DNA from: Microbacterium excoecariae
GTDB lineage: Bacteria > Actinomycetota > Actinomycetes > Actinomycetales > Microbacteriaceae
NCBI RefSeq assembly: GCF_011326725.1
Contig: NZ_JAANCO010000001.1
Span: 1,364,001 to 1,428,000, forward strand
Reading direction: 5' to 3'
Length of the DNA stretch: 64,000 nucleotides
Below the pieces are notes generated by a model. The model was not told the origin of the DNA. It did not search any database and saw only the letters and a program-made list of their open reading frames with translations. The position numbers were made by a program, and so were the translations under genes. Positions within the stretch are counted from its first letter, which is position 1. Each line of letters opens with the position of its first letter. Of this stretch, positions 1 to 64,000 are shown in pieces.

Positions 1-59
1 CGCCGCGGATCCGCCGCGATAGGCTGGCGGGCGGCCGTTTCGTCGACACAGGAGATCCC

Positions 60-779
60 ATGAGCACAGCCGCAGCAGACCGCGTCGCCCTCGTGACGGG
101 AGGCAACCGCGGCATCGGCCGCGCGATCGCGGAGCGGCTTGTCGCCGACGGTTATCGCGTCGCGGTGACGGCGCGATCAGGATCCGGCCCCGCGAACACC
201 CTGACCGTCACGGCCGACGTCACGGACGGGGCGTCGCTCGACGAGGCCGTGCGCACCGTCGAGGCGGAGCTCGGACCCGTCACGACCGTGGTCGCGAACG
301 CCGGGATCACGAAGGACACGCTCCTCATGCGCATGAGCGACGACGACTTCTCCGCCGTCGTCGACACGAACCTCGGCGGCGCCTTCCGCACCGTCAAGCG
401 CGCCGTTAAGTCGATGATCAAGGCCCGGCGCGGCCGCATCATCCTCGTGTCGAGCGTCTCGGGCCTGTTCGGCGTGGCGGGCCAGGCGAACTACTCGGCG
501 TCCAAGGCCGGCCTCGTGGGTTTCGCGCGCGCGATCACGCGCGAGCTCGGCGGGCGCGGCATCACGGCCAACGTCGTGGCGCCCGGGTTCATCGAGAGCG
601 ACATGACCGCGGAGCTCGACGACGCGACCCAGGCCACGTACAAGAAGCAGATCCCGGCGGGCCGCTACGGCTCCCCGGAAGAGATCGCGGCCGTCGTCTC
701 CTGGCTCGCGAGCGACGAGGCGGCCTACATCTCGGGCGCCGTGATCCCCGTCGACGGCGGCCTCGGCATGGGCCACTGA
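60..779 (+). CDS. fabG: 3-oxoacyl-ACP reductase FabG (SDR family)
   Basis: 239-aa short-chain dehydrogenase, expected to reduce 3-oxoacyl-ACP with NADPH in type II fatty-acid elongation in the cytoplasm. The N-terminal cofactor motif TGGNRGIG lies near residues 14-21, NAG near 80, the catalytic Ser around 141 and the catalytic YSASK motif near residues 147-151, with a C-terminal PVDGG. Length fits the family. AGGAGA lies 4-5 nt before the ATG. The substrate assignment is by family resemblance; other SDR reductases share these motifs. It converges on serB across a perfect inverted repeat. Confidence 0.85.
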   Translation: MSTAAADRVALVTGGNRGIGRAIAERLVADGYRVAVTARSGSGPANTLTVTADVTDGASLDEAVRTVEAELGPVTTVVANAGITKDTLLMRMSDDDFSAVVDTNLGGAFRTVKRAVKSMIKARRGRIILVSSVSGLFGVAGQANYSASKAGLVGFARAITRELGGRGITANVVAPGFIESDMTAELDDATQATYKKQIPAGRYGSPEEIAAVVSWLASDEAAYISGAVIPVDGGLGMGH

Positions 780-798
780 CCCCACATCCACTGACCGC

Positions 799-863
799 AA
801 GTCCACATTTCTCCGGTAAGTCTCACCGCGGAGCGGTGAGACTTACCGGAGAAATGTGGACTT
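799..863. terminator. Bidirectional terminator between fabG and serB
   Basis: Perfect inverted repeat with 31-bp arms (799-829 and 833-863) around a 3-nt loop GGA. It sits exactly between the convergent fabG and serB stop codons, so it probably ends transcription from both sides. There is no long T run. The arms are unusually long and perfect for an intrinsic terminator. Confidence 0.7.
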
Positions 864-869
864 AGGGGG

Positions 870-1508
870 TCAGGGGAGCAGGGGGATGAGCTGCGCGAGG
901 TCGACGGGGCCGACGGCGACGGGCGCCTCGGCGCGCACGCGGGGCTTCGCGTTGAACGCCACGCCCAGGCCGGCCGCCGCGATCATGCGCAGGTCGTTCG
1001 CGCCGTCGCCGATCGCGAGGGTGCGCGACATCGGCACGCCCCGCTCGGTCGCCCACGCGGCAAGTTGGGCGGCCTTGGCCTCGGCGTCGACGATGGGTCC
1101 GGACACCCGCCCGGTCAGCGCGCCGCCTTCGACCTCGAGCCGGTTCGCGCGCCACACGTCGACGCCGAGCGACGGCGCGAGGTCGTCGAGGATTTCGTGG
1201 AACCCGCCCGACACGACGCCGACCTCGCCGCCGCGGTCGTGCACGGCGTCGAGGAGCGCCGTGACGCCGGGGGTCGGCTCGATCCGCGCGCGCACCCGCG
1301 CGAACGCCGCGACCGGCACGCCGGCCAGCGCCTCGACACGCGAGCGCAGGCTCGCGGCGAAGTCGACCTCGCCGCGCATGGCCGCCTCGGTCGCCCGGGC
1401 GACCTCGGCGCCGCGGCCGGCCTCATCGGCGATCAGCTCGATGACCTCGTTGCGGATGAGGGTGGAGTCGGCGTCGAGCACGACGAGAAAACGCGCAGTC
1501 ACGTTCAC
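870..1508 (-). CDS. serB: Phosphoserine phosphatase SerB
   Basis: 212-aa HAD-superfamily phosphatase, last step of serine synthesis from phosphoserine. The nucleophile motif is DADST (residues 12-16), where typical SerB has DVDST. It is followed by IRNEVIELIADEAG, the motif II serine in VVSGGF, and the Mg-binding GDGANDLRMI near the C-terminus with the trailing GLGVAFNAKP typical of SerB. It lacks the N-terminal ACT domain of some actinobacterial SerB2 proteins. Start ATG; upstream of it, divergent, lies the ABC ATPase gene 35 bp away. Confidence 0.85.
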   Translation of the reverse strand: MNVTARFLVVLDADSTLIRNEVIELIADEAGRGAEVARATEAAMRGEVDFAASLRSRVEALAGVPVAAFARVRARIEPTPGVTALLDAVHDRGGEVGVVSGGFHEILDDLAPSLGVDVWRANRLEVEGGALTGRVSGPIVDAEAKAAQLAAWATERGVPMSRTLAIGDGANDLRMIAAAGLGVAFNAKPRVRAEAPVAVGPVDLAQLIPLLP

Positions 1509-1543
1509 CGACCCTACTGACTCCGCTCGGTAGGCTCATACCC

Positions 1544-2341
1544 ATGACCACCGTGCTCGAGATGACCGACGTCGTCGTGCGTCGAAACGGCCGCAACATC
1601 GTCGATGGCGTCACGTGGAAGGTGGGCGCGGACGAGCGGTGGGTGGTGCTCGGCCCGAACGGAGCCGGCAAGACGACGCTCCTCCAGATGGCCGACACCC
1701 TGCTGCACCCGACGTCGGGCACGGTCGACATCCTGGGTGAGCGCCTCGGGAAGACCGACGTCTTCGGGCTGCGCCCCCTGATCGGCTTTGCGTCGACGGC
1801 GCTCGGGCGGCGGATTCCCGCCGACGAGACGGTGCGCAACGTGGTCATGACCGCCGCCTACGCGGTCACGGGACGCTGGAACGAGGAGTACGAGAGCATC
1901 GACGAGCGCCGCGCCCTGCGGGTGCTCGAGCAGTGGCAGCTCGCGCACCTCGCGGATCGCACCTTCGGCACGCTGAGCGACGGCGAGCGCAAGCGCGTCG
2001 AGATCGCCCGCGCCGTCATGACGGATCCGGAGCTCCTCTTGCTCGACGAGCCCACGGCGAGCCTCGACCTCGGCTCCCGCGAGGTCCTCCTGCAGCTCCT
2101 CGGCGGGTTCGCGCAGTCGGCGGCGACGCCCGCCATGGTGATGGTCACGCACCACGTCGAGGAGATCCCCGTCGGATTCACGCACGTCCTGCTCGTCCGC
2201 GACGGGCGCGCGGTCGCGCAAGGGCCGCTGGCGGCGACGCTCACGCGAGAGAATCTCCGCGCGACGTTTGGGATCCCGATCGCCGTGGCGGAATTCGGCG
2301 GTCGCTGGGTGGCGCGCGCGGAGTCCCCGACACCCGCGTGA
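1544..2341 (+). CDS. ABC transporter ATP-binding protein (stand-alone)
   Basis: 265-aa single ATPase domain. Walker A GPNGAGKTT is near residue 38-46, signature LSDGERKRVEIARA around 145-158, Walker B LLLLDEPTASLDL follows, and the switch histidine lies in VTHHVEEIP. The form resembles ModF/iron-complex-type ATPases. No permease or binding protein is adjacent, so the substrate cannot be read from context. The short divergent gap to serB (35 bp) must hold both promoters. Confidence 0.8.
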   Translation: MTTVLEMTDVVVRRNGRNIVDGVTWKVGADERWVVLGPNGAGKTTLLQMADTLLHPTSGTVDILGERLGKTDVFGLRPLIGFASTALGRRIPADETVRNVVMTAAYAVTGRWNEEYESIDERRALRVLEQWQLAHLADRTFGTLSDGERKRVEIARAVMTDPELLLLDEPTASLDLGSREVLLQLLGGFAQSAATPAMVMVTHHVEEIPVGFTHVLLVRDGRAVAQGPLAATLTRENLRATFGIPIAVAEFGGRWVARAESPTPA

Positions 2342-2351
2342 CGCGGTCTGG

Positions 2352-2357
2352 TAGACT
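2352..2357 (+). promoter_or_regulatory. Possible -10 box (TAGACT) for rpmE2
   Basis: TAGACT in the 99-bp gap between the ABC gene and rpmE2 resembles the actinobacterial housekeeping -10 hexamer and would leave a leader of about 80 nt. No convincing -35 element was seen, so this is tentative. Confidence 0.3.
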
Positions 2358-2440
2358 AGTCCGCTGGCGCTCGAGGTGCGCCGGCGCGGATCCGATCCGC
2401 GCGCTTCCCTCCTCACACGATCTTCCCGCAAGGACATCCC

Positions 2441-2689
2441 ATGAAGACTGACATCCACCCCACGTACCAGGCGATCGTTTTCCGCGACCTCGGCTCGGGC
2501 GAGACGTTCCTCACGCGCTCGACCGCGACGAGCGACAAGACGATCGAGCTCGACGGCGTCACGTACCCCGTCATCGACGTCGAGATCTCGTCCGCGTCGC
2601 ACCCGTTCTACACGGGCAAGCAGCGCATCATGGACTCGGCCGGTCGCGTCGAGAAGTTCAACCAGCGGTTCAAGAACTTCGGCAAGTAA
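2441..2689 (+). CDS. rpmE2: 50S ribosomal protein L31 type B
   Basis: 82-aa ribosomal protein L31. It begins [10 protein letters not shown] and carries [12 protein letters not shown] and [10 protein letters not shown], all standard in L31. The zinc-binding cysteine pairs of the type A paralogue are absent, which marks the type B (zinc-independent) form. In other bacteria the type B form is made under zinc limitation through Zur; I see no clear Zur box here. Length is normal. A strong intrinsic terminator follows. Confidence 0.92.
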
Positions 2690-2703
2690 GCCCGTTCGCG
2701 AAG

Positions 2704-2731
2704 AAAGCCCCCGCCACGGCGGGGGCTTTTT
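2704..2731 (+). terminator. Intrinsic terminator after rpmE2
   Basis: Stem AGCCCCCGC/GCGGGGGCT (2706-2714 with 2719-2727), loop CACG, extended by AA/TT pairs and followed by a T run to 2731. It lies 15 bp after the rpmE2 stop and just before the convergent exonuclease gene. Confidence 0.85.
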
Positions 2732-2735
2732 CGTG

Positions 2736-3647
2736 TCAGCGCACGGGCCAGGCGCCGTCGATCGTCTCGCCGGGCTGCAGCCGGCCGATCCGCAGGAAGT
2801 ACTCCTCGAGGCTCGCGGCCTGATCGGCCGACCAGCCGACCTGGGCGGCGTGGAGCGCGGCCACGTCCGCGGGCAGCTCCGAACGGAAGCGCTCGGCTTG
2901 CGCGAGCGCGACGCGGCCCGCGGCGATCGCGTCGGCCGATGCCTCGTGGGCGTCGGTGAGCGGGACCCCGTAGTGTGCGGCCACGGCATCGAGCGTGCGC
3001 TTTCCGCGCCGGAACCGGTCGTGCTGCTTGTCGATCACGAGCGGGTCGATCACGGGCGAGGGGCCGTCCAGCGGCGCGAGCTCGTGCCTGGCGAGTTCGT
3101 GGCGCAGGACGGAGAAGTCGAAGGCCGCGTTGTACGCGACGACGGGGATTCCGGCGGAGAGCAGCGTGCCGAGCGCGTGGGCGATCTCCGCGACCACCTC
3201 GCGGGCCGGGCGGCCCTCCGCGCGGGCGCGCGCCGTGGTGAAACCGTGGACCGCTGCCGCGCCGGCGGGAATCTCGATCCCGGGATCCGCGACCCACGCG
3301 CGGGAGAAGAGCACCTCGCCGGCGACGTCGAGCACCGCGACGCAGGCGGTCACGATGCGATCCTGACCGACGTCGACCCCCGTCGTCTCGAGGTCGAAGA
3401 CCCCGACACGCGTCAGAAGGCGGCCCGGGTCCGGCGCGAAGCCGGCGGCGATGTCGGAGAAGGTCATGCGGGCGTCCTCGAGGTCCAGGGGGAGGGGCGT
3501 GGCGTCGGCGAAGGCGGGGCGAGGCCGCGGGCCGGCGGCGGGGGAGCGTCGTCGGGTCACTCGGGGGACCCAGCTCGGGCGCTCGCCCGGCTGTTCGAGC
3601 TCCGCGAGCCCGAACAGCGGCGGCGGATCCGGCCACGACGTCTTCAT
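2736..3647 (-). CDS. DEDDh 3'-5' exonuclease (DNA polymerase III epsilon-like)
   Basis: 303 aa from the ATG at 3647 (MKTSWPDPPP). The reading frame is open to 3698, but that longer start would leave only 8 bp before the divergent neighbour. After an extra N-terminal segment of about 75 residues comes the exonuclease fold: ExoI motif FDLETTG, a middle motif with YNAAFDFSVL, and HEASADAIA as ExoIII (H and D of DEDDh). It probably trims 3' ends as a proofreading-type or repair exonuclease. It is not fused to a GIY-YIG or BRCT domain. Confidence 0.75.
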   Translation of the reverse strand: MKTSWPDPPPLFGLAELEQPGERPSWVPRVTRRRSPAAGPRPRPAFADATPLPLDLEDARMTFSDIAAGFAPDPGRLLTRVGVFDLETTGVDVGQDRIVTACVAVLDVAGEVLFSRAWVADPGIEIPAGAAAVHGFTTARARAEGRPAREVVAEIAHALGTLLSAGIPVVAYNAAFDFSVLRHELARHELAPLDGPSPVIDPLVIDKQHDRFRRGKRTLDAVAAHYGVPLTDAHEASADAIAAGRVALAQAERFRSELPADVAALHAAQVGWSADQAASLEEYFLRIGRLQPGETIDGAWPVR

Positions 3648-3706
3648 AGACCCGACGGTAAGGGTCGTCGCGGCGCGGCCCCGGGTGCCACGCCACATAC
3701 ACTCGG

Positions 3707-4591
3707 ATGGTGCCCGCCTCCTCGCCCTACGACGCGCTGCTCGCCCGGATCCCCGTGGCGCGACGGGCGCACGACGGCGCCCAGGCGCGCACGGCGTACT
3801 GGGAGTATGGCGACGCCGCGGCGCCGGTGACGATTCTCGCGGTGCACGGCTTCCGAGGGGATCACCACGGCCTCGAGCCCGTCGTCGCGCACCTGCCGGG
3901 GGTGCGCTGGATCATGCCGGACCTGCCCGGTTTCGGCGAGACCCCCGCCCTCGCCTCCGGCGTGCACGACCTCGCGGCGTACGCGGCGTGGCTGCGGGAG
4001 TTCGCTGCCGCCGTCGCCCCCGGCGCCGTCGTGCTCGGGCACTCGTTCGGTTCGATCGTCGCGGCGGGCGCCGTCGCCGACGGGCTCGACACGCCCCGCC
4101 TCATCCTCGTGAACCCCATCGGGGCCCCCGCGCTGGAGGGGCCACGCGGCGTCCTGACGCGGCTCGCCGTGGCGTACTACGCCGCGAGCGCGTGGCTCCC
4201 GCGCCGCCTGGGGTCCTGGCTCCTGCGTTCGCGCGCCATCGTGCGCGTGATGAGCATCGTGATGGCGTACACGCGCGACCGCACCCTGCGCCGGTTCATC
4301 CACGACCAGCACGACCGATACTTCTCGCTCTTCAGCGACCGCGACACGCTCCGGCAGGCGTTCGTCACGAGCGTCGCGAACGACGTCCGCGCGTCGGCGC
4401 CGCGCATCGCGCAGCCGACGCTCCTGATCGCCGCGGTGCAGGACGACATCACGCCGATCGCGGCCGAGCGCCGGCTCGCGACCCTGTTCCCCGACGCGCG
4501 GCTCGTGGAGATCGACGGGGTCGGGCACCTCATCCATTACGAAAAGCCCGCCGAGGCCGCGGACGCGATCCGGGACTTCCTCGACGTGTGA
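3707..4591 (+). CDS. Alpha/beta hydrolase
   Basis: 294-aa alpha/beta-hydrolase-fold protein. Oxyanion-loop motif HGFRGDHHG is near residue 47-55, the nucleophile elbow GHSFGS near 109-114, the acid probably in the segment LLIAAVQDDITPI, and the catalytic His in GHLIHYEKP near the end. The closest recognisable type is the esterase/haloperoxidase-like hydrolase group. The substrate cannot be predicted. No signal peptide is seen, so it is cytoplasmic. The start is ATG followed by GTG; either is possible. Confidence 0.75.
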   Translation: MVPASSPYDALLARIPVARRAHDGAQARTAYWEYGDAAAPVTILAVHGFRGDHHGLEPVVAHLPGVRWIMPDLPGFGETPALASGVHDLAAYAAWLREFAAAVAPGAVVLGHSFGSIVAAGAVADGLDTPRLILVNPIGAPALEGPRGVLTRLAVAYYAASAWLPRRLGSWLLRSRAIVRVMSIVMAYTRDRTLRRFIHDQHDRYFSLFSDRDTLRQAFVTSVANDVRASAPRIAQPTLLIAAVQDDITPIAAERRLATLFPDARLVEIDGVGHLIHYEKPAEAADAIRDFLDV

Positions 4592-4598
4592 CGCGTTC

Positions 4599-5078
4599 TC
4601 AGCGGCGCGGTTCGCGGCGGGCGAGCTCGAGCAACCCCGACACCCGGTAGGGGATCGAGTCGCTCATGACGAGCTGCGTCTCCGTGCGGACGACCCCGCC
4701 GATCGCGAGAATCCGGGCGTCAACGTCGAACAGGTGGCGGGCATCGCGGCAGGCGACGAGCGCGAGCAGGTCGACCTGCCCGGAGACGCCGTGCACCTGG
4801 ATGACCTCGGGCACCCGTCGCAACTCGTCCGTGATCGTCGGCAGCGAGGCCTGGCTCACGCCGATGGAGACGAACGCCTGGAGCGGAAAGCCGAGCGCTG
4901 CCGGCGAGATCGATCGCTCGAACGACTGAAACACGCCCGACTTCTCGAGCCGGCTCATGCGCGCCTGCACGGTGTTCCGCGACATGCCCAGCTTCTCTGC
5001 GAGCGCGACGACGGTCGCGCGCGGATCGGCGGAGAGCGCCGCGATCAGCTCGAGGTCGACGTGGTCCAGGGATGCCAT
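4599..5078 (-). CDS. Lrp/AsnC family transcriptional regulator
   Basis: 159 aa from ATG 5078 (MASLDHVDLELIAAL); an open frame continues to 5144, but this start matches the family N-terminus. An N-terminal winged helix-turn-helix (residues ~5-50, LAEKLGMSRNTVQARMSRLEKSGVF) is followed by the RAM ligand-binding domain with VHGVSGQVDLLALV. Such proteins form octamers that sense amino acids. The upstream AT-rich patch is a plausible self-regulatory site. Its regulon is not evident from neighbours. Confidence 0.8.
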   Translation of the reverse strand: MASLDHVDLELIAALSADPRATVVALAEKLGMSRNTVQARMSRLEKSGVFQSFERSISPAALGFPLQAFVSIGVSQASLPTITDELRRVPEVIQVHGVSGQVDLLALVACRDARHLFDVDARILAIGGVVRTETQLVMSDSIPYRVSGLLELARREPRR

Positions 5079-5109
5079 AGTGCCCGAGGTTACCAGCGTC
5101 GATCGCGAC

Positions 5110-5140
5110 GTGTGGTCAATATGCTCAATTGTTACGGGGG
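5110..5140. promoter_or_regulatory. AT-rich candidate Lrp/AsnC operator-promoter
   Basis: Unusually AT-rich for this region. It holds two TCAAT direct repeats nine bases apart and CAAT/ATTG inverted elements, 35-60 bp upstream of the Lrp start codon. Lrp-family proteins often autoregulate at such sites. Assignment is inference. Confidence 0.3.
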
Positions 5141-5208
5141 GCACTGCGCGTCGTGCCGAGGGGGTGGAAATCCCGACCGCGGGCCCGGTAAAGGGGATGG
5201 CGCGCGGG

Positions 5209-5769
5209 TCAGGATCCGATGTAGGACACGACCCGGATGCCGGATCCCGTGACCTCGATCACCTGCTGCGACCCGTTGCCGATCCGCTCGCCCGCGCGCG
5301 GGTAGCGGCCGTCCGAGACGTGCCGGAGCAGCCGCGAGATGAGCCCCCCGTGGGCGACGGCGATGAGCGGATCCTCGCTTTCGGCCGCGAGGTCGGCGAC
5401 GACGTCGAGCGCGCGCTGGACGACCTCGTCGTCGGTCTCCGCGCCAGGGATCGCGAGCCCTCCCGGGAAGCGCTCGAGGTACTCGGCCTGCTGCATGCCC
5501 TCCGCCTCGCCGTACGCGCGCTCGCGGAGCCGGGCGTCGACGGTCGGGGCGCCGAGCCCGAGCGACGAGCCGATGATGTCCGCGGTCTCGGCCGCGCGCG
5601 AGAGAGGGCTCGCGACGAGCCGGCCGTAGTCGCCGCCGCGGAGCGCCGCCGCGGCCGCGCGGGCCTGCGCGCGACCCGTGTCGTTGAGGGGGATGTCGCT
5701 GCGTCCCTGGATCCGCCCGTCGCGGTTCCAATCGGTCTGTCCGTGCCGTACGAGGGCGATAATCGTCAC
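5209..5769 (-). CDS. Histidine phosphatase (phosphoglycerate mutase-like)
   Basis: 186-aa member of histidine phosphatase branch 1. The catalytic motif is LVRHGQTDWNRDGRIQG at residues 6-22, with second-site Arg in ASPLSRAAETA and second His in VAHGGLISRLL. It has the compact size of broad-specificity phosphatases rather than glycolytic dPGM. Substrate unknown. It lies 22 bp from the sirtuin stop and in the same direction, so the two may be cotranscribed. Confidence 0.8.
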   Translation of the reverse strand: MTIIALVRHGQTDWNRDGRIQGRSDIPLNDTGRAQARAAAAALRGGDYGRLVASPLSRAAETADIIGSSLGLGAPTVDARLRERAYGEAEGMQQAEYLERFPGGLAIPGAETDDEVVQRALDVVADLAAESEDPLIAVAHGGLISRLLRHVSDGRYPRAGERIGNGSQQVIEVTGSGIRVVSYIGS

Positions 5770-5791
5770 CCGTCGACCCTAGCGCGGGGAT

Positions 5792-6634
5792 CTACGCCAG
5801 GCGCTCCGCGAGGTGGGCGAGCGCCTCGCTCGTGCCCCCGTCGATCTTCACGGTCGCGCGCGCGTCACCCTTGGTGGCGCCCCGATTGACGATCACGACG
5901 GGAAGGCGTCGGCGGCGCGCCCGTTCGACGAGCCGGATCCCGCTGTTCACGACGAGCGACGACCCCGCGATGAGGAGCGCCTCGGCGGAGGCCACGATCT
6001 GCTCCGCCTCGCGAAATCGCTCGGCCGGGATGAACTCGCCGAAGAACACGACGTCGGGCTTCAGCATGCCCCCGCAGACGGTGCAGTCGGGGATCGCGAG
6101 CGGGGCGGCCGCGTCGGGCTCGACGTCGCCGTCCGGGCCGAGGGGAACCTCGTCCGGAACAGCGAGCCACGGGTTCTCGCGCTCGAGGCGCGCGCCGATG
6201 TCGCGCCGGTCGAAGACCTGGCCGCAGGCGGTGCACAGGACGCGCCGCATCGTGCCATGCAGCTCGACGACCCGCGAGGAGCCCGCCCGCAGGTGCAGGC
6301 CGTCCACGTTCTGGGTGACGACGCCCGTGGACACGCCCGCGCGTTCGAGGCGCGCGAGGGCGCGGTGGCCGTCGTTCGGCTCCGCAGCCGAGAACGCCTG
6401 CCAGCCGAGATGGGATCCGACCCAATACCGCCGCCGGGCCGCCTCGTCGGCGAGGAACGTCTGGGCCGTCATGGGCGTGCGCCGCGGCGCCCCCTGGCCG
6501 CGGTAGTCGGGGATCCCGGAGTCCGTGGACACGCCCGCTCCCGTGAGGACGGCCAGCCGCCTCCCCGCCAGGGCCCGAACGGCGCGGTCCACGTCGGCCT
6601 CGAGGGCGTCGTCGGAGGGGTGCGCGATCGTCAC
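5792..6634 (-). CDS. SIR2-family NAD-dependent protein deacylase
   Basis: 280-aa sirtuin with GTG start. NAD-binding motifs TGAGVSTDSGIPDYRG (residues ~36-51) and TQNVDGLH, and catalytic His in VELHGT. A zinc ribbon has the two Cys pairs CTACG and CTVCGG about 50 residues apart, then GSSLVVNSG. These are all the residues needed for activity. It is expected to remove acyl groups from lysine side chains using NAD. An acidic insert lies between the Cys pairs. Target proteins are unknown. Confidence 0.85.
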   Translation of the reverse strand: MTIAHPSDDALEADVDRAVRALAGRRLAVLTGAGVSTDSGIPDYRGQGAPRRTPMTAQTFLADEAARRRYWVGSHLGWQAFSAAEPNDGHRALARLERAGVSTGVVTQNVDGLHLRAGSSRVVELHGTMRRVLCTACGQVFDRRDIGARLERENPWLAVPDEVPLGPDGDVEPDAAAPLAIPDCTVCGGMLKPDVVFFGEFIPAERFREAEQIVASAEALLIAGSSLVVNSGIRLVERARRRRLPVVIVNRGATKGDARATVKIDGGTSEALAHLAERLA

Positions 6635-6686
6635 GGGCTCGATCCTACGGCCCGATCTGAGCGCGGGCGTGCGCGAGGATGGGGGA

Positions 6687-7574
6687 ATGCGTCTCGTGCC
6701 CCTCTCTGACCCCGCGGATCCGCGGCTCGCCGACTACCGCGACCTGACCGACGTCGCGCTCCGGCGGGTGCTTGAGCCCGAGGGCGGGCTGTACATGGCC
6801 GAATCCGCGAAGGTGCTCGGCCGTGCCCTCGCCGCGGGGCACCTCCCGCGTTCGGTCATGACGGCCGAGAAGTGGCTGCCCGACGTCGAGGGCCTCGTTG
6901 CCGAGCTCGACGTGCCGGTCTACGTCGTGCCGGACGCGGTCGCCGAGTCCGTCACGGGATACACGGTGCACCGCGGCATGCTCGCGGCGATGCACCGGCC
7001 GGAGCTCCCCGACCCCGCCGTCGTCCTTCGCGATGCCCGTACCGTGTTCGTGCTCGACGGGCTCGTGGACCACACGAACGTGGGGTGTGGAGAAAACCGC
7101 GGTATCACCTCAAATACGAGCAAGTCGTCACGAATCGCGATCCTGGACGGCTTGGTCGATCACACGAACGTTGGCGCATGTTTTCGCAGCGCTGCCGCAA
7201 TGGGCGTCGACGCTGTCCTGGTGACGCCGACATGCGCAGATCCACTCTATCGGCGCAGTGTCCGGGTCTCGATGGGAACGGTCTTCCAGGTGCCGTGGAC
7301 GCGGATCGAGAACTGGCCGGCGAGCGTGCAGGGCCTCAAGGATGCCGGCTACGTCGTGGCGGGGATGACGCTGGGGGAGGGAGCGATCACGCTCGACCAA
7401 CTGGTCGCCGAGGATCACCAGAATCTCGCGCTCGTGTTCGGCAGCGAGGGGCCCGGTCTCGCGCCAACCACTCAGCGGCTGCTCGATCGACGCGTCACGA
7501 TCCCGATGATGGGTGGTGTCGATTCGCTGAACGTTGCGGCGAGCTCGGCTGTGGCGTTCTATGCAACAAGGTAG
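6687..7574 (+). CDS. SpoU/TrmH-family RNA 2'-O-methyltransferase, chimeric with island-supplied 3' end
   Basis: 295 aa. Residues 1 to about 133 are host sequence: an L30e-like substrate domain and the first SPOUT strand, ending LDGLVDHTNVG. The frame then runs into the island, reads a 19-residue linker starting CGENRG, repeats LDGLVDHTNVG and continues with a divergent island-borne SPOUT domain: NVGACFRSAA, LVFGSEGPGL and IPMMGGVDSLNVAASSA, all intact. The result is a 90-bp in-frame duplication/insertion immediately before SPOUT motif 1. The displaced native 3' end lies at 13541-13972. The methyltransferase may still work, since motifs 1-3 are complete in the second copy, but this cannot be told from sequence. 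The exact rRNA/tRNA target is unknown. Confidence 0.85.
   Translation: MRLVPLSDPADPRLADYRDLTDVALRRVLEPEGGLYMAESAKVLGRALAAGHLPRSVMTAEKWLPDVEGLVAELDVPVYVVPDAVAESVTGYTVHRGMLAAMHRPELPDPAVVLRDARTVFVLDGLVDHTNVGCGENRGITSNTSKSSRIAILDGLVDHTNVGACFRSAAAMGVDAVLVTPTCADPLYRRSVRVSMGTVFQVPWTRIENWPASVQGLKDAGYVVAGMTLGEGAITLDQLVAEDHQNLALVFGSEGPGLAPTTQRLLDRRVTIPMMGGVDSLNVAASSAVAFYATR
7076..7085. repeat. Left junction core of the island (attL-like)
   Basis: GAACGTGGGG inside the methyltransferase gene, the last host bases before island sequence. The matching right junction GAACGTCGGGG is at 13543. Joining the two rebuilds DHTNVG-AAFRG, the expected uninterrupted protein. The central base differs (none versus C), so the exact crossover is within GAACGT or GGGG. 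Confidence 0.7.
7166..7174. repeat. Second copy of the junction core within the island's replacement 3' end
   Basis: GAACGTTGG exactly 90 bp after the left junction core. It belongs to the duplicated LDGLVDHTNVG coding stretch that the island brings. The 90-bp spacing explains why the restored frame gains exactly 30 codons. Confidence 0.7.
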
Positions 7575-7615
7575 GCCCGGTTGAAATGTCAGGTGAAGCG
7601 AGAGGAGCCCGACGT

Positions 7616-8530
7616 ATGGGAGGGGCAGACTTCTTCGGTCCGTGGGAGGGCAGTCCGATCACGTCTTGGGAGACAGCCCTGAGCGAGATCGAGTCCGTGC
7701 TTAAGCGGACCGGGGCGCGGCGCGCGATTGGTTGGCGCGGGCAGGTCGATGCTCGGTGGAGCCTCCATAGCGGGTTGTACAGGAGACTGCTCGACGCTCG
7801 ATCTGAGTCGCAGCCGGCACCAGAGGAAGACGATCTTCTTCGGGCCGAAGAGAAGATCGCTCACTTCGTGCGGGGGAGTTGGCGTTTCGACCAAATGCCT
7901 TATCTGGAGCTGCTGGCGAACCTGCAACACTTCAGAGGTCCGACACGGATGCTCGATGTCTCGCTCAGTCCGCTGGTTGCTCTCTGGTTCGCCGTCGAGG
8001 AGCAGCATGGCGAGCTTGACGGTGTGGACGGACGAGTCTTCGCGTTCGACGTCACAAATCGCCGCGTGCAATTGGGTGAGAAATGGAGTACATACGACAT
8101 TCCCTGGCGTGAATCGGCTACCAATACCCCGTGGTGTAGAGATCTGCCACTGCTGTGGAGGCCACCGTCCTACAACGAGCGCATCCCCGCTCAGCAGTCG
8201 GGCTTCTTGTTGGCCGGTGTGCCGAAGGTTTACGCCGGTGGAAACGCTCAGTATCGGAAGGCTCCTGGGACAGCAGGAGAGTTCTGGCGGATTGGCGAGG
8301 TGCGGCGAGCCACCTCAGTCCCCACCAAGATGGTTGATCGCTCCGGAAAAGCTCTGCAGCAAAGTGTCGAGCCCACTCTGACGATTCGAATCGCGGCAGA
8401 AGCGAAGGCGGAGATTCGTCGCCGCATCGAACGGGACTACGGGTACAACCCAGCAACGATGTATCCCGATCTGTTCGGCATGGCCGCCGAAGTGCGTCAA
8501 GCTGTCGACAGAGCTGCGCTCTTAGGATAA
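7616..8530 (+). CDS. FRG domain-containing protein
   Basis: 304 aa. ATG 7616 is preceded by GAGGAG with 8-nt spacing; an in-frame ATG at 7586 is less well placed. The FRG domain is recognisable: GWRGQVDARWSLHSGLYRR (residues ~38-56), LLANLQHFRGPTRMLD with the invariant His and Thr-Arg-Leu-type core (~97-112), LVALWFAVE, and NERIPAQQSGFLL (~184-196). FRG proteins are named for a conserved F/W-R-G motif and are widespread beside defence and toxin-like genes; their biochemical activity is not firmly established. Island cargo. A 194-bp gap separates it from the membrane-anchored protein. Probably a soluble effector; that role is inference. Confidence 0.75.
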   Translation: MGGADFFGPWEGSPITSWETALSEIESVLKRTGARRAIGWRGQVDARWSLHSGLYRRLLDARSESQPAPEEDDLLRAEEKIAHFVRGSWRFDQMPYLELLANLQHFRGPTRMLDVSLSPLVALWFAVEEQHGELDGVDGRVFAFDVTNRRVQLGEKWSTYDIPWRESATNTPWCRDLPLLWRPPSYNERIPAQQSGFLLAGVPKVYAGGNAQYRKAPGTAGEFWRIGEVRRATSVPTKMVDRSGKALQQSVEPTLTIRIAAEAKAEIRRRIERDYGYNPATMYPDLFGMAAEVRQAVDRAALLG

Positions 8531-8724
8531 ATCGATAGTCAAGGAATCGACCTCTTGCTGGAATTCGGGACCGAAGGACTCGAGCTCGAACCGAAGGTGC
8601 ATGGGGCTCGGTCGGTGAGACATAGTTCCGAAGGCTGACAGTGTCGATTCGACAGGCATCGCAGCGAGCTCGGGTGCGCTGTCTTACGCAATGCGGTCGA
8701 CGAGCTGACACGAGGTGAGAACGG

Positions 8725-9303
8725 ATGGGGGCCATGGATCTGACATTGCTCACTCAGATCGTTTTCGCCGTGGCGACGCTTCTCGCGTCGCTTGGTGGGT
8801 ACCTGCTTGCTGGCCTGAACGAGCGACGGCGCGACGAGAGAATTCAGCGCCGTGAGGGCGAGTCGCGGCGTTTCGAACGTGCTGCCCAGCTCGAAGACGA
8901 GAGCCACGCCTTCCAACGGGAGACGCTCCTGTCCTTGCAGGATGCGTTGCAGAAGATGGCGCGCCTGACAGGCAAAGCGATGCACTTCGATCACATGCAG
9001 GCGCGTAAAGGAAAGTACACCCAACTCCCAGACGGTCTCAGCGCAGAGATGCTTGCTGCTGACGTCGAGGTAAGCCGGCTGACATCTCGGCTCCTCGATC
9101 CTCAGGTACGTGCCGCAGTCAAAGGCCTCACCGACCTCTCGGCTCAGCTTTCGACGCTTCCTGCCGATCTGCAGGGTCTCATCGGCGAGGACCTGGAGCG
9201 CCACGCTACTGCGAGGTTGCGTGAGTTCGGGGACAGGTACAACGCCGTCGTCGAGGTCGTTGGCGAAGCGGTACGCAGTGAGATTGACTGGCGACCCTCG
9301 TAG
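8725..9303 (+). CDS. Membrane-anchored helical protein, unknown function
   Basis: 192 aa. One transmembrane helix at residues ~6-29 (LTLLTQIVFAVATLLASLGGYL), followed by NERRRDERIQRRE, a positive patch that should stay inside, so the rest is cytoplasmic. Residues ~30-75 look like a long charged helix or coiled coil; the remainder is helical with no recognised domain. GAGGTGAG precedes the start; ATG 8734 is an alternative. Island cargo, downstream of the FRG gene on the same strand. It could be a membrane partner of the FRG protein, but that is speculation. Confidence 0.65.
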   Translation: MGAMDLTLLTQIVFAVATLLASLGGYLLAGLNERRRDERIQRREGESRRFERAAQLEDESHAFQRETLLSLQDALQKMARLTGKAMHFDHMQARKGKYTQLPDGLSAEMLAADVEVSRLTSRLLDPQVRAAVKGLTDLSAQLSTLPADLQGLIGEDLERHATARLREFGDRYNAVVEVVGEAVRSEIDWRPS

Positions 9304-9432
9304 GTGACGATTAGCGCGATGTTGAGTCGGCTACTTCGAACAGCGTCTCGCGAGACTCTTGGTGGCCGTGATCTAGGTTCAGGATGCTGGGCTGCAGGTG
9401 CGCGGACACTGATCGAGCGGGAGAATGCAGCG

Positions 9433-9693
9433 ATGGACAGCCGACTACTTCCGGAGCCAGACAGCGAGCTCGGCTACTCCGAGCAACAGCTGGCCGGCAT
9501 CCTCGGCGACCGCATGGCCGACTTCCGCGAGCACATGCTCATGAAGACCTACGCGATCGGAGAGCGCGGCTCCGTCTACTATCCGAGCGATGTGCATCGC
9601 TACGTGGAGTGCATGCTGCCACCTCGGTCGGCTCCGCTGTCACGTGGGCAGATCGCGGCTCCTCTCGCGGTTCGTGATGAGCCTTCGTCCTGA
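9433..9693 (+). CDS. Small hypothetical protein
   Basis: 86 aa from ATG 9433 (MDSRLLPEPDSELGYSE); the same frame is open back to 9304, but those residues look non-coding. The core GYSEQQLAGILGDRMADFREHM followed by VYYPSDVHRYVE resembles a small protein seen often in actinobacteria, in which a short N-terminal helix pair precedes a Y-x-x-D-V-x-R-[FY] motif; no function is known to me. The C-terminal ~25 residues look unstructured. Island cargo. Confidence 0.5.
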   Translation: MDSRLLPEPDSELGYSEQQLAGILGDRMADFREHMLMKTYAIGERGSVYYPSDVHRYVECMLPPRSAPLSRGQIAAPLAVRDEPSS

Positions 9694-9900
9694 CTGGTCG
9701 GAGACCGACGAACGCCCGGTCTTGTCTGAATTCGCGCAATCGGAAGTGCTTCTCGGATATCAGCATGCGGCCCTCGAGGTCGTCGCCGACCCGCTCGGAT
9801 CCACACCACGAGATCGGACCGATTCCTTCAGCTCGCGGTGGTGTCCGTGCGGTCTGGGGGAGTACTTAGTCGACGTACGACGCGGAACAAGGGACAGAGG

Positions 9901-11055
9901 ATGAGTTCGAGCTACGCATGGTTACCCGACCACCACGTCGCCGTGGCAGCGACGCTCGCGCACGCCGACGAACTCATCGGAGAAGTCGCCAGCCTCCTCT
10001 TCGACTATCAGACCCAGCCGGAGGGGATCATCCGGCTGCGAGAGGTGCCGATGGTCACGCACAGTCAGACCGTCGTGACAGGCATGTCCCCGATTCCGTG
10101 CAAAATTCCGCTACTGGTGGCTGATGCACTGGTCGTCCTGCGCAACGCGATCGAGCACACCTTGTTCGCCGAGATCGAGCACCAAGATGGCTCGCTCGAC
10201 GAGAAGGCGGCCAAGACCGTCGAGATGCCGGCGGCGCAGACCTACGAAGCATTCGAGGCATGGGTGAAGGTTCGTGCGAGGAACGGCTCGCCATCTCTGC
10301 AACGGGGCAGTGAGCTGCTCAAACGTATCGAGGGGCTCCAGCCGTTTCACCGGAACGTGAACCCGCAGGAACACCCAATGGCTCTGCTGGCTCTGCACAC
10401 GAACCATTCGAAGCATCGAGCGCCGGCGGTGACTGCTGTCCGCCTTGCAGCGATCCATCGCGAGGGCCGTACACCCCCGTCCCTGGCAGACATCGAGCGT
10501 CGCCCGGAGGTGCCTCTGCAGGTCGGAGAGGTGATCGCGGAGACCCCGAGGGGCCAGCACATCCCCGTCGCGCTCTTCCCGACCATCGGTATCAATCGGC
10601 CCGGTACCGAGCGCTGGCCGGTGTTGATGAAGGAGCTCGACGAGCTCGCCACGTGGGTGCGGACTCAGGCGGTGCCACGGCTGATCACCGGGATCGAGCC
10701 GCCGGTACCAGTGTTGCCTGCTCGGTATGAGATCTCGGTCGGCCACGAAGATGAACGCCGCGCGTTGTCGCATGGGTCGGCGACATCCGCAGCACAACTG
10801 CACAGTGACCGTCTCGGTGCTGCGAGCGCGCGGCTCGACATGGTCGAGACCATCGCCCAGATGGATGATGCCCCGAGCGCCGAGCAGCTCTCGGCATGGC
10901 TGGAGAGCTTGTCGGATCAGGATCTTCTCGCTCGGATGCGGCAACTGAGACCGACCGCGGCCTACGAACAAGAGACTGTTCTGAGCTACTTCGCCGTGCT
11001 CGAAAAGATGCGCGACGAGGCCCGCAGATTTGCAGACCTGCCGGTCGAGCAGTGA
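9901..11055 (+). CDS. Hypothetical protein with LRxAIEH and SKHR motifs
   Basis: 384 aa from ATG 9901, with AGGG about 7 nt upstream. Two sites recall a common actinobacterial hypothetical family: DALVVLRNAIEHTLF (~77-91; usual form DALHNLRSALDHL) and IEGLQPFH...HPMALLALHTNHSKHR (~140-175; usual form LDNIDKHR). The paired helices with conserved R, H and K-H-R look HEPN-like, but I cannot prove relation to HEPN RNases. The C-terminal ~80 residues are helical and acidic. It may be the last gene of the rightward island group and faces the PIN operon. Confidence 0.6.
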   Translation: MSSSYAWLPDHHVAVAATLAHADELIGEVASLLFDYQTQPEGIIRLREVPMVTHSQTVVTGMSPIPCKIPLLVADALVVLRNAIEHTLFAEIEHQDGSLDEKAAKTVEMPAAQTYEAFEAWVKVRARNGSPSLQRGSELLKRIEGLQPFHRNVNPQEHPMALLALHTNHSKHRAPAVTAVRLAAIHREGRTPPSLADIERRPEVPLQVGEVIAETPRGQHIPVALFPTIGINRPGTERWPVLMKELDELATWVRTQAVPRLITGIEPPVPVLPARYEISVGHEDERRALSHGSATSAAQLHSDRLGAASARLDMVETIAQMDDAPSAEQLSAWLESLSDQDLLARMRQLRPTAAYEQETVLSYFAVLEKMRDEARRFADLPVEQ

Positions 11056-11082
11056 GAGGTGGACCGACATCAGGCGCGGGAC

Positions 11083-11538
11083 TCAGCCGCCAGGGTCCTT
11101 GCTATCAATGAGCGCAGCGAACTCGGAGTTGCTGAGCACCGTCAGCCCGAACTCCTGGGCCTTGTTCCAAACAGCCTCGTCGGCCGTGACGACGACCCAC
11201 TCGGGGCTTAGCAGTAGTTGGTTATCGTGCTCTTGCCCTTCGAGCGCGCACGCCACGACCAGCGGGTCGGCGTTGCCTCTGTTGGCATATAGGTCTACGA
11301 GGCTGGTATCTCCGGACGGCACGGTCGCCATGATCTGCGAGAGCCAATGGAGCACTCGCGGTGTGGTCGGATGCACGTTGTCACGCATCGTCGCGACGTC
11401 AGGAAACCCGGATGCCTCGTGCATGACCTCTTCGGGGATGACCGCGTTCTGCAGGAAGAACTCGCTCTCGCGACGCCGTCTGCCGAGCTGGCTGAGAGCA
11501 TTGGTGTCGATGACGAACCGCTGCCCGAAGTCCTTCAT
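11083..11538 (-). CDS. PIN-domain nuclease (DUF4411-like)
   Basis: 151-aa PIN-fold protein. The acidic active-site residues are all present: Asp in FVIDTNALSQ (residues 8-17), Glu in IPEEVMHEA (~34-42), Asp in GNADPLVVACAL (~88-99) and Asp/Glu in VVVTADEAVWNKA (~115-127). The family cleaves RNA in toxin-antitoxin modules such as VapC. DUF4411-type PIN proteins are usually encoded next to an HTH-ImmA/IrrE protein. Here the start ATG overlaps the stop of the ImmA/IrrE-like gene by 4 bp, so the two are translationally coupled. Last gene of the three-gene operon. Confidence 0.75.
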   Translation of the reverse strand: MKDFGQRFVIDTNALSQLGRRRRESEFFLQNAVIPEEVMHEASGFPDVATMRDNVHPTTPRVLHWLSQIMATVPSGDTSLVDLYANRGNADPLVVACALEGQEHDNQLLLSPEWVVVTADEAVWNKAQEFGLTVLSNSEFAALIDSKDPGG

Positions 11539-12701
11539 TGGACGGCCCGCCGAAGATCTTCGATCCGCGATGGCTTGAGGTGGTTCAAGCAGATCGATCG
11601 GCAGAATTCGCCTGCGGAGATGCTCCCGTTGTCGAGCGCGTGCAGCATCCGAACGGTGAGCTCCCGGCCGTTGTACTTGCGTACGGCGTTCTCGGGATGG
11701 ATCGGGCTCCGCGGTCCACTATTCGGACGGCTCCTGAACTCGCCGCGCAGCTGCTCCAGATGGTTGCCGGCCGCTTCTGGGGCGATCATGCCCAGCCGCA
11801 TCGCTCGCACCGTGACGGCACTCGCCGTCACTTTGAATTCTGCTGAGGCAGCCTTGATGGCATCGAGCGAGGTTAGTGCCAGCGCTCTCATCCGTTCGGT
11901 GGGCATGAGCATCGTGCCGGCGATGTCGTACTCGCGACCGGGGTCCGTCTCGGTGCTACCTCCGTCCCACGTCATCGGGGCGAAGATGCGTCGTGCCACG
12001 AGCACCGTCATGAGAGCCAGGGTGAAGATGGTGCGGCCCACCGGCTCCTGGTCGTCCCCGTGGTCGCCACCAGCGAGAAAGATGTAAGGAACTTTGTTGT
12101 CTCGGACTGTCATCCCGCTGAACTTCACATGGGTCAGGCGCTGTGGCATGTAGTTTCGGACGCTGCGCGCGACGAGCACCTGGTTGGCCTCGAGGCACTC
12201 GATCATGAGGTCAAGCGCCTTCTCTTTGGTTCGGCACGCGCGCAGGCGATCGTGCGAGAGACCGAGCGCCGACATGAGGGCGGCGGCATCGGCGTCGATG
12301 GAAGCGCTCTCGGAGCGGAGCAGGCCGATGATCGTGTTCGACTCCAGTGTCGAGTCGTGCTTTCGGACGAGTTGCTGCTTTCGGATCAGGTCCTTGACGA
12401 TGAGCTCCACATCGCGGAGCTCCACCTTGGCGCGCGAACCGATTGAGAACGTATCCCTGCTGACGCCCGCGAGGAGCTTGGCCGTCTTCTTCTCCACCTG
12501 CTCCCGTACCAGCGCGATCGGCGCGAAGAACAGCGAGTATGGAATGTCGCCCTTACGTGCGAGGTCTACCAGGTCGGAGAACCTGATGCTCCCGGTCTGC
12601 AGAGCGCGTTCGTAGACCTTGTATGTGCCCGCCACAGAGTTGTCAAGGAGCGTCGTGAACACCGCGTCATCGATGGTGATGGTCGAGTGGCTGAGGAGCA
12701 C
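11535..12701 (-). CDS. ImmA/IrrE-like protein lacking the HExxH metalloprotease motif
   Basis: 388 aa from GTG 12701. The overall plan follows XRE-ImmA/IrrE proteins: LARKGDIPYSLFFAP near residues 47-61, VPYIFLAGGD then EPVGRTIFTLA (~225-240), and the C-terminal block with GTMLMPTERMRALAL and FKVTASAVTVRAMRLGMI. Where active members read FTLAHELGH, this one reads FTLALMTVL, so both zinc His and the catalytic Glu are gone; the third-ligand region (REYDIAG) is also poorly kept. It is probably a non-catalytic regulator or antitoxin for the PIN protein. It overlaps the PIN gene by 4 bp and starts 32 bp after the recombinase-like gene. Family call is by pattern and not certain. Confidence 0.65.
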   Translation of the reverse strand: MLLSHSTITIDDAVFTTLLDNSVAGTYKVYERALQTGSIRFSDLVDLARKGDIPYSLFFAPIALVREQVEKKTAKLLAGVSRDTFSIGSRAKVELRDVELIVKDLIRKQQLVRKHDSTLESNTIIGLLRSESASIDADAAALMSALGLSHDRLRACRTKEKALDLMIECLEANQVLVARSVRNYMPQRLTHVKFSGMTVRDNKVPYIFLAGGDHGDDQEPVGRTIFTLALMTVLVARRIFAPMTWDGGSTETDPGREYDIAGTMLMPTERMRALALTSLDAIKAASAEFKVTASAVTVRAMRLGMIAPEAAGNHLEQLRGEFRSRPNSGPRSPIHPENAVRKYNGRELTVRMLHALDNGSISAGEFCRSICLNHLKPSRIEDLRRAVQ

Positions 12702-12733
12702 ATTGATACCGATGGCACCTCACCTCCGCTGGG

Positions 12734-13309
12734 TCACGATGATGCATCTGTCGGTTTCTCGGCTCTTAGCACATTGTGCACCGTGCCGATTGAATCGCCG
12801 AGTAACTGCGCGATGGCACGCAGCGTTTCTCCCCGATCGCGCTGCTTGAAGATCGCGGCTCGCATGGTGTAATCAACTACTCGCGGACGACCCCCGGGAG
12901 CCCCGCGCTCGCGCGCTGCTTGCAGTCCGTCTTTGATCCTGTCGCGCAGAGTCGAGCGTCGCATGTCGGTGATCTCACGAGCCGCCTCTCGAATGTCCGA
13001 CAGCTCGTTGTAGTCACCCGCATCGGAGCCTTCAAGAACTCGAACCGCGATGCCATGCTCGAGTAGCTCGATCAGTAGTTCCCAGCCGTCGACCATGCTC
13101 CGCGCCAGGTCCCTGACCTTCCTCACCACAAGTCGGTCGTCGGTGCCAAGCTGCTCCACTACGGCGAGGAGTGTTGGGCGGCTGCCGACCAGGCGTCGGC
13201 GAGACGACTCCTCCTCGAACACTCGGGCGCACATCGGGCCCACTGCATCGTGCTGTTCTTGTACGTGGAGGGGGTCCCGGGTGACCCTTACCAGACCGAT
13301 GAGCGTCAT
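12734..13309 (-). CDS. Serine-recombinase-like protein with rearranged active site
   Basis: 191 aa from ATG 13309 (MTLIGLVRVTRDP); the frame is open to 13342. It keeps the resolvase/invertase layout: N-terminal catalytic fold, GSRPTLL (the Arg45-region), LARS (Arg71-region), long E-helix with RRSTLRDRIKDGLQAARERG, then GGRP and a C-terminal helix-turn-helix (~145-190). The nucleophile motif RVS is RVT here, the conserved Tyr before it is Leu, and the DR pair of KLDRLGRS reads RD (KVRDLARS). With Ser replaced and Asp-Arg swapped, ordinary recombination is doubtful. A DNA-binding regulator of its operon is an alternative. First gene of the operon with the ImmA-like and PIN genes. Confidence 0.7.
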   Translation of the reverse strand: MTLIGLVRVTRDPLHVQEQHDAVGPMCARVFEEESSRRRLVGSRPTLLAVVEQLGTDDRLVVRKVRDLARSMVDGWELLIELLEHGIAVRVLEGSDAGDYNELSDIREAAREITDMRRSTLRDRIKDGLQAARERGAPGGRPRVVDYTMRAAIFKQRDRGETLRAIAQLLGDSIGTVHNVLRAEKPTDASS

Positions 13310-13540
13310 CGCGTATGGCTCGGAGTCAGTCCCACCGAGCACGTTGCCGACGGGATGGATGAGATTTGGACACCCGCAGTTCTCATAGGTTTATTGAACA
13401 CGACCTTGCGAAGATCAAGCCTCGACGAAGGTCCAATACGTAGTCTGAACAGGGATAAACTCTAGTCATGCGATGTCATCGCGCTCCCTCTGCAGACGCC
13501 CCCCGGAAGCTCGGATTCGCTAGAACGAACTGCGACACCT

Positions 13541-13972
13541 CCGAACGTCGGGGCGGCGTTCCGCGGCGCGGCGGGCCTCGGCGCGGACGCGGTCCTCACG
13601 GGCCCGACGTGCGCGGATCCGCTCTACCGCCGCAGCGTGCGCGTCTCGATGGGCACCGTTTTTCAGGTGCCGTGGACGCGGCTCCCGGCCTGGCGCGGCG
13701 ACGGCAGCGCCGGGGATGTCCTGCGCGCCAGCGGTTTCCACGTCGCTGCGCTCGCGCTCTCCGACGACGCCGTCTCGCTCGAGAGCTTCGACGCCACACG
13801 CCCCGAGCGGGTGGCGTTCGTCATGGGATCCGAGGGGCCGGGCCTCGGCCGCGACGCGCTCGCCGCGGCCGACTCAATCGTGACGATCCCCATGGCCGGC
13901 GGGGTGGACTCCCTCAACGTCGCGGCCGCGAGCGCCGTCGCGCTGTGGGCGCTGGCGCACCCGCCGGCCTGA
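13541..13972 (+). pseudogene. Orphan native 3' end of the RNA methyltransferase gene
   Basis: Open in the original frame from PNVGAAFRGAAGLG through TGPTCADPLYRRSVRVSMGT, VMGSEGPGL and IPMAGGVDSLNVAAASA to the stop: the SPOUT domain of the gene that begins at 6687, cut off by the island. It has no proper start; a GTG at 13637 could give only a partial domain. Its GC-rich codons match the host, whereas the island's replacement copy does not. The two copies share most motifs but differ at many residues, so they come from different lineages. Confidence 0.85.
13543..13553. repeat. Right junction core of the island (attR-like)
   Basis: GAACGTCGGGG directly before GCGGCGTTCCGC, where host reading frame and composition resume. 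It pairs with the left core at 7076. The ~190 bp to its left (13343-13540) are island sequence without a gene that I can support. Confidence 0.7.
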
Positions 13973-13973
13973 G

Positions 13974-14798
13974 TCAGGCGCCGCCGTCCGGCCCGGCGTA
14001 CGGTGCGGCGTCGGGGCGCTTGGGCGCCAGGCCGTCCCCCGAGGACTGATGGCGGAGCCGGCGCAGCACCCACGGCACGAGGTGTGCGCGCGCCCACACG
14101 AGGTCCTCGCGGCGCGCCGCGCGCCAGGTGCGCGGCGGGAGCGGATCCGGGCGGAGCGGCTGCAGGTCGCTCTCGGCGTTGAGGCTGCGCAGCACCATGC
14201 GCGCGACCTCGTGGTGCCCCAGGGGGTTGAGGTGCAGGCGATCGTCCGACCAGAACCGGGGATCCTGGATCTCGCGCAGCGCCCAGAGGTCGGCGACCAG
14301 CGCGTCGTTCTCCTCGGCGATCCGGCGGATGTTCTCGTTATAGATCGCGATCTTGCCCCGGAACGCGCGGAAGACGGGGTTCCAGCCGACGTCGAAGCCC
14401 GGGAAGACGACGACCGCCGCGCCCGCGGCGCCGAGGCGCCGCACGAGCGTCTCGAGGATCGCGGCGATCTCGTCGGGATCCGTGCCGGGCCGGAGGACGT
14501 CGTTTCCTCCCGCGCAGATCGTCACGAGATCGGGCTGGAGCGCGAGCGCCGCGTCGATCTGGTCGTCGCGAATCTGGCGGATGAGCTTGCCGCGCACGGC
14601 GAGGTTCGCGTACGCGAAGTCGTCGACCTGCCGCGAGAGCACCTCGGCGACGCGATCGGCCCAGCCGCGGTGGCCCCCGGGCGCGCCGGGCTCCGGGTCG
14701 CCGATGCCCTCCGTGAACGAGTCGCCGACCGCGACGAATCGCCGCCAGGGGTGGGGTTCGGCGTTTCCGACGAACGGGGTGCGGTGGTCGGTGGACAT
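13974..14798 (-). CDS. SGNH/GDSL-family hydrolase
   Basis: 274 aa. Block I GDSFTEG (Ser nucleophile, residues ~25-31), Gly in the block around NLAVRGK, GGND in ICAGGNDVLRPG, and the catalytic Asp-His in DRLHLNPLGHHEVA. This is the full SGNH esterase/lipase set. The C-terminal ~55 residues are Arg/Trp-rich and outside the fold. No signal peptide. Its stop lies 1 bp from the methyltransferase remnant stop, so the two were convergent neighbours before the island arrived. Confidence 0.8.
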   Translation of the reverse strand: MSTDHRTPFVGNAEPHPWRRFVAVGDSFTEGIGDPEPGAPGGHRGWADRVAEVLSRQVDDFAYANLAVRGKLIRQIRDDQIDAALALQPDLVTICAGGNDVLRPGTDPDEIAAILETLVRRLGAAGAAVVVFPGFDVGWNPVFRAFRGKIAIYNENIRRIAEENDALVADLWALREIQDPRFWSDDRLHLNPLGHHEVARMVLRSLNAESDLQPLRPDPLPPRTWRAARREDLVWARAHLVPWVLRRLRHQSSGDGLAPKRPDAAPYAGPDGGA

Positions 14799-14913
14799 CT
14801 CTCTAGCTCCTCACATATGCGCCCCGGCGAATATAGTCCGTCGCCCCGGGCAGCGCCATCGGCTGAGAGGATCCACGGCGACGGTGTCGGCGCCCCCCGC
14901 TATCGTGGGAGGA

Positions 14914-16665
14914 ATGCTCAGCCCGTCCTATCCGCAGCGCGCGCCGAGGGGGACCGCGGGCCGGCTCCGGGCCTGGCAGCAGGAGGCGCTCGACCAGTTC
15001 TTCGCCGAGGACAAGCGCGACTTCCTCGTCGCCGCGACTCCGGGCGCCGGCAAGACCACCTTCGCGCTCACGGTGGCGCGCGAGCTCCGCCAGCGCGGCG
15101 AGATCGATCGGATCGTCGTGGTGTGCCCGACGGAACACCTCAAGACGCAGTGGGCCGATGCGGCGGCGCGCACGAGCATTCGGCTCGATCCCGACTTCAG
15201 CAACCAGCACCCGTTCCTCGCTCGGCACTATCACGGGGCCGTTGTCACCTACGCGCAGGTGGCGGTGAAGTCGAGCGTGCACCGCGCGCTCGTCACCGAG
15301 GGGCGCACCCTCGTCATCCTGGACGAAGTGCACCACGGCGGCGACGCCCTGAGCTGGGGGGACGCGATCCGCGACGCGTACCAGCCCGCGGCCCGGCGGC
15401 TCCTCCTCAGCGGGACGCCCTTTCGGAGCGACGATGCTCCGATCCCGTTCGTGGACTATGCCCCCGACGAGCAGGGCCTGCGCACTTCCGTGACCGACTA
15501 CGCCTACGGATACGGCCGTGCGCTCGCCGACGGCGTCGTGCGGCCCGTGCTGTTTCACGTCTACTCGGGGCACATGAAGTGGCGCACGAAGATGGGCGAC
15601 GAGCTCGAGGCGCACCTCGGTCAGGACAACACCAAGGACGTCACGAGTCAGGCCTGGCGGACAGCGCTAGACCCGGAGGGCGACTGGATGCCCGCCGTGC
15701 TGAAGAGCGCGGATCAGCGCCTCACCGAGATCCGGCATCACGTGCCGGACGCGGGTGGCCTGGTGATCGCGACCGACCAGACGAACGCGCGCGCGTACGC
15801 CGAGCTCCTGCGCCAGCTCACGGGGCAGCGCCCGACCGTCGTGTTGAGCGACGAGGCCGAGGCATCGAGCCGCATCGAGCAGTTCGCCGAGAACACCTCG
15901 CGGTGGATGGTGGCGGTGCGGATGGTGTCGGAGGGGGTCGACGTCCCGCGACTCGCGGTGGGCGTCTACGCGACGAGCTCGTCGACGCCGCTGTTCTTCG
16001 CGCAGGCCATCGGGCGGTTCGTCCGCGCCCGCCGCAAGGGCGAGGCGGCCAGCGTTTTTCTGCCGCAGGTGCCCGTCCTCATGGCCCTGGCGCACGAGAT
16101 GGAGAGGCAGCGCGACCACGTGCTCGGCCGCGGCGAGAAGGACGCCGACGGGCTCGACGACTCGCTCCTCGCCCAGGCCGAGCGCGAGGACAAGGCGAGC
16201 GAGGACCTCCTCCAGGACGAGGAGTTCTCGTTCCAGTCGCTCGGGTCGACCGCGCACTTCGACTCGGTCGTCTTCGACGGCCAGCAGTTCGGCCAGCTGG
16301 CCGTCCCGGGGACGGAGGAGGAGCTCGAGTTCATCGGGATCCCCGGCCTGCTTGAGCCCGAGCACGTCCACGACCTGCTGATGCAGCGCCAGGCGCGGCA
16401 GTCGCGTCACCGTCAGGCGCGCGAGGCGCGGGAGGAGAGCGCGGGCCAGGATCCTGGCCTCCCCGAGCCGCTGCACCGGACCCTCAAGGAGCAGCGCCAG
16501 CTGCTCAACAGCCTGGTCGGCGTGTACGCGAAGCAAACGGGGGATCCGCACGGCCAGGTGCACGCCTGGCTGCGGCGCACGTGCGGCGGGCCCGCGGTCG
16601 CGCAGGCCACGGTCGCCCAGCTGCAGTCGCGCATCGACGTCCTGCGCCGCCGCGTGCACCGGTAG
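14914..16665 (+). CDS. Superfamily 2 DEAD/DEAH-box helicase
   Basis: 583 aa from ATG 14914. Walker A TPGAGKTT (residues ~43-50), motif Ia region VVVCPTEHLKTQW, motif II DEVHH (~138-142), motif III LSGTPFR, motif V-like VSEGVDVP, and motif VI IGRFVRARRKG. This is the RecA-pair core of SF2 helicases (type resembling UvrB/type III Res helicases), followed by an acidic ~150-residue tail. Probably a DNA/RNA helicase; its pathway is unknown. The GGGAGG just before the start is close (1-2 nt), so weak or leaderless initiation is possible. Confidence 0.8.
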   Translation: MLSPSYPQRAPRGTAGRLRAWQQEALDQFFAEDKRDFLVAATPGAGKTTFALTVARELRQRGEIDRIVVVCPTEHLKTQWADAAARTSIRLDPDFSNQHPFLARHYHGAVVTYAQVAVKSSVHRALVTEGRTLVILDEVHHGGDALSWGDAIRDAYQPAARRLLLSGTPFRSDDAPIPFVDYAPDEQGLRTSVTDYAYGYGRALADGVVRPVLFHVYSGHMKWRTKMGDELEAHLGQDNTKDVTSQAWRTALDPEGDWMPAVLKSADQRLTEIRHHVPDAGGLVIATDQTNARAYAELLRQLTGQRPTVVLSDEAEASSRIEQFAENTSRWMVAVRMVSEGVDVPRLAVGVYATSSSTPLFFAQAIGRFVRARRKGEAASVFLPQVPVLMALAHEMERQRDHVLGRGEKDADGLDDSLLAQAEREDKASEDLLQDEEFSFQSLGSTAHFDSVVFDGQQFGQLAVPGTEEELEFIGIPGLLEPEHVHDLLMQRQARQSRHRQAREAREESAGQDPGLPEPLHRTLKEQRQLLNSLVGVYAKQTGDPHGQVHAWLRRTCGGPAVAQATVAQLQSRIDVLRRRVHR

Positions 16666-16791
16666 GACGGGCGGGTTCGGGGCTCCGAAAGGCTCCGAAT
16701 CCCGCTCTGGAGCCGGGTTTCGCGCGCGCCGCGCCCTAGCCTCGATGAGGCCGCGACCGATCGCGCGGTCGACGCCGCACCGAGGAGACGC

Positions 16792-17883
16792 ATGACCGCC
16801 CCCGCACCCCTGGACCCCCGCGAGGCGCCCGCCCGCGCCCGCCGCATGTGGGCCCAATACCTTGCGGACGAGCGCGCCGAGGCCGCCGTCTATCACCGCC
16901 TCGCGCGCACCCGCACGGGCGGCGAGCGGGAGATCCTCGAGCAGCTGGAGGCCGCGGAGCGTCGGCACGAGCGCCACTGGCTCGACCTCCTCGGCGGCGA
17001 GCCCGATCGCATGCCGCGCGCGCGGTGGCGCATGCGGATTCTGACGTTCCTCGCCGCGCGGTTCGGGACGATCTTCACCCTGGCCCTCGCGCAGCTCGCC
17101 GAGGCGCGCTCGCCGTACGACGACGACCCCTACGCGACGCCCGCGATGCGCGCCGACGAGAGGATCCACCACGAGGTCGTGCGCGGGCTCGCCGCCCGCA
17201 GCAGGCGCCGGCTCTCGGGCACGTTCCGCGCGGCGGTGTTCGGCGCGAACGACGGACTCGTGAGCAACCTCGCCCTCGTGATGGGCATCGGCGCGACCGG
17301 GGTTTCCGGCTCCTTCGTGCTCTTCAGCGGCATCGCGGGCCTGTTGGCGGGCGCGCTGTCGATGGGCGCGGGCGAGTACGTGTCCGTGAAGTCGCAGCGC
17401 GAGCTGCTCGACGCCACGCACCCGGGCGGCTACGCCGACGCGCACCTGCCGGACCTGGACCTCGACCAGAACGAGCTCGCGCTCGTGTATCGCACGCGCG
17501 GGCTGGGGGAGGAGGCCGCCCAGGAGAAGGCTCGGGCCGTCCTCCGCGGCGCGCACGCGGGCGGCGCGAGCGCCGCGACGGGACCGATCGACACGCACGA
17601 GGTTGTCGGGGGAGCGTGGCGCGCCGCGATCTCGAGCTTCTGCTTCTTCGCGACCGGGGCGATCATTCCCGTGCTGCCGTGGATCTTCGGCCTGTCAGGC
17701 GTGGCGGCAGTCGCCGTGGCCCTGGCGCTCGTCGGCGTCGCCCTCCTCGTCACGGGGGGCACCGTCGGGCTCCTGTCCGGCGCCTCGCCGCTTCCGCGCG
17801 CGCTGCGCCAGCTTGCGATCGGGTTCGGGGCCGCGGCGGTGACCTACGTGCTGGGGCTCGCGTTCGGGGTCTCCGTGGCGTGA
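16792..17883 (+). CDS. VIT1/CCC1-family iron/manganese transporter with ferritin-like N-terminus
   Basis: 363 aa. Residues ~15-75 form a rubrerythrin/ferritin-like helix pair (ADERAEAAVYHRLA, EAAERRHERHW with E and H metal ligands). The VIT domain follows: GANDGLVSNLALVMGIGA, GALSMGAGEYVSVKSQRELL, then hydrophobic helices to the C-terminus, five in all. VIT proteins export Fe2+ or Mn2+ from the cytoplasm, and the ferritin-like arm likely senses or delivers iron. GAGGAGA precedes the start. Stand-alone transcription unit. Confidence 0.82.
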   Translation: MTAPAPLDPREAPARARRMWAQYLADERAEAAVYHRLARTRTGGEREILEQLEAAERRHERHWLDLLGGEPDRMPRARWRMRILTFLAARFGTIFTLALAQLAEARSPYDDDPYATPAMRADERIHHEVVRGLAARSRRRLSGTFRAAVFGANDGLVSNLALVMGIGATGVSGSFVLFSGIAGLLAGALSMGAGEYVSVKSQRELLDATHPGGYADAHLPDLDLDQNELALVYRTRGLGEEAAQEKARAVLRGAHAGGASAATGPIDTHEVVGGAWRAAISSFCFFATGAIIPVLPWIFGLSGVAAVAVALALVGVALLVTGGTVGLLSGASPLPRALRQLAIGFGAAAVTYVLGLAFGVSVA

Positions 17884-17991
17884 CGCGCCCGGGATCCGTG
17901 ACCGATTCGCGTGCGGGGTGGGGCGGTGGTAACGTTGTCTCTCGGTTCGGAAAGCGGTTCGCAAGAACTCGAAACTGAATCGACACCCTAT

Positions 17992-18077
17992 GCGCGGGTG
18001 GCGGAATAGGTAGACGCGCTAGCTTGAGGTGCTAGTGCCCGTATTAGGGCGTGGGGGTTCAAGTCCCCCCTCGCGCA
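17992..18077 (+). tRNA. tRNA-Leu (anticodon GAG)
   Basis: Cloverleaf: acceptor GCGCGGG with CTCGCGC, D-arm region with GGCGGAATAGGTAGAC, anticodon stem CTAGC/GCTAG with loop TTGAGGT (anticodon GAG), a long type II variable arm (TGCCCGTATTAGGGCG), T-stem GGGGG/CCCCC with TTCAAGT, discriminator A. CCA is not encoded. It reads CUC/CUU leucine codons. A terminator follows. Confidence 0.95.
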
Positions 18078-18086
18078 CAGAAACGC

Positions 18087-18116
18087 AAAGGCCGGATCCT
18101 TCAGGGTCCGGCCTTT
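18087..18116 (+). terminator. Terminator after tRNA-Leu
   Basis: 13-bp stem AAAGGCCGGATCC with GGGTCCGGCCTTT (one T-G pair), loop TTCA, ending in TTT. It lies 10 bp after the tRNA and before the siderophore-interacting protein gene. Confidence 0.75.
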
Positions 18117-18147
18117 GTCGCGTCTCTGCCGTGCCAGGATGGTCGCG

Positions 18148-19008
18148 ATGAGCCCTCAGGATTCGCGCGGCCGACGCCGCGGTGTGCAGCACGTGTTCGA
18201 TGTCGTCCGCCGCGAGCAGGTCTCGCCGCACCTCGTGCGCCTCCACCTGGGCGGCCCCGCGTTCGCGGCGTTCGCGGACGGGATCGGCGAGGCCCAGGCG
18301 GCCGCAACCGATAAGTACGTCAAGCTCCTCTTCGCCCGGCCGGGCCTCGGCCTCGAGCCGCCCTTCGACATGGACGCGCTGCGGGAGCGGCTCGCGCCCG
18401 AGGACATGCCGTCGCGCCGGACGTACACGGTGCGATCGATCGATGCTGCGTCCGGCACGATCGCGATCGACTTCGTGGTGCACGGCGACGAGGGGATCGC
18501 GGGCCCGTGGGCGGCCGCCGCGGGTCCGGGCGATCGCGTCGCGCTGTCGGGCCCCGGCGGCGGCTATGCGCCCGCGGACGACGTCGATGCCCACGTCCTC
18601 CTCGGCGACGAGTCGGCGCTGCCGGCCATCGCGGCGGCGCTCGAGTCGCTGCCCGCCGACGCGCGCGGCCTCGTCCTCCTCGAGGTGGCGGGCCCCGAGG
18701 AGGAGGTGGCGCTCGCGAAGCCCGCGGGCGTCGCGGTGACGTGGATCCACCGCGGAACGGCCGCGTACGGCGCGCTTCTGGCCGCCGTCGTGGAGAACCT
18801 CGAGGTGCCGACCGGCACGTTCGACGTGTTCGCGCACGGAGAGCGCGAGGCCATGAAGCGGCTGCGACCGCTGTTCACGGGCGCCTGGGGCGTGCCGCGC
18901 GACCGCCTGTCGCTCTCGGCGTACTGGGCCTTCGGCCGCGCGGAGGACACGTTCCAGGCCGAAAAGCGCGAGCCGGTCGGGCAGATCTTCGAGCCGGGCC
19001 CCGCGTAG
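18148..19008 (+). CDS. Siderophore-interacting protein (FAD ferric-siderophore reductase)
   Basis: 286 aa from ATG 18148; an earlier in-frame ATG at 18115 lies inside the terminator. N-terminal FAD-binding beta-barrel with RRTYTVRSID (family RxYT motif, residues ~90-99) and DFVVHGDEGIAGPWA, then an NAD(P)-binding half with LLGDESALPAI and the C-terminal YWAFGRAEDTFQ, close to the usual YWRxGxxE. These enzymes reduce Fe3+ in imported siderophores to release iron in the cytoplasm. No siderophore uptake genes adjoin. Confidence 0.82.
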   Translation: MSPQDSRGRRRGVQHVFDVVRREQVSPHLVRLHLGGPAFAAFADGIGEAQAAATDKYVKLLFARPGLGLEPPFDMDALRERLAPEDMPSRRTYTVRSIDAASGTIAIDFVVHGDEGIAGPWAAAAGPGDRVALSGPGGGYAPADDVDAHVLLGDESALPAIAAALESLPADARGLVLLEVAGPEEEVALAKPAGVAVTWIHRGTAAYGALLAAVVENLEVPTGTFDVFAHGEREAMKRLRPLFTGAWGVPRDRLSLSAYWAFGRAEDTFQAEKREPVGQIFEPGPA

Positions 19009-19082
19009 GGTGCGCGGGGGCTGGCCCCCGCGCCACGCGGCGCGGGCGGGCGTTCCGCCGCGGCGCGGGTAGCGTGGAGCCC

Positions 19083-20378
19083 ATGCCCACCGACTCCCTC
19101 CCCGAGGTCGTGCGCCTCGCGCGCGATCTGATCCGCTTCGACACGACGAACTTCGGGGGCGGCAACGCGAAGGGCGAACGCGAGGCCGCGGAGTACGTCG
19201 GCGCGCACCTCTCCTCGCTCGGCCTCGAGCCGCAGTTCTACGAGCCGGTGCCGCGGCGCACGAACGTCGCGGCACGGGTTGCGGGCAACAACCCGGACAA
19301 GCCGGCGCTCGTCCTCCACGGTCACCTCGACGTCGTCCCCGCGATCGCGGAGGACTGGTCCGTGGATCCGTTTGCGGGCGAGATCCGCGACGGCATGCTC
19401 TGGGGTCGCGGCGCCGTGGACATGAAGAATATGAACGCCATGATCCTCGCGGCCGTCGGCGACCTCCTGCGCGCCGGCGAGCGCCCCGAGCGCGACCTCG
19501 TGCTCGCGTTCTTTAGCGACGAGGAAAACGGCGGCGTCGAGGGATCGGCGCGCGTCGTCGCGGACCGCCCCGAGTGGTTCGCGGGCGCGACGGAGGCGAT
19601 CAGCGAGGTCGGGGGCTATTCGATCCCCGTCGGCGACGGATCCGCGTACCTCCTGCAGGTGGGGGAGAAGGCGCTCATGTGGCTGACGCTGCGGGCGAGG
19701 GGGCGCGCGGGCCACGGCAGCCGCGTCCACCCCGACAACGCGGTCACGCGGCTCGCGGACGCCGTCGCGCGCCTCGGTGCGACGGCGTGGCCGGTCGAGC
19801 TCACCGACACGACCCGGCAGTTGCTCGCCGGGATGCGCGGCATCTGCGGCGACGCGGGCGGCTCGCCCGACGACATCGCGCGCGCGGCTGGCCCGGCGGA
19901 GGCCTTTCTCGCCTCCACGTGGCGCACGACCGCGAACCCGACGGGGCTTACCTCGGGCTATAAGCACAACGTCATTCCCGACGCTGCCTCGGCCACGGTC
20001 GACGTGCGCGTGCTGCCGGGCCAGGAGGAGCGGGTCCTTGCGGAGATCCAGCGCATCGTCGGCGACGACGTCGAGATCGAGATGTTTCACCGCGACATCG
20101 GGCTCGAGGTCCCGTTCGCGGGGGCGCTCGTGGACGCGATGGTGGGCGCGCTCGGATCCCACGACCCGGGCGTTCCGGTCCTGCCCTACCTCCTCGGCGC
20201 CGGGACGGACAACAAGTCGCTCGCGACCATCGGGATCACGGGCTATGGCTTCGCGCCGCTGAAGCTGCCGCGCGAGCTCGACTTCACGGGCATGTTCCAC
20301 GGCGTCGACGAGCGCGTCCCGCTCGACGCGCTCGTCTTCGGCCAGCGCGTGATCGCCGACCTGATCCGTACGTACTGA
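19083..20378 (+). CDS. M20 family metallopeptidase
   Basis: 431 aa. Zinc-site motifs: LHGHLDVVP (His ligand and following Asp, residues ~78-86), GRGAVDMKN (bridging Asp ~110-118), FSDEENGG (catalytic Glu-Glu ~145-152). The dimerisation domain contains GRAGHGSR. A late H-motif lies in FTGMFHGVDERV. Members (ArgE/DapE/dipeptidase types) hydrolyse amide bonds of small substrates. The exact substrate is not clear from context. Followed 34 bp on by uppP. Confidence 0.82.
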   Translation: MPTDSLPEVVRLARDLIRFDTTNFGGGNAKGEREAAEYVGAHLSSLGLEPQFYEPVPRRTNVAARVAGNNPDKPALVLHGHLDVVPAIAEDWSVDPFAGEIRDGMLWGRGAVDMKNMNAMILAAVGDLLRAGERPERDLVLAFFSDEENGGVEGSARVVADRPEWFAGATEAISEVGGYSIPVGDGSAYLLQVGEKALMWLTLRARGRAGHGSRVHPDNAVTRLADAVARLGATAWPVELTDTTRQLLAGMRGICGDAGGSPDDIARAAGPAEAFLASTWRTTANPTGLTSGYKHNVIPDAASATVDVRVLPGQEERVLAEIQRIVGDDVEIEMFHRDIGLEVPFAGALVDAMVGALGSHDPGVPVLPYLLGAGTDNKSLATIGITGYGFAPLKLPRELDFTGMFHGVDERVPLDALVFGQRVIADLIRTY

Positions 20379-20412
20379 CCCCTCCGCCCGCGAGAGAGAA
20401 CCCCGCCACCGC

Positions 20413-21255
20413 ATGCACATCATCGAGGCCATCATCCTCGGGCTCGTCCAGGGCCTGACCGAGTTCCTGCCGATCTCCTCCAGCGCGCACATCCGCGTCG
20501 TCGGCGAGTTCCTCCCGTCGGCGGCGGATCCCGGCGCGACCTTCACCGCGATCACGCAGATCGGCACGGAGCTCGCCGTGCTCGTGTACTTCTGGGGCAA
20601 GATCGTGCGGATCATCCGCCGCTGGGCGGGCTCGCTCGTCGGGCGGGTGCCGCGGAACGACCCGGACGCGCGCATGGGGTGGCTCGTGATCGTCGCCTCG
20701 ATCCCCATCGGCGTGCTCGGATTCGCCCTGCAGGACTACATCCGCGACGTGTTCCGAAACCTGTGGCTGGTCGCCGCCGTGCTCATCGTGTTCGGGCTCG
20801 TCCTCGGCGCCGCCGACCGCTGGGGCGCCAGGCGGCGCGAGATGGACGACGTGACGTACCCGCACGGCATCACGATCGGCGTGGCCCAGGCGCTCGCCCT
20901 CGTGCCCGGCGTGTCGCGCTCCGGCGCGACGACGACGGCCGCTCGCCTCCTGGGATACCAGCGCACCGCGGCGGCCGAGTTCGCGTTCCTCATGGCGGTT
21001 CCCGCCGTCTTCGGATCCGGGCTCTACGAGCTCATGCACGGGCTCGAGGAGGGGGACGCCGGCCCGTACGGCTGGAGTGGCACGATCGTCGCCACGATCG
21101 TCGCCTTCCTCGTCGGCTGGGTCGTGATCGCGTACCTCATGCGGTACCTCAAGACCGGCAGCTTCCTGCCGTTCGTGATCTACCGCGTCGTGCTCGGCGC
21201 TGTGATCATGGCGCTGCTGGCCGCGGGCGTGCTCACGCCGCTCGGGACCGCCTGA
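20413..21255 (+). CDS. uppP: Undecaprenyl-diphosphatase UppP (BacA)
   Basis: 280-aa multi-pass membrane protein that recycles undecaprenyl pyrophosphate to the lipid carrier for peptidoglycan synthesis. Signature motifs: GLTEFLPISSSAH (residues ~16-28) and PGVSRSGATTTAARLLG (~167-183), which together form the active site with its Glu, His and Arg. Around seven hydrophobic segments. Length is normal. Over-expression of the family gives bacitracin resistance in other species. Confidence 0.93.
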   Translation: MHIIEAIILGLVQGLTEFLPISSSAHIRVVGEFLPSAADPGATFTAITQIGTELAVLVYFWGKIVRIIRRWAGSLVGRVPRNDPDARMGWLVIVASIPIGVLGFALQDYIRDVFRNLWLVAAVLIVFGLVLGAADRWGARRREMDDVTYPHGITIGVAQALALVPGVSRSGATTTAARLLGYQRTAAAEFAFLMAVPAVFGSGLYELMHGLEEGDAGPYGWSGTIVATIVAFLVGWVVIAYLMRYLKTGSFLPFVIYRVVLGAVIMALLAAGVLTPLGTA

Positions 21256-21268
21256 GGCGCCCCGCGGC

Positions 21269-22123
21269 TCAGCGCGGCGGCCGGCCCTTGCCGGGGCCGT
21301 CGCCGCGCAGGTAGCGCTCGAACGCCTGGGCGATGGCGTCGCCGGACGCCTCGGGGGAATCCCAGGTGTCGCGCGTCTCCTCGAGCTGGCGAATGTAGTC
21401 CCGCATCTCGTCGTCGTCGGCGGCTGCCGCGTCCACCGTGGCCTCCCACGTCGCGGCCTCGGTGGGGAGCGAGCCGAGGTCGATCTCGCGCACGGCGATG
21501 TCGCTGAGCTTCTCGAGTAGCGCCAGCGTGGCCTTGGGCGACGGCGTCGCTCCCGCGACGTAGTGCGGCACGCTCGCCCACATCGACAGGGTCGGGATCC
21601 CCGCGTCCTCCGCCGCCTGGGTGAGCACCCCGAGGATCCCCGTGGGCCCCTCGTACCGGCTCCGATCCACCTCGAGCTGGTTGCGCAGCAGTTCGTCGTC
21701 GCTCGTCGTGTGCACCGCGATCGGGCGGGTGTGCGGGACGTCGCTCATCATCGCCCCGATCGTGACGAAGCCCGTCACGTCCTCGGCGAGGAGGGCGTCG
21801 ACGAACTCGGAGACGAACCCCTTCCACGCGCGCGCGGGCTCGACGCCGCTCAGGGTCCAGAACCCGCGTGGATCCGCGGGGCGGTGCAGCGTCGCCTCCG
21901 GCCAGTCGATCACCCGGCGGCCCTCGCCGTCGGTGCGCACGGACGGCCGCGTGTACTGGTAATCGAAGTACAGCTCCGGATCGACGGCGGCGACCGGCGT
22001 GCTCGGGTACGCGTCGCGCAGGGCCTGGACGGCGGCCGACGCCGCCTCGCCCGCGTCGTTCCAGCCGTCGAAGGCCGCGACCGCGATCCGCGGCCCCAGC
22101 GCCTGCTGCCTGCTCTCCTCCAC
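21269..22123 (-). CDS. PAC2 family protein
   Basis: 284 aa from GTG 22123, with AGGAGGGAG placed about 6 nt upstream; the frame is open to 22171 but has no such site. It resembles the PAC2 (proteasome assembly chaperone 2-like) family: AAFDGWNDAGEAAS near the N-terminus, PELYFDYQYTRP, FVTIGAMMSDVPHTRP, and MWASVPHYVAGATPSPKATLALLE. The family is universal in actinobacteria, with no firm biochemical role. Convergent with uppP. Confidence 0.82.
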   Translation of the reverse strand: MEESRQQALGPRIAVAAFDGWNDAGEAASAAVQALRDAYPSTPVAAVDPELYFDYQYTRPSVRTDGEGRRVIDWPEATLHRPADPRGFWTLSGVEPARAWKGFVSEFVDALLAEDVTGFVTIGAMMSDVPHTRPIAVHTTSDDELLRNQLEVDRSRYEGPTGILGVLTQAAEDAGIPTLSMWASVPHYVAGATPSPKATLALLEKLSDIAVREIDLGSLPTEAATWEATVDAAAADDDEMRDYIRQLEETRDTWDSPEASGDAIAQAFERYLRGDGPGKGRPPR

Positions 22124-22187
22124 CGGGCTCCCTCCTGGTCGGTGTCCGTCCAGGCTAGCCCCCTTGCCCACCGCCTAGGCTGGTGCG

Positions 22188-22883
22188 GTGACTCTCACCG
22201 ACACCGCGTGGCCGAAGGCCGTGCTCTGGGACATGGACGGCACGCTCGTGGACACCGAGCCGTACTGGATGGCGGCGGAGACCCCGCTCGTCGAGCGCTT
22301 CGGCGGCACCTGGACGCACGAGGACGCGCTGCGGCTCGTCGGGAACTCGCTCGAGGGATCAGCGCGGATCCTGCAGGAGGCGGGCGTCGACATGCCGGCT
22401 CAGGACATCGTCGAGCACCTCACGGACGAGGTGCTGCGGCAGATGGCCGAGGAGGGCGTTCCCTTCCGCCCCGGGGCGCAGGAGCTTCTGCGCGAGCTGC
22501 GCGCGGCGGGCGTGCGCACGGCGATCGTGACGATGTCCCGCCACCGCATGGCGGAGAAGATCGCGGGCCTCATTCCCTTCGACGCGTTCGACGCGATCCT
22601 GGGCGGAGACGACGTCGCGCGCCCCAAGCCGTTCCCGGATCCGTACCTCGCGGGCGCGGCGGCGCTCGGGGTGGACATCGCCGACTGCGTCGCGCTGGAG
22701 GACTCGCCCACCGGCCTGACCGCCGCCGTCGACTCCGGCGCCGCGGCGATCGGCGTTCCGCACTTCGTTCCGCTGTCGAACCCGGGCGCGGCGGACATGT
22801 GGCCGACGCTCGAGGGGCGGGGCGCGAGCGACCTCGCACACGTCTGGCGCGCGCACCGCGCCGGCGCGGGGGAGGCGCGATGA
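22188..22883 (+). CDS. HAD-superfamily hydrolase (beta-phosphoglucomutase-like)
   Basis: 231 aa. Motif I WDMDGTLVDTEPYW (residues ~10-23), motif II Thr/Ser in IVTMSRHRM, motif III Lys in ARPKPFPDPYL, motif IV LEDSPTGLTAAVDSG. The helical cap places it with the beta-phosphoglucomutase/phosphatase subfamily. Substrate unknown. GTG start. Its stop overlaps the trmI start (ATGA), so they form an operon. Confidence 0.82.
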   Translation: MTLTDTAWPKAVLWDMDGTLVDTEPYWMAAETPLVERFGGTWTHEDALRLVGNSLEGSARILQEAGVDMPAQDIVEHLTDEVLRQMAEEGVPFRPGAQELLRELRAAGVRTAIVTMSRHRMAEKIAGLIPFDAFDAILGGDDVARPKPFPDPYLAGAAALGVDIADCVALEDSPTGLTAAVDSGAAAIGVPHFVPLSNPGAADMWPTLEGRGASDLAHVWRAHRAGAGEAR

Positions 22884-23893
22884 CGGCGCCGCGCGGGCCG
22901 TTCCGGTACGGCGACCGCGTCCAGCTCACGGGCCCGAAGGGCAAGCTGCAGACGATCACGCTGCGCGAGGGCGGCGAGCTGCACTCACACCTCGGCATGA
23001 TCGCGCACGCCCAGATCGAGGGGCAGCCCGACGGATCCGTCATCGCCAACTCCGGCGGCCACGAGTTTCTGGCGCTCCGGCCGCTCTTGAAGGACTTCGT
23101 GATGTCGATGCCGCGCGGCGCGGCCATCGTCTACCCGAAGGACGCGGCCCAGATCGTCCAGCAGGCCGACATCTTCCCGGGCGCGGTCGTCGTCGAGGCG
23201 GGCGTCGGCTCCGGCGCGCTGTCGATGTCGTTGCTGCGCGCGGTCGGGGCGTCGGGCCGCCTGATGTCCTTCGAGCGCCGCGAGGAGTTCGCGGAGGTCG
23301 CGCGGGCGAACGTCGAGACCTTCTTCGGCGGGCTGCCCGAGCAGTGGTCGATCCACTTTGGCGACCTCGCCGATGCGCTCCCGCGCGACGCGGAACCCGG
23401 GTCCGTGGACCGCGTGGTGCTCGACATGCTCGCGCCCTGGGAAGTTCTGCCCGCGGTCGCCGACGCGCTCGCCCCGGGCGGCGTCGTGCTCTGCTACGTG
23501 GCCACGGCCACGCAGCTGAGTCGCGTCGCCGAGTTCCTGCGCGAGATGGGGGACTTCACCGAGCCGGAGGCATCCGAGACGATGGTGCGCGGGTGGCACG
23601 TCGACGGGCTGGCCGTGCGCCCGGATCACCGCATGGTGGCGCACACGGGCTTCCTCATCACCGCGCGCCGGCTCGCGCCCGGGTCCATCCCGCCCGAGGT
23701 CAAGCGCCGCGCCTCCAAGCGCAGCTACGGCGATGAGGACCAGGAGATCTGGACCCCGGGCGCCGTCGGCGACCGGGAGATCACCGACAAGAACCTGCGC
23801 AAGCGCATCCGCGAGGCGGAGAAGGCCGCCGGCGGCGCGCGGCACGCCGCCTCGCTGCGCGACGCGGACGCCTCCGAACCGTCGTTAGACTGA
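22880..23893 (+). CDS. trmI: tRNA (adenine58-N1)-methyltransferase TrmI
   Basis: 337 aa. N-terminal beta-rich domain, then SAM-binding VVVEAGVGSGALSMSLLRAVG (the first motif, ~100-120), FERREEFAEVARANVE, DRVVLDMLAPWEVLP (motif IV region) and HRMVAHTGFLITARRL. It forms m1A58 in the T-loop. The ~55-residue charged C-terminal tail is common in actinobacterial members. In many actinobacteria trmI lies just before the proteasomal ATPase gene; here a lipoprotein gene follows. Confidence 0.88.
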   Translation: MTAPRGPFRYGDRVQLTGPKGKLQTITLREGGELHSHLGMIAHAQIEGQPDGSVIANSGGHEFLALRPLLKDFVMSMPRGAAIVYPKDAAQIVQQADIFPGAVVVEAGVGSGALSMSLLRAVGASGRLMSFERREEFAEVARANVETFFGGLPEQWSIHFGDLADALPRDAEPGSVDRVVLDMLAPWEVLPAVADALAPGGVVLCYVATATQLSRVAEFLREMGDFTEPEASETMVRGWHVDGLAVRPDHRMVAHTGFLITARRLAPGSIPPEVKRRASKRSYGDEDQEIWTPGAVGDREITDKNLRKRIREAEKAAGGARHAASLRDADASEPSLD

Positions 23894-23897
23894 CCCG

Positions 23898-24851
23898 GTG
23901 CGCAAGACGACTGCCGTAGCGACCCTCATCGGCCTGATGACCCTCGCCCTCGCCGGGTGTAGCTCCGCCCCGGAGACCCCCGAGGCGTGCGGGCGCGACG
24001 CCGCGACGAACGAGGCGCTTCTCAGCGCCGTCGACGTGCAGGGCGCGCTGGGGCAGTCGCCCACCGTCGACTTTCCCCTGCCGTTCGTCGCCATCGAGGC
24101 GGATCACCTCGATCTCGTCACGGGTGACGGTCCCGTCATCGAGAGCACCGCTCAGGGCGTGGTCTTCGACGCGACCCTCTACGACGGCGCGACCGGGACG
24201 CCGATCCCCATGACGGCGTACTCCGGCGACGAGACGCAGGTGCTCGGGCTCACGAACGTGGTCGCGCAGCTGCCGGGCATGGAGGACGCCTTCCTCTGCG
24301 CCAGCGAGGGATCGCGCGTCGTCGCCGCCCTCGGCGAGGACGGCATCTCCGAGTCGTTCGCGAGCCAGATCGTGCAGTTCGGCGCGCAGTACGGGCTCGA
24401 CATCGACACCTCGAGCATGGTCGCGGTCATCGACATCGCGCGCGTGCTCCCCGCGTCGGCGGACGGATCCCCGGTCTACAACGAGGGCCACGGGCTCCCG
24501 AGCGTCGTGCGCACCCCCGACGGGGTCCCGGGCATCATCATCCCCGACGGCGACGCGCCCACCGAGCAGGCGGCGCTGACGCTTTTGCAGGGCGATGGGC
24601 CCGAGCTTTCCGGCGACGAGGCCGTCACGCTGCAGTACACGTCGGTGAGCTGGGGCACCCGCACGGTGACGACCTCCACCTGGGAGAGCGGCGCGCCGGC
24701 GACGGCGACGCTCGACCAGCTGCCCGAGGGCTTCGCGGACGCGCTCGCGGGCGCGACGGTCGGCTCGCAGGTCATGGTCGTCGTGCCGGACGGCGACGGC
24801 GGGGCCACGGTCTCGGTCATCGACGTGCTCGGCGCGGTCGACCAGCCCTAG
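23898..24851 (+). CDS. FKBP-like peptidyl-prolyl isomerase lipoprotein
   Basis: 317 aa, GTG start 4 bp after trmI. Signal peptide with lipobox LALAGCSS (Cys ~21), so it should be lipidated and held on the outer face of the membrane. Two FKBP-like halves can be sensed, the second around VTLQYTSVSWGTRTVTTSTW, with LPEGFADALAGATVGSQVMVVVP and DVLGAV at the end. This is the usual FKBP layout in actinobacteria near pafBC. Isomerase activity is inferred. Confidence 0.75.
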   Translation: MRKTTAVATLIGLMTLALAGCSSAPETPEACGRDAATNEALLSAVDVQGALGQSPTVDFPLPFVAIEADHLDLVTGDGPVIESTAQGVVFDATLYDGATGTPIPMTAYSGDETQVLGLTNVVAQLPGMEDAFLCASEGSRVVAALGEDGISESFASQIVQFGAQYGLDIDTSSMVAVIDIARVLPASADGSPVYNEGHGLPSVVRTPDGVPGIIIPDGDAPTEQAALTLLQGDGPELSGDEAVTLQYTSVSWGTRTVTTSTWESGAPATATLDQLPEGFADALAGATVGSQVMVVVPDGDGGATVSVIDVLGAVDQP

Positions 24852-24860
24852 GATGGCCGC

Positions 24861-26843
24861 GTGGTAGCGCGGATCCCTGCCGAAGAGCGGCTGTTGAACC
24901 TCACGGTCGCCCTGCTCGGCACCGAGGTGGGGCTGACCCGGGCGCAGATCTTTCGCACCGTGACGGGGTACGCGGAGCGCACGCGCGACGGCGTCGGCGA
25001 GGACACCCTCGGGCGCATGTTCGAGCGCGACAAGGACACCCTGACGGGGCTGGGGACGCGCATCGAGGTCATCGGCGACGCGTCGAACCCCGAGGATCTG
25101 CGCGACGCGCGCTACCGGATCCCGCGCGAGGCGAACACGCTCCCGGAGGACCTCGCCTTCACCCCCGCCGAGGTCGCGCTGCTCGCCCTCGCCGCGCAGG
25201 CGTGGGGGGAGGCCTCGACGTCGCGCGAGGCGCGCGCGGGCCTGCGGAAGATTCGCGCGCTCGGGCTCGACGTCGACGAGCCGATCCTCGGGTTCTCGCC
25301 GCGCGTGCGAGCGACCGACGCGGCCTTCCCCGCGCTCCGGGACGCGATCGACCGGGCGGTCGAGGTGCGCTTTGCCTACCTGCGCCCGGGATCCGCGCGC
25401 GTGCGCGAGCGCCGCGTGCGGCCGCTCGCGCTCGTGCAATTCGAGGACCGCTGGCACCTCCACGGCGAGGACCTCTCGCTCGGGGAACCGCGGACCTTCC
25501 TGCTCAGCCGCATCGTCTCGGCCGTGACGATCGCCGGCACGCCCTTCCCGCCCGAGCTGCGTGAGGGGGCCGCCGAGCGGACCCTCGCCGCGCTCCGCGC
25601 GCTTGCCGACACCCAGAGGGCCGTCGTCGAGGTGACGGCGGGCTCCGAAGCCGCGCTCCGGCTGGGGCAGCGCGCCGCGCGGGAGGCGGGCGGCGCGCTC
25701 CGCGTCCCCATGACCGACGCGTACGTCCTGGCCGACGAGCTGGCCTCGTACGGCCCCGAGGCGCGGGTCGTGGATCCGCCGGAACTGCGCGACCTCGTCC
25801 TCGAGCGGCTGCGCGCGACGCGCGCGACCCACGAGGGGCCCGCGCGCCCGGCCCCGCCCCTCGCGGATGCGCGCCCGGCGCGCTCGCGCGCCGCGACGTT
25901 CACGGCGGACCGCGTGCGGACGGTGCTGACGCTCGTGCCGTGGCTCCTGGAGCGCGGCGAGGTGCCGGTCACGGCGATCGCGGAGGAATTCGAGCTTGCG
26001 CCCGCGGAGGTCCGGCGGCTGTTGTCGACCCTGACGCTCGTCGGCGAACCGGTCGGCGGGATGTACACGGGCGAGATGTTCGACCTCGACTGGGCGCTGT
26101 TCGACGAGCGCGACGTCGTGTCGCTGACGCACACCGTGGCGATCGAGCGCGCCCCGCGGTTCACGGCGCGCGAGGTCGCGGCGCTCGTCGCGGGCCTGCA
26201 GCTCGTCGCCGCGCTGCCCGGGGCCGCCGACGCGGCGGCCCTGGCGGAGCTGCGCGCCAAGCTTTCTCGGGGCGCGCCCGGCGCGGTCACCGACATCGTG
26301 CTCGTGGATCCGCCGACCTCCCACCAGCGCGCCGAGCTGGCGACGGCCGTGCGCGAGGGGCGGGCGGTGCGCTTTCGCTATCGACGCCCCGGGGGCGAGA
26401 GCACCGAGCGCACGGTCGACCCGTTCGGGCTCGTCCTCTCCGGCGGCGAGTGGTACCTCAAGGGGTGGTGCCACCTGCGGCGCGCGGAGCGCACCTTCCT
26501 CGTCGCGCGCATGACCGACCTCGAGGTGACGTCCGAGGAGGCGTCGCACCGCGCGCCCGTGACGCCCGAGCTCTTCGCGCCGGGCGGCGAGGACCTCCTG
26601 GCGACCGTGCGCCTGCCGACGTCGCTCGTGCCGCTCGTGGCCGACTTCCTCGAGCACGCCGAGACGGTCGCCGACGGATCCGACACGGTCGCCCGGTTCC
26701 CGATCGCCGACGTCGGCGTGGTCAGCCGTCTCGCGGCGCGCGGGGGCGGGCGCATCGAGGTGCTGGATCCGGCCGCCGCGCGCGAGGCCGCGCGAACCTG
26801 GGCCGAGGCGGGCGAGAATCTTCACCTCGCGGCGTTACACTGA
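24861..26843 (+). CDS. pafBC: PafBC fused transcriptional activator (WYL domains)
   Basis: 660 aa, about twice one Paf subunit. First half: N-terminal HTH (ERLLNLTVALLGTEVGLTRAQIF), a WYL domain (FAYLRPGS...RPLALVQFEDRWHLHGE) and a C-terminal WCX region. The second half repeats the plan: HTH around VTAIAEEFELAPAEVRRLL, WYL domain at FRYRRPGGESTERTVDPFGLVLSGGEWYLKG, then WCX. In mycobacteria PafB-PafC activates the RecA-independent DNA-damage response. Followed by tatA, tatC and helY, the order found downstream of pafA elsewhere, but no pafA is present. Confidence 0.88.
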   Translation: MVARIPAEERLLNLTVALLGTEVGLTRAQIFRTVTGYAERTRDGVGEDTLGRMFERDKDTLTGLGTRIEVIGDASNPEDLRDARYRIPREANTLPEDLAFTPAEVALLALAAQAWGEASTSREARAGLRKIRALGLDVDEPILGFSPRVRATDAAFPALRDAIDRAVEVRFAYLRPGSARVRERRVRPLALVQFEDRWHLHGEDLSLGEPRTFLLSRIVSAVTIAGTPFPPELREGAAERTLAALRALADTQRAVVEVTAGSEAALRLGQRAAREAGGALRVPMTDAYVLADELASYGPEARVVDPPELRDLVLERLRATRATHEGPARPAPPLADARPARSRAATFTADRVRTVLTLVPWLLERGEVPVTAIAEEFELAPAEVRRLLSTLTLVGEPVGGMYTGEMFDLDWALFDERDVVSLTHTVAIERAPRFTAREVAALVAGLQLVAALPGAADAAALAELRAKLSRGAPGAVTDIVLVDPPTSHQRAELATAVREGRAVRFRYRRPGGESTERTVDPFGLVLSGGEWYLKGWCHLRRAERTFLVARMTDLEVTSEEASHRAPVTPELFAPGGEDLLATVRLPTSLVPLVADFLEHAETVADGSDTVARFPIADVGVVSRLAARGGGRIEVLDPAAAREAARTWAEAGENLHLAALH

Positions 26844-26874
26844 CTGCGTCCGTCCGCCCAACCAGGGAGTACCT

Positions 26875-27129
26875 ATGCCTTTCGGGAACGCCGGCATCTG
26901 GCAGATTCTGCTGATCCTCGTGATCGTGCTGCTCATCTTCGGCGCGTCCCGTCTGCCGGCGCTCGCCAAGAGCCTGGGCCAGTCGGCCCGCGCGTTCAAG
27001 GGCGAGATGAAGCAGATGAAGGACGAGGGCCAGCAGGATCAGCGCCCCGCGGACGCGGCCGACACATCGGGTTCCGCGCCGTCGGAGGCCCCACGCCCCT
27101 CGGACTCGTCGCCCGACGTCAAGCCGTAA
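26875..27129 (+). CDS. tatA: Sec-independent translocase subunit TatA
   Basis: 84 aa. One N-terminal membrane helix (IWQILLILVIVLLIFGASRLP, ~8-28) with the FG-x-x-LP hinge, an amphipathic helix (ALAKSLGQSARAFKGEMKQMK), then an acidic disordered tail. It forms the pore-like part of the twin-arginine system with TatC, encoded 6 bp downstream. Good match in size and features. Confidence 0.93.
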   Translation: MPFGNAGIWQILLILVIVLLIFGASRLPALAKSLGQSARAFKGEMKQMKDEGQQDQRPADAADTSGSAPSEAPRPSDSSPDVKP

Positions 27130-27135
27130 CCGCCC

Positions 27136-27963
27136 GTGACGCGCCCTCATATCGACGAGGGATCCGCGGGCGAGCCCGATCTGCCGCGCGAGCGCCGCAT
27201 GACCCTCGGCGGCCACTTGCGGGAGCTGCGGCGCCGGCTCGTCTTCGCCGTCATCGGCCTCGCGGCGGGCATGATCGTCGCCGCGTTCCTCACGGACTGG
27301 ATCATCGGCTGGCTGACCTACCCGATCGAGGCGGTCGCCTCCGAGATCGGCGACGAGAGCTTCACGCGCCTGACGTTCACGACCGTGACGGGGCCGTTCG
27401 ACATGCGGCTGCGGATCTCGTTCGTCGCCGGCCTCGTCCTGTCCTCTCCCGTGTGGCTGTGGCAGCTGTGGCGATTCGTGACGCCGGGGCTGACCCGGCG
27501 CGAGTTCTGGTACGCCTTCGGGTTCATGGCCGCGGCGATCCCGCTGTTCCTCGGCGGCGTCGTGCTCGCGATGTTCCTGCTCCCGAACATCATCACGATC
27601 ATGGCCTCGTTCTTCCCGGACGACGTTCAACAAGTGGGCCAGATCTTCACGGCGACGGAGTACTACAACTTCGTCTTCCGCACCCTCACGATCATCGGCG
27701 TGGGGTTCGTGACCCCGGTGTTCCTCGTGGCGCTGAACCTCGCCGACGTCGTCCGGGCGAAGCAGATCGCGAAGGCGTGGCGCTGGGTGCTGCTCCTCTG
27801 CCTGGTCTTCGGCATGTTCGCCTCCCCGCCCGCAGACATGGTGACCTTCTTCCTCGTGAGCGCCATCATGTTCGTCCTGTACGCGCTCGCGGCCGGCGTG
27901 TGCTGGGTGTTCGACTGGTCGAAGAAGCGCCGCCACCCGGACCTGTTCGTCGAGTACGCGTAG
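27136..27963 (+). CDS. tatC: Sec-independent translocase subunit TatC
   Basis: 275 aa, GTG start. Six membrane helices; N-terminal MTLGGHLRELRRRLVFAV with the conserved HLxELRxRL signature, LTFTTVTGPFDMRLR, FVTPGLTRREFWY and the Glu-containing cytoplasmic loops. It recognises twin-arginine signal peptides and assembles TatA. The nitrate reductase in this window has no twin-arginine signal, so it is not an obvious client. Confidence 0.93.
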   Translation: MTRPHIDEGSAGEPDLPRERRMTLGGHLRELRRRLVFAVIGLAAGMIVAAFLTDWIIGWLTYPIEAVASEIGDESFTRLTFTTVTGPFDMRLRISFVAGLVLSSPVWLWQLWRFVTPGLTRREFWYAFGFMAAAIPLFLGGVVLAMFLLPNIITIMASFFPDDVQQVGQIFTATEYYNFVFRTLTIIGVGFVTPVFLVALNLADVVRAKQIAKAWRWVLLLCLVFGMFASPPADMVTFFLVSAIMFVLYALAAGVCWVFDWSKKRRHPDLFVEYA

Positions 27964-27999
27964 CGCGCCGCGGCCCGCGGGCCCTGGCGGGATGATGGG

Positions 28000-30411
28000 A
28001 TGGGAACCATGACCTCCGCGAGCCCCGCAGAACGCTACGCCGCCGCGCGCGCGGAGCGCGCGCACCCGGAGACGGCCGCGTTCGCCGGCCGCCAGCGGTT
28101 CGAGCTGGATCCGTTCCAGGTGGAGGGGTGCCGCGCGCTCGAGCGCGGATCCAGCGTGCTCGTCGCGGCGCCCACGGGCGCGGGCAAGACGATCGTCGGC
28201 GAGTTCGCGATTCACCTCGCGATGTCGACCCCCGGCGACAAGGCGTTCTACACGACCCCGATGAAGGCCCTGTCGAACCAGAAGTTCCGCGAGCTGCAGG
28301 ACGTCTACGGGGAGGGCGAGGTCGGGCTCCTCACGGGCGACACGAACATCAACGCGCACGCCCGTGTCGTCGTCATGACGACCGAGGTGCTGCGCAACAT
28401 GATCTACGCGGGCTCCTCCGCGCTCGACGGGCTGCGGTACGTCGTGATGGACGAGGTGCATTACCTCGCCGACCGGTTCCGCGGCGCCGTGTGGGAGGAG
28501 GTCATCATCCACCTCCCCGAGAGCGTCCGGCTCGTCGCGCTGTCGGCGACCGTCTCCAATGCCGAGGAGTTCGGCGATTGGCTCGCGACCGTGCGGGGCG
28601 GCACGGAAGTGATCGTCTCGGAGACCCGCCCCGTCCCGCTCGAGCAGCACGTCCTGGCGCGCGGCGAGCTCCTCCCGCTGTTCGACGAGCATGCCGGGGG
28701 ATCCGAGGTCAACGGCGACCTCCTCCGGCTCGGGCGCGCGCTCCCCGGGGGATCGGGGCGCGGCCGCGGGCGGCGGCACGCCCCGCGCCCGCCTCGGGGC
28801 GCCGGGCGCCTCGACCGCGCCGCCGCGATCGACCTGCTCGCGCACCGCAACCTCCTCCCCGCGATCTTCTTCATCTTCAGCCGGGTCGGCTGCGACCAGG
28901 CCGTCGTGCAGGCGCGCCGGGCCGGCGTGCGGCTGACAACCCCGGAGGAGCGAGCGCGGATCCGCGACATCGTGCGCGAGCGCACCGCCGCGCTCGCCGA
29001 CGAGGACCTCGGCGTGCTCGGCTACTTCGAGTGGGCCGAGGACCTCGAGCGCGGCATCGCGGCCCACCACGCGGGGATGCTGCCCGCGTTCAAGGAGGTC
29101 GTCGAGGAGCTCTTTCAGCGCAAGCTCGTCAAGGTCGTCTTCGCGACCGAGACGCTCGCGCTGGGCATCAACATGCCCGCGCGCACCGTCGTCCTGGAGA
29201 AGCTCGAGAAGTTCAACGGCGAGGCGCGCGTGCCCATCACCTCGGGGGAGTACACGCAGCTCACGGGGCGCGCGGGCCGGCGCGGCATCGACGTCGAGGG
29301 CCACGCCGTCGTGCACTGGACCGACGGGCTGGACGCCCGGCAGGTCGCGTCCCTCGCGTCGCGGCGCACCTATCCGCTGAACTCCTCCTTCCGGCCGACG
29401 TACAACATGGCCGTCAACCTCATCGACCAGTTTGGGCGCCGCGTCGCGCGCGAGATCCTGGAGTCGTCGTTCGCGCAGTTCCAGGCGGACCGGGCCGTGG
29501 TCGGGCTCGCCCGCGAGGTGCGGCAGGCCGACGAATCGCTCGAGGGGTATCTCGCGGCCATGCGGTGCCACCGCGGCGACTTCGCGGAGTACGCGGGGAT
29601 CCGCCGCGAGCTCAGCGACCTCGAGAAGAAGGCGCGCCAGGACGTGTCGGCGTCGAAGGCGCGCCAGGAGCAGCGTCGCCAGAAGATGGCGAGCCTGCGC
29701 CGCGGTATGCAGCGCCACCCCTGTCACCGGTGCGAGGACCGCGAGCAGCACGCGCGCTGGGGCGAGCGGTACTACCAGCTGCGGCGGCGGACGGACAAGC
29801 TGCGCCGCCAGATCGAGCAGCGCACGGGGACCGTGGCGCGCCAGTTCGACCGGATCGTCGACGTGCTCGTCGCGCTCGATTACGTCGCGATCGACGGATC
29901 CGCGGCGACCCTGACGGACGCCGGTCGCCGGATGAAGCGGATCTACGGCGACCGCGACCTGCTGGTGGCCGAGGCGCTCCGGCGCGAGCTCTGGACGCGA
30001 CTGGACGCCCCGGCGCTCGCGGCGCTCGCCTGCACGCTCGTCTACGAGCCGCGGCGGGGAGAGGCCGGGGGCGAGGCGCCGCTCCCGCGCGGCCCGTTCC
30101 GCGAGGCGCTCGACGCGACGGAGCGGCTCTGGGCCGAGCTCGACGACCTCGAGGAGGACCACCGCCTGCCCGGCACCCAGCCCGTCGCGCCCGGGCTCGC
30201 GCAGGCGATGCACATGTGGGCGCGCGGGCAGTTGCTGGACCGCGTCCTCGGCGCGGCCGACATGGCGGCGGGCGACTTCGTGCGCTGGGCGAAGCAGACG
30301 ATCGACCTGCTCGACCAGATCTCCCTCGTCGCCGACGGCGAGCTCGCCCGCACCGCCCGCCGGGCGCTCGAGGCGGTGCGCCGCGGCATCGTCGCCTACA
30401 CGGGCGTCTAG
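28000..30411 (+). CDS. helY: Ski2-type superfamily 2 RNA helicase HelY
   Basis: 803 aa. Walker A APTGAGKTIVGEFA (~51-64), TTPMKALSNQK, motif II DEVHYLADRFRG, motif III ALSATVSNAEEF, then FFIFSRVGCDQ, HHAGMLPAFKE, FATETLALGINMPARTVV and QLTGRAGRRGID. This is the Ski2/Mtr4 core; the C-terminal region has a stalk-like basic segment with CHRC and a DSHCT domain. ATG 28000 or 28009. An R/G-rich linker at ~240-275 is extra. Its stop codon overlaps the convergent nasA stop. Confidence 0.88.
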   Translation: MGTMTSASPAERYAAARAERAHPETAAFAGRQRFELDPFQVEGCRALERGSSVLVAAPTGAGKTIVGEFAIHLAMSTPGDKAFYTTPMKALSNQKFRELQDVYGEGEVGLLTGDTNINAHARVVVMTTEVLRNMIYAGSSALDGLRYVVMDEVHYLADRFRGAVWEEVIIHLPESVRLVALSATVSNAEEFGDWLATVRGGTEVIVSETRPVPLEQHVLARGELLPLFDEHAGGSEVNGDLLRLGRALPGGSGRGRGRRHAPRPPRGAGRLDRAAAIDLLAHRNLLPAIFFIFSRVGCDQAVVQARRAGVRLTTPEERARIRDIVRERTAALADEDLGVLGYFEWAEDLERGIAAHHAGMLPAFKEVVEELFQRKLVKVVFATETLALGINMPARTVVLEKLEKFNGEARVPITSGEYTQLTGRAGRRGIDVEGHAVVHWTDGLDARQVASLASRRTYPLNSSFRPTYNMAVNLIDQFGRRVAREILESSFAQFQADRAVVGLAREVRQADESLEGYLAAMRCHRGDFAEYAGIRRELSDLEKKARQDVSASKARQEQRRQKMASLRRGMQRHPCHRCEDREQHARWGERYYQLRRRTDKLRRQIEQRTGTVARQFDRIVDVLVALDYVAIDGSAATLTDAGRRMKRIYGDRDLLVAEALRRELWTRLDAPALAALACTLVYEPRRGEAGGEAPLPRGPFREALDATERLWAELDDLEEDHRLPGTQPVAPGLAQAMHMWARGQLLDRVLGAADMAAGDFVRWAKQTIDLLDQISLVADGELARTARRALEAVRRGIVAYTGV

Positions 30412-32489
30412 GGGGACACACCCGAGGCGGGCGCGAGCGTCACGACGGTGTTCTTAAACTCGGGCATCGCGCTGATCGGATCCGTCCGGGCGCTCGTGAG
30501 CAGGTTCGCGCTCTCCGCGCCCGGGTAGTGGAACGGGAGGAAGACAGTGTCCGGGCGGATGTCGGCGCTGAGGCGCGCGCGGGCGGTCACGACGCCCCGG
30601 GCGCCCGCGACGCGCACCGGCTCGCCCTCCGCGATTCCGCGATCGCGCGCCGTGACCGGGTGGATTTCGGCGACGAGGCTCGGGGCGGCGTCCGCGAGCT
30701 CCGGCACGCGCCGGGTCTGCGCCCCGGACTGGTAGTGGCCCATCAGGCGCCCGGTGATCAGGCTGAGCTCGCGCCCCGCAGGCGACTCCGGGGTGCGCGG
30801 GCGCACCGGGACGAGCCGGGCGCGCCCGTCGTCGTGCCAGAAGCGATCGCGGAAGAGGTGCGGCGTGCCGGACCGGCTGCCCGCGGGGAACGGCCAGTGC
30901 GCCGCGACGCCCGTGTCGAGGAGCGCGTGCGAGAGGCCCGAGTAGTCGGCGGCCCCGCCGGCGCTCGCCCGGGCGAGCTCGTCGAACACGGCCGCGGGGT
31001 CCGTCGGCCACGCGCTCGGCGCGCCGAGGCGCTCGGCAAGCTGGGCGAGGATCCACAGCTCGCTGCGCGCCTGTCCGGGCGCCGGAAGCGCTCGCCGCCG
31101 CCGGATCACGCGCCCCTCGAGGTTCGTCATGGTGCCCTCCTCCTCGGCCCACTGCAGCACGGGGAGGACGACGTCGGCGCGCTCCGCCGTCTCGGAGAGG
31201 AAGAAGTCGCTGACGACGAGGAGGTCCAGGCGGCCGAGCGCCTCGCGTACGCGGCCCGCGTCGGGCGCCGAGACGACGACGTTGGATCCGTGCACGAGCA
31301 GCGCGCGCACGCCGCCCGGGCGGCCGCACGAGTCCAGCAGCTCGACGGCGGGGATCCCCGGGCCGGGGAGCGCATCGGGCGAGATCCCCCACACGCCGGC
31401 CACGTGGGCGCGCGCCGCCGGGTCGGTGATCTTCCGATACCCCGGCAGCTGGTCGGACTTCTGGCCGTGCTCCCGGCCGCCCTGGCCGTTGCCCTGCCCC
31501 GTGAGCGTGCCGTATCCGGATCCGGGGCGCCCGACGAGGCCCAGGACGAGCGCGAGGTTGATCGCCGCGGTCGCGGTGTCCGTGCCGTCCGCGTGCTGCT
31601 CGACGCCGCGGCCCGTGAGCACGTAGGCGCTCTCGGCGCGGGCCAGACGGTGCGCGATCTCCCGCACCGTCTGTGCGGGCACGCCCGTCACGGCCTCCGT
31701 GCGCTCGGGCCACCAGGCCGACACGCTCCGGCGCAGCGCGTCGATTCCCGTCGTGCGGCGCGCCACGTACGCCTCGTCCGCGAGGCCGTCGCGCAGGACG
31801 ACGTGCGTGATCCCGGCCAGCAGGGCGAGATCGGTGGCGGGCGCTGGCTGCACGTGCAGGCCCGCCCCGTCGGCCGCGAGTCGGGCGGTCGAAGAGCGCC
31901 GCGGATCCACGACGAGCAGGCCGCCGCGCGCGCGGGCGCCCTGCAGGTGCTGGACGAACGGCGGCATCGTGTCCCCGACGTTGCTGCCGAGCAGGAGGAC
32001 GACGTCGGCCGTATCGAGGTCCGACACGGGGAAGGGCAGGCCGCGGTCGAGCCCGAAGGCGCGATTCGCCGCCGCGGCGGCGGACGACATGCAGAATCGC
32101 CCGTTGTAGTCGATGCGGCTCGTGCCGAGCGCGACGCGCGCGAACTTGCCGAGGAGGTACGCCTTCTCGTTCGTGAGGCCCCCGCCGCCGAAGACGCCGA
32201 TCGCGTCCGCGCCCGACGCGCGGCGAATCTCGCTAAGCCGGGCGGCGATCGTCTCGAGCGCCTCGTCCCACGTCGCCTCGCGCAGCGCGCCCCGTTGACG
32301 GATGAGCGGGGAGGTGAGCCGATCGCCGCGGCCGAGGAGCTCAGCGGAGGTCCACCCCTTGCGGCACAACCCGCCGCGATTGGTCGGGAAGTCCCGGCCG
32401 CGGACCTCGATCGCGGGACCGCCCGGCGCCCCGGGGGCGAGGGTCATGGCGCACTGCAGTGCGCAGTACGGGCAGTGAGTGTCGCTCAT
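30408..32489 (-). CDS. nasA: Assimilatory nitrate reductase catalytic subunit (molybdopterin oxidoreductase)
   Basis: 693 aa from ATG 32489. An N-terminal [4Fe-4S] site has CPYCALQC (residues 6-13) and later CRKGWTS; then YNGRFCMSSAAAAANRAFG with the Mo-ligand region, VLLLGSNVGDTMPP, GRGVEQHADGTDT, LTGQGNGQGGREHGQKSDQLPGYR and the C-terminal dinucleotide-binding domain (LITGRLMGHYQSGAQTRR, FLPFHYPGAESANLLT). It binds bis-MGD and reduces nitrate to nitrite in the cytoplasm. No Tat signal. The start overlaps the stop of the flavoprotein gene by 4 bp. MobA, needed for MGD, is not encoded here. Confidence 0.88.
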   Translation of the reverse strand: MSDTHCPYCALQCAMTLAPGAPGGPAIEVRGRDFPTNRGGLCRKGWTSAELLGRGDRLTSPLIRQRGALREATWDEALETIAARLSEIRRASGADAIGVFGGGGLTNEKAYLLGKFARVALGTSRIDYNGRFCMSSAAAAANRAFGLDRGLPFPVSDLDTADVVLLLGSNVGDTMPPFVQHLQGARARGGLLVVDPRRSSTARLAADGAGLHVQPAPATDLALLAGITHVVLRDGLADEAYVARRTTGIDALRRSVSAWWPERTEAVTGVPAQTVREIAHRLARAESAYVLTGRGVEQHADGTDTATAAINLALVLGLVGRPGSGYGTLTGQGNGQGGREHGQKSDQLPGYRKITDPAARAHVAGVWGISPDALPGPGIPAVELLDSCGRPGGVRALLVHGSNVVVSAPDAGRVREALGRLDLLVVSDFFLSETAERADVVLPVLQWAEEEGTMTNLEGRVIRRRRALPAPGQARSELWILAQLAERLGAPSAWPTDPAAVFDELARASAGGAADYSGLSHALLDTGVAAHWPFPAGSRSGTPHLFRDRFWHDDGRARLVPVRPRTPESPAGRELSLITGRLMGHYQSGAQTRRVPELADAAPSLVAEIHPVTARDRGIAEGEPVRVAGARGVVTARARLSADIRPDTVFLPFHYPGAESANLLTSARTDPISAMPEFKNTVVTLAPASGVSP

Positions 32490-34030
32490 GCGGCCGGCTC
32501 CCATGCCGCGAGCATCTCGTTGATCCGCGCGCGGCAGCCCCCGCAGCCGGTGCCGGCGCGCGTCGCGCGACCGACGTCCTCGACGCTTCGGCACCCGTCC
32601 TCCGCGAGCGCCTGCTCGATGCGCCCCGCCGTGACCGCGTTGCACATGCACACGGTGCGGTCCGCGCCGGAGGCGGGCGGGGCCTCGTCGGCCGCGTCGC
32701 GCCGGAGCAGGAGCGACCGGTCGCTCGGCAGCTCCGCTCCGCGCTGGTAGAGCAGGGCCAGCTCGGCCGCGGCGCGCGGCATTCCCACCGCGACGAACCC
32801 CGCGAGCACGCCGCCCGTCGTCTGCATGGACAGGTAGGTGCCGTGCGCGGGATCCGCCCAGAGCGCGACCTCGGGGGCCTGTTCCCCGGAGGGAACCGGG
32901 GCGAACGGGTCGGCGGGCGCGGATCCCGCGGCGACGAGGTCGAGCTGGCTCGCCTTGAGGAGGACCACGCCGGGCGCCTCCTCGATGAACGGTGCGTGGG
33001 GCCGCCCCTTGAGGGTGGCCAGGATGTCCGCCGCGAGCCACTCGGCCTGGCGCCAACCGGGCCCGACCAGCCCGCTGGGGCCGCCCGGCACGTCCCGGAC
33101 GTGCGCGAATTCCTCCGGGCCCGCCACGTGCGCGACGTCGCCGATCGCGTGGATTCGCGGATCCGTCCAGGAGCGGAGGCGCTCGTCGACGAGGACGCCG
33201 CGCGCCGTGCGCAGCCCGGCGCTGGAGGCTAGCTCGTCGCGCGGGGTCACCCCGCACGAGAGGACGAGCAGGTCGCCCCGGATGACCTTGCCGTCGCCCG
33301 AGACGAGGGCGCGAAACGCGCGCCGCCCGGCGACCTCGTCCGTCACGATCGCCTCGGCGCGCGTGTGCGGCACGACTCGGACGCCCGCGGCCGCGAGCTG
33401 ATCCGTGACGACCCGGGCGGCGCCGCGGTCGAGCTGGCGCGGCATCGGCGCCGGCCCGAAATGCGCGAGGGCGGGCCGTGCGCCCGCGGCGGCCAGGAGG
33501 AGCGCCAGCTCGAGCCCGAGCACGCCGGCGCCCAGCACGACGATGCGCCCGCCGGCCTCGGAGACGCGGCGCACGCGCTCCGCGTCGCCGAGTGTCCGTA
33601 GCCCGCAGACGCCGTCGGTAAGGACGTCGTCGAGCCCGGATCCGTCGGTGCCCGCGACGTCCAGCCCGTCGAGCGCGGGAACGCGGGCGCGTGCTCCCGT
33701 CGCGAGGACGAGGCGGTCGAAGGGGACCCGGCCGCCGCCCTCGAGCTCGACCTCGCCGCGGGCGCGGTCGATCGCGACCGCGACCTGACCGGTGCGCACG
33801 CTCGCGCCCGCGTCGGTGAGCTCCTGCGGGTCCGCGATCGCGAGCTGGGAGGCGGGCAGGTCGCCGGCGGCGTGCTCGGCCAGGAGGATCCGGTTGTACG
33901 GGGCGCCCTCCTCGGCCCCGAGAACCGTGAGGTCGACGCGGCCGTCGCGCACGGCGGGCAGCAGGTCCTCGGCGAACCGCACCCCGACCGGCCCGAAGCC
34001 GACGAGGACGACGCGCAGCGGATCCGTCAT
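32486..34030 (-). CDS. FAD/NAD(P) oxidoreductase with Bfd [2Fe-2S] domain, nitrate reductase electron donor
   Basis: 514 aa from ATG 34030. NirB-type FAD/NADH domain: VVLVGFGPVGVRFAEDLL, YNRILLAEHAAGD, LVLATGARARVPALDG, IVVLGAGVLGLELALLLAAAGA, and IHAIGDVAH. A short middle part precedes a BFD-like [2Fe-2S] domain with CMCN and CGGCR at the C-terminus. Such proteins (NasB/NasC-like) pass electrons from NAD(P)H to the assimilatory nitrate reductase. Both start and stop overlap neighbours by 4 bp (narK and nasA), so the trio is one operon. Confidence 0.82.
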   Translation of the reverse strand: MTDPLRVVLVGFGPVGVRFAEDLLPAVRDGRVDLTVLGAEEGAPYNRILLAEHAAGDLPASQLAIADPQELTDAGASVRTGQVAVAIDRARGEVELEGGGRVPFDRLVLATGARARVPALDGLDVAGTDGSGLDDVLTDGVCGLRTLGDAERVRRVSEAGGRIVVLGAGVLGLELALLLAAAGARPALAHFGPAPMPRQLDRGAARVVTDQLAAAGVRVVPHTRAEAIVTDEVAGRRAFRALVSGDGKVIRGDLLVLSCGVTPRDELASSAGLRTARGVLVDERLRSWTDPRIHAIGDVAHVAGPEEFAHVRDVPGGPSGLVGPGWRQAEWLAADILATLKGRPHAPFIEEAPGVVLLKASQLDLVAAGSAPADPFAPVPSGEQAPEVALWADPAHGTYLSMQTTGGVLAGFVAVGMPRAAAELALLYQRGAELPSDRSLLLRRDAADEAPPASGADRTVCMCNAVTAGRIEQALAEDGCRSVEDVGRATRAGTGCGGCRARINEMLAAWEPAA

Positions 34031-35430
34031 ACGATGCGTCCCGCCAGCGACGCGCGGGGCACGAGATACACGGTCGCCGTCACGATGCCGAGCGCGAGGT
34101 AGAAGGCCACGAAGCCCCAGAACGCGGGGACGTAGGAGCCGCTCGCGGCCTGGGACGCGTTGAGCACCTGCGGAATCAGGAAGCCGCCGTAGGCGCCGAG
34201 CGCGGAGATGAGGCCGAGCGCAGCGGCGCCCTGGCGCTGCGTCGACACCGCGTGTTCCTCGCCGGCCGTCGCGGCGCCGCGCGCCGCGAAGATCGACGGG
34301 ATCATGCGGTAGGTCGCGCCGTTGCCGACGCCCGTCGCGCAGAACAACACGAGGAAGCACCCGAGGAACAGCCAGAAGCTCCCGAGCGGGAGGGTGGCGA
34401 TGAGGGCCAGGGTGGCCGCGATCATGACGCCCAGCGCGACGATCGTCATGCGGGCGCCGCCGAGCCGGTCCGCGAGGCGGCCGCCGTAGGGCCGGGCGAG
34501 CGAGCCGACGAGGGCGCCCAGGAAGGCGAGCGAGAGCGAGGCCGCGCCGACGGAGAAGGTGGAAAACGCCGGGAACTGGTCCGCGATGAGCTTCGGGAAT
34601 ACCCCGGCGAAGCCGATGAACGAGCCGAAGGTGCCGATGTACAGCAGCGCCATGATCCACAGATGCGGCTCGCGCAGGGCGGCGGCGGCGCCGGCGACGT
34701 CGCTGCGGGCGGCCGAGAGGTTGTCCATGAAGCGCCACGCGCCCCACATCGCGACGAGGATGAGCGGGACCCACATGAACCCCGCGAGCGAGAGGTTGAG
34801 GGTCCCGGCGGCGCCGAGGGTGACGGCGATCGGGACGAGCAGCTGCGCCACGGCCGCCCCGATGTTGCCGCCGGCCGCGTTCAGCCCGAGCGCCCAGCCC
34901 TTCTCGCGCTGCGGGAAGAAGAAGGTGATGTTCGCCATCGAGCTGGCGAAGTTGCCGCCGCCGACGCCCCCGAGCGCGGCCACGAGCAGCAGCACGGGAT
35001 AGGGCGTCTCCGGGTGCTGCACGACGACACCCAGGAGGACCGCGGGGACGAGCAGGAGCCCCGCGGACACGATCGTCCAATTGCGTCCGCCGAAGCGGGC
35101 GACCATGAACGTGTAGGGGAAGCGCAGCGTCGCGCCGACGAGGCTCGCGACGGAGATGAGCCAGAACTGCTGCCCCGACGTCAGCGCGAATCCGGCCGCC
35201 GGGAGCATCACGACGACGATGCTCCACAGCTGCCACACGACGAAGCCGAGGAACTCCGCGAAGACCGACCAGCCCAGGTTCCGCCGCGCGATCCGCCGAC
35301 CCTCACCGGCCCACTGCTCCGGACCCTCGGGATTCCATCCGTCGATCCAGCGCCCGGGGCGCGTGGCGAGCCCGCTCGCCGACGGAGCGTGTGCGGGCCG
35401 CGTGCGTGTCGTGCCGATAGGAGCGCTCAT
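34027..35430 (-). CDS. narK: Nitrate/nitrite MFS transporter (NarK family)
   Basis: 467 aa, about twelve membrane helices. The nitrate signature is visible in GGVGGGNFASSMANITFFFP (first G-rich motif) and GVGNGATYRMIP (second motif); conserved Arg lies in ATLRFPYTFMVARFGGRNW. An N-terminal ~40-residue cytoplasmic tail (APSASGLATRPGRWIDGWNPE) is typical of actinobacterial NarK. It probably imports nitrate for the reductase encoded behind it, and may also exchange nitrite. First gene of the operon. Confidence 0.87.
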   Translation of the reverse strand: MSAPIGTTRTRPAHAPSASGLATRPGRWIDGWNPEGPEQWAGEGRRIARRNLGWSVFAEFLGFVVWQLWSIVVVMLPAAGFALTSGQQFWLISVASLVGATLRFPYTFMVARFGGRNWTIVSAGLLLVPAVLLGVVVQHPETPYPVLLLVAALGGVGGGNFASSMANITFFFPQREKGWALGLNAAGGNIGAAVAQLLVPIAVTLGAAGTLNLSLAGFMWVPLILVAMWGAWRFMDNLSAARSDVAGAAAALREPHLWIMALLYIGTFGSFIGFAGVFPKLIADQFPAFSTFSVGAASLSLAFLGALVGSLARPYGGRLADRLGGARMTIVALGVMIAATLALIATLPLGSFWLFLGCFLVLFCATGVGNGATYRMIPSIFAARGAATAGEEHAVSTQRQGAAALGLISALGAYGGFLIPQVLNASQAASGSYVPAFWGFVAFYLALGIVTATVYLVPRASLAGRIV

Positions 35431-35505
35431 GTGTCCTCCGAGGGGTGCGTCGACGGTTCGCCCCCGAGGCTAGGCGCGGCGTGTTTCCCGCCCCGTGGCG
35501 GCCAC

Positions 35506-35521
35506 GTGACGCGTGCGTCAC
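35506..35521. promoter_or_regulatory. Candidate nitrogen-regulator operator upstream of narK
   Basis: GTGACGCGTGCGTCAC, a 7-bp-arm inverted repeat 76 bp before the narK start. Read on the narK strand it gives GTGAC-N6-GTCAC, similar to the paired half-sites of the actinobacterial OmpR-type regulator GlnR. Assignment to GlnR (or NnaR) is inference from position and form. Confidence 0.35.
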
Positions 35522-35603
35522 CTTTCGATCACGGGCGGACCCCTCGCGCCGGGAGCGCGGCGTAACGCGCCGGAAACAGGGCCCGCGACCGTAGAATCGC
35601 AGG

Positions 35604-36293
35604 ATGCGCATCGACATCGTGACGATCTTCCCCGGGTTCTTCGATGTGCTCGACGTCTCGCTGATCGGGAAGGCGCGCGGATCCGGGATCCTGGACCTGC
35701 GCGTGCACGACCTCCGCGACGGCGCGCACGACCGCCACCGCACGGTCGACGACACCCCCTACGGTGGGGGCGCCGGCATGGTCATGAAGCCCGAACCGTG
35801 GGGCGAGAGCCTCGACCCGCTGCTCGAGGACGACGCCGTGCTCGTCGTGCCGACGCCGTCGGGCGAGGTCTTCACGCAGAAGACGGCGCGCGAGCTCGCC
35901 GGCGAGGAGCGCCTCGTGTTCGCGTGCGGGCGGTACGAGGGCATCGACCAGCGCGTCCTCGACCACTACGCGGCGCGTGGGCGGGTCCGGCTCGTGAGCA
36001 TCGGCGACTACGTCCTGAACGGCGGCGAGGTCGCGGCGATGGCGATGATCGAGGCGATCGGGCGGCTCGTCCCCGGCGTCGTGGGCAACCCCGAGAGCCT
36101 CGTCGAGGAATCGCACGAGCTCGGCATGCTGGAGTACCCGATCTACACCAAGCCCGCCGAGTGGCGCGGGCTCGCCGTCCCGGAGGTGCTCCTCAGCGGC
36201 CACCACGGCCGCGTCGCCGAGTGGCGGCGCGAGCAGGCGCTCGAACGCACGCGGCAGCGCCGCCCCGACCTGCTCGCGGAGGACGAGCGGTGA
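35604..36293 (+). CDS. trmD: tRNA (guanine37-N1)-methyltransferase TrmD
   Basis: 229-aa SPOUT methyltransferase. Starts [30 protein letters not shown] (residues ~49-65), [11 protein letters not shown] (~112-122), [18 protein letters not shown] (~132-149, the knot) and [20 protein letters not shown]. It makes m1G37, which prevents frameshifting. It usually sits in the rpsP-rimM-trmD-rplS cluster; here rplS is 15 kb away and the molybdenum block sits between. Its stop overlaps the mog start. Confidence 0.93.
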
Positions 36294-36763
36294 GGGCCGT
36301 CGTCATCACCGTGAGCGATCGCTCCGCCGCGGGAACGCGCGGCGACCTCGCGGGCCCCGCGGCCGTGTCCGCCCTGCGCGAGGCGGGCTACGCCGCCGCC
36401 GATGCCATCGTCGTCCCCGACGGTGCGGAGAGCGTCGAGGGCGCCCTTCGCGCCGCGCTCGCCGCGGGGGCTCGCCTCGTCGTTACGACCGGAGGCACGG
36501 GGATCGCGCCGCGCGATCGGACCCCGGAGGGCACGGCGCGGGTGATCGATCGGGAGGTGCCCGGGATCGGCGAGGAGCTGCGCCGGCGCGGCGCGGCGGA
36601 GGCCCCGGGCGGGCTCCTCTCGCGCGGCATCGCGGGCGTGGCGGGCGACGCGCTCGTGGTCAACCTGCCCGGGAGCCCGAAGGCGGTCGCCAGCGGCATG
36701 CCCGTCGTGCTCGCGGTCGCCGGTCACGCCCTCGGCCAGCTCGGCGGGGCCGACCATGGGTGA
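36290..36763 (+). CDS. mog: Molybdopterin adenylyltransferase-like protein (MogA/MoaB family)
   Basis: 157 aa from GTG 36290, overlapping the trmD stop. MoCF_biosynth domain: [19 protein letters not shown] at the start, [18 protein letters not shown] (~64-81, molybdopterin-binding loop), [26 protein letters not shown] (~106-131). It activates molybdopterin with ATP before MoeA inserts molybdate. Length is as expected. It overlaps moaE by 8 bp. Confidence 0.87.
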
Positions 36764-37184
36764 GGTGCGGATCGCGGCGATCTCGGCGGATCCGATCTCG
36801 GTCTCGGAGCACTCCGCGGTGGTGGACGACCCGCGCATGGGCGCCGAGACGAGCTTTGTCGGCCGCGTGCGCGACCACGACCCGGACGCCGCGGGCGTCG
36901 TCGCCGCGCTCGAGTACTCTGCGCACCCCGATGCCGAGCGGATCCTCGGCGAACTGGCCGAGCGCCACGCGGCGCGCACGGGCGCGCTCGTCGCGGTGAG
37001 CCACCGGGTGGGGCGCCTCGCGGTCGGCGACGTTGCGGTGGCGATCGCCGTGAGCGCGCCGCACCGGGCCGAGGCGTTCGAGGCGTGCCGGGCGATCATC
37101 GAGGACATCAAGCGGGAGCTTCCCGTGTGGAAGCGCCAGATCGAGGACGACGGCCGGACGGCCTGGAAGGGCCTCGGCGGCTGA
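36756..37184 (+). CDS. moaE: Molybdopterin synthase catalytic subunit MoaE
   Basis: 142 aa. FVGRVRDHD near the N-terminus, LEYSAHPDAERI, VSHRVGRLAVGDVAVAIAVSAPHRAEAFEACRAIIEDIKRELPVWKRQ: the full MoaE pattern, including the catalytic lysines in IKRELPVWK. It accepts sulfur from MoaD-thiocarboxylate to make the dithiolene of molybdopterin. MoaD is encoded in the convergent operon whose stop is 13 bp away. Confidence 0.9.
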   Translation: MGEVRIAAISADPISVSEHSAVVDDPRMGAETSFVGRVRDHDPDAAGVVAALEYSAHPDAERILGELAERHAARTGALVAVSHRVGRLAVGDVAVAIAVSAPHRAEAFEACRAIIEDIKRELPVWKRQIEDDGRTAWKGLGG

Positions 37185-37197
37185 GCCCGCTCGGGGC

Positions 37198-37431
37198 TTA
37201 GCCGCCCGCGAAGGGCGGCAGGATGTCGACCGTGCGGGCGCCCGCGAGGTCCGCGTCGCCGTCGTGACGGGACCCGTCCACGAGGATCGAGCAGCGGTCG
37301 ATGACGCCGGCGAGCGCGGGGTGATCGGCGACCAGGGCCGCGCGGAGCGCGGCGAGGCTCGTCTCGTGCCGCCCCTCCTCGGGCGTGCCCGCCGCGTCCT
37401 CGGCGGCGGCGAAGAACCGGACACGGACCAT
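37198..37431 (-). CDS. moaD: Molybdopterin synthase sulfur carrier subunit MoaD
   Basis: 77-aa ubiquitin-fold protein ending in ILPPFAGG; the C-terminal Gly-Gly is needed for adenylation by MoeB and thiocarboxylation. VRVRFFAAAEDAAGTPEE at the N-terminus fits MoaD. ATG at 37431 shares one base with the stop of the DUF6457 gene. Last gene of the leftward Moco operon. Confidence 0.88.
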   Translation of the reverse strand: MVRVRFFAAAEDAAGTPEEGRHETSLAALRAALVADHPALAGVIDRCSILVDGSRHDGDADLAGARTVDILPPFAGG

Positions 37432-37688
37432 CACGCGCGCCAGTTCGTGGCGAGCTCGGACGCCGCCGCGATCGCGCGCTCGGCGGCCCCCGGATCGGCG
37501 TTGCGGCCCGCGGCGAGCCCTGCGAGGAAGGCCGTGAGGGGCGCGGCGGGCCGGGCGACGCCGTGCGCGACGTCGCGGGCGAGATCCAGAACCGCGGAGA
37601 CGTCCACCTCGGCGGGGTCGAGGCCGAGCCGATCGCAGGCCGCGCGCGTCCAGGCCTCGAGCGCCTCGGGCGGCAGGTGCGCGCTCAC
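37431..37688 (-). CDS. DUF6457 protein, molybdenum-cofactor associated
   Basis: 85 aa, small helical protein: LEAWTRAACDRLGLDPAEVDVSAVLDLARDVAHGVARPAAPLTAFLAGLAAG. This DUF is repeatedly found beside or fused to molybdenum-cofactor genes (often MobA) in actinobacteria. Its action is unknown; a scaffold or chaperone role is a guess. It overlaps moaC upstream by 4 bp and moaD downstream by 1 bp, so its expression is tied to both. Confidence 0.75.
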   Translation of the reverse strand: MSAHLPPEALEAWTRAACDRLGLDPAEVDVSAVLDLARDVAHGVARPAAPLTAFLAGLAAGRNADPGAAERAIAAASELATNWRA

Positions 37689-38176
37689 GCGATGCCCTCG
37701 CCCTCGCGCGTCCAGGATCCGCTGCGCCCGCCCGTCTTCGCGACGACGCGCGCGTTCTCGATGAGCGCGGAACGGTCAATGCCCTTCACCATGTCGAGCA
37801 CGCTGAGCGCCGCCACCGTCGCGGCCGTGATGGCCTCCATCTCGACCCCGGTCCGGTCGGCCGTGCGCACGGTCGCCTCGATCGCGACGCCGTCGCCCGT
37901 CACCTCGAGGTCGACGCGCGCGCCGTGCACGCCGATCGCGTGCGCGAGCGGGAGGAGCTCCGGGGTGCGCTTGGCGGCGCCGATTCCGGCGATCCGCGCG
38001 ACCGCGAGGACGTCCCCCTTCGGCACGGAGCCGTCGCGGAGGGCGGCGACAGTGGCGGGCGCCGCGCGCACGAACGCCCGCGCGGTCGCCGAGCGGACGG
38101 TCGGCTGCTTGTCGGTGACGTCGACCATGCGGGCGTGGCCCGCGTCGTCGAGGTGCGTGAAAACGGGGGAGGTCAT
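37685..38176 (-). CDS. moaC: Cyclic pyranopterin monophosphate synthase MoaC
   Basis: 163 aa. FTHLDDAGHARMVDVTDKQPTVRSATARA (N-terminal MoaC signature), KGDVLAVARIAGIGAAKRTPELLPLAHAI (catalytic Lys region and the PLxHxI motif), GVEMEAITAATVAALSVLDMVKGIDR. It converts the MoaA product to cyclic pyranopterin. Complete and of normal length. It overlaps moeA by 4 bp. Confidence 0.92.
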   Translation of the reverse strand: MTSPVFTHLDDAGHARMVDVTDKQPTVRSATARAFVRAAPATVAALRDGSVPKGDVLAVARIAGIGAAKRTPELLPLAHAIGVHGARVDLEVTGDGVAIEATVRTADRTGVEMEAITAATVAALSVLDMVKGIDRSALIENARVVAKTGGRSGSWTREGEGIA

Positions 38177-39396
38177 GACACCAGCATGACATCGAGGACG
38201 TCGCCCGGCGCGACCGCGGCGACGTCCTCGGGGACGATCGCGTATCCCTCGGCGCGGCCGAGGCCGCCCGCGAGGTGGGAGCCGGATCCGCCGCCCGTCG
38301 CCGGGACGACGCGCCAGGGCCAGGCCTCGCGGAGGACCCGCACGGGCAGGTACTGCCGGCGCGCGGGGGGCGTGCGCCATCCGGTCGCGGCCGCGAGGCG
38401 CAGGCGCGGCCGCTCCGTCGCCGCCCGCCCCTGCAGCGCGAATAGCGCGGGCCGCACGAACAGCTCGAAGGACACCGCGACGCTGACGGGGTTGCCGGGG
38501 AGGCCGAAGAACAGCGCGCCGCCGTCCAGCGCGCCGAACGCCTGCGGCTTGCCGGGCTGCATCGCCACGCGGCGGAAGTCGACCCGATCCGCCAGCGCGA
38601 GGCGCACCGGCTCGTAGGCGCCCTGGCTCACCCCGCCCGAGGTGACGATCGCGTCGGCGCCCGCGTGGGCTTCGACGAGGCGCGCGAGCTCCTCCGGGTC
38701 GTCGCCGACGCGGAACGCGGTCACCTCGGCGCCGCACTCGCGGGCCAGCAGCGCGAGGAGGGTCGAGTTCGAGTCGGGAATCTCGCCGGGCCGCGGAGCG
38801 GCGCCCGGCGCGACGAGCTCGGCGCCCGTCGAGACGACGACGACGCGCGGCCGGGGCGCGACGCGGACCCGCGCGACGCCCGCCGCGACGAGCGCCGCGA
38901 CCTGGAGCGGGCCGAGCGCGGTCCCGGCGGGGAGCACCTCGTCCCCGACACCGACGTCCTCCGCGCGGCGCCGCACGTGCGCCCCGATCGCCGACGGGCG
39001 CTCGACGATCGCGCGCTCGAGCGAATCCGCCAGCCCGGCGCGCGTCGCCTCGAACGGCACGATCGCGTCGGCGCCGACGGGCAGAGGCGCGCCCGTCATG
39101 ATGCGGGCCGCGGCGCCGGGCGGCAGCGGGTCGGGAGAGCCTGGGCCCGCGGGAATGTCGGCGGCGACCGGGAGTACCCGCGGCGCGTCGGCGCGGGCGC
39201 CCGCGACGTCCCCCGCGCGGACCGCGAACCCGTCCATGGCGGAGTTGTCGAAGGCCGGGACGTCGAGGCCCGCGCGCGCCGACGCGGCCAGCGTGCGCCC
39301 CGAGGCGTCGACGGTGCGGATCTCCTCCGGCTCCTGCGGCCGGACCCGGGCCATGATGTCGGCGGCGTGCTCCTCGACGGAGATCACGCCGCTCAC
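38173..39396 (-). CDS. moeA: Molybdopterin molybdenumtransferase MoeA
   Basis: 407 aa from GTG 39396. PAFDNSAMDGFAV (residues ~48-60), ARIMTGAPLPVGADAIVPFE, STGAELVAPG, PDSNSTLLALLARECGAEV, IVTSGGVSQGAYEPV, MQPGKPQAFG, FFGLPGNPVSVAVSFELFV and a C-terminal domain IV. It inserts molybdate into adenylylated molybdopterin. It is a stand-alone MoeA, without fused MogA. Overlaps moeB by 4 bp. Confidence 0.92.
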   Translation of the reverse strand: MSGVISVEEHAADIMARVRPQEPEEIRTVDASGRTLAASARAGLDVPAFDNSAMDGFAVRAGDVAGARADAPRVLPVAADIPAGPGSPDPLPPGAAARIMTGAPLPVGADAIVPFEATRAGLADSLERAIVERPSAIGAHVRRRAEDVGVGDEVLPAGTALGPLQVAALVAAGVARVRVAPRPRVVVVSTGAELVAPGAAPRPGEIPDSNSTLLALLARECGAEVTAFRVGDDPEELARLVEAHAGADAIVTSGGVSQGAYEPVRLALADRVDFRRVAMQPGKPQAFGALDGGALFFGLPGNPVSVAVSFELFVRPALFALQGRAATERPRLRLAAATGWRTPPARRQYLPVRVLREAWPWRVVPATGGGSGSHLAGGLGRAEGYAIVPEDVAAVAPGDVLDVMLVS

Positions 39397-40487
39397 GCGC
39401 GCCCGCCCGGTCGCTCGATCGCGCCCGTCCATCCGGCCATGCCCCCCGCGACGGACCGGGCACGCACGCCCACCCGACCGAGCGCGGCCGCGGCGCGCTC
39501 GGCGCGCGGACCGGCCTGGCACACGACGGCCACATCGCGCCCGTCCGCCGCGCGCGCGACCGCCGCGGGGTCGGCGAGGAGCCGTCCGAGCGGGAGCAGG
39601 AGGGCGCCGGGGATGACGCCGGTCCGGTGCTCCTCGGGCTCGCGCACGTCGATCACGAGGCCGGCGCCGGCGAGCGGATCCGCCTCGCCCGTCCGCTCCG
39701 GCAACGGGCTGCCCGACAGCGTCGCCGGGGCGAGGGGCACCTCGCGCGTCGTGGAACGGAGCGCGTCGACGACCGCGACGCGGCCGAGGAGCGGCTCCCC
39801 GATCCCCGCCACGAGCAGGAGGACCTGTGTCGCCATGATCGCGCCGACCTGGTGGACGACGGGCGTGAGCACGCCGACCTCGGCGCAGGTGGGGACGCCG
39901 CCCGCGGGCTCGCCCGGGAACAGGTCCGTGAGCCGCGTCGGGGCGTGCCCGGCCGGAGGATCCGACCAGAACACCGTGACCTGTCCCGCCGTCTCCTGCA
40001 CGACGCCCCACACGAGCGGGACGCCGCTCGCGGCGCACCAGGATCCGACGATCTGGCGGGTCGCCATCGTGTCGGTGCCGTCGACGACGATGTCCGTCCC
40101 CGCGAGGAGGCGGGCCGCGTTGTCCGCGTCCAGCCGCTCGCGGACGGCGTCGACGCGGCATTCGGGCGCGATGTCGGCCGCGACCCGCACGGCGCTGTCG
40201 ACCTTCGCGTGGCCGATGTCGGCGATGCGGTGCAGCCCCTGGCGCTGCAGGTTGGTCAGCTCGACGTCGTCGTCGTCGATGACGCTGAGCCGGCCGATCC
40301 CGGCCGCGGCGAGCGCCTGGACGACGGGCGAGCCGAGCCCGCCCGCGCCGACGACGGCCACGTGGGCGGCGGCGAAGCGCCGCTGTCCCACGGCGCCGAG
40401 GTCCGCCAGCGCGAGATGCCGGGCGGTGCGGCGCTCCTCCTCCGCGGAGAGGGAGGACACGGGGGCGACGCGCGGGGGGAGGGGCAT
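39393..40487 (-). CDS. moeB: MoeB/ThiF-type adenylyltransferase with rhodanese domain
   Basis: 364 aa. E1-like domain: VAVVGAGGLGSPVVQALAAAGIGRLSVIDDDDVELTNLQRQ (nucleotide-binding, residues ~42-82), VDGTDTMATRQ and PTCAEVGVLTPV with the conserved Cys. The CxxC zinc pairs of Escherichia coli MoeB are not obvious. The C-terminal rhodanese domain has VIDVREPEEHRTGVIPGA and active-site Cys in VVCQAGPRAERAA. It adenylates MoaD and, by its rhodanese part, transfers sulfur. First gene of the leftward Moco operon; divergent from modA with 57 bp between. Confidence 0.87.
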   Translation of the reverse strand: MPLPPRVAPVSSLSAEEERRTARHLALADLGAVGQRRFAAAHVAVVGAGGLGSPVVQALAAAGIGRLSVIDDDDVELTNLQRQGLHRIADIGHAKVDSAVRVAADIAPECRVDAVRERLDADNAARLLAGTDIVVDGTDTMATRQIVGSWCAASGVPLVWGVVQETAGQVTVFWSDPPAGHAPTRLTDLFPGEPAGGVPTCAEVGVLTPVVHQVGAIMATQVLLLVAGIGEPLLGRVAVVDALRSTTREVPLAPATLSGSPLPERTGEADPLAGAGLVIDVREPEEHRTGVIPGALLLPLGRLLADPAAVARAADGRDVAVVCQAGPRAERAAAALGRVGVRARSVAGGMAGWTGAIERPGGRA

Positions 40488-40544
40488 GCCCGAAAGCGTA
40501 CCGAGCGGGAGCCCGCCAGGCGCCGGTGTGTTGAGATAGGGGGT

Positions 40545-41288
40545 ATGCGCCGACTCGCCGCCGTTCTCCTGCTCGCCGCGGCGTTCGGCGCGCCGGCGTG
40601 CTCCGCCGGCGCCGAGGCCTCCGCGCCGCAGCTGCGCGTCGCGGCGGCGGCCTCGCTGCAGGGCGCGTTCGAGGAGATCGCCACGGCGTTCCGCGCGGCC
40701 CACCCCGAGATCGAGCTCGCGCCGATCACGTACGACGGGTCGTCGACCCTGGCGACGCAGATCGCGGAGGGCGCGCCCGTCGACGTCGCAGCCTTCGCCG
40801 ACGAGGCGACGATGGCACGCATCGCGGATCAGACGGAGGCCCCCGAGATCTTCGCGACCAACTCGCTGGTGATCGCGGTCCCGGAGGGCGAGGGGGTGGT
40901 CGAGACGCTCGAGGACCTCACGGATCCGGGTCTGGACGTCGTGCTCTGCGCGCCCGAGGTGCCGTGCGGCGCGGCGGCGCGCACGGCGCTCGACGGCGCC
41001 GGGCTCGTCGTCGACGCCGCGAGCCTCGAGCAGAACGTCACGGCCGTCGCCACGAAGGTGGCGGAGGGCGCCGCCGACGCGGGCCTCGTCTATCGCACCG
41101 ATGCGGCGGCGATCGCCGGCCTCGACGCCGTCAGCGACGCGCGCCTCGACGCCGTCGTGAACTCGTATCCGCTCGCGGTGACGCGCGCCACGGACGCCCC
41201 GGACGCGGCCGCCGCGTTCGTCGACTTCGTCACGTCGGACGAGGGGCGCGCGATCCTCACCGAGGCGGGATTCGGGGTGCCCCAGTGA
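40545..41288 (+). CDS. modA: Molybdate ABC transporter substrate-binding protein ModA
   Basis: 247 aa. Signal sequence (LAAVLLLAAAFG) and a Cys in GAPACSAG that could be lipidated, though the lipobox is not typical. Mature part: LRVAAAASLQGAFEEIATAF, ITYDGSSTLATQIAEGAPVDVAAFADEATM, FATNSLVIAVPEGE, then the later VYRTDAAAI. It captures molybdate outside the membrane. Overlaps modB by 4 bp (GTGA). Confidence 0.88.
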   Translation: MRRLAAVLLLAAAFGAPACSAGAEASAPQLRVAAAASLQGAFEEIATAFRAAHPEIELAPITYDGSSTLATQIAEGAPVDVAAFADEATMARIADQTEAPEIFATNSLVIAVPEGEGVVETLEDLTDPGLDVVLCAPEVPCGAAARTALDGAGLVVDAASLEQNVTAVATKVAEGAADAGLVYRTDAAAIAGLDAVSDARLDAVVNSYPLAVTRATDAPDAAAAFVDFVTSDEGRAILTEAGFGVPQ

Positions 41289-42118
41289 CGTTCCCGGCCC
41301 CCGCGCACGCCGCCCGCCCCGCGCCCGCGCGGGCGTTTGTGCCGCGGTTCGTCTACGTCCCCGCGGCGGTCGCCCTCGTGTTCCTCGTTCTGCCGCTGGT
41401 CGCTCTCGTCGCGCGGGCGAACTGGGCGACGTTCGTGCCCGACGTGACCACGCCGGCCGCCGTCGACGCGCTCGCCCTCTCGCTCGGCACGGCGGTCGTC
41501 GCGACGGGGATCTGCGTGATCGTGGGCGTGCCGCTCGCCCTCGGCATCGCCCGCGCGCCCCGCGCGCTCGCCGCGGTGCTGCGCGTCGTGGTGACGGTTC
41601 CCCTCGTGTTGCCGCCCATGGTCGGCGGCGTCGCCCTCCTGTTTCTGTTCGGCGCGTCGAGCCCCGTGGGCGCCTGGCTCGACGCCCGCGGGCTCGGTCT
41701 TCCGTTCACCACCGTGGCCGTCGTCCTCGCCCAGATCTTCGTCGCCCTGCCGTTCCTCGTGCTCTCCGTCGAGGGGGCCCTGCGCACCGCCGGCACCGAT
41801 TTCGAGCGCACGGCGGCGGCGCTCGGCGCCGGGCGATTCACGACGCTGCGCCGGGTGACCCTCCCTCTGGCCGCGGACGGGATCGTCGCGGGAACGATCC
41901 TCTGCTTCGCCCGAGCGATCGGCGAGTTCGGTGCGACCGCGCTGTTCGCCGGCAACGCACCGGGCGTGACACAGACGATGCCGCTCGCGATCTACACGGC
42001 CTTCAACGGATCCGGCGTGGGCCAGGGCCCGGCGGTCGCCCTCGCGCTTGTGCTGCTCGCGACCGTCCTCGTCGTCCTCCTCCTCGTACGGGCCTGGCGC
42101 CCCGGGGGTGCGCGATGA
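41285..42118 (+). CDS. modB: Molybdate ABC transporter permease ModB
   Basis: 277 aa, GTG start. Five to six membrane helices; LVLPPMVGGVALLFLFG and the permease EAA motif region ERTAAALGAGRFTTLRRVTLPLAADGIVAGTILCFARAIGEFGATALFAGN, a strong ModB/CysT match. It docks ModC via the EAA loop. Overlaps both neighbours by 4 bp. Confidence 0.9.
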   Translation: MTFPAPAHAARPAPARAFVPRFVYVPAAVALVFLVLPLVALVARANWATFVPDVTTPAAVDALALSLGTAVVATGICVIVGVPLALGIARAPRALAAVLRVVVTVPLVLPPMVGGVALLFLFGASSPVGAWLDARGLGLPFTTVAVVLAQIFVALPFLVLSVEGALRTAGTDFERTAAALGAGRFTTLRRVTLPLAADGIVAGTILCFARAIGEFGATALFAGNAPGVTQTMPLAIYTAFNGSGVGQGPAVALALVLLATVLVVLLLVRAWRPGGAR

Positions 42119-43254
42119 CGCGGAGATCGGGCGCGACGGCGCTGTCCGGGCGGGTGGTCGTCGACCGGGGCCGCGGGTTCCGGCTCGACGTATCGCTCGA
42201 GGTGCCGAGCGGCGAGGTCGTCGCCGTGATGGGCCCCAGCGGGGCCGGCAAGTCGACGCTGCTCGCGGCCCTGTCGGGCGACCAGCGCCTGACGGACGGT
42301 CAGGTGACGATCGGCGCGCACCGCATCACCCGCCGCCGCGCGGCGGATCCCCGCCGGGGCGGCGTGGTGCTGCTCCGACAGAATCCGCTGCTCTTCCCGC
42401 ACCTGTCCGTGCGGGAGAACGTCGCGTTCGGCCTCAGGGCGCACGGCGCGCCGCGCACCCGCGCGCTGGCCGAGGCCGACGAGTGGCTCTGGCGCGTCGG
42501 GCTCTCCGGATCCGGGGATCACCGACCGCGCGAGCTGTCGGGCGGCCAGCAGCAGCGCGTGGCCCTCGCCCGCGCCCTCGCGACCTCGCCGCGCCTGCTC
42601 CTCCTCGACGAGCCGCTCACCTCGCTCGATCCCGAGACCGCGAGCGACATCCGCGCGCTCCTGCGCGAGCAGCTCGCCGCCACGCTCACGACGACGCTCC
42701 TCGTCACGCACGACGCGTTCGACGCCGCCGCGCTCGCGGACCGGCTGATCGTTATCGAGAACGGCGAGGTGACCCAGCGCGGCGCGGTGCGCGAGGTGCT
42801 CGCGAGCCCCGCGACGCGCTTCGTGGCGGCGGCGGCCGGGCTGAACCGCTTGCGGGGCACCGCGCGCGCGGGCGCCTGGGAGGGCACGGCCTTCGGCGAA
42901 CCCCTCCGGATCGCCGGCGACGCCCGCGGCGCGGCGCTCGCCGACGGGGACGAGATCGACGCCGTGTTCCGGCCGGCGGACGCGCAGGTGGCCCCGGCCC
43001 CGGAGGAGACGTGGACGGGCGCGCTCCGCGTCGCGCGCGGCCTTCCGGATCCTGGCGGGCCGTGGCTCGCCCGCGTTCGGCGCCTGGACCCGGCGCCCGG
43101 CGGCGCCCGCGTGCACGTCGCGGAGCCCGAGATGACGATCGACGTGTCGTCCGCGCTCGTCGCGGCCATGCGCCTTGCTCCCGGGGATCCGGTGCGGGTG
43201 TCGGTCCCGTCGGAACACGTGCGGCTCGTGCCGGTCGCGAGGCGAACCTCATGA
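42115..43254 (+). CDS. modC: Molybdate ABC transporter ATP-binding protein ModC
   Basis: 379 aa. Walker A GPSGAGKSTLL (residues ~41-51), Q-loop region VLLRQNPLLFPHLSVRENV, signature LSGGQQQRVALARAL, Walker B LLLLDEPLTSLD, switch His in VTHDAFDA. The C-terminal ~120 residues form a regulatory TOBE-like domain (VDVSSALVAAMRLAPGDPVRVSVPSEHVRLV) that may bind molybdate. Coupled to modB and moaA by 4-bp overlaps. Confidence 0.9.
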   Translation: MTRRSGATALSGRVVVDRGRGFRLDVSLEVPSGEVVAVMGPSGAGKSTLLAALSGDQRLTDGQVTIGAHRITRRRAADPRRGGVVLLRQNPLLFPHLSVRENVAFGLRAHGAPRTRALAEADEWLWRVGLSGSGDHRPRELSGGQQQRVALARALATSPRLLLLDEPLTSLDPETASDIRALLREQLAATLTTTLLVTHDAFDAAALADRLIVIENGEVTQRGAVREVLASPATRFVAAAAGLNRLRGTARAGAWEGTAFGEPLRIAGDARGAALADGDEIDAVFRPADAQVAPAPEETWTGALRVARGLPDPGGPWLARVRRLDPAPGGARVHVAEPEMTIDVSSALVAAMRLAPGDPVRVSVPSEHVRLVPVARRTS

Positions 43255-44309
43255 GCGCCGTCCCCGTGCGCCTCGCGGGCGCGCCGCCCCGGGAGACCGG
43301 AGAGGCCCCGACGTCGGGCCCCCTCGTCGACCGGTTCGGACGCGTGCACCGCGACCTGCGGGTGTCGCTCACCGACCGCTGCTCCCTTCGGTGCACGTAC
43401 TGCATGCCGGAGCAGGGGAACGAGTGGCTCGCGAAGCAGAGCATCCTCGATCGGGACGAGATCGTGCGGATCGCGCGCATCGCCGCCGACCACGGCATCA
43501 CGACGTTCCGGTTGACCGGCGGCGAGCCGCTGCTGCGCCGCGACATCGTCGCCGTCGTCGAGGAGATCGCGCGCATCGAGGGGCCGGAGGGCCCCGTGCG
43601 AGTGGCGATGACGACGAACGGCATCGGGCTGGACCGCGTCCTGCCCGCGCTCGTCGACGCGGGGCTTACGCGCCTCAACATCTCGATCGACACGATCCGC
43701 GCCGACCGCTTCCGCGACCTCACCCGCCGCGACCGCCTGGACGACGTGTTCGCGGGCATCCGCGCGGCGGCGGCGTCGCCGCTGCGCCCCCTCAAGCTCA
43801 ACGCGGTCGCGATGCGCGGGGTCAACGACGACGAGCTCGTCGACCTCGTGCAGTTCGCGCTGGACCACGATGCCGAGATGCGCTTCATCGAGCAGATGCC
43901 CCTCGACGCCAGCCACACCTGGGATCGCTCGCAGATGGTCACGCGCGAGGAGATCCTCGCCGCGCTCTCGGAGCGCTGGTCGCTGACCCCCGTACCGGGG
44001 CGCGGCGGGGCTCCCGCGGAATCCTGGCGGCTCGACGGATCCGGTCGCACGGTCGGCGTGATCGCCTCCGTGACCGCGCCGTTCTGCGGGGACTGCGATC
44101 GCCTCCGGCTCACGGCCGACGGGCAGCTGCGCAACTGCCTCTTCTCGCACCGCGAGTTCGACCTCGTACCGGTGCTGCGCGGCGGCGGCAGCGACGCCGA
44201 CATCGAGCGCGTCCTGCGCGCGTGCATCTGGAAGAAGCTGCCCGGGCACGCGATCAACGACCCGGGCTTCCTGCAGCCGGGCCGGGGCATGAACGCGATC
44301 GGCGGCTGA
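43251..44309 (+). CDS. moaA: GTP 3',8-cyclase MoaA (radical SAM)
   Basis: 352 aa. Radical-SAM cluster CSLRCTYCMPEQG (residues ~44-56), RLTGGEPLLRRDI (~82-94), LNISIDTIRADRF, a second [4Fe-4S] site with CGDCDRLRLTADGQLRNCLFS near the C-terminus, and final GRGMNAIGG with the Gly-Gly tail. All features of an active MoaA. It starts molybdopterin synthesis from GTP. It overlaps modC, so molybdate uptake and cofactor synthesis are one transcript. Confidence 0.93.
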   Translation: MSAVPVRLAGAPPRETGEAPTSGPLVDRFGRVHRDLRVSLTDRCSLRCTYCMPEQGNEWLAKQSILDRDEIVRIARIAADHGITTFRLTGGEPLLRRDIVAVVEEIARIEGPEGPVRVAMTTNGIGLDRVLPALVDAGLTRLNISIDTIRADRFRDLTRRDRLDDVFAGIRAAAASPLRPLKLNAVAMRGVNDDELVDLVQFALDHDAEMRFIEQMPLDASHTWDRSQMVTREEILAALSERWSLTPVPGRGGAPAESWRLDGSGRTVGVIASVTAPFCGDCDRLRLTADGQLRNCLFSHREFDLVPVLRGGGSDADIERVLRACIWKKLPGHAINDPGFLQPGRGMNAIGG

Positions 44310-44316
44310 GCGGGCG

Positions 44317-44997
44317 TCAGAGCAGGAGGCAGCCCGCGCGGTAGCGCTCCGCGACGATCTCCGCGACGCGCGGGTCGTCGCCCAGCGGGGCGGTGGTGGC
44401 GTCGGCGCCCGCGCCCGCCACGAGGCGCGCGAAGTGGCCGGGCGCGAGGACGTAGCTCGCGACGATAACGCGGCCCGCGCCCGCGCGGCGCGCGTCGGCG
44501 ACGGCCTCGGCGACCTTCGGGGTCGCGCCGTAGGCGTAGCCGACCCCGACGGGCCGCCCGAGGCGTTCGGTCAGCGCGTCGCGCACGCGCTCGACGCTCT
44601 CGGCGGCCTCGGGCCGCGACGAGCCGGACGCCGCGAGGACGACCGCGTCGCCCGGCGCGGGGCGGAGCGCCGCGACGCGCTCGGCGAGGATGTCGGCGAG
44701 CAGCGGGTGGGGGCCGAGCGTGTCGGTCGCGACGACGCCGGGCCGGGAGCGCGCGGCCCGGCCGATGTCGACGGAGGTGTGGAAGCCGGGCGAGAGGAGC
44801 AGTGGCACGACGACGGCGTCGCCCGGCGTCGCCGCGACCACCTCGTCGACCTGCGGGTGCTGCACGTCCACGTAGGTCTCGCGCACCGGGACGTCCCCGA
44901 TCGCGCGCGCGGCGGCGGCGACGAGGCGCGAGATCGTGCTCCGGCCCTCGGGGGAGTCCGTGCCGTGCGAGCAGCAGATCAGGGCGGGGGCGCTCAT
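44317..44997 (-). CDS. Sirohydrochlorin ferrochelatase-like CbiX protein
   Basis: 226 aa, two CbiX/SirB halves. First half CCSHGTDSPEGRSTI with the metal-binding His and YVDVQHPQVDEVV, then VVPLLLSPGFHTSVDI (second His); second half VVLAASGSSRPEAAESV and YVLAPGHFARLV. It probably inserts Fe2+ into sirohydrochlorin, the last step to siroheme for NirB. Last gene of the nir operon, convergent with moaA (7 bp between stops). Confidence 0.82.
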   Translation of the reverse strand: MSAPALICCSHGTDSPEGRSTISRLVAAAARAIGDVPVRETYVDVQHPQVDEVVAATPGDAVVVPLLLSPGFHTSVDIGRAARSRPGVVATDTLGPHPLLADILAERVAALRPAPGDAVVLAASGSSRPEAAESVERVRDALTERLGRPVGVGYAYGATPKVAEAVADARRAGAGRVIVASYVLAPGHFARLVAGAGADATTAPLGDDPRVAEIVAERYRAGCLLL

Positions 44998-46127
44998 GCG
45001 AGATCCTCGACCTCGAGGCGGTATCCGCGCTTGACCACCGTGCGGACGAGGTCGGCGAACTCCAGTCCCTCCCGGAGACGCGCGATGGCCATCTCGACGG
45101 CGTGCGTGCTGCGGCTGGATCGCGGCAAATGCGCGAGGAGCTGCTCCCGCGAGACCACGGCGCCGCCCGCGTCGAAGAGCGCGCCGAGGACCGCCACGCT
45201 CGTGGGGGACAGGGGGAGGAACCGCCCCGCGAGGACCGCGCCCGCGCTGCGCATCTCAAGGCGCCCGCGCGGCGTGTCGTGGCCGGGCGCGCTGCCGCCG
45301 CCGAAGTGGGTCACGACCCCGCGCACGAGCGAGCCGAGGCGCCCGCGATCGGCGACGATCGCGGGGATCCCGCGCGCCACCAGGGGCTGCACGGTCACGG
45401 GGCCGACGGCCGCCATGACGACGCGTCCTCGGTCGGCCAGCGTGCGCAGGTCATCGAGGACGCCGGCGCGCTCGGCGTCGCGCAGCCACTCGCTCGCGCC
45501 GGGCGCCGAGGTGAACAGGACGGCGTCGACCTCGCCCGCCGCGGTCTGGAGGACAGACTGGCGCACGACGGCCGGATCCGCGGGCGGGCCCCAGCGGTAC
45601 ACCGTCACGCTCGCGACGTCCGCCCCGTGGGCCCGGAACATGTCGTCGAGCCCGTCCGCGCCGGATCCGTGGTGTTGCACCGCGACGCGGCGACCGGCGA
45701 GCCCCTCGGCGACGAGGTACTCGCCGAGCTCGCGCGCGGTCTCGGAGTCGGCGACCCAGTCCGCCTCGAAGCCTGCCTGCTGAATCGCGCCGCGGGCCTT
45801 GGGGCCGCGCGCGACGATCTGCGCCCCGCGAAAGGCCTCCTCGAGCTCGTCGGCGATGCCGGCCTCGTGCGCGGCCTCGATCCAGCCGCGGAAGCCGACG
45901 CCCGTCGTCGCGACGACGATGTCGGGTGGGTGGGCGATAAGGTCGCGGGTTACCGAGAGGAGCGCCTCGTCGTCCACGTGCGGAACGATCGTCAGCGCGG
46001 GAGCCTGGCGCACGGTCGCGCCGTGGCGTTCGAGCGCGGCGCGGAGCTCGGCCGCGCGCCGATCGACGGCGATGACGATCGTGCACCCGTCCAGCGCGGC
46101 GGACAGCGGGGGGCGGTCGCCGCTCAT
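44994..46127 (-). CDS. nnaR: HemD-winged helix regulator (NnaR type)
   Basis: 377 aa. N-terminal ~255 residues are a uroporphyrinogen-III synthase fold (GCTIVIAVDRRAAELRAALERHGATV, ATTGVGFRGWIEAA, RVAVQHHGSGADGLDDMFRAHGA, FTSAPGASEWLRDA). The C-terminal ~95 residues are an OmpR-like winged helix (LSPTSVAVLGALFDAGGAVVSREQLLAHLPR...HAVEMAIARLREGLEF...VVKRGYRLEVEDL). In Streptomyces this architecture is NnaR, a coactivator of nitrate/nitrite genes with GlnR. It could also keep enzymatic activity for siroheme. Gene overlaps on both sides place it inside the nir operon. Confidence 0.82.
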   Translation of the reverse strand: MSGDRPPLSAALDGCTIVIAVDRRAAELRAALERHGATVRQAPALTIVPHVDDEALLSVTRDLIAHPPDIVVATTGVGFRGWIEAAHEAGIADELEEAFRGAQIVARGPKARGAIQQAGFEADWVADSETARELGEYLVAEGLAGRRVAVQHHGSGADGLDDMFRAHGADVASVTVYRWGPPADPAVVRQSVLQTAAGEVDAVLFTSAPGASEWLRDAERAGVLDDLRTLADRGRVVMAAVGPVTVQPLVARGIPAIVADRGRLGSLVRGVVTHFGGGSAPGHDTPRGRLEMRSAGAVLAGRFLPLSPTSVAVLGALFDAGGAVVSREQLLAHLPRSSRSTHAVEMAIARLREGLEFADLVRTVVKRGYRLEVEDLA

Positions 46128-47365
46128 TCGGCCTCGCGCCCGGTGGCCGCGCCCACGGCGGGCGCGGGGAGGAGGAGGCCCTCGCGCGCGACCTCCCCGA
46201 CGACGATGACCGCGGGGTTATGCACGTCGGCCTCGGCGGCGGCCCGCCGCGCCGTCGCGAGGGTGGCGCGTGTCGTGCGCTGGGCGGGCGTGTGGCCGCT
46301 CTCGACGAAGGCGACGGGGAGGTCCTCGCGGATGCCCGCCGCGAGGGCGGCCTCCGCGAACTCGCCGAACGCCGCCACGCCCATGAGGATGACGGTCGTC
46401 ACGGACGTATCCGCGAGCGCGGCGAGCGTCGTGGCGGTCGCGCCGGCGGGGCCGTTGACGAGGTGCACGCTCCCGGCGACGCCGCGGTGCGTGACGGGGA
46501 TCCCGGCGGCCTGCGGAACCGCGACGGCGCTCGTGACGCCCGGCACGACCTCGACGGGGACGCCGGCGGCGAGGCACGCCGTGACCTCCTCGCCCCCGCG
46601 CCCGTACACGAAGGGGTCGCCACCCTTGAGCCGCACGACGCGTCGGCCCGCGCGGGCGTGCCGGACGAGGATCGCGTTGATCTCATCCTGCGGGACGGGA
46701 TGATGTCCCGGCGCCTTGCCGACGTGCACGATCTCGACGTCGGGATCGAGCTCGTCGAGCACCGCCGTCGCGCCCAGCCGGTCGGCGACGACGACGTCCG
46801 CCTCGGCGAGCAGCCGTCGCCCGCGCAGCGTCAGCAGGTCGACGGGCCCGGGGCCGCCGCCGACGAGGGCGACCTGGCCCGCGGCCGTCTCGCGCACGCG
46901 GCGCAGCGGCGCGGCTCCCTCGTCCAGGAGCCCGCGGATGGCGGCCGCGACCCGGGCCGTACGCCGCGGGTCGACGCCCGCGTCGCTCGTGACGCCGACG
47001 ACGACGTCCCCGGCTCGCACCTCGGCGGTCATGCGCGCGGACCCGTGCGCGCCGTCGGAGGCGTTGACGCAGAGGATGCGGCGGGCCTCGCACCACGCGG
47101 ACACCTCGCGGTCGACCCGGTCGTCGCCCGTCGCGGTATGCACGAGCCAGGCGGCCTCGAGGTCGGAGGGGCGGACCGGCCGCGCGCGCCACTCGAGCCC
47201 GTGGTCGGCCACGAGCTGCGCCGTCTCGGGCGCGAGGGCGGGCGCGACGACGCGCACGACGGCGCCGTCGGCGTGAAGGCGGCGCAGACGCCGGGCGGTC
47301 ACGGATCCGCCCCCGACGAGCACGACCGGGCGGCCCTCGAGGGAAATCCCGAGCATCGTCGTCAT
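46124..47365 (-). CDS. cysG: Siroheme synthase: precorrin-2 dehydrogenase/uroporphyrin-III C-methyltransferase fusion
   Basis: 413 aa. N-terminal ~155 residues are a CysG-B-like Rossmann domain (VVLVGGGSVTARRLRRLHADGAVVRVV, CVNASDGAHGSA). The SUMT domain follows: VALVGGGPGPVDLLTLRGRRLLAEADVVVADRL, GKAPGHHPVPQDEIN, RLKGGDPFVYGRGGEEV, VPVEVVPGVTSAVAVPQAAGIPVTHRG. It makes sirohydrochlorin from uroporphyrinogen III for the nitrite reductase. It follows nirD by 1 bp. Confidence 0.87.
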   Translation of the reverse strand: MTTMLGISLEGRPVVLVGGGSVTARRLRRLHADGAVVRVVAPALAPETAQLVADHGLEWRARPVRPSDLEAAWLVHTATGDDRVDREVSAWCEARRILCVNASDGAHGSARMTAEVRAGDVVVGVTSDAGVDPRRTARVAAAIRGLLDEGAAPLRRVRETAAGQVALVGGGPGPVDLLTLRGRRLLAEADVVVADRLGATAVLDELDPDVEIVHVGKAPGHHPVPQDEINAILVRHARAGRRVVRLKGGDPFVYGRGGEEVTACLAAGVPVEVVPGVTSAVAVPQAAGIPVTHRGVAGSVHLVNGPAGATATTLAALADTSVTTVILMGVAAFGEFAEAALAAGIREDLPVAFVESGHTPAQRTTRATLATARRAAAEADVHNPAVIVVGEVAREGLLLPAPAVGAATGREAE

Positions 47366-47366
47366 G

Positions 47367-47738
47367 TCAGTCGTCCTTCCAGCGGATCATGACCTCGCCG
47401 TCGTCGACCGCGACGGGGTAGGCGGGGATCGGCCGATCGTCCTTGCCCTGCGCCTCGACGACGGCTCCCGTGCGCAGATCCCAGGCCTGTTTGTGCAGGG
47501 GCGATGCGATCGTGGGCGCCTCGCTGCCGTCGACGAGCAGCTTGGAGCCGACGATACCCCGCGACAGCACGTGCGCGTCGCCGTAGGGGTCATAGTTCGA
47601 CACAGCCCGCACCGTGCCGTCGGCGAGTCGGAACAGCGCCACCTGGACGCCGCCGAGGAGCGCGGCCCGCCCGCGCTCGACGTCGAGGTCGGCGAGGCGG
47701 CACACGCGCACCCAGCGCGCCGTCGATGTGGCGGTCAT
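47367..47738 (-). CDS. nirD: Nitrite reductase small subunit NirD
   Basis: 123 aa Rieske-like fold: WVRVCRLADLDVERGRAALLGGVQVALFRLADGTVRAVSNYDPYGDAHVLSRGIVG, then SPLHKQAWDLRTGAVVE. The Cys ligands of true Rieske proteins are missing, as is usual for NirD. It partners NirB in NADH-dependent nitrite reduction. ATG overlaps the nirB stop by 4 bp. Confidence 0.9.
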   Translation of the reverse strand: MTATSTARWVRVCRLADLDVERGRAALLGGVQVALFRLADGTVRAVSNYDPYGDAHVLSRGIVGSKLLVDGSEAPTIASPLHKQAWDLRTGAVVEAQGKDDRPIPAYPVAVDDGEVMIRWKDD

Positions 47739-50311
47739 CGCCGCACCTCCAGGGTCGTGCCGGCGATGAGGACGGATCCGGCGTCGCGCTCGGCGCGCGA
47801 GGCGGGTCGCGCCTGGCCCCGCTCCGAGACGTAGGCGAGGGACGGATCCGGGGTGTCCGGGGCGTTGACGAAGGAGTGGAAGCGTCGCAGCTTGTCCGGG
47901 TCCTTCAGCGTGGCGGCCCACTCGTCCTCGTAGTCCTCGACGTGGCGCGCCATGGCCCGGTCGAGATCGTCGCATATCCCCAGCGCGTCGTCGAAGATCA
48001 CCTCGCGTAGGCCCGCGATCCCGCCGTCCAGATCCGCGAACCACGGCGCCGTGCGCTGCAGGCGGTCGGCGGTGCGGATGTAGTACATGAAGAACCGGTC
48101 GATCGCGCGGATCAGCCCGTCGTCGTCGAGCCCCTCGGCGAGCAGCTCGGCGTGCCGCGGCGTGAAGCCGCCGTTGCCGCCGACGTACATGTTCCACCCG
48201 TTCTCGGTGGCGATGACCCCGACGTCCTTGCCCCGCGCCTCGGCGCACTCGCGGGCGCAGCCGGACACCCCGAGCTTGAGCTTGTGGGGCGAACGCAGGC
48301 CGCGGTAGCGCAGCTCGAGGCGGACGGCCATCCCGACGGCGTCCTGCACCCCGTACCGGCACCAGGTGGATCCGACGCACGACTTCACCGTGCGCAGCGA
48401 CTTCCCGTAGGCCTGCCCGGACTCGAATCCGGCGTCGACGAGGCGGCCCCAGATGAGCGGGAGCTGCTCGAGCCGCGCGCCGAACATGTCGATGCGCTGA
48501 CCGCCCGTCAGCTTGGTGTAGAGCCCGAACTCTCGCGCGACCTCCCCGATGACGATGAGCCCCTCCGGGGTCACCTCGCCGCCGGGCATCCGCGGGACGA
48601 CCGAGTAGGAGCCGTCCTTCTGCATGTTCGCCATGACGTGATCGTTCGTGTCCTGCAGCGTCGCGTTCTCGCCGTCCAGGACGTGGCGGCTGACGAAGCT
48701 CGCGAGGATGCTCGCCACGGTCGGCTTGCACACGTCGCACCCGCGCCCCCGGCCGAACCGCTCGAGGATCGCCGAGAACGTGGTGAGCCCCGACACGGCG
48801 ACCGCGTCCCACAGCTGCCGGCGCGAGAAGTCGAAGTGCTCGCACATCGCCGTGCTCACGGTGCGGCCGAGCGACGTCAGCTCCGTCGACACGATTTTCC
48901 CCACCGCCACGACGCACGAGCCGCAGGTGGCGCCCGCCTTCGTGCACGCCTTGACGGCGCCCGCGTCCGCGCACCCCTCCTCGTGGACGGCCCGGCGGAT
49001 CCGCCCCGCCGTCACGGAGGAGCAGGAGCACACGATCGCGTCGTCCGGGAGTTGCGTGTCGGGCATCTCCGCGCCGCCGGCGGGCAAGACATACGCGGCC
49101 GGATCCGCCCCAAGCGCGCGTCCGACGAGCGGCCGGAGCGCGCCGTAGGCGGAGGCGTCGCCGACGAGGATCCCGCCGAGAAGCGTCGACGCGTCGTCGC
49201 TCAGCACGAGCTTCTTGTAGACGCCGCCGACGGGGTCCGTGTACACGACGTCGAGCGCGCCCGGAGTCTGGGCGAACGCGTCGCCGAAGGTGGCGACGTC
49301 GACCCCGGAGAGCTTGAGCTTGGTGGAATCGTCGAAGCCGTCGAAGGTCGCGTCGCCGCCGACCAGGCGATCCACCGCGACCTCGGCCATGGCGTATCCC
49401 GGCGCGACGAGCCCGACGCACCGCCCGCCGAAGCTCGCGACCTCCCCGACGGCGAGGATGGCCGGATCCGACGTCGCGCACGCCTCGTCGATCACGACGC
49501 CCCCGCGCGGATCGCAGGCGAGCTGCGCCTCGCGCGCCAGCACGTCGCGCGGGCGCACGCCCACGGTGAACACGACGACGTCGGCCGGCTCGTACGACCC
49601 GTCCGCGAACTCGAGCCCGGCCACGTTGCCGGATCGGTCCGGGTCGAGCCGGGTTGTGCGGGACTCGGTGCGCACCCGGATCCCCTTGTCCGCGATGAGG
49701 CGGCCCAGGACCTCGCCGCCCGAGCGATCGAGCTGCGCGGACATGAGGTGCGTGCCCGAGTGGATGACGGTGCTCTCGACCCCGAGTCCGTCGAGGGCGC
49801 CCGCGGCCTCGAGGCCGAGGAGCCCGCCGCCGACGACGCGTCCGGCGAGGGGGCGGCCCAGGTCCGCGCGACGCGCGGCGACGAACTCGCGCAGCGCGAC
49901 CAGGTCGTCGATCGTGCGATAGACGAAGCACCCCGGCAGCTCGGCGCCGTCCACGGCAGGCCGCGCGGCGAACGACCCCGTCGCGAGCACGAGCGTGTCG
50001 TACGGCACGACGTCCCGCGACGCGGTGCGGACGGTGCGGGCGGTCCGATCGATGCTCGCGACGGGGTCGCCCGCGACGAAGCGGACCCGCGGATCCGACA
50101 GCGCCGCGTCGTCCAGGGCGAGGTCCGCCTCGGTCGCCCCCGCGAAGAAGGACGTCAGGCCGACGCGGTCGTACGGGGCGCGCCCCTCCTCGCCGATGAC
50201 GGTGATCCGCGCGTCGGACGACCGCGCGAGCAGGCTCTCGACGAAACGGTGGGCGACCATGCCGGCGCCCACCACGACGATGCGGTGACCGGGCTGAATC
50301 TCGTTCCTCAT
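47735..50311 (-). CDS. nirB: NADH-dependent nitrite reductase large subunit NirB
   Basis: 858 aa from ATG 50311 (MRNEIQPGHR), with GAGGAGC about 6 nt upstream; an open frame to 50332 is less likely. Domains: FAD/NADH domain (VVVGAGMVAHRFVESL, LATGSFAARP, VGGGLLGLEAAGAL), BFD [2Fe-2S] domain (CSCSSVTAGRI with CTKAGATCGSC), ferredoxin-like half-domain, then the sulfite/nitrite reductase [4Fe-4S]-siroheme domain (CVGSTWCRYG and GCARECAEARG). It reduces nitrite to ammonium in the cytoplasm. Heads the nirB-nirD-cysG-nnaR-cbiX operon. Confidence 0.92.
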   Translation of the reverse strand: MRNEIQPGHRIVVVGAGMVAHRFVESLLARSSDARITVIGEEGRAPYDRVGLTSFFAGATEADLALDDAALSDPRVRFVAGDPVASIDRTARTVRTASRDVVPYDTLVLATGSFAARPAVDGAELPGCFVYRTIDDLVALREFVAARRADLGRPLAGRVVGGGLLGLEAAGALDGLGVESTVIHSGTHLMSAQLDRSGGEVLGRLIADKGIRVRTESRTTRLDPDRSGNVAGLEFADGSYEPADVVVFTVGVRPRDVLAREAQLACDPRGGVVIDEACATSDPAILAVGEVASFGGRCVGLVAPGYAMAEVAVDRLVGGDATFDGFDDSTKLKLSGVDVATFGDAFAQTPGALDVVYTDPVGGVYKKLVLSDDASTLLGGILVGDASAYGALRPLVGRALGADPAAYVLPAGGAEMPDTQLPDDAIVCSCSSVTAGRIRRAVHEEGCADAGAVKACTKAGATCGSCVVAVGKIVSTELTSLGRTVSTAMCEHFDFSRRQLWDAVAVSGLTTFSAILERFGRGRGCDVCKPTVASILASFVSRHVLDGENATLQDTNDHVMANMQKDGSYSVVPRMPGGEVTPEGLIVIGEVAREFGLYTKLTGGQRIDMFGARLEQLPLIWGRLVDAGFESGQAYGKSLRTVKSCVGSTWCRYGVQDAVGMAVRLELRYRGLRSPHKLKLGVSGCARECAEARGKDVGVIATENGWNMYVGGNGGFTPRHAELLAEGLDDDGLIRAIDRFFMYYIRTADRLQRTAPWFADLDGGIAGLREVIFDDALGICDDLDRAMARHVEDYEDEWAATLKDPDKLRRFHSFVNAPDTPDPSLAYVSERGQARPASRAERDAGSVLIAGTTLEVRR

Positions 50312-50324
50312 GGGGGCTCCTCGG

Positions 50325-50404
50325 GTGAACACGTCGTGCGTTCACGCTAGGGAGCGGGTGTTTCGGCCCGGGCGCCCGGGGGGTTTCCCCGGACGAACGA
50401 AACC
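50325..50404. promoter_or_regulatory. Putative regulatory region of the nir operon
   Basis: Two inverted repeats lie just upstream of nirB: GTGAAC-N9-GTTCAC (50325-50345) and GGTTTC-N11-GAAACC (50382-50404), with a perfect 14-bp GC palindrome CCCGGGCGCCCGGG between them (about 50368-50381). GAAAC-type half-sites recall GlnR boxes. Which repeat binds which factor is unknown. Confidence 0.4.
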
Positions 50405-50432
50405 CTCACAGGCCGCGCGCGGCCCCCGTGAG
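50405..50432 (-). terminator. Hairpin after map
   Basis: Stem CTCAC/GTGAG outside GGCCGC/GCGGCC with small internal mismatches, immediately after the map stop on its strand. No T run follows, so its strength is uncertain. It separates map from the downstream nir operon promoter region. Confidence 0.5.
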
Positions 50433-50437
50433 AAGAC

Positions 50438-51214
50438 TCAGAGTTCCGAGCGGTCCGTCAGGATCAGGGGCCCGTCGGGGGTGATGGCGATCGTGTGCTC
50501 GCTGTGCGCGCCGCGGGATCCGTCCGCGCTGCGCAGCGTCCAGCCGTCGTCCTCGTCGGTCTTCAGCTTGTCGGTCGTGTGCAGGAACCACGGCTCGATC
50601 GCGACGACGAGCCCCGGCTTGAGGGGGAAACCACGGCCGGCCCGGCCGTTGTTGGGGATGTGCGGGTCGCCGTGCATCGTGCGCCCCACCCCGTGGCCGC
50701 CGAAGTCGGTGTTGATCGACAGCCCCGCGCCGTGCGCGACCTCGGCGATCGCGGCCGAGATGTCGCCCACCTTGCCGCCCGGCTGGGCGGCGGCGATGCC
50801 GGCCGCGAGCGCCCGCTCGGTCGTCTCGATCAGCGCGAGGTCCTCGTCGCGGGGCGTGCCCACGACGAACGACACGGCGGAGTCGGCCACCCATCCGTCG
50901 ACGGAGACCGCGAAGTCCAGGGTGACGAGATCGCCGTCCCGGACGGCGTAGTCGTGCGGCATGCCGTGGAGCACGGCGTCGTTGATCGACGTGCAGATCA
51001 CCTTGCCGAACGGGCCAGACCCGAACGAGGGCGCGTAGTCGATGTAGCAGCTCTCCGCGCCCGCGCGCCGGATCAGCTCGTGCGCGCGGCGGTCGATCGC
51101 CAGCAGGTTCGTCCCGACCGTCACCTCGTCGCGGAGGGTCTGCAGCGTTTCCGCGACAAATCGCCCCGCGGGGCGCATCGCGTCGATCTCGGCAGGGGTG
51201 CGCAGCTCGATCAT
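50438..51214 (-). CDS. map: Methionine aminopeptidase, type I
   Basis: 258 aa from ATG 51214 ([17 protein letters not shown]), with AAAGGAC 5 nt upstream; the frame is open to 51409 but those residues look non-coding. Metal ligands: Asp in [17 protein letters not shown] (two Asp), His in [17 protein letters not shown], Glu in AIEPWFL and the last Glu in [11 protein letters not shown]. It removes the initiator Met. Note [11 protein letters not shown] where most read SVNEVxxHGIP. Divergent from rplS. Confidence 0.92.
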
Positions 51215-51462
51215 GGGTGTCCTTTCGCCGAGGATCCATTGTTCCGCATGCGCCCGGGAGACGGCTCGACGCTCGGGTCGTGTCGCGCGCGGGGATGTGG
51301 CAGAATAGACGTTTGTGCCGTGACCGGCGTGCCCGTTGGCAGGCCGGTTTCGATTCTGCCGCAGGGGAGTCGAGGGATCCGCGTCTTGGGGATCCTCACG
51401 CGCACACACGCCTTTTTCACCTGTTGCGGGCGGCCTGTGGCGACCGCAGGAAGCGATTCATC

Positions 51463-51810
51463 ATGAACATCATCGATGCCGTCGACAGCGCCTCGCTGCG
51501 TAGCGACATCCCCGAGTTCGGCCCCGGCGACACCGTCAAGGTGCACGTCAACATCATCGAGGGCAACCGCTCGCGCGTCCAGGTCTTCCAGGGCGTGGTG
51601 CTCGGCCGCCAGGGCGATGGCGTGCGCGAGACCTTCACGGTCCGCAAGATCAGCTTCCAGGTCGGCGTCGAGCGCGTGTTCCCCGTGCACTCGCCGATCA
51701 TCGACAAGATCGAGGTGCTCTCGCGCGGTGACGTGCGTCGCGCGAAGCTGTACTACCTGCGCGAGCTCCGCGGCAAGAAGGCGAAGATCCGCGAGAAGCG
51801 CGACGCCTAA
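51463..51810 (+). CDS. rplS: 50S ribosomal protein L19
   Basis: 115 aa: [94 protein letters not shown], a complete L19. The 248-bp gap from map (51215-51462) holds the divergent promoters and a long leader with several short hairpins; a CAGAATAGAC stretch at 51301-51310 could be the -10. A perfect terminator follows. In most genomes rplS is close to trmD; here it is separated by the molybdenum block. Confidence 0.95.
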
Positions 51811-51831
51811 GCCCCCGGCCGGAATTCTCGG

Positions 51832-51867
51832 CGAACGCCCCGCGACACGATTGTCGCGGGGCGTTCG
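51832..51867 (+). terminator. Perfect hairpin terminator after rplS
   Basis: 16-bp perfect arms CGAACGCCCCGCGACA and its complement around loop CGAT, 21 bp after the rplS stop. There is no poly-T tail, as is common in high-GC actinobacteria. Confidence 0.75.
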
Positions 51868-51882
51868 GCGTGTGGGAACCTG

Positions 51883-52623
51883 GTGATGATGACAACCGAA
51901 CCACAGCCCGCGTCCGCGCGGGCGCGTCCGCGCGGACGCGGCGCGCTGATCTTCCTGCGCGACGTCGCGCTCATCGTCGTGATCGCCGTTGTCGCGTCGG
52001 TGGTCATCAAGGCGTTCGTGGTCCGGTCCTTCTACATCCCGTCGGCGTCGATGGAGCGGACCCTCATGACGGGGGACCGGATCCTCGTCGACGAGCTGAC
52101 GGTGGACTGGACCGGCTACGACCGCGGCGACGTCGTCGTGTTCGAGGACCCGGGCGGATGGCTCCCGACCTCCGCCACGCCGAGCCCCGGGGGCGTCGCG
52201 GGCGTGATCGACTGGGCGCTGACCGCGGTCGGCATCTCGGCGTCGGATTCGGAGGACCACCTCGTCAAGCGGATCATCGGGCTCCCGGGCGACCACATCA
52301 CCTGCTGCAACGCGCTCGGGCAGATCGAGGTCAACGGCGTGGGCGTCGACGAGCTCGACTACCTCGACCTTCCGGACGGATCCTCCCTCGCCTCGACGAC
52401 GGATTTCGACGTGACGGTGCCCGAGGGATCCCTCTGGGTTATGGGGGACAACCGCAACCGCTCGCAGGACTCCCGCTATCACGCGGACCAGCCGGGCGGC
52501 GGGTTCGTCCCGCTCGACAACGTCGTGGGCCGGGTTGTGCTGCGCACGTGGCCGCTGTCGCACTTCGGAACGCTGGCCTCGGCCTCGGACGCCTTCATGG
52601 GCGTGCCGGACGCCGCCGAATGA
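51883..52623 (+). CDS. lepB: Signal peptidase I
   Basis: 246 aa (start among GTG 51883, ATG 51886 or ATG 51889). One membrane helix near residues 24-48 (FLRDVALIVVIAVVASVVIKAF), then SFYIPSASMERTL with the catalytic Ser, GDRILVDEL, KRIIGLPGD with the catalytic Lys region and GDNRNRSQDSR. It cleaves Sec and Tat signal peptides on the outside. Overlaps rnhB by 4 bp. Confidence 0.92.
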   Translation: MMMTTEPQPASARARPRGRGALIFLRDVALIVVIAVVASVVIKAFVVRSFYIPSASMERTLMTGDRILVDELTVDWTGYDRGDVVVFEDPGGWLPTSATPSPGGVAGVIDWALTAVGISASDSEDHLVKRIIGLPGDHITCCNALGQIEVNGVGVDELDYLDLPDGSSLASTTDFDVTVPEGSLWVMGDNRNRSQDSRYHADQPGGGFVPLDNVVGRVVLRTWPLSHFGTLASASDAFMGVPDAAE

Positions 52624-53282
52624 CGCCCGTTCAGCCCACGCTCGACCTCGAGCGGGGACTGCTCGAGGACGCTCCGCTCGTGTTCGGCCTCGACGAGGTG
52701 GGCCGCGGCGCGCTGGCCGGGCCCGTCACCGTGGGCGCGAGCGTTCTCGACCGCGACCGCGCGGCGCTCGGGGTCCCGGCGGGACTGCGCGATTCCAAGC
52801 TCGTCGCGGAGCGCCGGCGCGCCGACGTCGCGCGCGCGGCGGGGGAGTGGGCCGTGGCGACGCGGCTCGGGTGGGCGACCCCCGGCGAGGTGGACGAGCG
52901 CGGCATCATGGGGGCGCTCGCGCTCGCCGCGACGCGCGCGCTCGAGCGCCTCGCGGAGGACGGCTTCGACCCCGCCTCGGGGATCGTGTTGCTGGACGGC
53001 GATCGCGACTACGTCACGCTCGCCGCGCGACCGCGCCTCGGCCGCCTGGACGTGCGCGCGGTCGTGAAGGGCGACCGCGACCGCGCCGTCATCTCGGCGG
53101 CGTCGATCGCGGCCAAAGTCGAGCGCGACGCGCTCATGGTGGCGCTGGACGCCGACCACGCGCCGTACGGCTGGGCGCGCAACAAGGGGTACGCCAGCGC
53201 CGCGCACCGCGCCGCGATCGACGCGCACGGGCTCACGGATCATCACCGGCGGTCGTGGGCGATCGGGCCCGGGCTGTTCTGA
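52620..53282 (+). CDS. rnhB: Ribonuclease HII
   Basis: 220 aa. Metal-binding residues: FGLDEVGRGALAGPV (Asp-Glu, residues ~22-36), LLDGDRDY (Asp ~122) and the later Asp in DALMVALDADH. KGDRDRAVISAASIAAKVERD and YGWARNKGYASAAHRAAID are typical of RNase HII. It removes ribonucleotides from RNA-DNA hybrids. ATG overlaps the lepB stop. Confidence 0.92.
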   Translation: MTPVQPTLDLERGLLEDAPLVFGLDEVGRGALAGPVTVGASVLDRDRAALGVPAGLRDSKLVAERRRADVARAAGEWAVATRLGWATPGEVDERGIMGALALAATRALERLAEDGFDPASGIVLLDGDRDYVTLAARPRLGRLDVRAVVKGDRDRAVISAASIAAKVERDALMVALDADHAPYGWARNKGYASAAHRAAIDAHGLTDHHRRSWAIGPGLF

Positions 53283-53310
53283 CGGGTGGTCGACGAGCTC
53301 CTAGAATGGG

Positions 53311-53643
53311 ATGACCATGGATGACGATGTCTTCGACGATTTCGACCGAGAGCTTGAGCTGGCGCTGTATCGCGAGTACCGCGACGTTGTCGGCCAGTTC
53401 CAGTACGTGATCGAGACGGAACGGCGCTTCTATCTCGCGAACGAGGTCGGTCTGGTGCGGCACGACACCGAGAACGACTTCTATTTCGAGCTGACGATGC
53501 GCGACGTCTGGGTCTGGGACATCTACCGCGCCGACCGATTCGTCACCTCGGTGCGCGTGCTGACCTTCAAGGACGTCAACATCGAGGAGCTGTCGCGCCG
53601 GGGCTTCGAGCTGCCGGACGACCTCTCCATCGGCAAGCAGTAG
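53311..53643 (+). CDS. DUF2469 family protein
   Basis: 110 aa (ATG 53311, or MDDDVFDDF from 53317). Conserved actinobacterial protein: LELALYREYRDVVGQFQYVIETERRFYLANEV...VWDIYRADRFVTSVRVLTFKDVNIEEL. Always near rnhB/yraN and typical of this phylum; the role is unknown. Acidic N-terminus, no membrane part. Confidence 0.85.
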   Translation: MTMDDDVFDDFDRELELALYREYRDVVGQFQYVIETERRFYLANEVGLVRHDTENDFYFELTMRDVWVWDIYRADRFVTSVRVLTFKDVNIEELSRRGFELPDDLSIGKQ

Positions 53644-53755
53644 GGCAGGGCCGGGCCCGTCCCGAGCCTGCGGATCCGCGACGTTGTCCCCAGGATCCGC
53701 GCCGTTTCGCGGGTGATCGAGAGCGCGCGAGCCGGCGCCCCGCGACAGTGGCCCC

Positions 53756-54118
53756 ATGGCTCACAACACGACCCTGGGGCGCGCGGGCGAAGAGCGCGCA
53801 GCTGCCTACCTCGCGGAAGCCGGCGCGCGCGTTGTCGACCGCAACTGGCGTTGCCCGGCCGGCGAGATCGACATCGTCGCGCTCGAGCGCGGCCGCCTCG
53901 CGATCGTCGAGGTGAAGACGCGCACGAGCAGGCGGTACGGGCACCCGTTCGAGGCGATCGACGACGACAAGCTCGCCCGGCTGTGGCGCCTTGCGCTCGC
54001 GTGGGCGCGCGCGCATCCTGACGTCGCGCGGGGGCGACAGCTGCGGGTCGATGCCATCGCCGTGACGGGCCCGGACGCCGCGACCGCCACCGTCGAGCAC
54101 CTGCGGGGGCTCGCGTGA
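53756..54118 (+). CDS. YraN family (UPF0102) nuclease-fold protein
   Basis: 120 aa. LGRAGEERAAAYLAEAGARVVDRNWRCPAGEIDIVALERGRLAIVEVKTRTSRRYG: the PD-(D/E)XK-like core with E-x-D and E-V-K. Usually next to comM/yifB, as here, and the stop overlaps its GTG start. A nuclease or Holliday-junction role is supposed but unproven. Confidence 0.87.
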   Translation: MAHNTTLGRAGEERAAAYLAEAGARVVDRNWRCPAGEIDIVALERGRLAIVEVKTRTSRRYGHPFEAIDDDKLARLWRLALAWARAHPDVARGRQLRVDAIAVTGPDAATATVEHLRGLA

Positions 54119-55191
54119 TCGTCGTGCGGACGTGGGCGGTCGCGCTGACAGGGCTGGCGGGCGCGCTCATCGAGGTCGAGGCGGACATCACGCAGCACCG
54201 CCCCGACTTCCGGCTGATCGGCATGCCCGACAAGGCGCTGGGCGAGGCGGTCCGGCGCGTGACGAACGCGTCGGAGAACAGCGGCCTGGCGCTGCCGGAC
54301 CGCCGGCTAACCGTCAACCTCTCGCCCGCGAGCCTCCCGAAGCAGGGGTCCGGGTTCGACCTCGCGGTCGCGCTCGCGGCCGTGGCGACCGACGGACGCG
54401 CGGATCCCGACTCGCTCGCCCGCACGGTGCACATCGGCGAGCTCGGTCTCGACGGCCGCGTGCGCGCGGTGCCCGGGGTCCTCCCCGCCGTGCTGGCCGC
54501 GGTGCGCGCCGGGCGGCCGCGGGTGGTCGTGCCCTGGTCGAACCGCGCCGAGGCTGAGCTCGTGACCGGCGCGGAGGTCATCGCCGTACGGACGCTGGCC
54601 GAGGCCGCCCGGCTGCACGGGGCCGACGTCGACGACCCCGTGCTCGCGGGCGGCGAGGCCCCGGAGGCCGCGCCGCCGGCGCGGGCCGCGGAGGAGGCCC
54701 CGCCCGACCTGTCCGAGGTCGTCGGCCAGGACGACGCGGTCGAGGCGCTCGTCGTCGCGGCGGCGGGCGGGCACCACCTGCTCATGTCCGGCCCGCCGGG
54801 GGCGGGCAAGACGATGCTCGCGCGGCGGCTGCCGGGGATCCTGCCCGCGCTCGACGACGCCGCGGCGCTCGAGGTGGCGAGCGTGCGGTCGTTGTCGGGC
54901 GAGGCCGTCACGCGCCTCGGGCGCACGCCGCCCTTCGAATCTCCCCACCACTCGGCGACGCTCGCGGCGCTCGTCGGCGGCGGATCGCGCCGCGCCTCGC
55001 CCGGGGCCGTGGCCCGCGCGTCGCGCGGGGTGCTCTTCCTCGACGAGGTCGCGGAGGCGCCGCGCTCGGTCCTCGACGCCCTGCGGCAGCCGCTCGAGAG
55101 CGGCACCATCGAGATTCATCGCGCCGGGTTCACGGCGCGGTTCCCGGCGCGGTTTCAGCTCGTCCTCGCGATGAATCCGTGCCCATGCGGC
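54115..55191 (+). pseudogene. comM: ComM/YifB Mg-chelatase-like AAA+ ATPase, 5' part only
   Basis: GTG start. About 359 native residues: N-terminal domain (TGLAGALIEVEADITQ...FRLIGMPDKALGEAVRRV), Walker A SGPPGAGKTMLARRLPGILP, the Walker B-like GVLFLDEVAEAP and LAMNPCPCG, where the gene breaks. The YifB C-terminal part is absent; after Gly359 the frame runs on for 136 codons into prophage sequence (to 55599) antisense to the integrase. Intact ComM is a helicase in natural transformation and recombination. Its 3' end should lie past the prophage right end. Confidence 0.88.
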
Positions 55192-55200
55192 GAATTCACT
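55171..55200. other. Prophage left attachment region (attL) in comM
   Basis: The last bases matching comM are about 55171-55191, coding MNPCPCG; after that sequence no longer resembles the family. The integrase stop codon is at 55200-55202, which fits the usual position of attP beside the integrase gene. The core dinucleotide cannot be set without attR. Confidence 0.6.
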
Positions 55201-56651
55201 TATTCATGGTCAGGTTCCCACGTTGGTTTCACTGTGAACCGGGCTCGCCAAGCATCCTTGCTACGCCCAGTTGAGGGCCCGATTTCCACCCGCCGGATCA
55301 GCTGCTTCAGCACGCGGTTCTGCGCCTCGGGTTGCAGGCCGTCGAAGCCTGCTACGAGCATTGGTATGAGCTCGAGGAGATCCCGTCGTGGCGCGGGGGC
55401 TGCGCGGAGGTGCCGAGCGCGGAGGGATGTGAGCTCGTCGTTGAGCTGCGCCGATGCGGCATCGTACGCGTCCTGGTTGATCTTCTCGTCGATGAGGCGC
55501 ACGGTCAGGCTGGCGAGCCGTTTCTTGGTGGCCGCGATCATGCGCTCGATCGCTGCACGATCTTCGATCGTGCGTAGCCGGTTCTCCGCCTCTGCTTGAG
55601 CTGCAGCGCGAAGCTGAGACGTCTTCTCTGGTAGCTCGTGGACCCAGTCCGAGAGGTACTGCTCGACGAGATGCAGCTTCACCGACAGGGGGCGGGCGCA
55701 TTTCTCGCGCCCGCGGTGAGCGGTCCCGCATCGATAGTCGCCGACGCCGTCGCGGCCGATAGCCGCGAGGTACATGCGCTCGCCGCATTGGCACCGGAGG
55801 AGCCCGGTGGCGAGGCGGGTCCGTCCCCGAGGTGGCGCGACGTTTGAGGCGATGCGCGCGAGGTACGCCTCCCAGAGGTCGTTGGGAATGATGGCCTCGT
55901 GTGCACCCGGGTAGTACTTGCCTCCAACATGGATCAGCCCTGCGGCAAACCCGGTGCGCATGGTCGTACGGATCGAGTTGTTCGACCACTGCGAGCCGCG
56001 CTTCGTGCGCCGGCCGGTCTGGTTCAGCCAACGCGAGAGTGCCGCGATGCCGGTGCCGGCAACGTAGCGCTCGTACGCCTCTTTGAGGGCTGCGGCCTCG
56101 TCGGGGTGGGGCGTGTAGGTGTCGCCGTCGCGCACGTAGCCGTAGCGTTCGCCTCCGGAGGGGAGGAGCCCTGCTCGACGGCGCCGGTCGAGCGTCTCTG
56201 CCCAGACCTCTCCGATCGATTCGGACTGGAACGCGGCGTACTCGGTCATGACGCCGCGTGCGAACCGGCCTGAGGCGGTCGAGGTGTCGATGGGCTCGGT
56301 GACCGATTCGATGCGCCCGCCGGCGAGCTTCACGCGGTCATCGGCCACTGCCCAGTGGAGTCGGTTGCGTGAGAGGCGGGACCACTTCCAGAGCACGATG
56401 ACGTCTGCTCGGGCCTCTTCGATGAGCCGGAGCGTGTCGATGACGCCTGGGCGCGTGTCCCACTTCCGCCCGGAGATCTGGTCCACGTTGACCGCGATGA
56501 CTTCGTATCCGCGCTCGCGGCAGTAGTCGCGGCCGAGGTACTCCTGCGTTTCGAGAGACTCGCTGTCCTCGCGCTCTTTGGACTGGCGCAGGTAGAGCAC
56601 GGCGCGGTTGCCGGGCCGCGCGCCGCGCAGCGGGACCGGTGCTGCGGTCAT
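55200..56651 (-). CDS. Large serine integrase
   Basis: 483 aa from ATG 56651 (MTAAPVPLRGARPGNRAVLYLRQSKERED); the frame is open to 56861 but this start overlaps the upstream stop by 4 bp. Catalytic domain: AVLYLRQSKE with nucleophile Ser, VLWKWSRLSRN, then the recombinase domain ERYGYVRDGDTYTPHPDEAAALKEAYERYVAGTGIAALSRWLNQTGRRTKRGSQWSNNSIRTTMRTGFAAG, zinc ribbon CQCGERMYL...YRCGTAHRGREKC, and a coiled coil near 390-440. It likely inserted the prophage into comM. No directionality factor is recognised. Confidence 0.9.
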   Translation of the reverse strand: MTAAPVPLRGARPGNRAVLYLRQSKEREDSESLETQEYLGRDYCRERGYEVIAVNVDQISGRKWDTRPGVIDTLRLIEEARADVIVLWKWSRLSRNRLHWAVADDRVKLAGGRIESVTEPIDTSTASGRFARGVMTEYAAFQSESIGEVWAETLDRRRRAGLLPSGGERYGYVRDGDTYTPHPDEAAALKEAYERYVAGTGIAALSRWLNQTGRRTKRGSQWSNNSIRTTMRTGFAAGLIHVGGKYYPGAHEAIIPNDLWEAYLARIASNVAPPRGRTRLATGLLRCQCGERMYLAAIGRDGVGDYRCGTAHRGREKCARPLSVKLHLVEQYLSDWVHELPEKTSQLRAAAQAEAENRLRTIEDRAAIERMIAATKKRLASLTVRLIDEKINQDAYDAASAQLNDELTSLRARHLRAAPAPRRDLLELIPMLVAGFDGLQPEAQNRVLKQLIRRVEIGPSTGRSKDAWRARFTVKPTWEPDHE

Positions 56652-57100
56652 GACGTGACTCGATCGCGGTCGTCCCATTGACCGAGGCCCATCCTTGGTC
56701 GCACGTAGACGGCGACGTCGGTGCGGAGGAGGACTCGTTGGTAGGCCCGCACGAGGTCGAGCGAGACATCGAGGTCGTGGGCCATGGCCGGCGCGTGACC
56801 GTCTCGTACGAGCTCGGCCAGCTTGTAGTCCTCTTTGCTGATGAGGCGGAGCGCAGCCCACTCGTCGGCCCGCCGTTCTTGCTTCCAGGCGACCGGGCCG
56901 AACGGAGTGGGGGTGTCGCCGTAGATCACGTGCGCGAGCTCGTGAGCAAGCACCGATCTTTCGATCCTGTGCGGCAGCCCCTCCTGAAGCCGGAGGCGCC
57001 CCGTCGAGGGCTGAAAGTCGCCGTCATGCTCAAGGTGCGCGAGGTCCGCGTACTCAAGCGTGAGGCCGAGCCGGTGCACCATGTCGATGAGCTGGCGCAC
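56648..57100 (-). CDS. ImmA/IrrE-family metallopeptidase
   Basis: 150 aa with an intact zinc site: SVLAHELAHVIYGD (HExxH, residues ~49-62) and the third ligand in QERRADEWAALRL (Glu ~73-85). In mobile elements of Bacillus, ImmA cleaves the neighbouring ImmR-type repressor after DNA damage. Here it lies between integrase and repressor with 2 bp to the repressor stop, so prophage derepression is the likely job. Confidence 0.85.
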   Translation of the reverse strand: MRQLIDMVHRLGLTLEYADLAHLEHDGDFQPSTGRLRLQEGLPHRIERSVLAHELAHVIYGDTPTPFGPVAWKQERRADEWAALRLISKEDYKLAELVRDGHAPAMAHDLDVSLDLVRAYQRVLLRTDVAVYVRPRMGLGQWDDRDRVTS

Positions 57101-57102
57101 GT

Positions 57103-57393
57103 TCAGGCCTCGTAGTCGCCCTGGCCTCGGTCCAGCCCCCGCTTTTTCGCGACGAGCCCGAAATCGTCCTGGTTACTGAAGAGCACCTCTGGCTCAACCG
57201 ACAGCGCGGAAGCGAGCTTCGCAATGTCGTCGGTGTCCAGCGGGGTCTCGCCGCGCATCTTTCGGTAGAACGTGTTGCGCGGGATGCCCGAGTCGCGGAT
57301 CACCTGCGCATCGGTCGTCTCACGCAGCGCGATGAGCTTCTGGACGCGGTCGATCACTCGCCAGCTGAACGGGTCGATCTCTCTAGGGGCCAT
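57103..57393 (-). CDS. Prophage XRE-type repressor
   Basis: 96 aa from ATG 57393 (MAPREIDPFSW); the frame is open further back across the operator. HTH near residues 24-60: DAQVIRDSGIPRNTFYRKMRGETPLDTDDIAKLASALSVEPEVLF. It faces the Cro-like gene across an 88-bp region with AGTACC repeats, its presumed operator. Likely lysogeny repressor; substrate of the ImmA peptidase by analogy. Confidence 0.82.
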   Translation of the reverse strand: MAPREIDPFSWRVIDRVQKLIALRETTDAQVIRDSGIPRNTFYRKMRGETPLDTDDIAKLASALSVEPEVLFSNQDDFGLVAKKRGLDRGQGDYEA

Positions 57394-57401
57394 GTGTGAA
57401 G

Positions 57402-57472
57402 AGTACCTAAAAACGGTACTACGGGGCAAGCAGTACCAAAATTGGTTGCGTATCACTCCCAAAATTGGTACC
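57402..57472. promoter_or_regulatory. Prophage genetic-switch operators
   Basis: Between divergent repressor and Cro-like genes. AGTACC-N7-GGTACT (57402-57420) is a perfect inverted repeat. AGTACC recurs at 57432-57437 and GGTACC at 57467-57472. CCAAAATTGGT occurs twice, at 57436-57446 and 57459-57469, 23 bp apart or about two helical turns. Likely binding sites for the repressor and its rightward counterpart. Confidence 0.6.
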
Positions 57473-57481
57473 TTCACCAAC

Positions 57482-57721
57482 ATGACCCGAACGATCAGCC
57501 CATTCAGCACCCGCACGATCGGCGCGATCAAAGCCGAACTCGCCCGACGCGGACACGACGGCCTGGACCTCGTCCCCGTCCTCGGCCTCAGCCGCAACGC
57601 CGTGTACTCCCGGCTCCGAGGCGAGAAGTCCTTCACCCTCGACGAACTCGCCGCCATCGCACGCTGGCTCGGCATGGAGCCGGAGCACCTCACCGCCCGC
57701 CCAAACCAGGCCGCAGCATGA
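57482..57721 (+). CDS. Cro-like HTH protein
   Basis: 79 aa: TIGAIKAELARRGHDGLDLVPVLGLSRNAVYSRLRGEKSFTLDELAAIARWLGMEPEHL, an XRE-type HTH. First gene of the rightward early operon, opposite the repressor, so it may act as Cro or as a rightward regulator. ATGA overlap with the next gene. Confidence 0.75.
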   Translation: MTRTISPFSTRTIGAIKAELARRGHDGLDLVPVLGLSRNAVYSRLRGEKSFTLDELAAIARWLGMEPEHLTARPNQAAA

Positions 57722-57846
57722 GCAGCACGCCGACCTTCGAACAGGCGCTCGACGCGGCCTACGCCGTGTACGTGCGCGCATGGTTCGACGCCCACCCCGA
57801 GGCGCTCTTCGCAGACCCCCAGCCATCCGTCCCCGCAGCGGCATGA
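57718..57846 (+). CDS. Small prophage protein
   Basis: 42 aa: begins MSSTPTFEQALDAAYA and ends VPAAA. Too short for a fold call. Supported by ATGA overlaps on both sides, which place it in the operon reading through from the HTH gene into the membrane protein gene. Confidence 0.5.
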   Translation: MSSTPTFEQALDAAYAVYVRAWFDAHPEALFADPQPSVPAAA

Positions 57847-58028
57847 CGATCTGGCGAGCCGCACTCGTCACGACCGCGGCCATCGCTTTGATCGCCGCCG
57901 CGTTCACCCACCGCTACGACGGCCTCTGGCTCATCGGCCTCATCGCCGCCATCGCACTCCTCAAGTCCCTCGGCCTCTTCGCCGTCGAGACGTGGACCCG
58001 CGAGGCCCCGCCCAGCGCTCGCCGCTGA
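57843..58028 (+). CDS. Small prophage membrane protein
   Basis: 61 aa with two hydrophobic segments: AALVTTAAIALIAAAF (~5-20) and GLWLIGLIAAIALLKSLGLF (~27-46). Unknown function; a small inner-membrane protein of the early region. Overlaps the previous stop by 4 bp. Confidence 0.55.
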   Translation: MTIWRAALVTTAAIALIAAAFTHRYDGLWLIGLIAAIALLKSLGLFAVETWTREAPPSARR

Positions 58029-58068
58029 CCCCTGCTCCTGCCCGTCCCTTCCCCGAGGGAGTGTCCTC

Positions 58069-58734
58069 ATGGACCTGCTGCAGCCCATCAAGCTGATCCC
58101 GCGTTGGCCCGGCCACGGCGACCTGCACGTGCTCGTCGACGGCCCATACGTCTACCTCGACGCCGCCGACGTCGAGCGCCTCGCCGGTATCCCCGCGTGG
58201 GAGGACGGCGACACGATCCTCGCCGACGAGTGGCCGCACACCATCGACGGCACCCCGCACTACCGCCTCGATGCCGCGCTCGCGAAGGTGCAGCGCCATG
58301 CCGACGTCGACACGGCGGCCGCGTTCGTGACGTGGCTCGACGAGACGATGCCCGACCTCATCGATCCGCGGACGGTGAAGGCCGCCCGCCGCGACGCGCC
58401 GCTGCCGGAAGCGATCACGGTGGCGCACGCGGCGCGGGAGCTCACGGCCGCGGGCCTCCGCCTCGGCCGGACGGGCCTGTTCCGCTATCTCGCCGAGCTC
58501 GGGTGGCTCGAGCGCGCCGGCGATCACTGGTCGCTCACGGACCTTTCTCGCGCCGCGGGATGGGCGACGGTGCGGCGGATCAAGCACCCGGCTCCCGGCA
58601 AGGGCCGTCACGCGGCCTACGACCAGACCTACATCACGCCCGCAGGCATGACGGAGCTTCGCCGCCAGCTGGCCTCGGCGCGGCCGTCCGAGGTGGACGG
58701 CCCGCGCGCCCCACACGCCCCCCTGTTCGACTGA
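58069..58734 (+). CDS. Phage antirepressor-like protein (KilAC domain)
   Basis: 221 aa. C-terminal ~100 residues match KilAC-type antirepressor domains: AARELTAAGLRLGRTGLFRYLAELGWLERAGDHWSL... then YDQTYITPAGMTELRRQL. The N-terminal half is not typical BRO/Rha; it carries VLVDGPYVYLDAADVERLAGIPAW. Likely antagonist of the repressor or another early regulator. Preceded by GAGGGAGTG. Confidence 0.75.
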   Translation: MDLLQPIKLIPRWPGHGDLHVLVDGPYVYLDAADVERLAGIPAWEDGDTILADEWPHTIDGTPHYRLDAALAKVQRHADVDTAAAFVTWLDETMPDLIDPRTVKAARRDAPLPEAITVAHAARELTAAGLRLGRTGLFRYLAELGWLERAGDHWSLTDLSRAAGWATVRRIKHPAPGKGRHAAYDQTYITPAGMTELRRQLASARPSEVDGPRAPHAPLFD

Positions 58735-58749
58735 AGACAAGGCTAGGAA

Positions 58750-59454
58750 ATGACGACCACGCCGCGGGAGCTTTGCCCTCCCGACCACGCTCACGACGCG
58801 AACTCGACCTGTTACACCGCGCATCGTTGCGCCTGTTTCGAGTGTCGCGACGCCGCGCGGCAGCGGGAGCTTCGCCGCCGCAAGGACATCGCCTTCGGCA
58901 GGTACAACCGCCGCGTCGACGCCGAGCCCGTTCGTGCCTATGTGCGTTCGCTGATCGCTGCGGGCGTCACTCTGCGAACCATTCAACGGGGGACGGGCAC
59001 CTCGCTCACGACCCTCATGTACGGCCCCGGCCCGCAGAAGAGGATCGACGCCGACCGCGCGGCCGCGATCCTCGCGTACCGGCCATCGCTCCGCGACGTC
59101 GCGAGCACGACGGTCATCGATGCCCGTGGCACGCGCCGTCGGCTGCAGGGACTGGTCGCGCTCGGGTGGACGTTCGCGGACATCGCGCGTGCGTCCGGCA
59201 TGGCGTCGGCGGTGCTGTCCGGCCTCGCCCGCGCATCACGATGCCGCGCCGGGACCGCCACCCAGATCGCCGAGGTGTTCGAGGCGATGTCCATGACGCT
59301 GCCGGGGTCCCGCAGCCGGATCGAGCGTCGCGATCGCACGCGGGCTCGTGGCATCGCGGCTCGAGAGGGATGGGTGCCGCCGCTCGCGTGGGACGACATC
59401 GACGACGACGACCAGCCGGCCATCGAGACCATGAACGCGGCGGTCGCCGCATGA
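58750..59454 (+). CDS. Phage HTH-like protein with N-terminal Cys motif
   Basis: 234 aa. N-terminal small metal-like motif CYTAHRCACFECRDAARQRELRRR (residues ~21-44) followed by HTH-like repeats (SLIAAGVTLRTIQRGTGTSLTTL, LVALGWTFADIARASGMASAVL). Similar proteins are common in actinobacteriophages and presumed DNA-binding. ATGA overlap with the next gene. Confidence 0.6.
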   Translation: MTTTPRELCPPDHAHDANSTCYTAHRCACFECRDAARQRELRRRKDIAFGRYNRRVDAEPVRAYVRSLIAAGVTLRTIQRGTGTSLTTLMYGPGPQKRIDADRAAAILAYRPSLRDVASTTVIDARGTRRRLQGLVALGWTFADIARASGMASAVLSGLARASRCRAGTATQIAEVFEAMSMTLPGSRSRIERRDRTRARGIAAREGWVPPLAWDDIDDDDQPAIETMNAAVAA

Positions 59455-59897
59455 GCGCCATGAAGCAGAAGTACACCGAGCTCGCCGAGCTCCGCGCTGA
59501 CGACATCGTCCGCGTCCGCCCCGTATCGGGCCTCCGCAGTCTGATCAATGCGAGCACCATCGCTCGCGTTCTCCGCCCGATCGGATCTCGCGACGGTCTC
59601 GTGCTGCAGACGGACGACGGCTTCACATTCCGCGCGGACCTCGAGGCGTACGACGTCGTCCGGGTGACACGCCTGCACGATGACACCGGCCTCACGACGG
59701 GGCGCTGGCGGGTGCGCCGGCGGGTCCTCGTCTGGCGCGACGACCGCGCCTGGTCGTACGTGTGGCGCGCGGAGCCGATCGGTGCTCGAGGCGTCGCGGC
59801 GCACACGATCGCGTCGCGGGCTCGCGACTTCGATCCGCGCCAGCATGCTCGCGCTGTCGCGTACGCGGCGTCGATGGCTCGGAAGAACCTGCGATGA
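59451..59897 (+). CDS. Prophage hypothetical protein
   Basis: 148 aa. No family recognised: LRADDIVRVRPVSGLRSLINASTIARVLRPIG then LQTDDGFTFRADLEAYDVVRV and Trp-rich RVLVWRDDRAWSYVWRAEPIG, suggesting small beta-sheet (SH3-like) segments. The start overlaps the previous stop and its stop overlaps the next start. Confidence 0.6.
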   Translation: MSAMKQKYTELAELRADDIVRVRPVSGLRSLINASTIARVLRPIGSRDGLVLQTDDGFTFRADLEAYDVVRVTRLHDDTGLTTGRWRVRRRVLVWRDDRAWSYVWRAEPIGARGVAAHTIASRARDFDPRQHARAVAYAASMARKNLR

Positions 59898-60349
59898 GCG
59901 CGCCGCGGAACGACCTCGAGGTGCGCGGGCACGCGCACCCGGACGAGAACACGTGGATCCTGCATTTCGCGTGGCCGACGAACCCGCTGCCGATGAACGG
60001 CTCGCGCGGGAACCGCCATAAGGCGTCCCGTGAGGAGCGAGACGTGCGCGCCATGGCGCAGACCCTCGCGATGGTCGCCCGGATCCCGCACCTGGACCGG
60101 TGCAAGGCGCAGGTGACGTGGTGGGTGGCGACGCGCACGGTCCGCGACCCGGACAACCTCGCCCGCCTCGAGAAGCGCCTCTTCGACGCTCTCGTCCGCG
60201 CCGACGTCGTCGACGACGACCGCCCCGAGCTGATGGACAAGCCCCGCGCGGAGATCCGGCACATCCCGTCGACGCCCGGCGCCCTGCTCACCCACCCGGG
60301 CTTTACGCTCACCGTCACCCGCCTCGCCTCGGCGGAGACCGGCGCATGA
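59894..60349 (+). CDS. RusA-like Holliday junction resolvase
   Basis: 151 aa. LHFAWPTNPLPMNGSRG at the N-terminus, then the acidic site RTVRDPDNLARLEKRLFDALVRADVVDDDRPELMDKPRAEI (residues ~83-123), with the Asp set of RusA (D-x-D-N and DD). Resolves branched phage DNA during replication or recombination. Typical phage early gene. Confidence 0.78.
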   Translation: MSAPRNDLEVRGHAHPDENTWILHFAWPTNPLPMNGSRGNRHKASREERDVRAMAQTLAMVARIPHLDRCKAQVTWWVATRTVRDPDNLARLEKRLFDALVRADVVDDDRPELMDKPRAEIRHIPSTPGALLTHPGFTLTVTRLASAETGA

Positions 60350-60696
60350 CCGCCGACGAGGCCCCGGCCGCCGCGCCGGCGGCCGAGGGCGGCCCGCGCC
60401 CGGCGCGCTCGTCGCGGGAGTGGGCGGAGCTACTTCTCCCGTTCGAGGCGCGGATGCGCGCCGAGCGGGTACGCCCCGAGGTTAAGCACGAGATCGTCCG
60501 CGACGAGCTCGGCATGGCACCGGAGCGCTACTACATGCTCCTCGGCCGCCTCATCGACACCACCGCCGCGGCGGAGGTCGACCCGATCCTCACGCGGATG
60601 CTCCTCGACGAGCGACGCCGGGCGAACGCGAAGCGTGCCGCTCGCGGTGCCCGCATCCTCACCGCCGGCCCTCTCGGCGACGACCCCACGAACTGA
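60346..60696 (+). CDS. DUF3263-like protein
   Basis: 116 aa: REWAELLLPFEARMRAERVRPEVKHEIVRDELGMAPERYYMLLGRLIDTTAAAEVDPILTRMLLDERRRANAKRAARG. The order FExxx...K...IRxxxGxxxxRYYxxLxxLID...DPxLxxRL fits the actinobacterial DUF3263. Probably a small DNA-binding protein; no proof. ATGA overlap with the resolvase gene. Confidence 0.65.
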   Translation: MTADEAPAAAPAAEGGPRPARSSREWAELLLPFEARMRAERVRPEVKHEIVRDELGMAPERYYMLLGRLIDTTAAAEVDPILTRMLLDERRRANAKRAARGARILTAGPLGDDPTN

Positions 60697-60726
60697 CCTC
60701 CTGCCCGCTGGAAAGGACTGCCCCTG

Positions 60727-61197
60727 ATGACTGACCACACCCCGTTCACCGCCGAGGAGTTCGAAGCGCTCATGCCGGCGATCGTCGACCGCGACACCAC
60801 CACCGTGGCCACATTCCTCAATGAACGCATCCACGAACCTGGCGACCTCGTCTTCGCGCTCGCCGCGTTCGCGAGTCTCGCGGCGACGCTGATCCGCCCG
60901 GTCGAGCCGGTCCCGGAGAACTCGGTCTACACGTTCGACGCGCAGGGGCCCGATGCCGATGCCGGCGACGCGCGTGCCGCGCAGCTCGTCACGACGACGC
61001 TGAACGACGACGTCGAGACGCGGCGCGCGCTCCTGCACACGATCGTCGATCACGGCACGGATGGCTTCGTGGTCCTCGGCTCGTTGATCGGCGTCGTCCG
61101 CGTCGCCGCGGAGCAGCGCGTCGACTACATGCGCGCCCTCGACGCCGCCCGCGCCGCCGAGCACGAGGCCGCGCGCGGGGATGGGGCGGCGTCGTGA
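60727..61197 (+). CDS. Prophage hypothetical protein
   Basis: 156 aa, acidic: FTAEEFEALMPAIVDRDTTTVATFLNERIHEPGDLVFALAAFASLAATLI at the N-terminus and an Ala/Glu-rich C-terminus. No recognised domain. GGAAAGGA lies ~11 nt upstream. Stop overlaps the next GTG start. Confidence 0.55.
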   Translation: MTDHTPFTAEEFEALMPAIVDRDTTTVATFLNERIHEPGDLVFALAAFASLAATLIRPVEPVPENSVYTFDAQGPDADAGDARAAQLVTTTLNDDVETRRALLHTIVDHGTDGFVVLGSLIGVVRVAAEQRVDYMRALDAARAAEHEAARGDGAAS

Positions 61198-61346
61198 GCG
61201 TCGCGAAGGTGCACGCCCCGACCCGCGACCCGGGGCGCGCGTACTGCGGCCGCGCGGCCCGCCCGGCAGACCTCGACACGAACTGGAAGCGCGTGACGTG
61301 CACCGACTGCACGGCCGCCGCACGAGCAGATGGGATCCACCGATGA
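61194..61346 (+). CDS. Small zinc-ribbon-like phage protein
   Basis: 50 aa from GTG 61194. Begins VSVAKVHAPTRDPGR and contains YCGRAA then VTCTDCTAAAR: one Cys plus a C-x-x-C, a pattern common in tiny actinophage proteins (YCGR...VTCxxC). Overlaps the previous stop (GTGA) and the next start (ATGA). Confidence 0.6.
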   Translation: MSVAKVHAPTRDPGRAYCGRAARPADLDTNWKRVTCTDCTAAARADGIHR

Positions 61347-61579
61347 CGTTCCTGATCACCACCCCGCCCACCCGCGGCCACAACGCACCCCGCCCGCGCA
61401 CGAGCAACTGGGAGACGGGTGACGTGTGGCAGGACCCGCGGTCCGGTGCCCGCTGGCTGATCGTGAACCTCCTGCCCGACGGCACTGTCGAGCTCGAGCA
61501 GACCAACAGCACCGCCCCGGAGTCCGTCCACTGGACGACCACGATCGCCCGTCTCGGGCAGAAGGGCAGCACCCGATGA
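61343..61579 (+). CDS. Prophage hypothetical protein
   Basis: 78 aa: begins MTFLITTPPTRGHN; core WETGDVWQDPRSGARWLIVNLLPDGTVELEQTN resembles a small beta fold. Unknown role. Overlaps neighbours by ATGA at both ends. Confidence 0.5.
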   Translation: MTFLITTPPTRGHNAPRPRTSNWETGDVWQDPRSGARWLIVNLLPDGTVELEQTNSTAPESVHWTTTIARLGQKGSTR

Positions 61580-62244
61580 GCACCGTCATCCTCGACGACA
61601 GCATCGAGCACGGCACCCCAGAGGGCTACTACGCCGGATGCAAGGGCGCCGGCTGCCCCGCCGGCCGCGAGCACGGATTCTCCTGCACCCGTGCATACTC
61701 CGCGAGCGTCGGCGACTTCCGCTACGCCCGCCTCCGCCGCCAGGGCCTCACCCCGGCCGACATGGCCGAAGCCCTCACCATCGGCCGCACCACCTCGACT
61801 CCGACTCCGACTCTGACATCTGCGCCCGCACCGGTCGGGCCGAGCACCGACACGGAGAGCGATCGCAACGTCGCCGAGCCCGAGGTCGAGGTCGAAGCCG
61901 CACCGCCCCGGCCGTCCACGCCGACCGAGCCGGCGCCCACCCAGGTCCGTCCCGAGTGGGCCACCGTCACCGCCACCCTCGACCCCGAACAGCTCCTCAA
62001 GGAGCTCATCGCCGCCGAGGAAGCCCGCGATCTCTACGCCCGCGCCCTCATCATCGCCATCGACCGCCACGCGGGAGCCATCGAGCAGCTCGACACCCAC
62101 CGAGCGCTGGTCCTCAGCCTCGAAACGCGCAACACCCGCCTGCTCGCCGAATGCCGTGCCCTCACCGACGCCCTCCGCACCAAAAACACCACCACCCGCG
62201 CTCGCCGCGGCGGGTGGCGAGCCATGTTCACCGGACGATCGTGA
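61576..62244 (+). CDS. Prophage hypothetical protein with Cys motif and helical C-terminus
   Basis: 222 aa. An N-terminal HGTPEGYYAGCKGAGCPAGREHGFSC segment (Cys-x4-Cys then Cys), a Pro/Thr/Glu-rich linker (~70-125), and a helical tail with LKELIAAEEARDLYARALIIAIDRH. The N-terminal pattern (HGTxxGYxxGC...CP) is typical of small phage HTH-like proteins. Function unknown. Confidence 0.55.
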   Translation: MSTVILDDSIEHGTPEGYYAGCKGAGCPAGREHGFSCTRAYSASVGDFRYARLRRQGLTPADMAEALTIGRTTSTPTPTLTSAPAPVGPSTDTESDRNVAEPEVEVEAAPPRPSTPTEPAPTQVRPEWATVTATLDPEQLLKELIAAEEARDLYARALIIAIDRHAGAIEQLDTHRALVLSLETRNTRLLAECRALTDALRTKNTTTRARRGGWRAMFTGRS

Positions 62245-62369
62245 GCGAGCGCTACGTCGTCTACACCTCCCGAGGCGAGCTCGGGATCCGCACGAACGAC
62301 GAAGACAAGGCCGCGCGCACCGCCTCGGAATGGGGCGGCACCTACGAGGACCAGGAGGAGCAATCATGA
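62241..62369 (+). CDS. Small prophage protein
   Basis: 42 aa from GTG 62241: begins VSERYVVYTSRGELG and ends EDQEEQS. Probably a short beta-strand protein. Kept because it overlaps the genes on both sides by 4 bp (GTGA, ATGA). Confidence 0.45.
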   Translation: MSERYVVYTSRGELGIRTNDEDKAARTASEWGGTYEDQEEQS

Positions 62370-62782
62370 CGAACCGTATGAAGATCGAGCGCAAGGAAGA
62401 CCTGCGCGAGGGCGACTGGGCGAAGCTCATCGTGGAGAACGATCTCGGGAAGGTGACCTGCGAGGGGAAGGTGCGCCGGAGGTACGGCCACAACTTTGTC
62501 GGGGGGCCTGATCGTGGCCTGTTCCTCGACGATCCCGCCGCGACTCTCGTGGAGGCGTACCGGGAAGTGCCGCTCCCCACGGAGCCGGGACTGTACGTCG
62601 CGGGTGATGATGCGCATCACCTCGGGTACGCCAACTTCTACACCCTCGGGTCCAGCGGCGAATGGTCGGCGTCTCAGTGGATGGTCCCGGTCCGCGGTGA
62701 GATTGCTCGAACGCGCGCCATGAGCGCCCACGTCAACAAGGGCGGCCTCGTTCGCCTGGTGCCGGAGGGGGAGAAGCCGTGA
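62366..62782 (+). CDS. Prophage hypothetical protein
   Basis: 138 aa: begins MTNRMKIERKEDLREGDWAK; mostly beta-strand-like (KLIVENDLGKVTCEGKVRRRYGHNF). AGGAGGAG is ~6 nt upstream, a strong ribosome-binding site. No recognised family. Confidence 0.55.
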   Translation: MTNRMKIERKEDLREGDWAKLIVENDLGKVTCEGKVRRRYGHNFVGGPDRGLFLDDPAATLVEAYREVPLPTEPGLYVAGDDAHHLGYANFYTLGSSGEWSASQWMVPVRGEIARTRAMSAHVNKGGLVRLVPEGEKP

Positions 62783-62807
62783 TCACCACCCCCGCCGAGG
62801 TTCACGG

Positions 62808-63020
62808 TCAGTCCTTGTCGCGACTCGCGTCCACGGCAATACCGATCGGGATCCCCACCGCGATGCCGATCCCCATGCCCAGAGCGAGGTTGTCGAACAC
62901 CGTCAGCCCGAACATCATGCCGAGGCTGATGCCCAGCGACAGGCCGAGCGCGAGCCCCACGCTCGGCCTGCCCTCGGGCTTCCCCTCGGGCTCGCCCTCG
63001 GGGTCGTTGCTCTCGGTCAT
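62808..63020 (-). CDS. Small glycine-zipper membrane protein
   Basis: 70 aa. Charged, Pro/Glu-rich head (MTESNDPEGEPEGKPEG), then a glycine-zipper hydrophobic stretch with GLALGLSLGISLGMMFGL and MGIGIAVGIPIGIAV, ending DASRDKD. Similar small membrane proteins occur in Microbacteriaceae. It is the only reverse-strand gene inside the rightward prophage operon. An ORF on the other strand (62779-63078) overlaps it fully; the glycine-zipper pattern makes this strand the more likely protein. Confidence 0.6.
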   Translation of the reverse strand: MTESNDPEGEPEGKPEGRPSVGLALGLSLGISLGMMFGLTVFDNLALGMGIGIAVGIPIGIAVDASRDKD

Positions 63021-63074
63021 AGCCGAGAGCGTACGTGGACGACTCGCCCGCTACATCCCCCATGAGGAGGAGAA

Positions 63075-63536
63075 ATGACCACGCAGATGAACGCCGAACT
63101 GATCGCCGAGGCACGAGCACAGACCAATCGGCCGACGCTGGGTGTTTCCACGTGGCGGGAGCTGGACAAGGCGGTCGTGACGATCCGTCGCCTCGCGGAA
63201 GCTCTGGAAGGCGCCGAGCGCGATCGGGGCAAGGCGAAGCGAGCCGCACGGATCCTCGGCGAGCAGCTTGACCGCCTGATCCGGGACACATTCACCTGGG
63301 CCCAGATGGAACATCAGCTTGCGGACGACTATCCGCATGAGCCGGACCAGCAGATGGCGTGGGAGCGGTGCTCCGAGATAGCGGCGCGGGCGCGGGGTGA
63401 GCGGGAGCCGAGCGACGCAGAAGTAATGGCCGCGGCACGGGCCATGTATCGGCTTACGAACTCGCTCTCCATGTCGGGCGCTCGTGACCTCGCCCGTGCC
63501 GCTCTCCTCGCCGCCCAGGAGGTGCGCCGTGGCTGA
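63075..63536 (+). CDS. Prophage hypothetical protein
   Basis: 153 aa, highly helical: MNAELIAEARAQTNRPTLGVSTWRELDKAVVTIRRLAEALEGAERDRGKAKRAARILGEQLDRLIR, then an acidic middle and an Ala/Arg-rich C-terminus. AGGAGGAG lies ~5 nt before the ATG. No known family. Overlaps the next GTG by 8 bp. Confidence 0.55.
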   Translation: MTTQMNAELIAEARAQTNRPTLGVSTWRELDKAVVTIRRLAEALEGAERDRGKAKRAARILGEQLDRLIRDTFTWAQMEHQLADDYPHEPDQQMAWERCSEIAARARGEREPSDAEVMAAARAMYRLTNSLSMSGARDLARAALLAAQEVRRG

Positions 63537-63831
63537 CCGGGTGACTCCCGCCGAGATGCGGGGCCGGGCGCACTCGCTTCGCAACGCCGCCCAGGACGCC
63601 GAGGAGCGCGGTCTCCCCGTTGGCGACCTTGAGATGCTCGCGTTCGTCGGGAACCTGCGCGTGGGCGCTGACGCTCTCGACCGCCTGGCCGACGTGATCG
63701 GGCACGCCGAGAAGTGGGAGAACCGCCCGCCGTCGTCTCCGTACGCGCTGGGCCTCAAGGACGCTTGGCGAACAATCCTCCGCATCGCCCTCGGGGAGTC
63801 CACCAGTAACGAAGACAGGAGCAAACCGTGA
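63529..63831 (+). CDS. Prophage hypothetical protein
   Basis: 100 aa from GTG 63529, with AGGAGGT 5-6 nt upstream: VTPAEMRGRAHSLRNAAQDAEERGLPVGDLEMLAFVGNLRVGADALDRLADVIGHAEKWE. Helical; unknown. Start lies inside the preceding gene and its stop overlaps the next GTG. Confidence 0.55.
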   Translation: MADRVTPAEMRGRAHSLRNAAQDAEERGLPVGDLEMLAFVGNLRVGADALDRLADVIGHAEKWENRPPSSPYALGLKDAWRTILRIALGESTSNEDRSKP

Positions 63832-64000
63832 GCATCAAAAACTGGACGACGACGATCTCGCCTGAGAAGACCGCTGGCGAGGTGATGGGCATGCTCAGTA
63901 AGCACGCCGCGCGTCAGATCAGCATGACCTACTCCGATGACGGTGTGCTTGCGGGTCTTTCGTTCACGCTGCGCACCGAATACGGACACAGGGAGTTTGC
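63828..64000 (+). CDS. Phage protein of the KNWTTTI family, partial
   Basis: GTG 63828, 57 codons before the window ends: VSIKNWTTTISPEKTAGEVMGMLSKHAAR, then MTYSDDGVLAGLSFTLRTEYG. A common actinophage and actinobacterial mobile-element protein of unknown role. The 3' end is outside the window. Confidence 0.65.
   Translation, partial: MSIKNWTTTISPEKTAGEVMGMLSKHAARQISMTYSDDGVLAGLSFTLRTEYGHREF

What the first reader, a model, noticed from the sequence alone, without database searches (positions are those of the whole stretch)
11083..13309. Three-gene operon: recombinase-like, ImmA/IrrE-like and PIN nuclease
Gaps of 32 bp and a 4-bp overlap make these one operon. Two members have lost canonical catalytic residues (Ser to Thr and Asp-Arg swapped in the recombinase; HELGH to LMTVL in the ImmA-like protein), while the PIN nuclease keeps all its acidic residues. 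A nuclease effector held by two non-catalytic sensor or DNA-binding homologues is a plausible, perhaps undescribed, toxin-antitoxin or anti-phage system. PIN (DUF4411) plus XRE-ImmA pairs are known; adding a resolvase-like third gene is the new element.
Basis: partly seen in the sequence, partly recalled or inferred. Interest (0 to 1): 0.8.

Follow-up and report, generated by a model that had tools for sequence, protein, structure and literature searches.

The report
Two-gene toxin module in mobile island
Two of the three genes form a conserved toxin-and-partner pair found across many actinobacteria, while the third is a dead recombinase that belongs to the small mobile DNA island carrying them, so the proposed three-gene defence system is not a conserved unit.

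Summary
The genes and the stated residues are real, but the trio is not a conserved unit. The ImmA-like gene (IMM) and the PIN gene are: PIN follows IMM in 42 of 44 named loci, with a 4-nt NTGA overlap in 41 of those 42. The window's resolvase-like gene (RES) has no tblastn relative in any of the 44; one locus (L085) has a different, catalytically intact small resolvase in that place. IMM lacks HExxH in 43 of 43 sequences yet models like ImmA/IrrE proteins (CapP Z 11.7). PIN keeps its four acids. Best reading: a two-gene RNase toxin with a pseudo-protease partner, a variant of the known XRE-ImmA/PIN and RosmerTA kind. Toxicity and phage defence are untested.

The larger find: the genes sit in a 6.47-kb, 62% GC island (7077-13548) inside a SpoU methyltransferase gene whose 3' half the island replaces. 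Five sister islands in four other genomes use the same site with different cargo, mostly restriction or other defence-like genes. No tyrosine-integrase match lies in any; the only resolvase-family match is RES, degenerate in both islands that have it.

The parts
11083..11538 (-). PIN-domain nuclease (putative RNase toxin), 151 aa
   Evidence: PIN_4 E 0.0015, below cut-off; AlphaFold2 pLDDT 91.8; Foldseek matches to PIN structures, e.g. Nmd4 E 2.7e-5 and VapC4 E 8.1e-5; acids conserved; dN/dS about 0.10 against L074
11535..12701 (-). IMM: ImmA/IrrE-like pseudo-protease (putative antitoxin or sensor), 388 aa
   Evidence: AlphaFold2 pLDDT 89.4; CapP Z 11.7, PprI/IrrE Z 8.2-8.5 over residues 130-327; no HExxH in 43 of 43; dN/dS about 0.09 against L074
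12734..13309 (-). RES: small serine-recombinase homologue with degenerate active site; island gene nearest the right end, not part of the IMM-PIN unit (ORF can start at 13342)
   Evidence: Resolvase PF00239 E 3.2e-12; residues; absent near relatives of IMM-PIN; relative at the same island end in G255
7077..13548 (.). SpoU-integrated island, 6467 bp between the two AACGT cores, 62.0% GC against 72.5-72.7% in 5-kb flanks
7077..7081 (+). left junction core AACGT
13544..13548 (+). right junction core AACGT
6687..7574 (+). restored SpoU-family 2'-O-methyltransferase gene: host 5' part to about 7081, then island linker and island-borne 3' half, in frame
   Evidence: SpoU_methylase PF00588 E 2.1e-34
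13549..13972 (+). displaced host 3' half of the SpoU gene
   Evidence: PF00588 E 3.2e-19 for 13637-13972; 153-nt direct repeat at 74% with 7165-7317
7586..8530 (+). FRG-domain protein, island cargo; candidate defence gene
   Evidence: FRG PF08867 E 6.3e-16; PADLOC PDC-S15 E 1.2e-26; 90% identical in the G255 island
8725..9303 (+). island ORF, 192 aa, no family match
9838..11055 (+). island ORF, 405 aa, no family match above cut-off
13388..13401 (-). GTGTTCAATAAACC upstream of RES, also upstream of RES in G255; possible operator (inference)

Best explanation
IMM and PIN are a self-contained, translationally coupled two-gene module. PIN is a metal-dependent RNase-type toxin. IMM is a partner with an ImmA/IrrE-like domain that has no protease motif; it holds PIN inactive and, when its sensor pocket or N-terminal region meets a trigger such as phage infection, lets PIN cut RNA and stop growth. 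RES is not a component: it is the gene nearest the right end of a SpoU-integrated defence island that currently carries the module. Shown: gene pairing, overlap, conserved residues, fold models, purifying selection, island boundaries. Inferred: RNase activity, toxicity, neutralisation by IMM, trigger, phage defence.
For: PIN directly follows IMM in 42 of 44 named actinobacterial loci and in all 7 other family genomes that hold IMM of 398 searched, own genome included in the 398. A 4-nt NTGA overlap is kept in 41 of 42. PIN acids are kept in 37-38 of 38. IMM model: CapP Z 11.7 with rmsd 3.3 over 161 residues, PprI/IrrE Z 8.2-8.5. dN/dS is 0.09-0.15 for both genes against L074 and L083 (dS above 1, so rough). 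No third gene family recurs near the pair in more than 4 of 40 loci, window included. Neighbours include matches to restriction, DRT, mads and PDC models. COG2856-Xre proteins with PIN toxins, and ImmA with PIN-like domains, are reported pairings (passages of PMC2701414, and PMC10440598).
Against: No toxicity, neutralisation or phage data exist for this family here. IMM has no Pfam match above cut-off, and Foldseek alone gives CapP only E 0.0094, none at 0.001 or better. The XRE-like N-terminus is supported only by a Z 2.4 row. PADLOC gives IMM only weak hits (RmrA E 0.0025, capP E 0.0033) and PIN none. L103 has IMM without a detectable PIN. The neighbour scan had no control set. L085 does have a resolvase in front of the pair.
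Confidence: 0.7

Rival explanations
1. One reading: RES, IMM and PIN act together, with RES as a DNA-binding or sensing third component.
For: 32-bp gap and shared direction. In Tsukamurella spumae L085 a small serine resolvase overlaps the IMM start by 4 nt, so resolvase-IMM-PIN order occurs twice.
Against: 0 of 44 named loci have a tblastn relative of window RES, and 0 of the 7 family relatives. The L085 resolvase keeps its catalytic residues and is 32% identical to window RES. The closest island RES heads a restriction operon.
Confidence: 0.08
2. RES is only a decayed relic of a recombinase that once moved the island; it does nothing now.
For: Active-site residues are lost in different ways in the two islands that have it: RVT and RD..R in the window, QVG and RS..T in G255. 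It lies nearest the right end in both.
Against: Both copies are intact ORFs at 44% identity, dN/dS about 0.30 (dS saturated), with a shared upstream 14-mer. Three other islands examined have no PF00239 match at all.
Confidence: 0.5
3. IMM-PIN is a regulatory RNA-processing pair rather than a toxin-antitoxin or defence pair.
For: PIN folds also match RNA-decay and tRNA-processing proteins (Nmd4, SMG6, RNase P). IMM lacks protease residues.
Against: Sparse, patchy distribution (8 of 398 family genomes); identities that do not follow genus (Microbacterium members from 80% down to 50-57%); mobile or defence-like neighbours; placement in islands in the window and in L082.
Confidence: 0.12

Closest known systems
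XRE-COG2856 (ImmA/IrrE) proteins paired with PIN toxins (Makarova et al. 2009, PMC2701414, passages read)
   Same: ImmA/IrrE-like protein next to a PIN toxin in one putative operon, mobile and patchy.
   Different: The COG2856 family is described there by its HEXXH motif; here the motif is absent in 43 of 43 sequences and the XRE part is not recognisable by sequence.
RosmerTA (RmrA/RmrT) and the NetFlax D25 ImmA node (PMC10440598, passages read)
   Same: [quoted passage not shown] some RosmerTA systems defend against phage.
   Different: IMM matches PADLOC RmrA only at E 0.0025; no protease motif; PIN partner has no RmrT match.
CapP (CBASS-associated; structure 7t5t)
   Same: Best structural match to IMM residues 133-323, Z 11.7.
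   Different: No CBASS genes in the window island (on the six proteins tested); IMM lacks HExxH.
SCC elements in rlmH of staphylococci (recalled, not read here)
   Same: Mobile island inserted in an rRNA methyltransferase gene, carrying cargo.
   Different: SCC elements carry active serine recombinases (recalled); these islands have none detected and use a SpoU-family gene.

Membership tests
XRE-ImmA/PIN toxin-antitoxin pair | ImmA/IrrE-like fold in the partner protein | tested here: met
   CapP Z 11.7, PprI/IrrE Z 8.2-8.5 over residues 130-327; no Pfam match above cut-off
XRE-ImmA/PIN toxin-antitoxin pair | HExxH metalloprotease motif | tested here: not met
   0 of 43 IMM sequences
XRE-ImmA/PIN toxin-antitoxin pair | N-terminal XRE-type HTH | tested here: inconclusive
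   only a Z 2.4 row (2aw6_B, residues 8-64); no Pfam HTH match
XRE-ImmA/PIN toxin-antitoxin pair | adjacent PIN nuclease with conserved acids | tested here: met
   42 of 44 loci; acids; PIN fold
XRE-ImmA/PIN toxin-antitoxin pair | toxicity of PIN alone, rescue by partner | not testable with these tools
   needs expression assay
DUF4411 PIN family | match to the DUF4411 Pfam model | tested here: not met
   no match at E up to 1 in Pfam scans of the window protein and 7 relatives
RosmerTA | RmrA-like antitoxin by PADLOC model | tested here: inconclusive
   E 0.0025 to PDLC03948, residues 162-310
Active small serine recombinase | catalytic Ser and Asp-Arg/Arg of the active site | tested here: not met
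   Ser is Thr, Asp-Arg is Arg-Asp in RES; Gly and Arg-Ser/Thr in the G255 copy
Integrative mobile island | insertion at a fixed site with defined ends in several genomes | tested here: met
   6 islands in 5 genomes at the same SpoU motif with AACGT core (AAGGT at the two G398 left ends)
Integrative mobile island | own integrase or recombinase | tested here: not met
   no PF00589 match at E up to 1e-6 in any of the 6 islands and PF00239 only in RES; DDE transposases not tested

The most novel reading that the evidence does not exclude
There is a family of integrase-less, SpoU-swapping defence islands that rebuild the host methyltransferase gene at their left end and are moved in trans. In some, a catalytically dead serine recombinase sits at the right end as the leader gene and acts as a DNA-binding regulator, through the GTGTTCAATAAACC motif, of whichever defence operon lies behind it: IMM-PIN in the window, a type I restriction system in G255.
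Probability: 0.22. Interest if true: 0.65.

Novelty: new variant of a known kind. Interest (0 to 1): 0.42.

Why it matters
If right, a whole ImmA/IrrE-like family works beside a PIN RNase without being a protease, which would make the usual cleave-the-repressor model testable against a pure sensing or binding model. The SpoU islands give a defined site, defined ends and swappable defence cargo without an own integrase, so the open question of how such islands move can be tested directly.

Tried and rejected
Rejected: the conserved trio; the DUF4411 label; HExxH loss as specific to this protein. Led nowhere: IMM in plasmids, phages and viral contigs, no match; the island SpoU half in viral contigs, none confirmed; sequence profiles against solved structures, none for IMM and one weak hit for PIN; promoter scan, none found; paper searches for SpoU defence islands and for dead serine recombinases as defence regulators listed nothing that I recognised as a description, but the library lacks most subscription papers, and only listings were seen except for passages of PMC10654092 and PMC3528268 (the second is unrelated).

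Results against my reading: L085 has an intact small resolvase overlapping IMM. PF00239 matches 4 of 140 neighbour proteins; phmmer points to L085 plus L074, L077 and L105, larger or partial serine recombinases. Two loci lack PIN (L103, L116; L116 is a truncated IMM). IMM is broken by frame in L102 and L112. Island-type SpoU 3' halves occur in 8 of 398 genomes, but in 4 of the 8 (G014, G021, G291, G296) no displaced half was seen in the 19.9 kb fetched, so that half also exists without an island. In G106 the displaced half is itself island-type (81%).

Rows dropped before counts: L112 and L116 from the 43 IMM sequences; L077, L098, L099, L101 and L112 from the 38 PIN sequences because my picker of ORF ends failed there, besides L103 and L116 which have none; L093, L095, L096, L112 and L116 from the neighbour set of 140 proteins, which also took at most two genes a side within 3 kb and under 1300 aa with a crude gene picker. 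The 7 family relatives partly coincide with the 44 named loci.

Full report
Setting. The window lies in a 2.71-Mb genome.

The observation. The three ORFs, their 32-bp gap and 4-nt overlap are as described. RES is a PF00239 homologue (E 3.2e-12) with Thr for the catalytic Ser and Arg-Asp for Asp-Arg. Of 8 relatives outside SpoU islands, 7 keep Ser, 8 keep Asp-Arg and 7 keep the second Arg. PIN and IMM are weak or silent in Pfam: PIN_4 E 0.0015 below cut-off and Peptidase_M78 E 0.13.

The conserved unit is a pair. In 398 family genomes IMM occurs in 8, the own genome included; in the 7 others PIN follows directly and RES is absent from the 16-kb regions fetched. A scan of species genomes with the IMM alignment gave 44 named actinobacterial loci. 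PIN follows in 42; RES and the two unnamed island ORFs appear in none, FRG in one. A RES profile over all ORFs of those loci found one more resolvase, in Tsukamurella spumae L085: it overlaps IMM by 4 nt but is catalytically intact and 32% identical to window RES. The overlap NTGA between IMM and PIN is kept in 41 of 42. Among 40 loci no third gene family recurs in more than 4.

What the two proteins are. No IMM of 43 has HExxH; the equivalent place reads LMTVL, LLTVL or similar. The AlphaFold2 model (pLDDT 89.4) aligns with CapP (Z 11.7, rmsd 3.3, 161 residues) and PprI/IrrE (Z 8.2-8.5) over residues 130-327. Foldseek alone reached only E 0.0094, so the fold call rests on the aligner and on rows that stand above unrelated ones. 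The N-terminus is only faintly HTH-like (Z 2.4). PIN models at pLDDT 91.8 and matches PIN structures (Nmd4 E 2.7e-5, VapC4 E 8.1e-5, SMG6 E 6.3e-5). D11, E41, D91 and D120 are kept in 37, 38, 38 and 38 of 38. dN/dS against L074 is 0.09 (IMM) and 0.10 (PIN), with dS above 1.

Setting of the pair elsewhere. Of 140 neighbour proteins, some match PADLOC models for type I and II methyltransferases, restriction enzymes, DRT, mads and PDC-S48, and Pfam models for serine recombinases, phage integrases and relaxases. No control set was run. IMM was not found in the plasmid, phage or viral collections.

The island. A 153-nt direct repeat at 74% is the 3' half of a SpoU methyltransferase gene, present twice. 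The host gene runs to the core AACGT at 7077-7081; the island then supplies a linker and a new 3' half in frame, and the displaced host half resumes after AACGT at 13544-13548. Island GC is 62.0% against 72.5 and 72.7% in the flanks. G255 has the same arrangement: rebuilt SpoU, FRG at 90% identity, a type I restriction set, a degenerate RES at the right end and the displaced half, next to the same helicase gene. G309 and G106, of different genera, carry restriction islands at the same site that are about 94-97% identical to each other while the flank is 75%. Pseudarthrobacter siccitolerans (L082, G398) has two islands in tandem, one of them holding IMM-PIN. G296 shows an uninterrupted SpoU beside the same neighbours. 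Island lengths are 6.5, 9.8, 9.3, 8.1, 14.7 and 3.7 kb.

How the islands move is open. No PF00589 match lies in any of the six islands and PF00239 matches only RES in the window and G255. RES lost its active site in different ways in the two. Both copies share GTGTTCAATAAACC upstream, which otherwise did not occur among the loci L047-L117 scanned; the intact relatives carry several related repeats there. RES may be a relic or a reused DNA-binding protein; I favour relic at about even odds.

Comparison. COG2856-Xre proteins with PIN toxins were reported in 2009 (passages of PMC2701414), and ImmA antitoxins with PIN-like partners and anti-phage RosmerTA in 2023 (passages of PMC10440598). The pair is a variant of that kind: same architecture by fold and neighbour, but a family without the protease motif. 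A phage attachment site in a SpoU-like tRNA methyltransferase gene is on record for Mycobacterium abscessus, at the sixth codon (passage of PMC10654092), so insertion in such genes is not new in itself.

Verdict. Trio not supported; pair real and functional-looking; island real and more interesting than the trio.

Noticed in passing
window 55200-56861 (-): Large serine recombinase (553-aa ORF; PF00239 match in it at window 56169-56603) that appears to interrupt a Mg-chelatase/ComM-like ATPase gene starting at 54115, with phage-like small ORFs after it; probably a prophage end. The ComM name is recalled.
   Followed up: no
G398:C44 about 95.5-113.9 kb (L082, L129): Two SpoU islands in tandem, with nearly identical left ends, one holding IMM-PIN.
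   Followed up: partly
L120 and L121 (G309 and G106): Restriction islands about 94-97% identical between two genera at the SpoU site; the L120 copy has an additional transposase-like ORF.
   Followed up: partly
L085 9399-11586: Intact small serine resolvase, IMM and PIN in overlapping order in Tsukamurella spumae.
   Followed up: partly
L048-L055, upstream of the resolvase genes: Several GTTCA..AAC-type repeats upstream of each catalytically intact resolvase relative, resembling recombination sites.
   Followed up: no
window 9838-11055 and 8725-9303: Two island ORFs with no family match; absent near the 44 other IMM-PIN loci.
   Followed up: no
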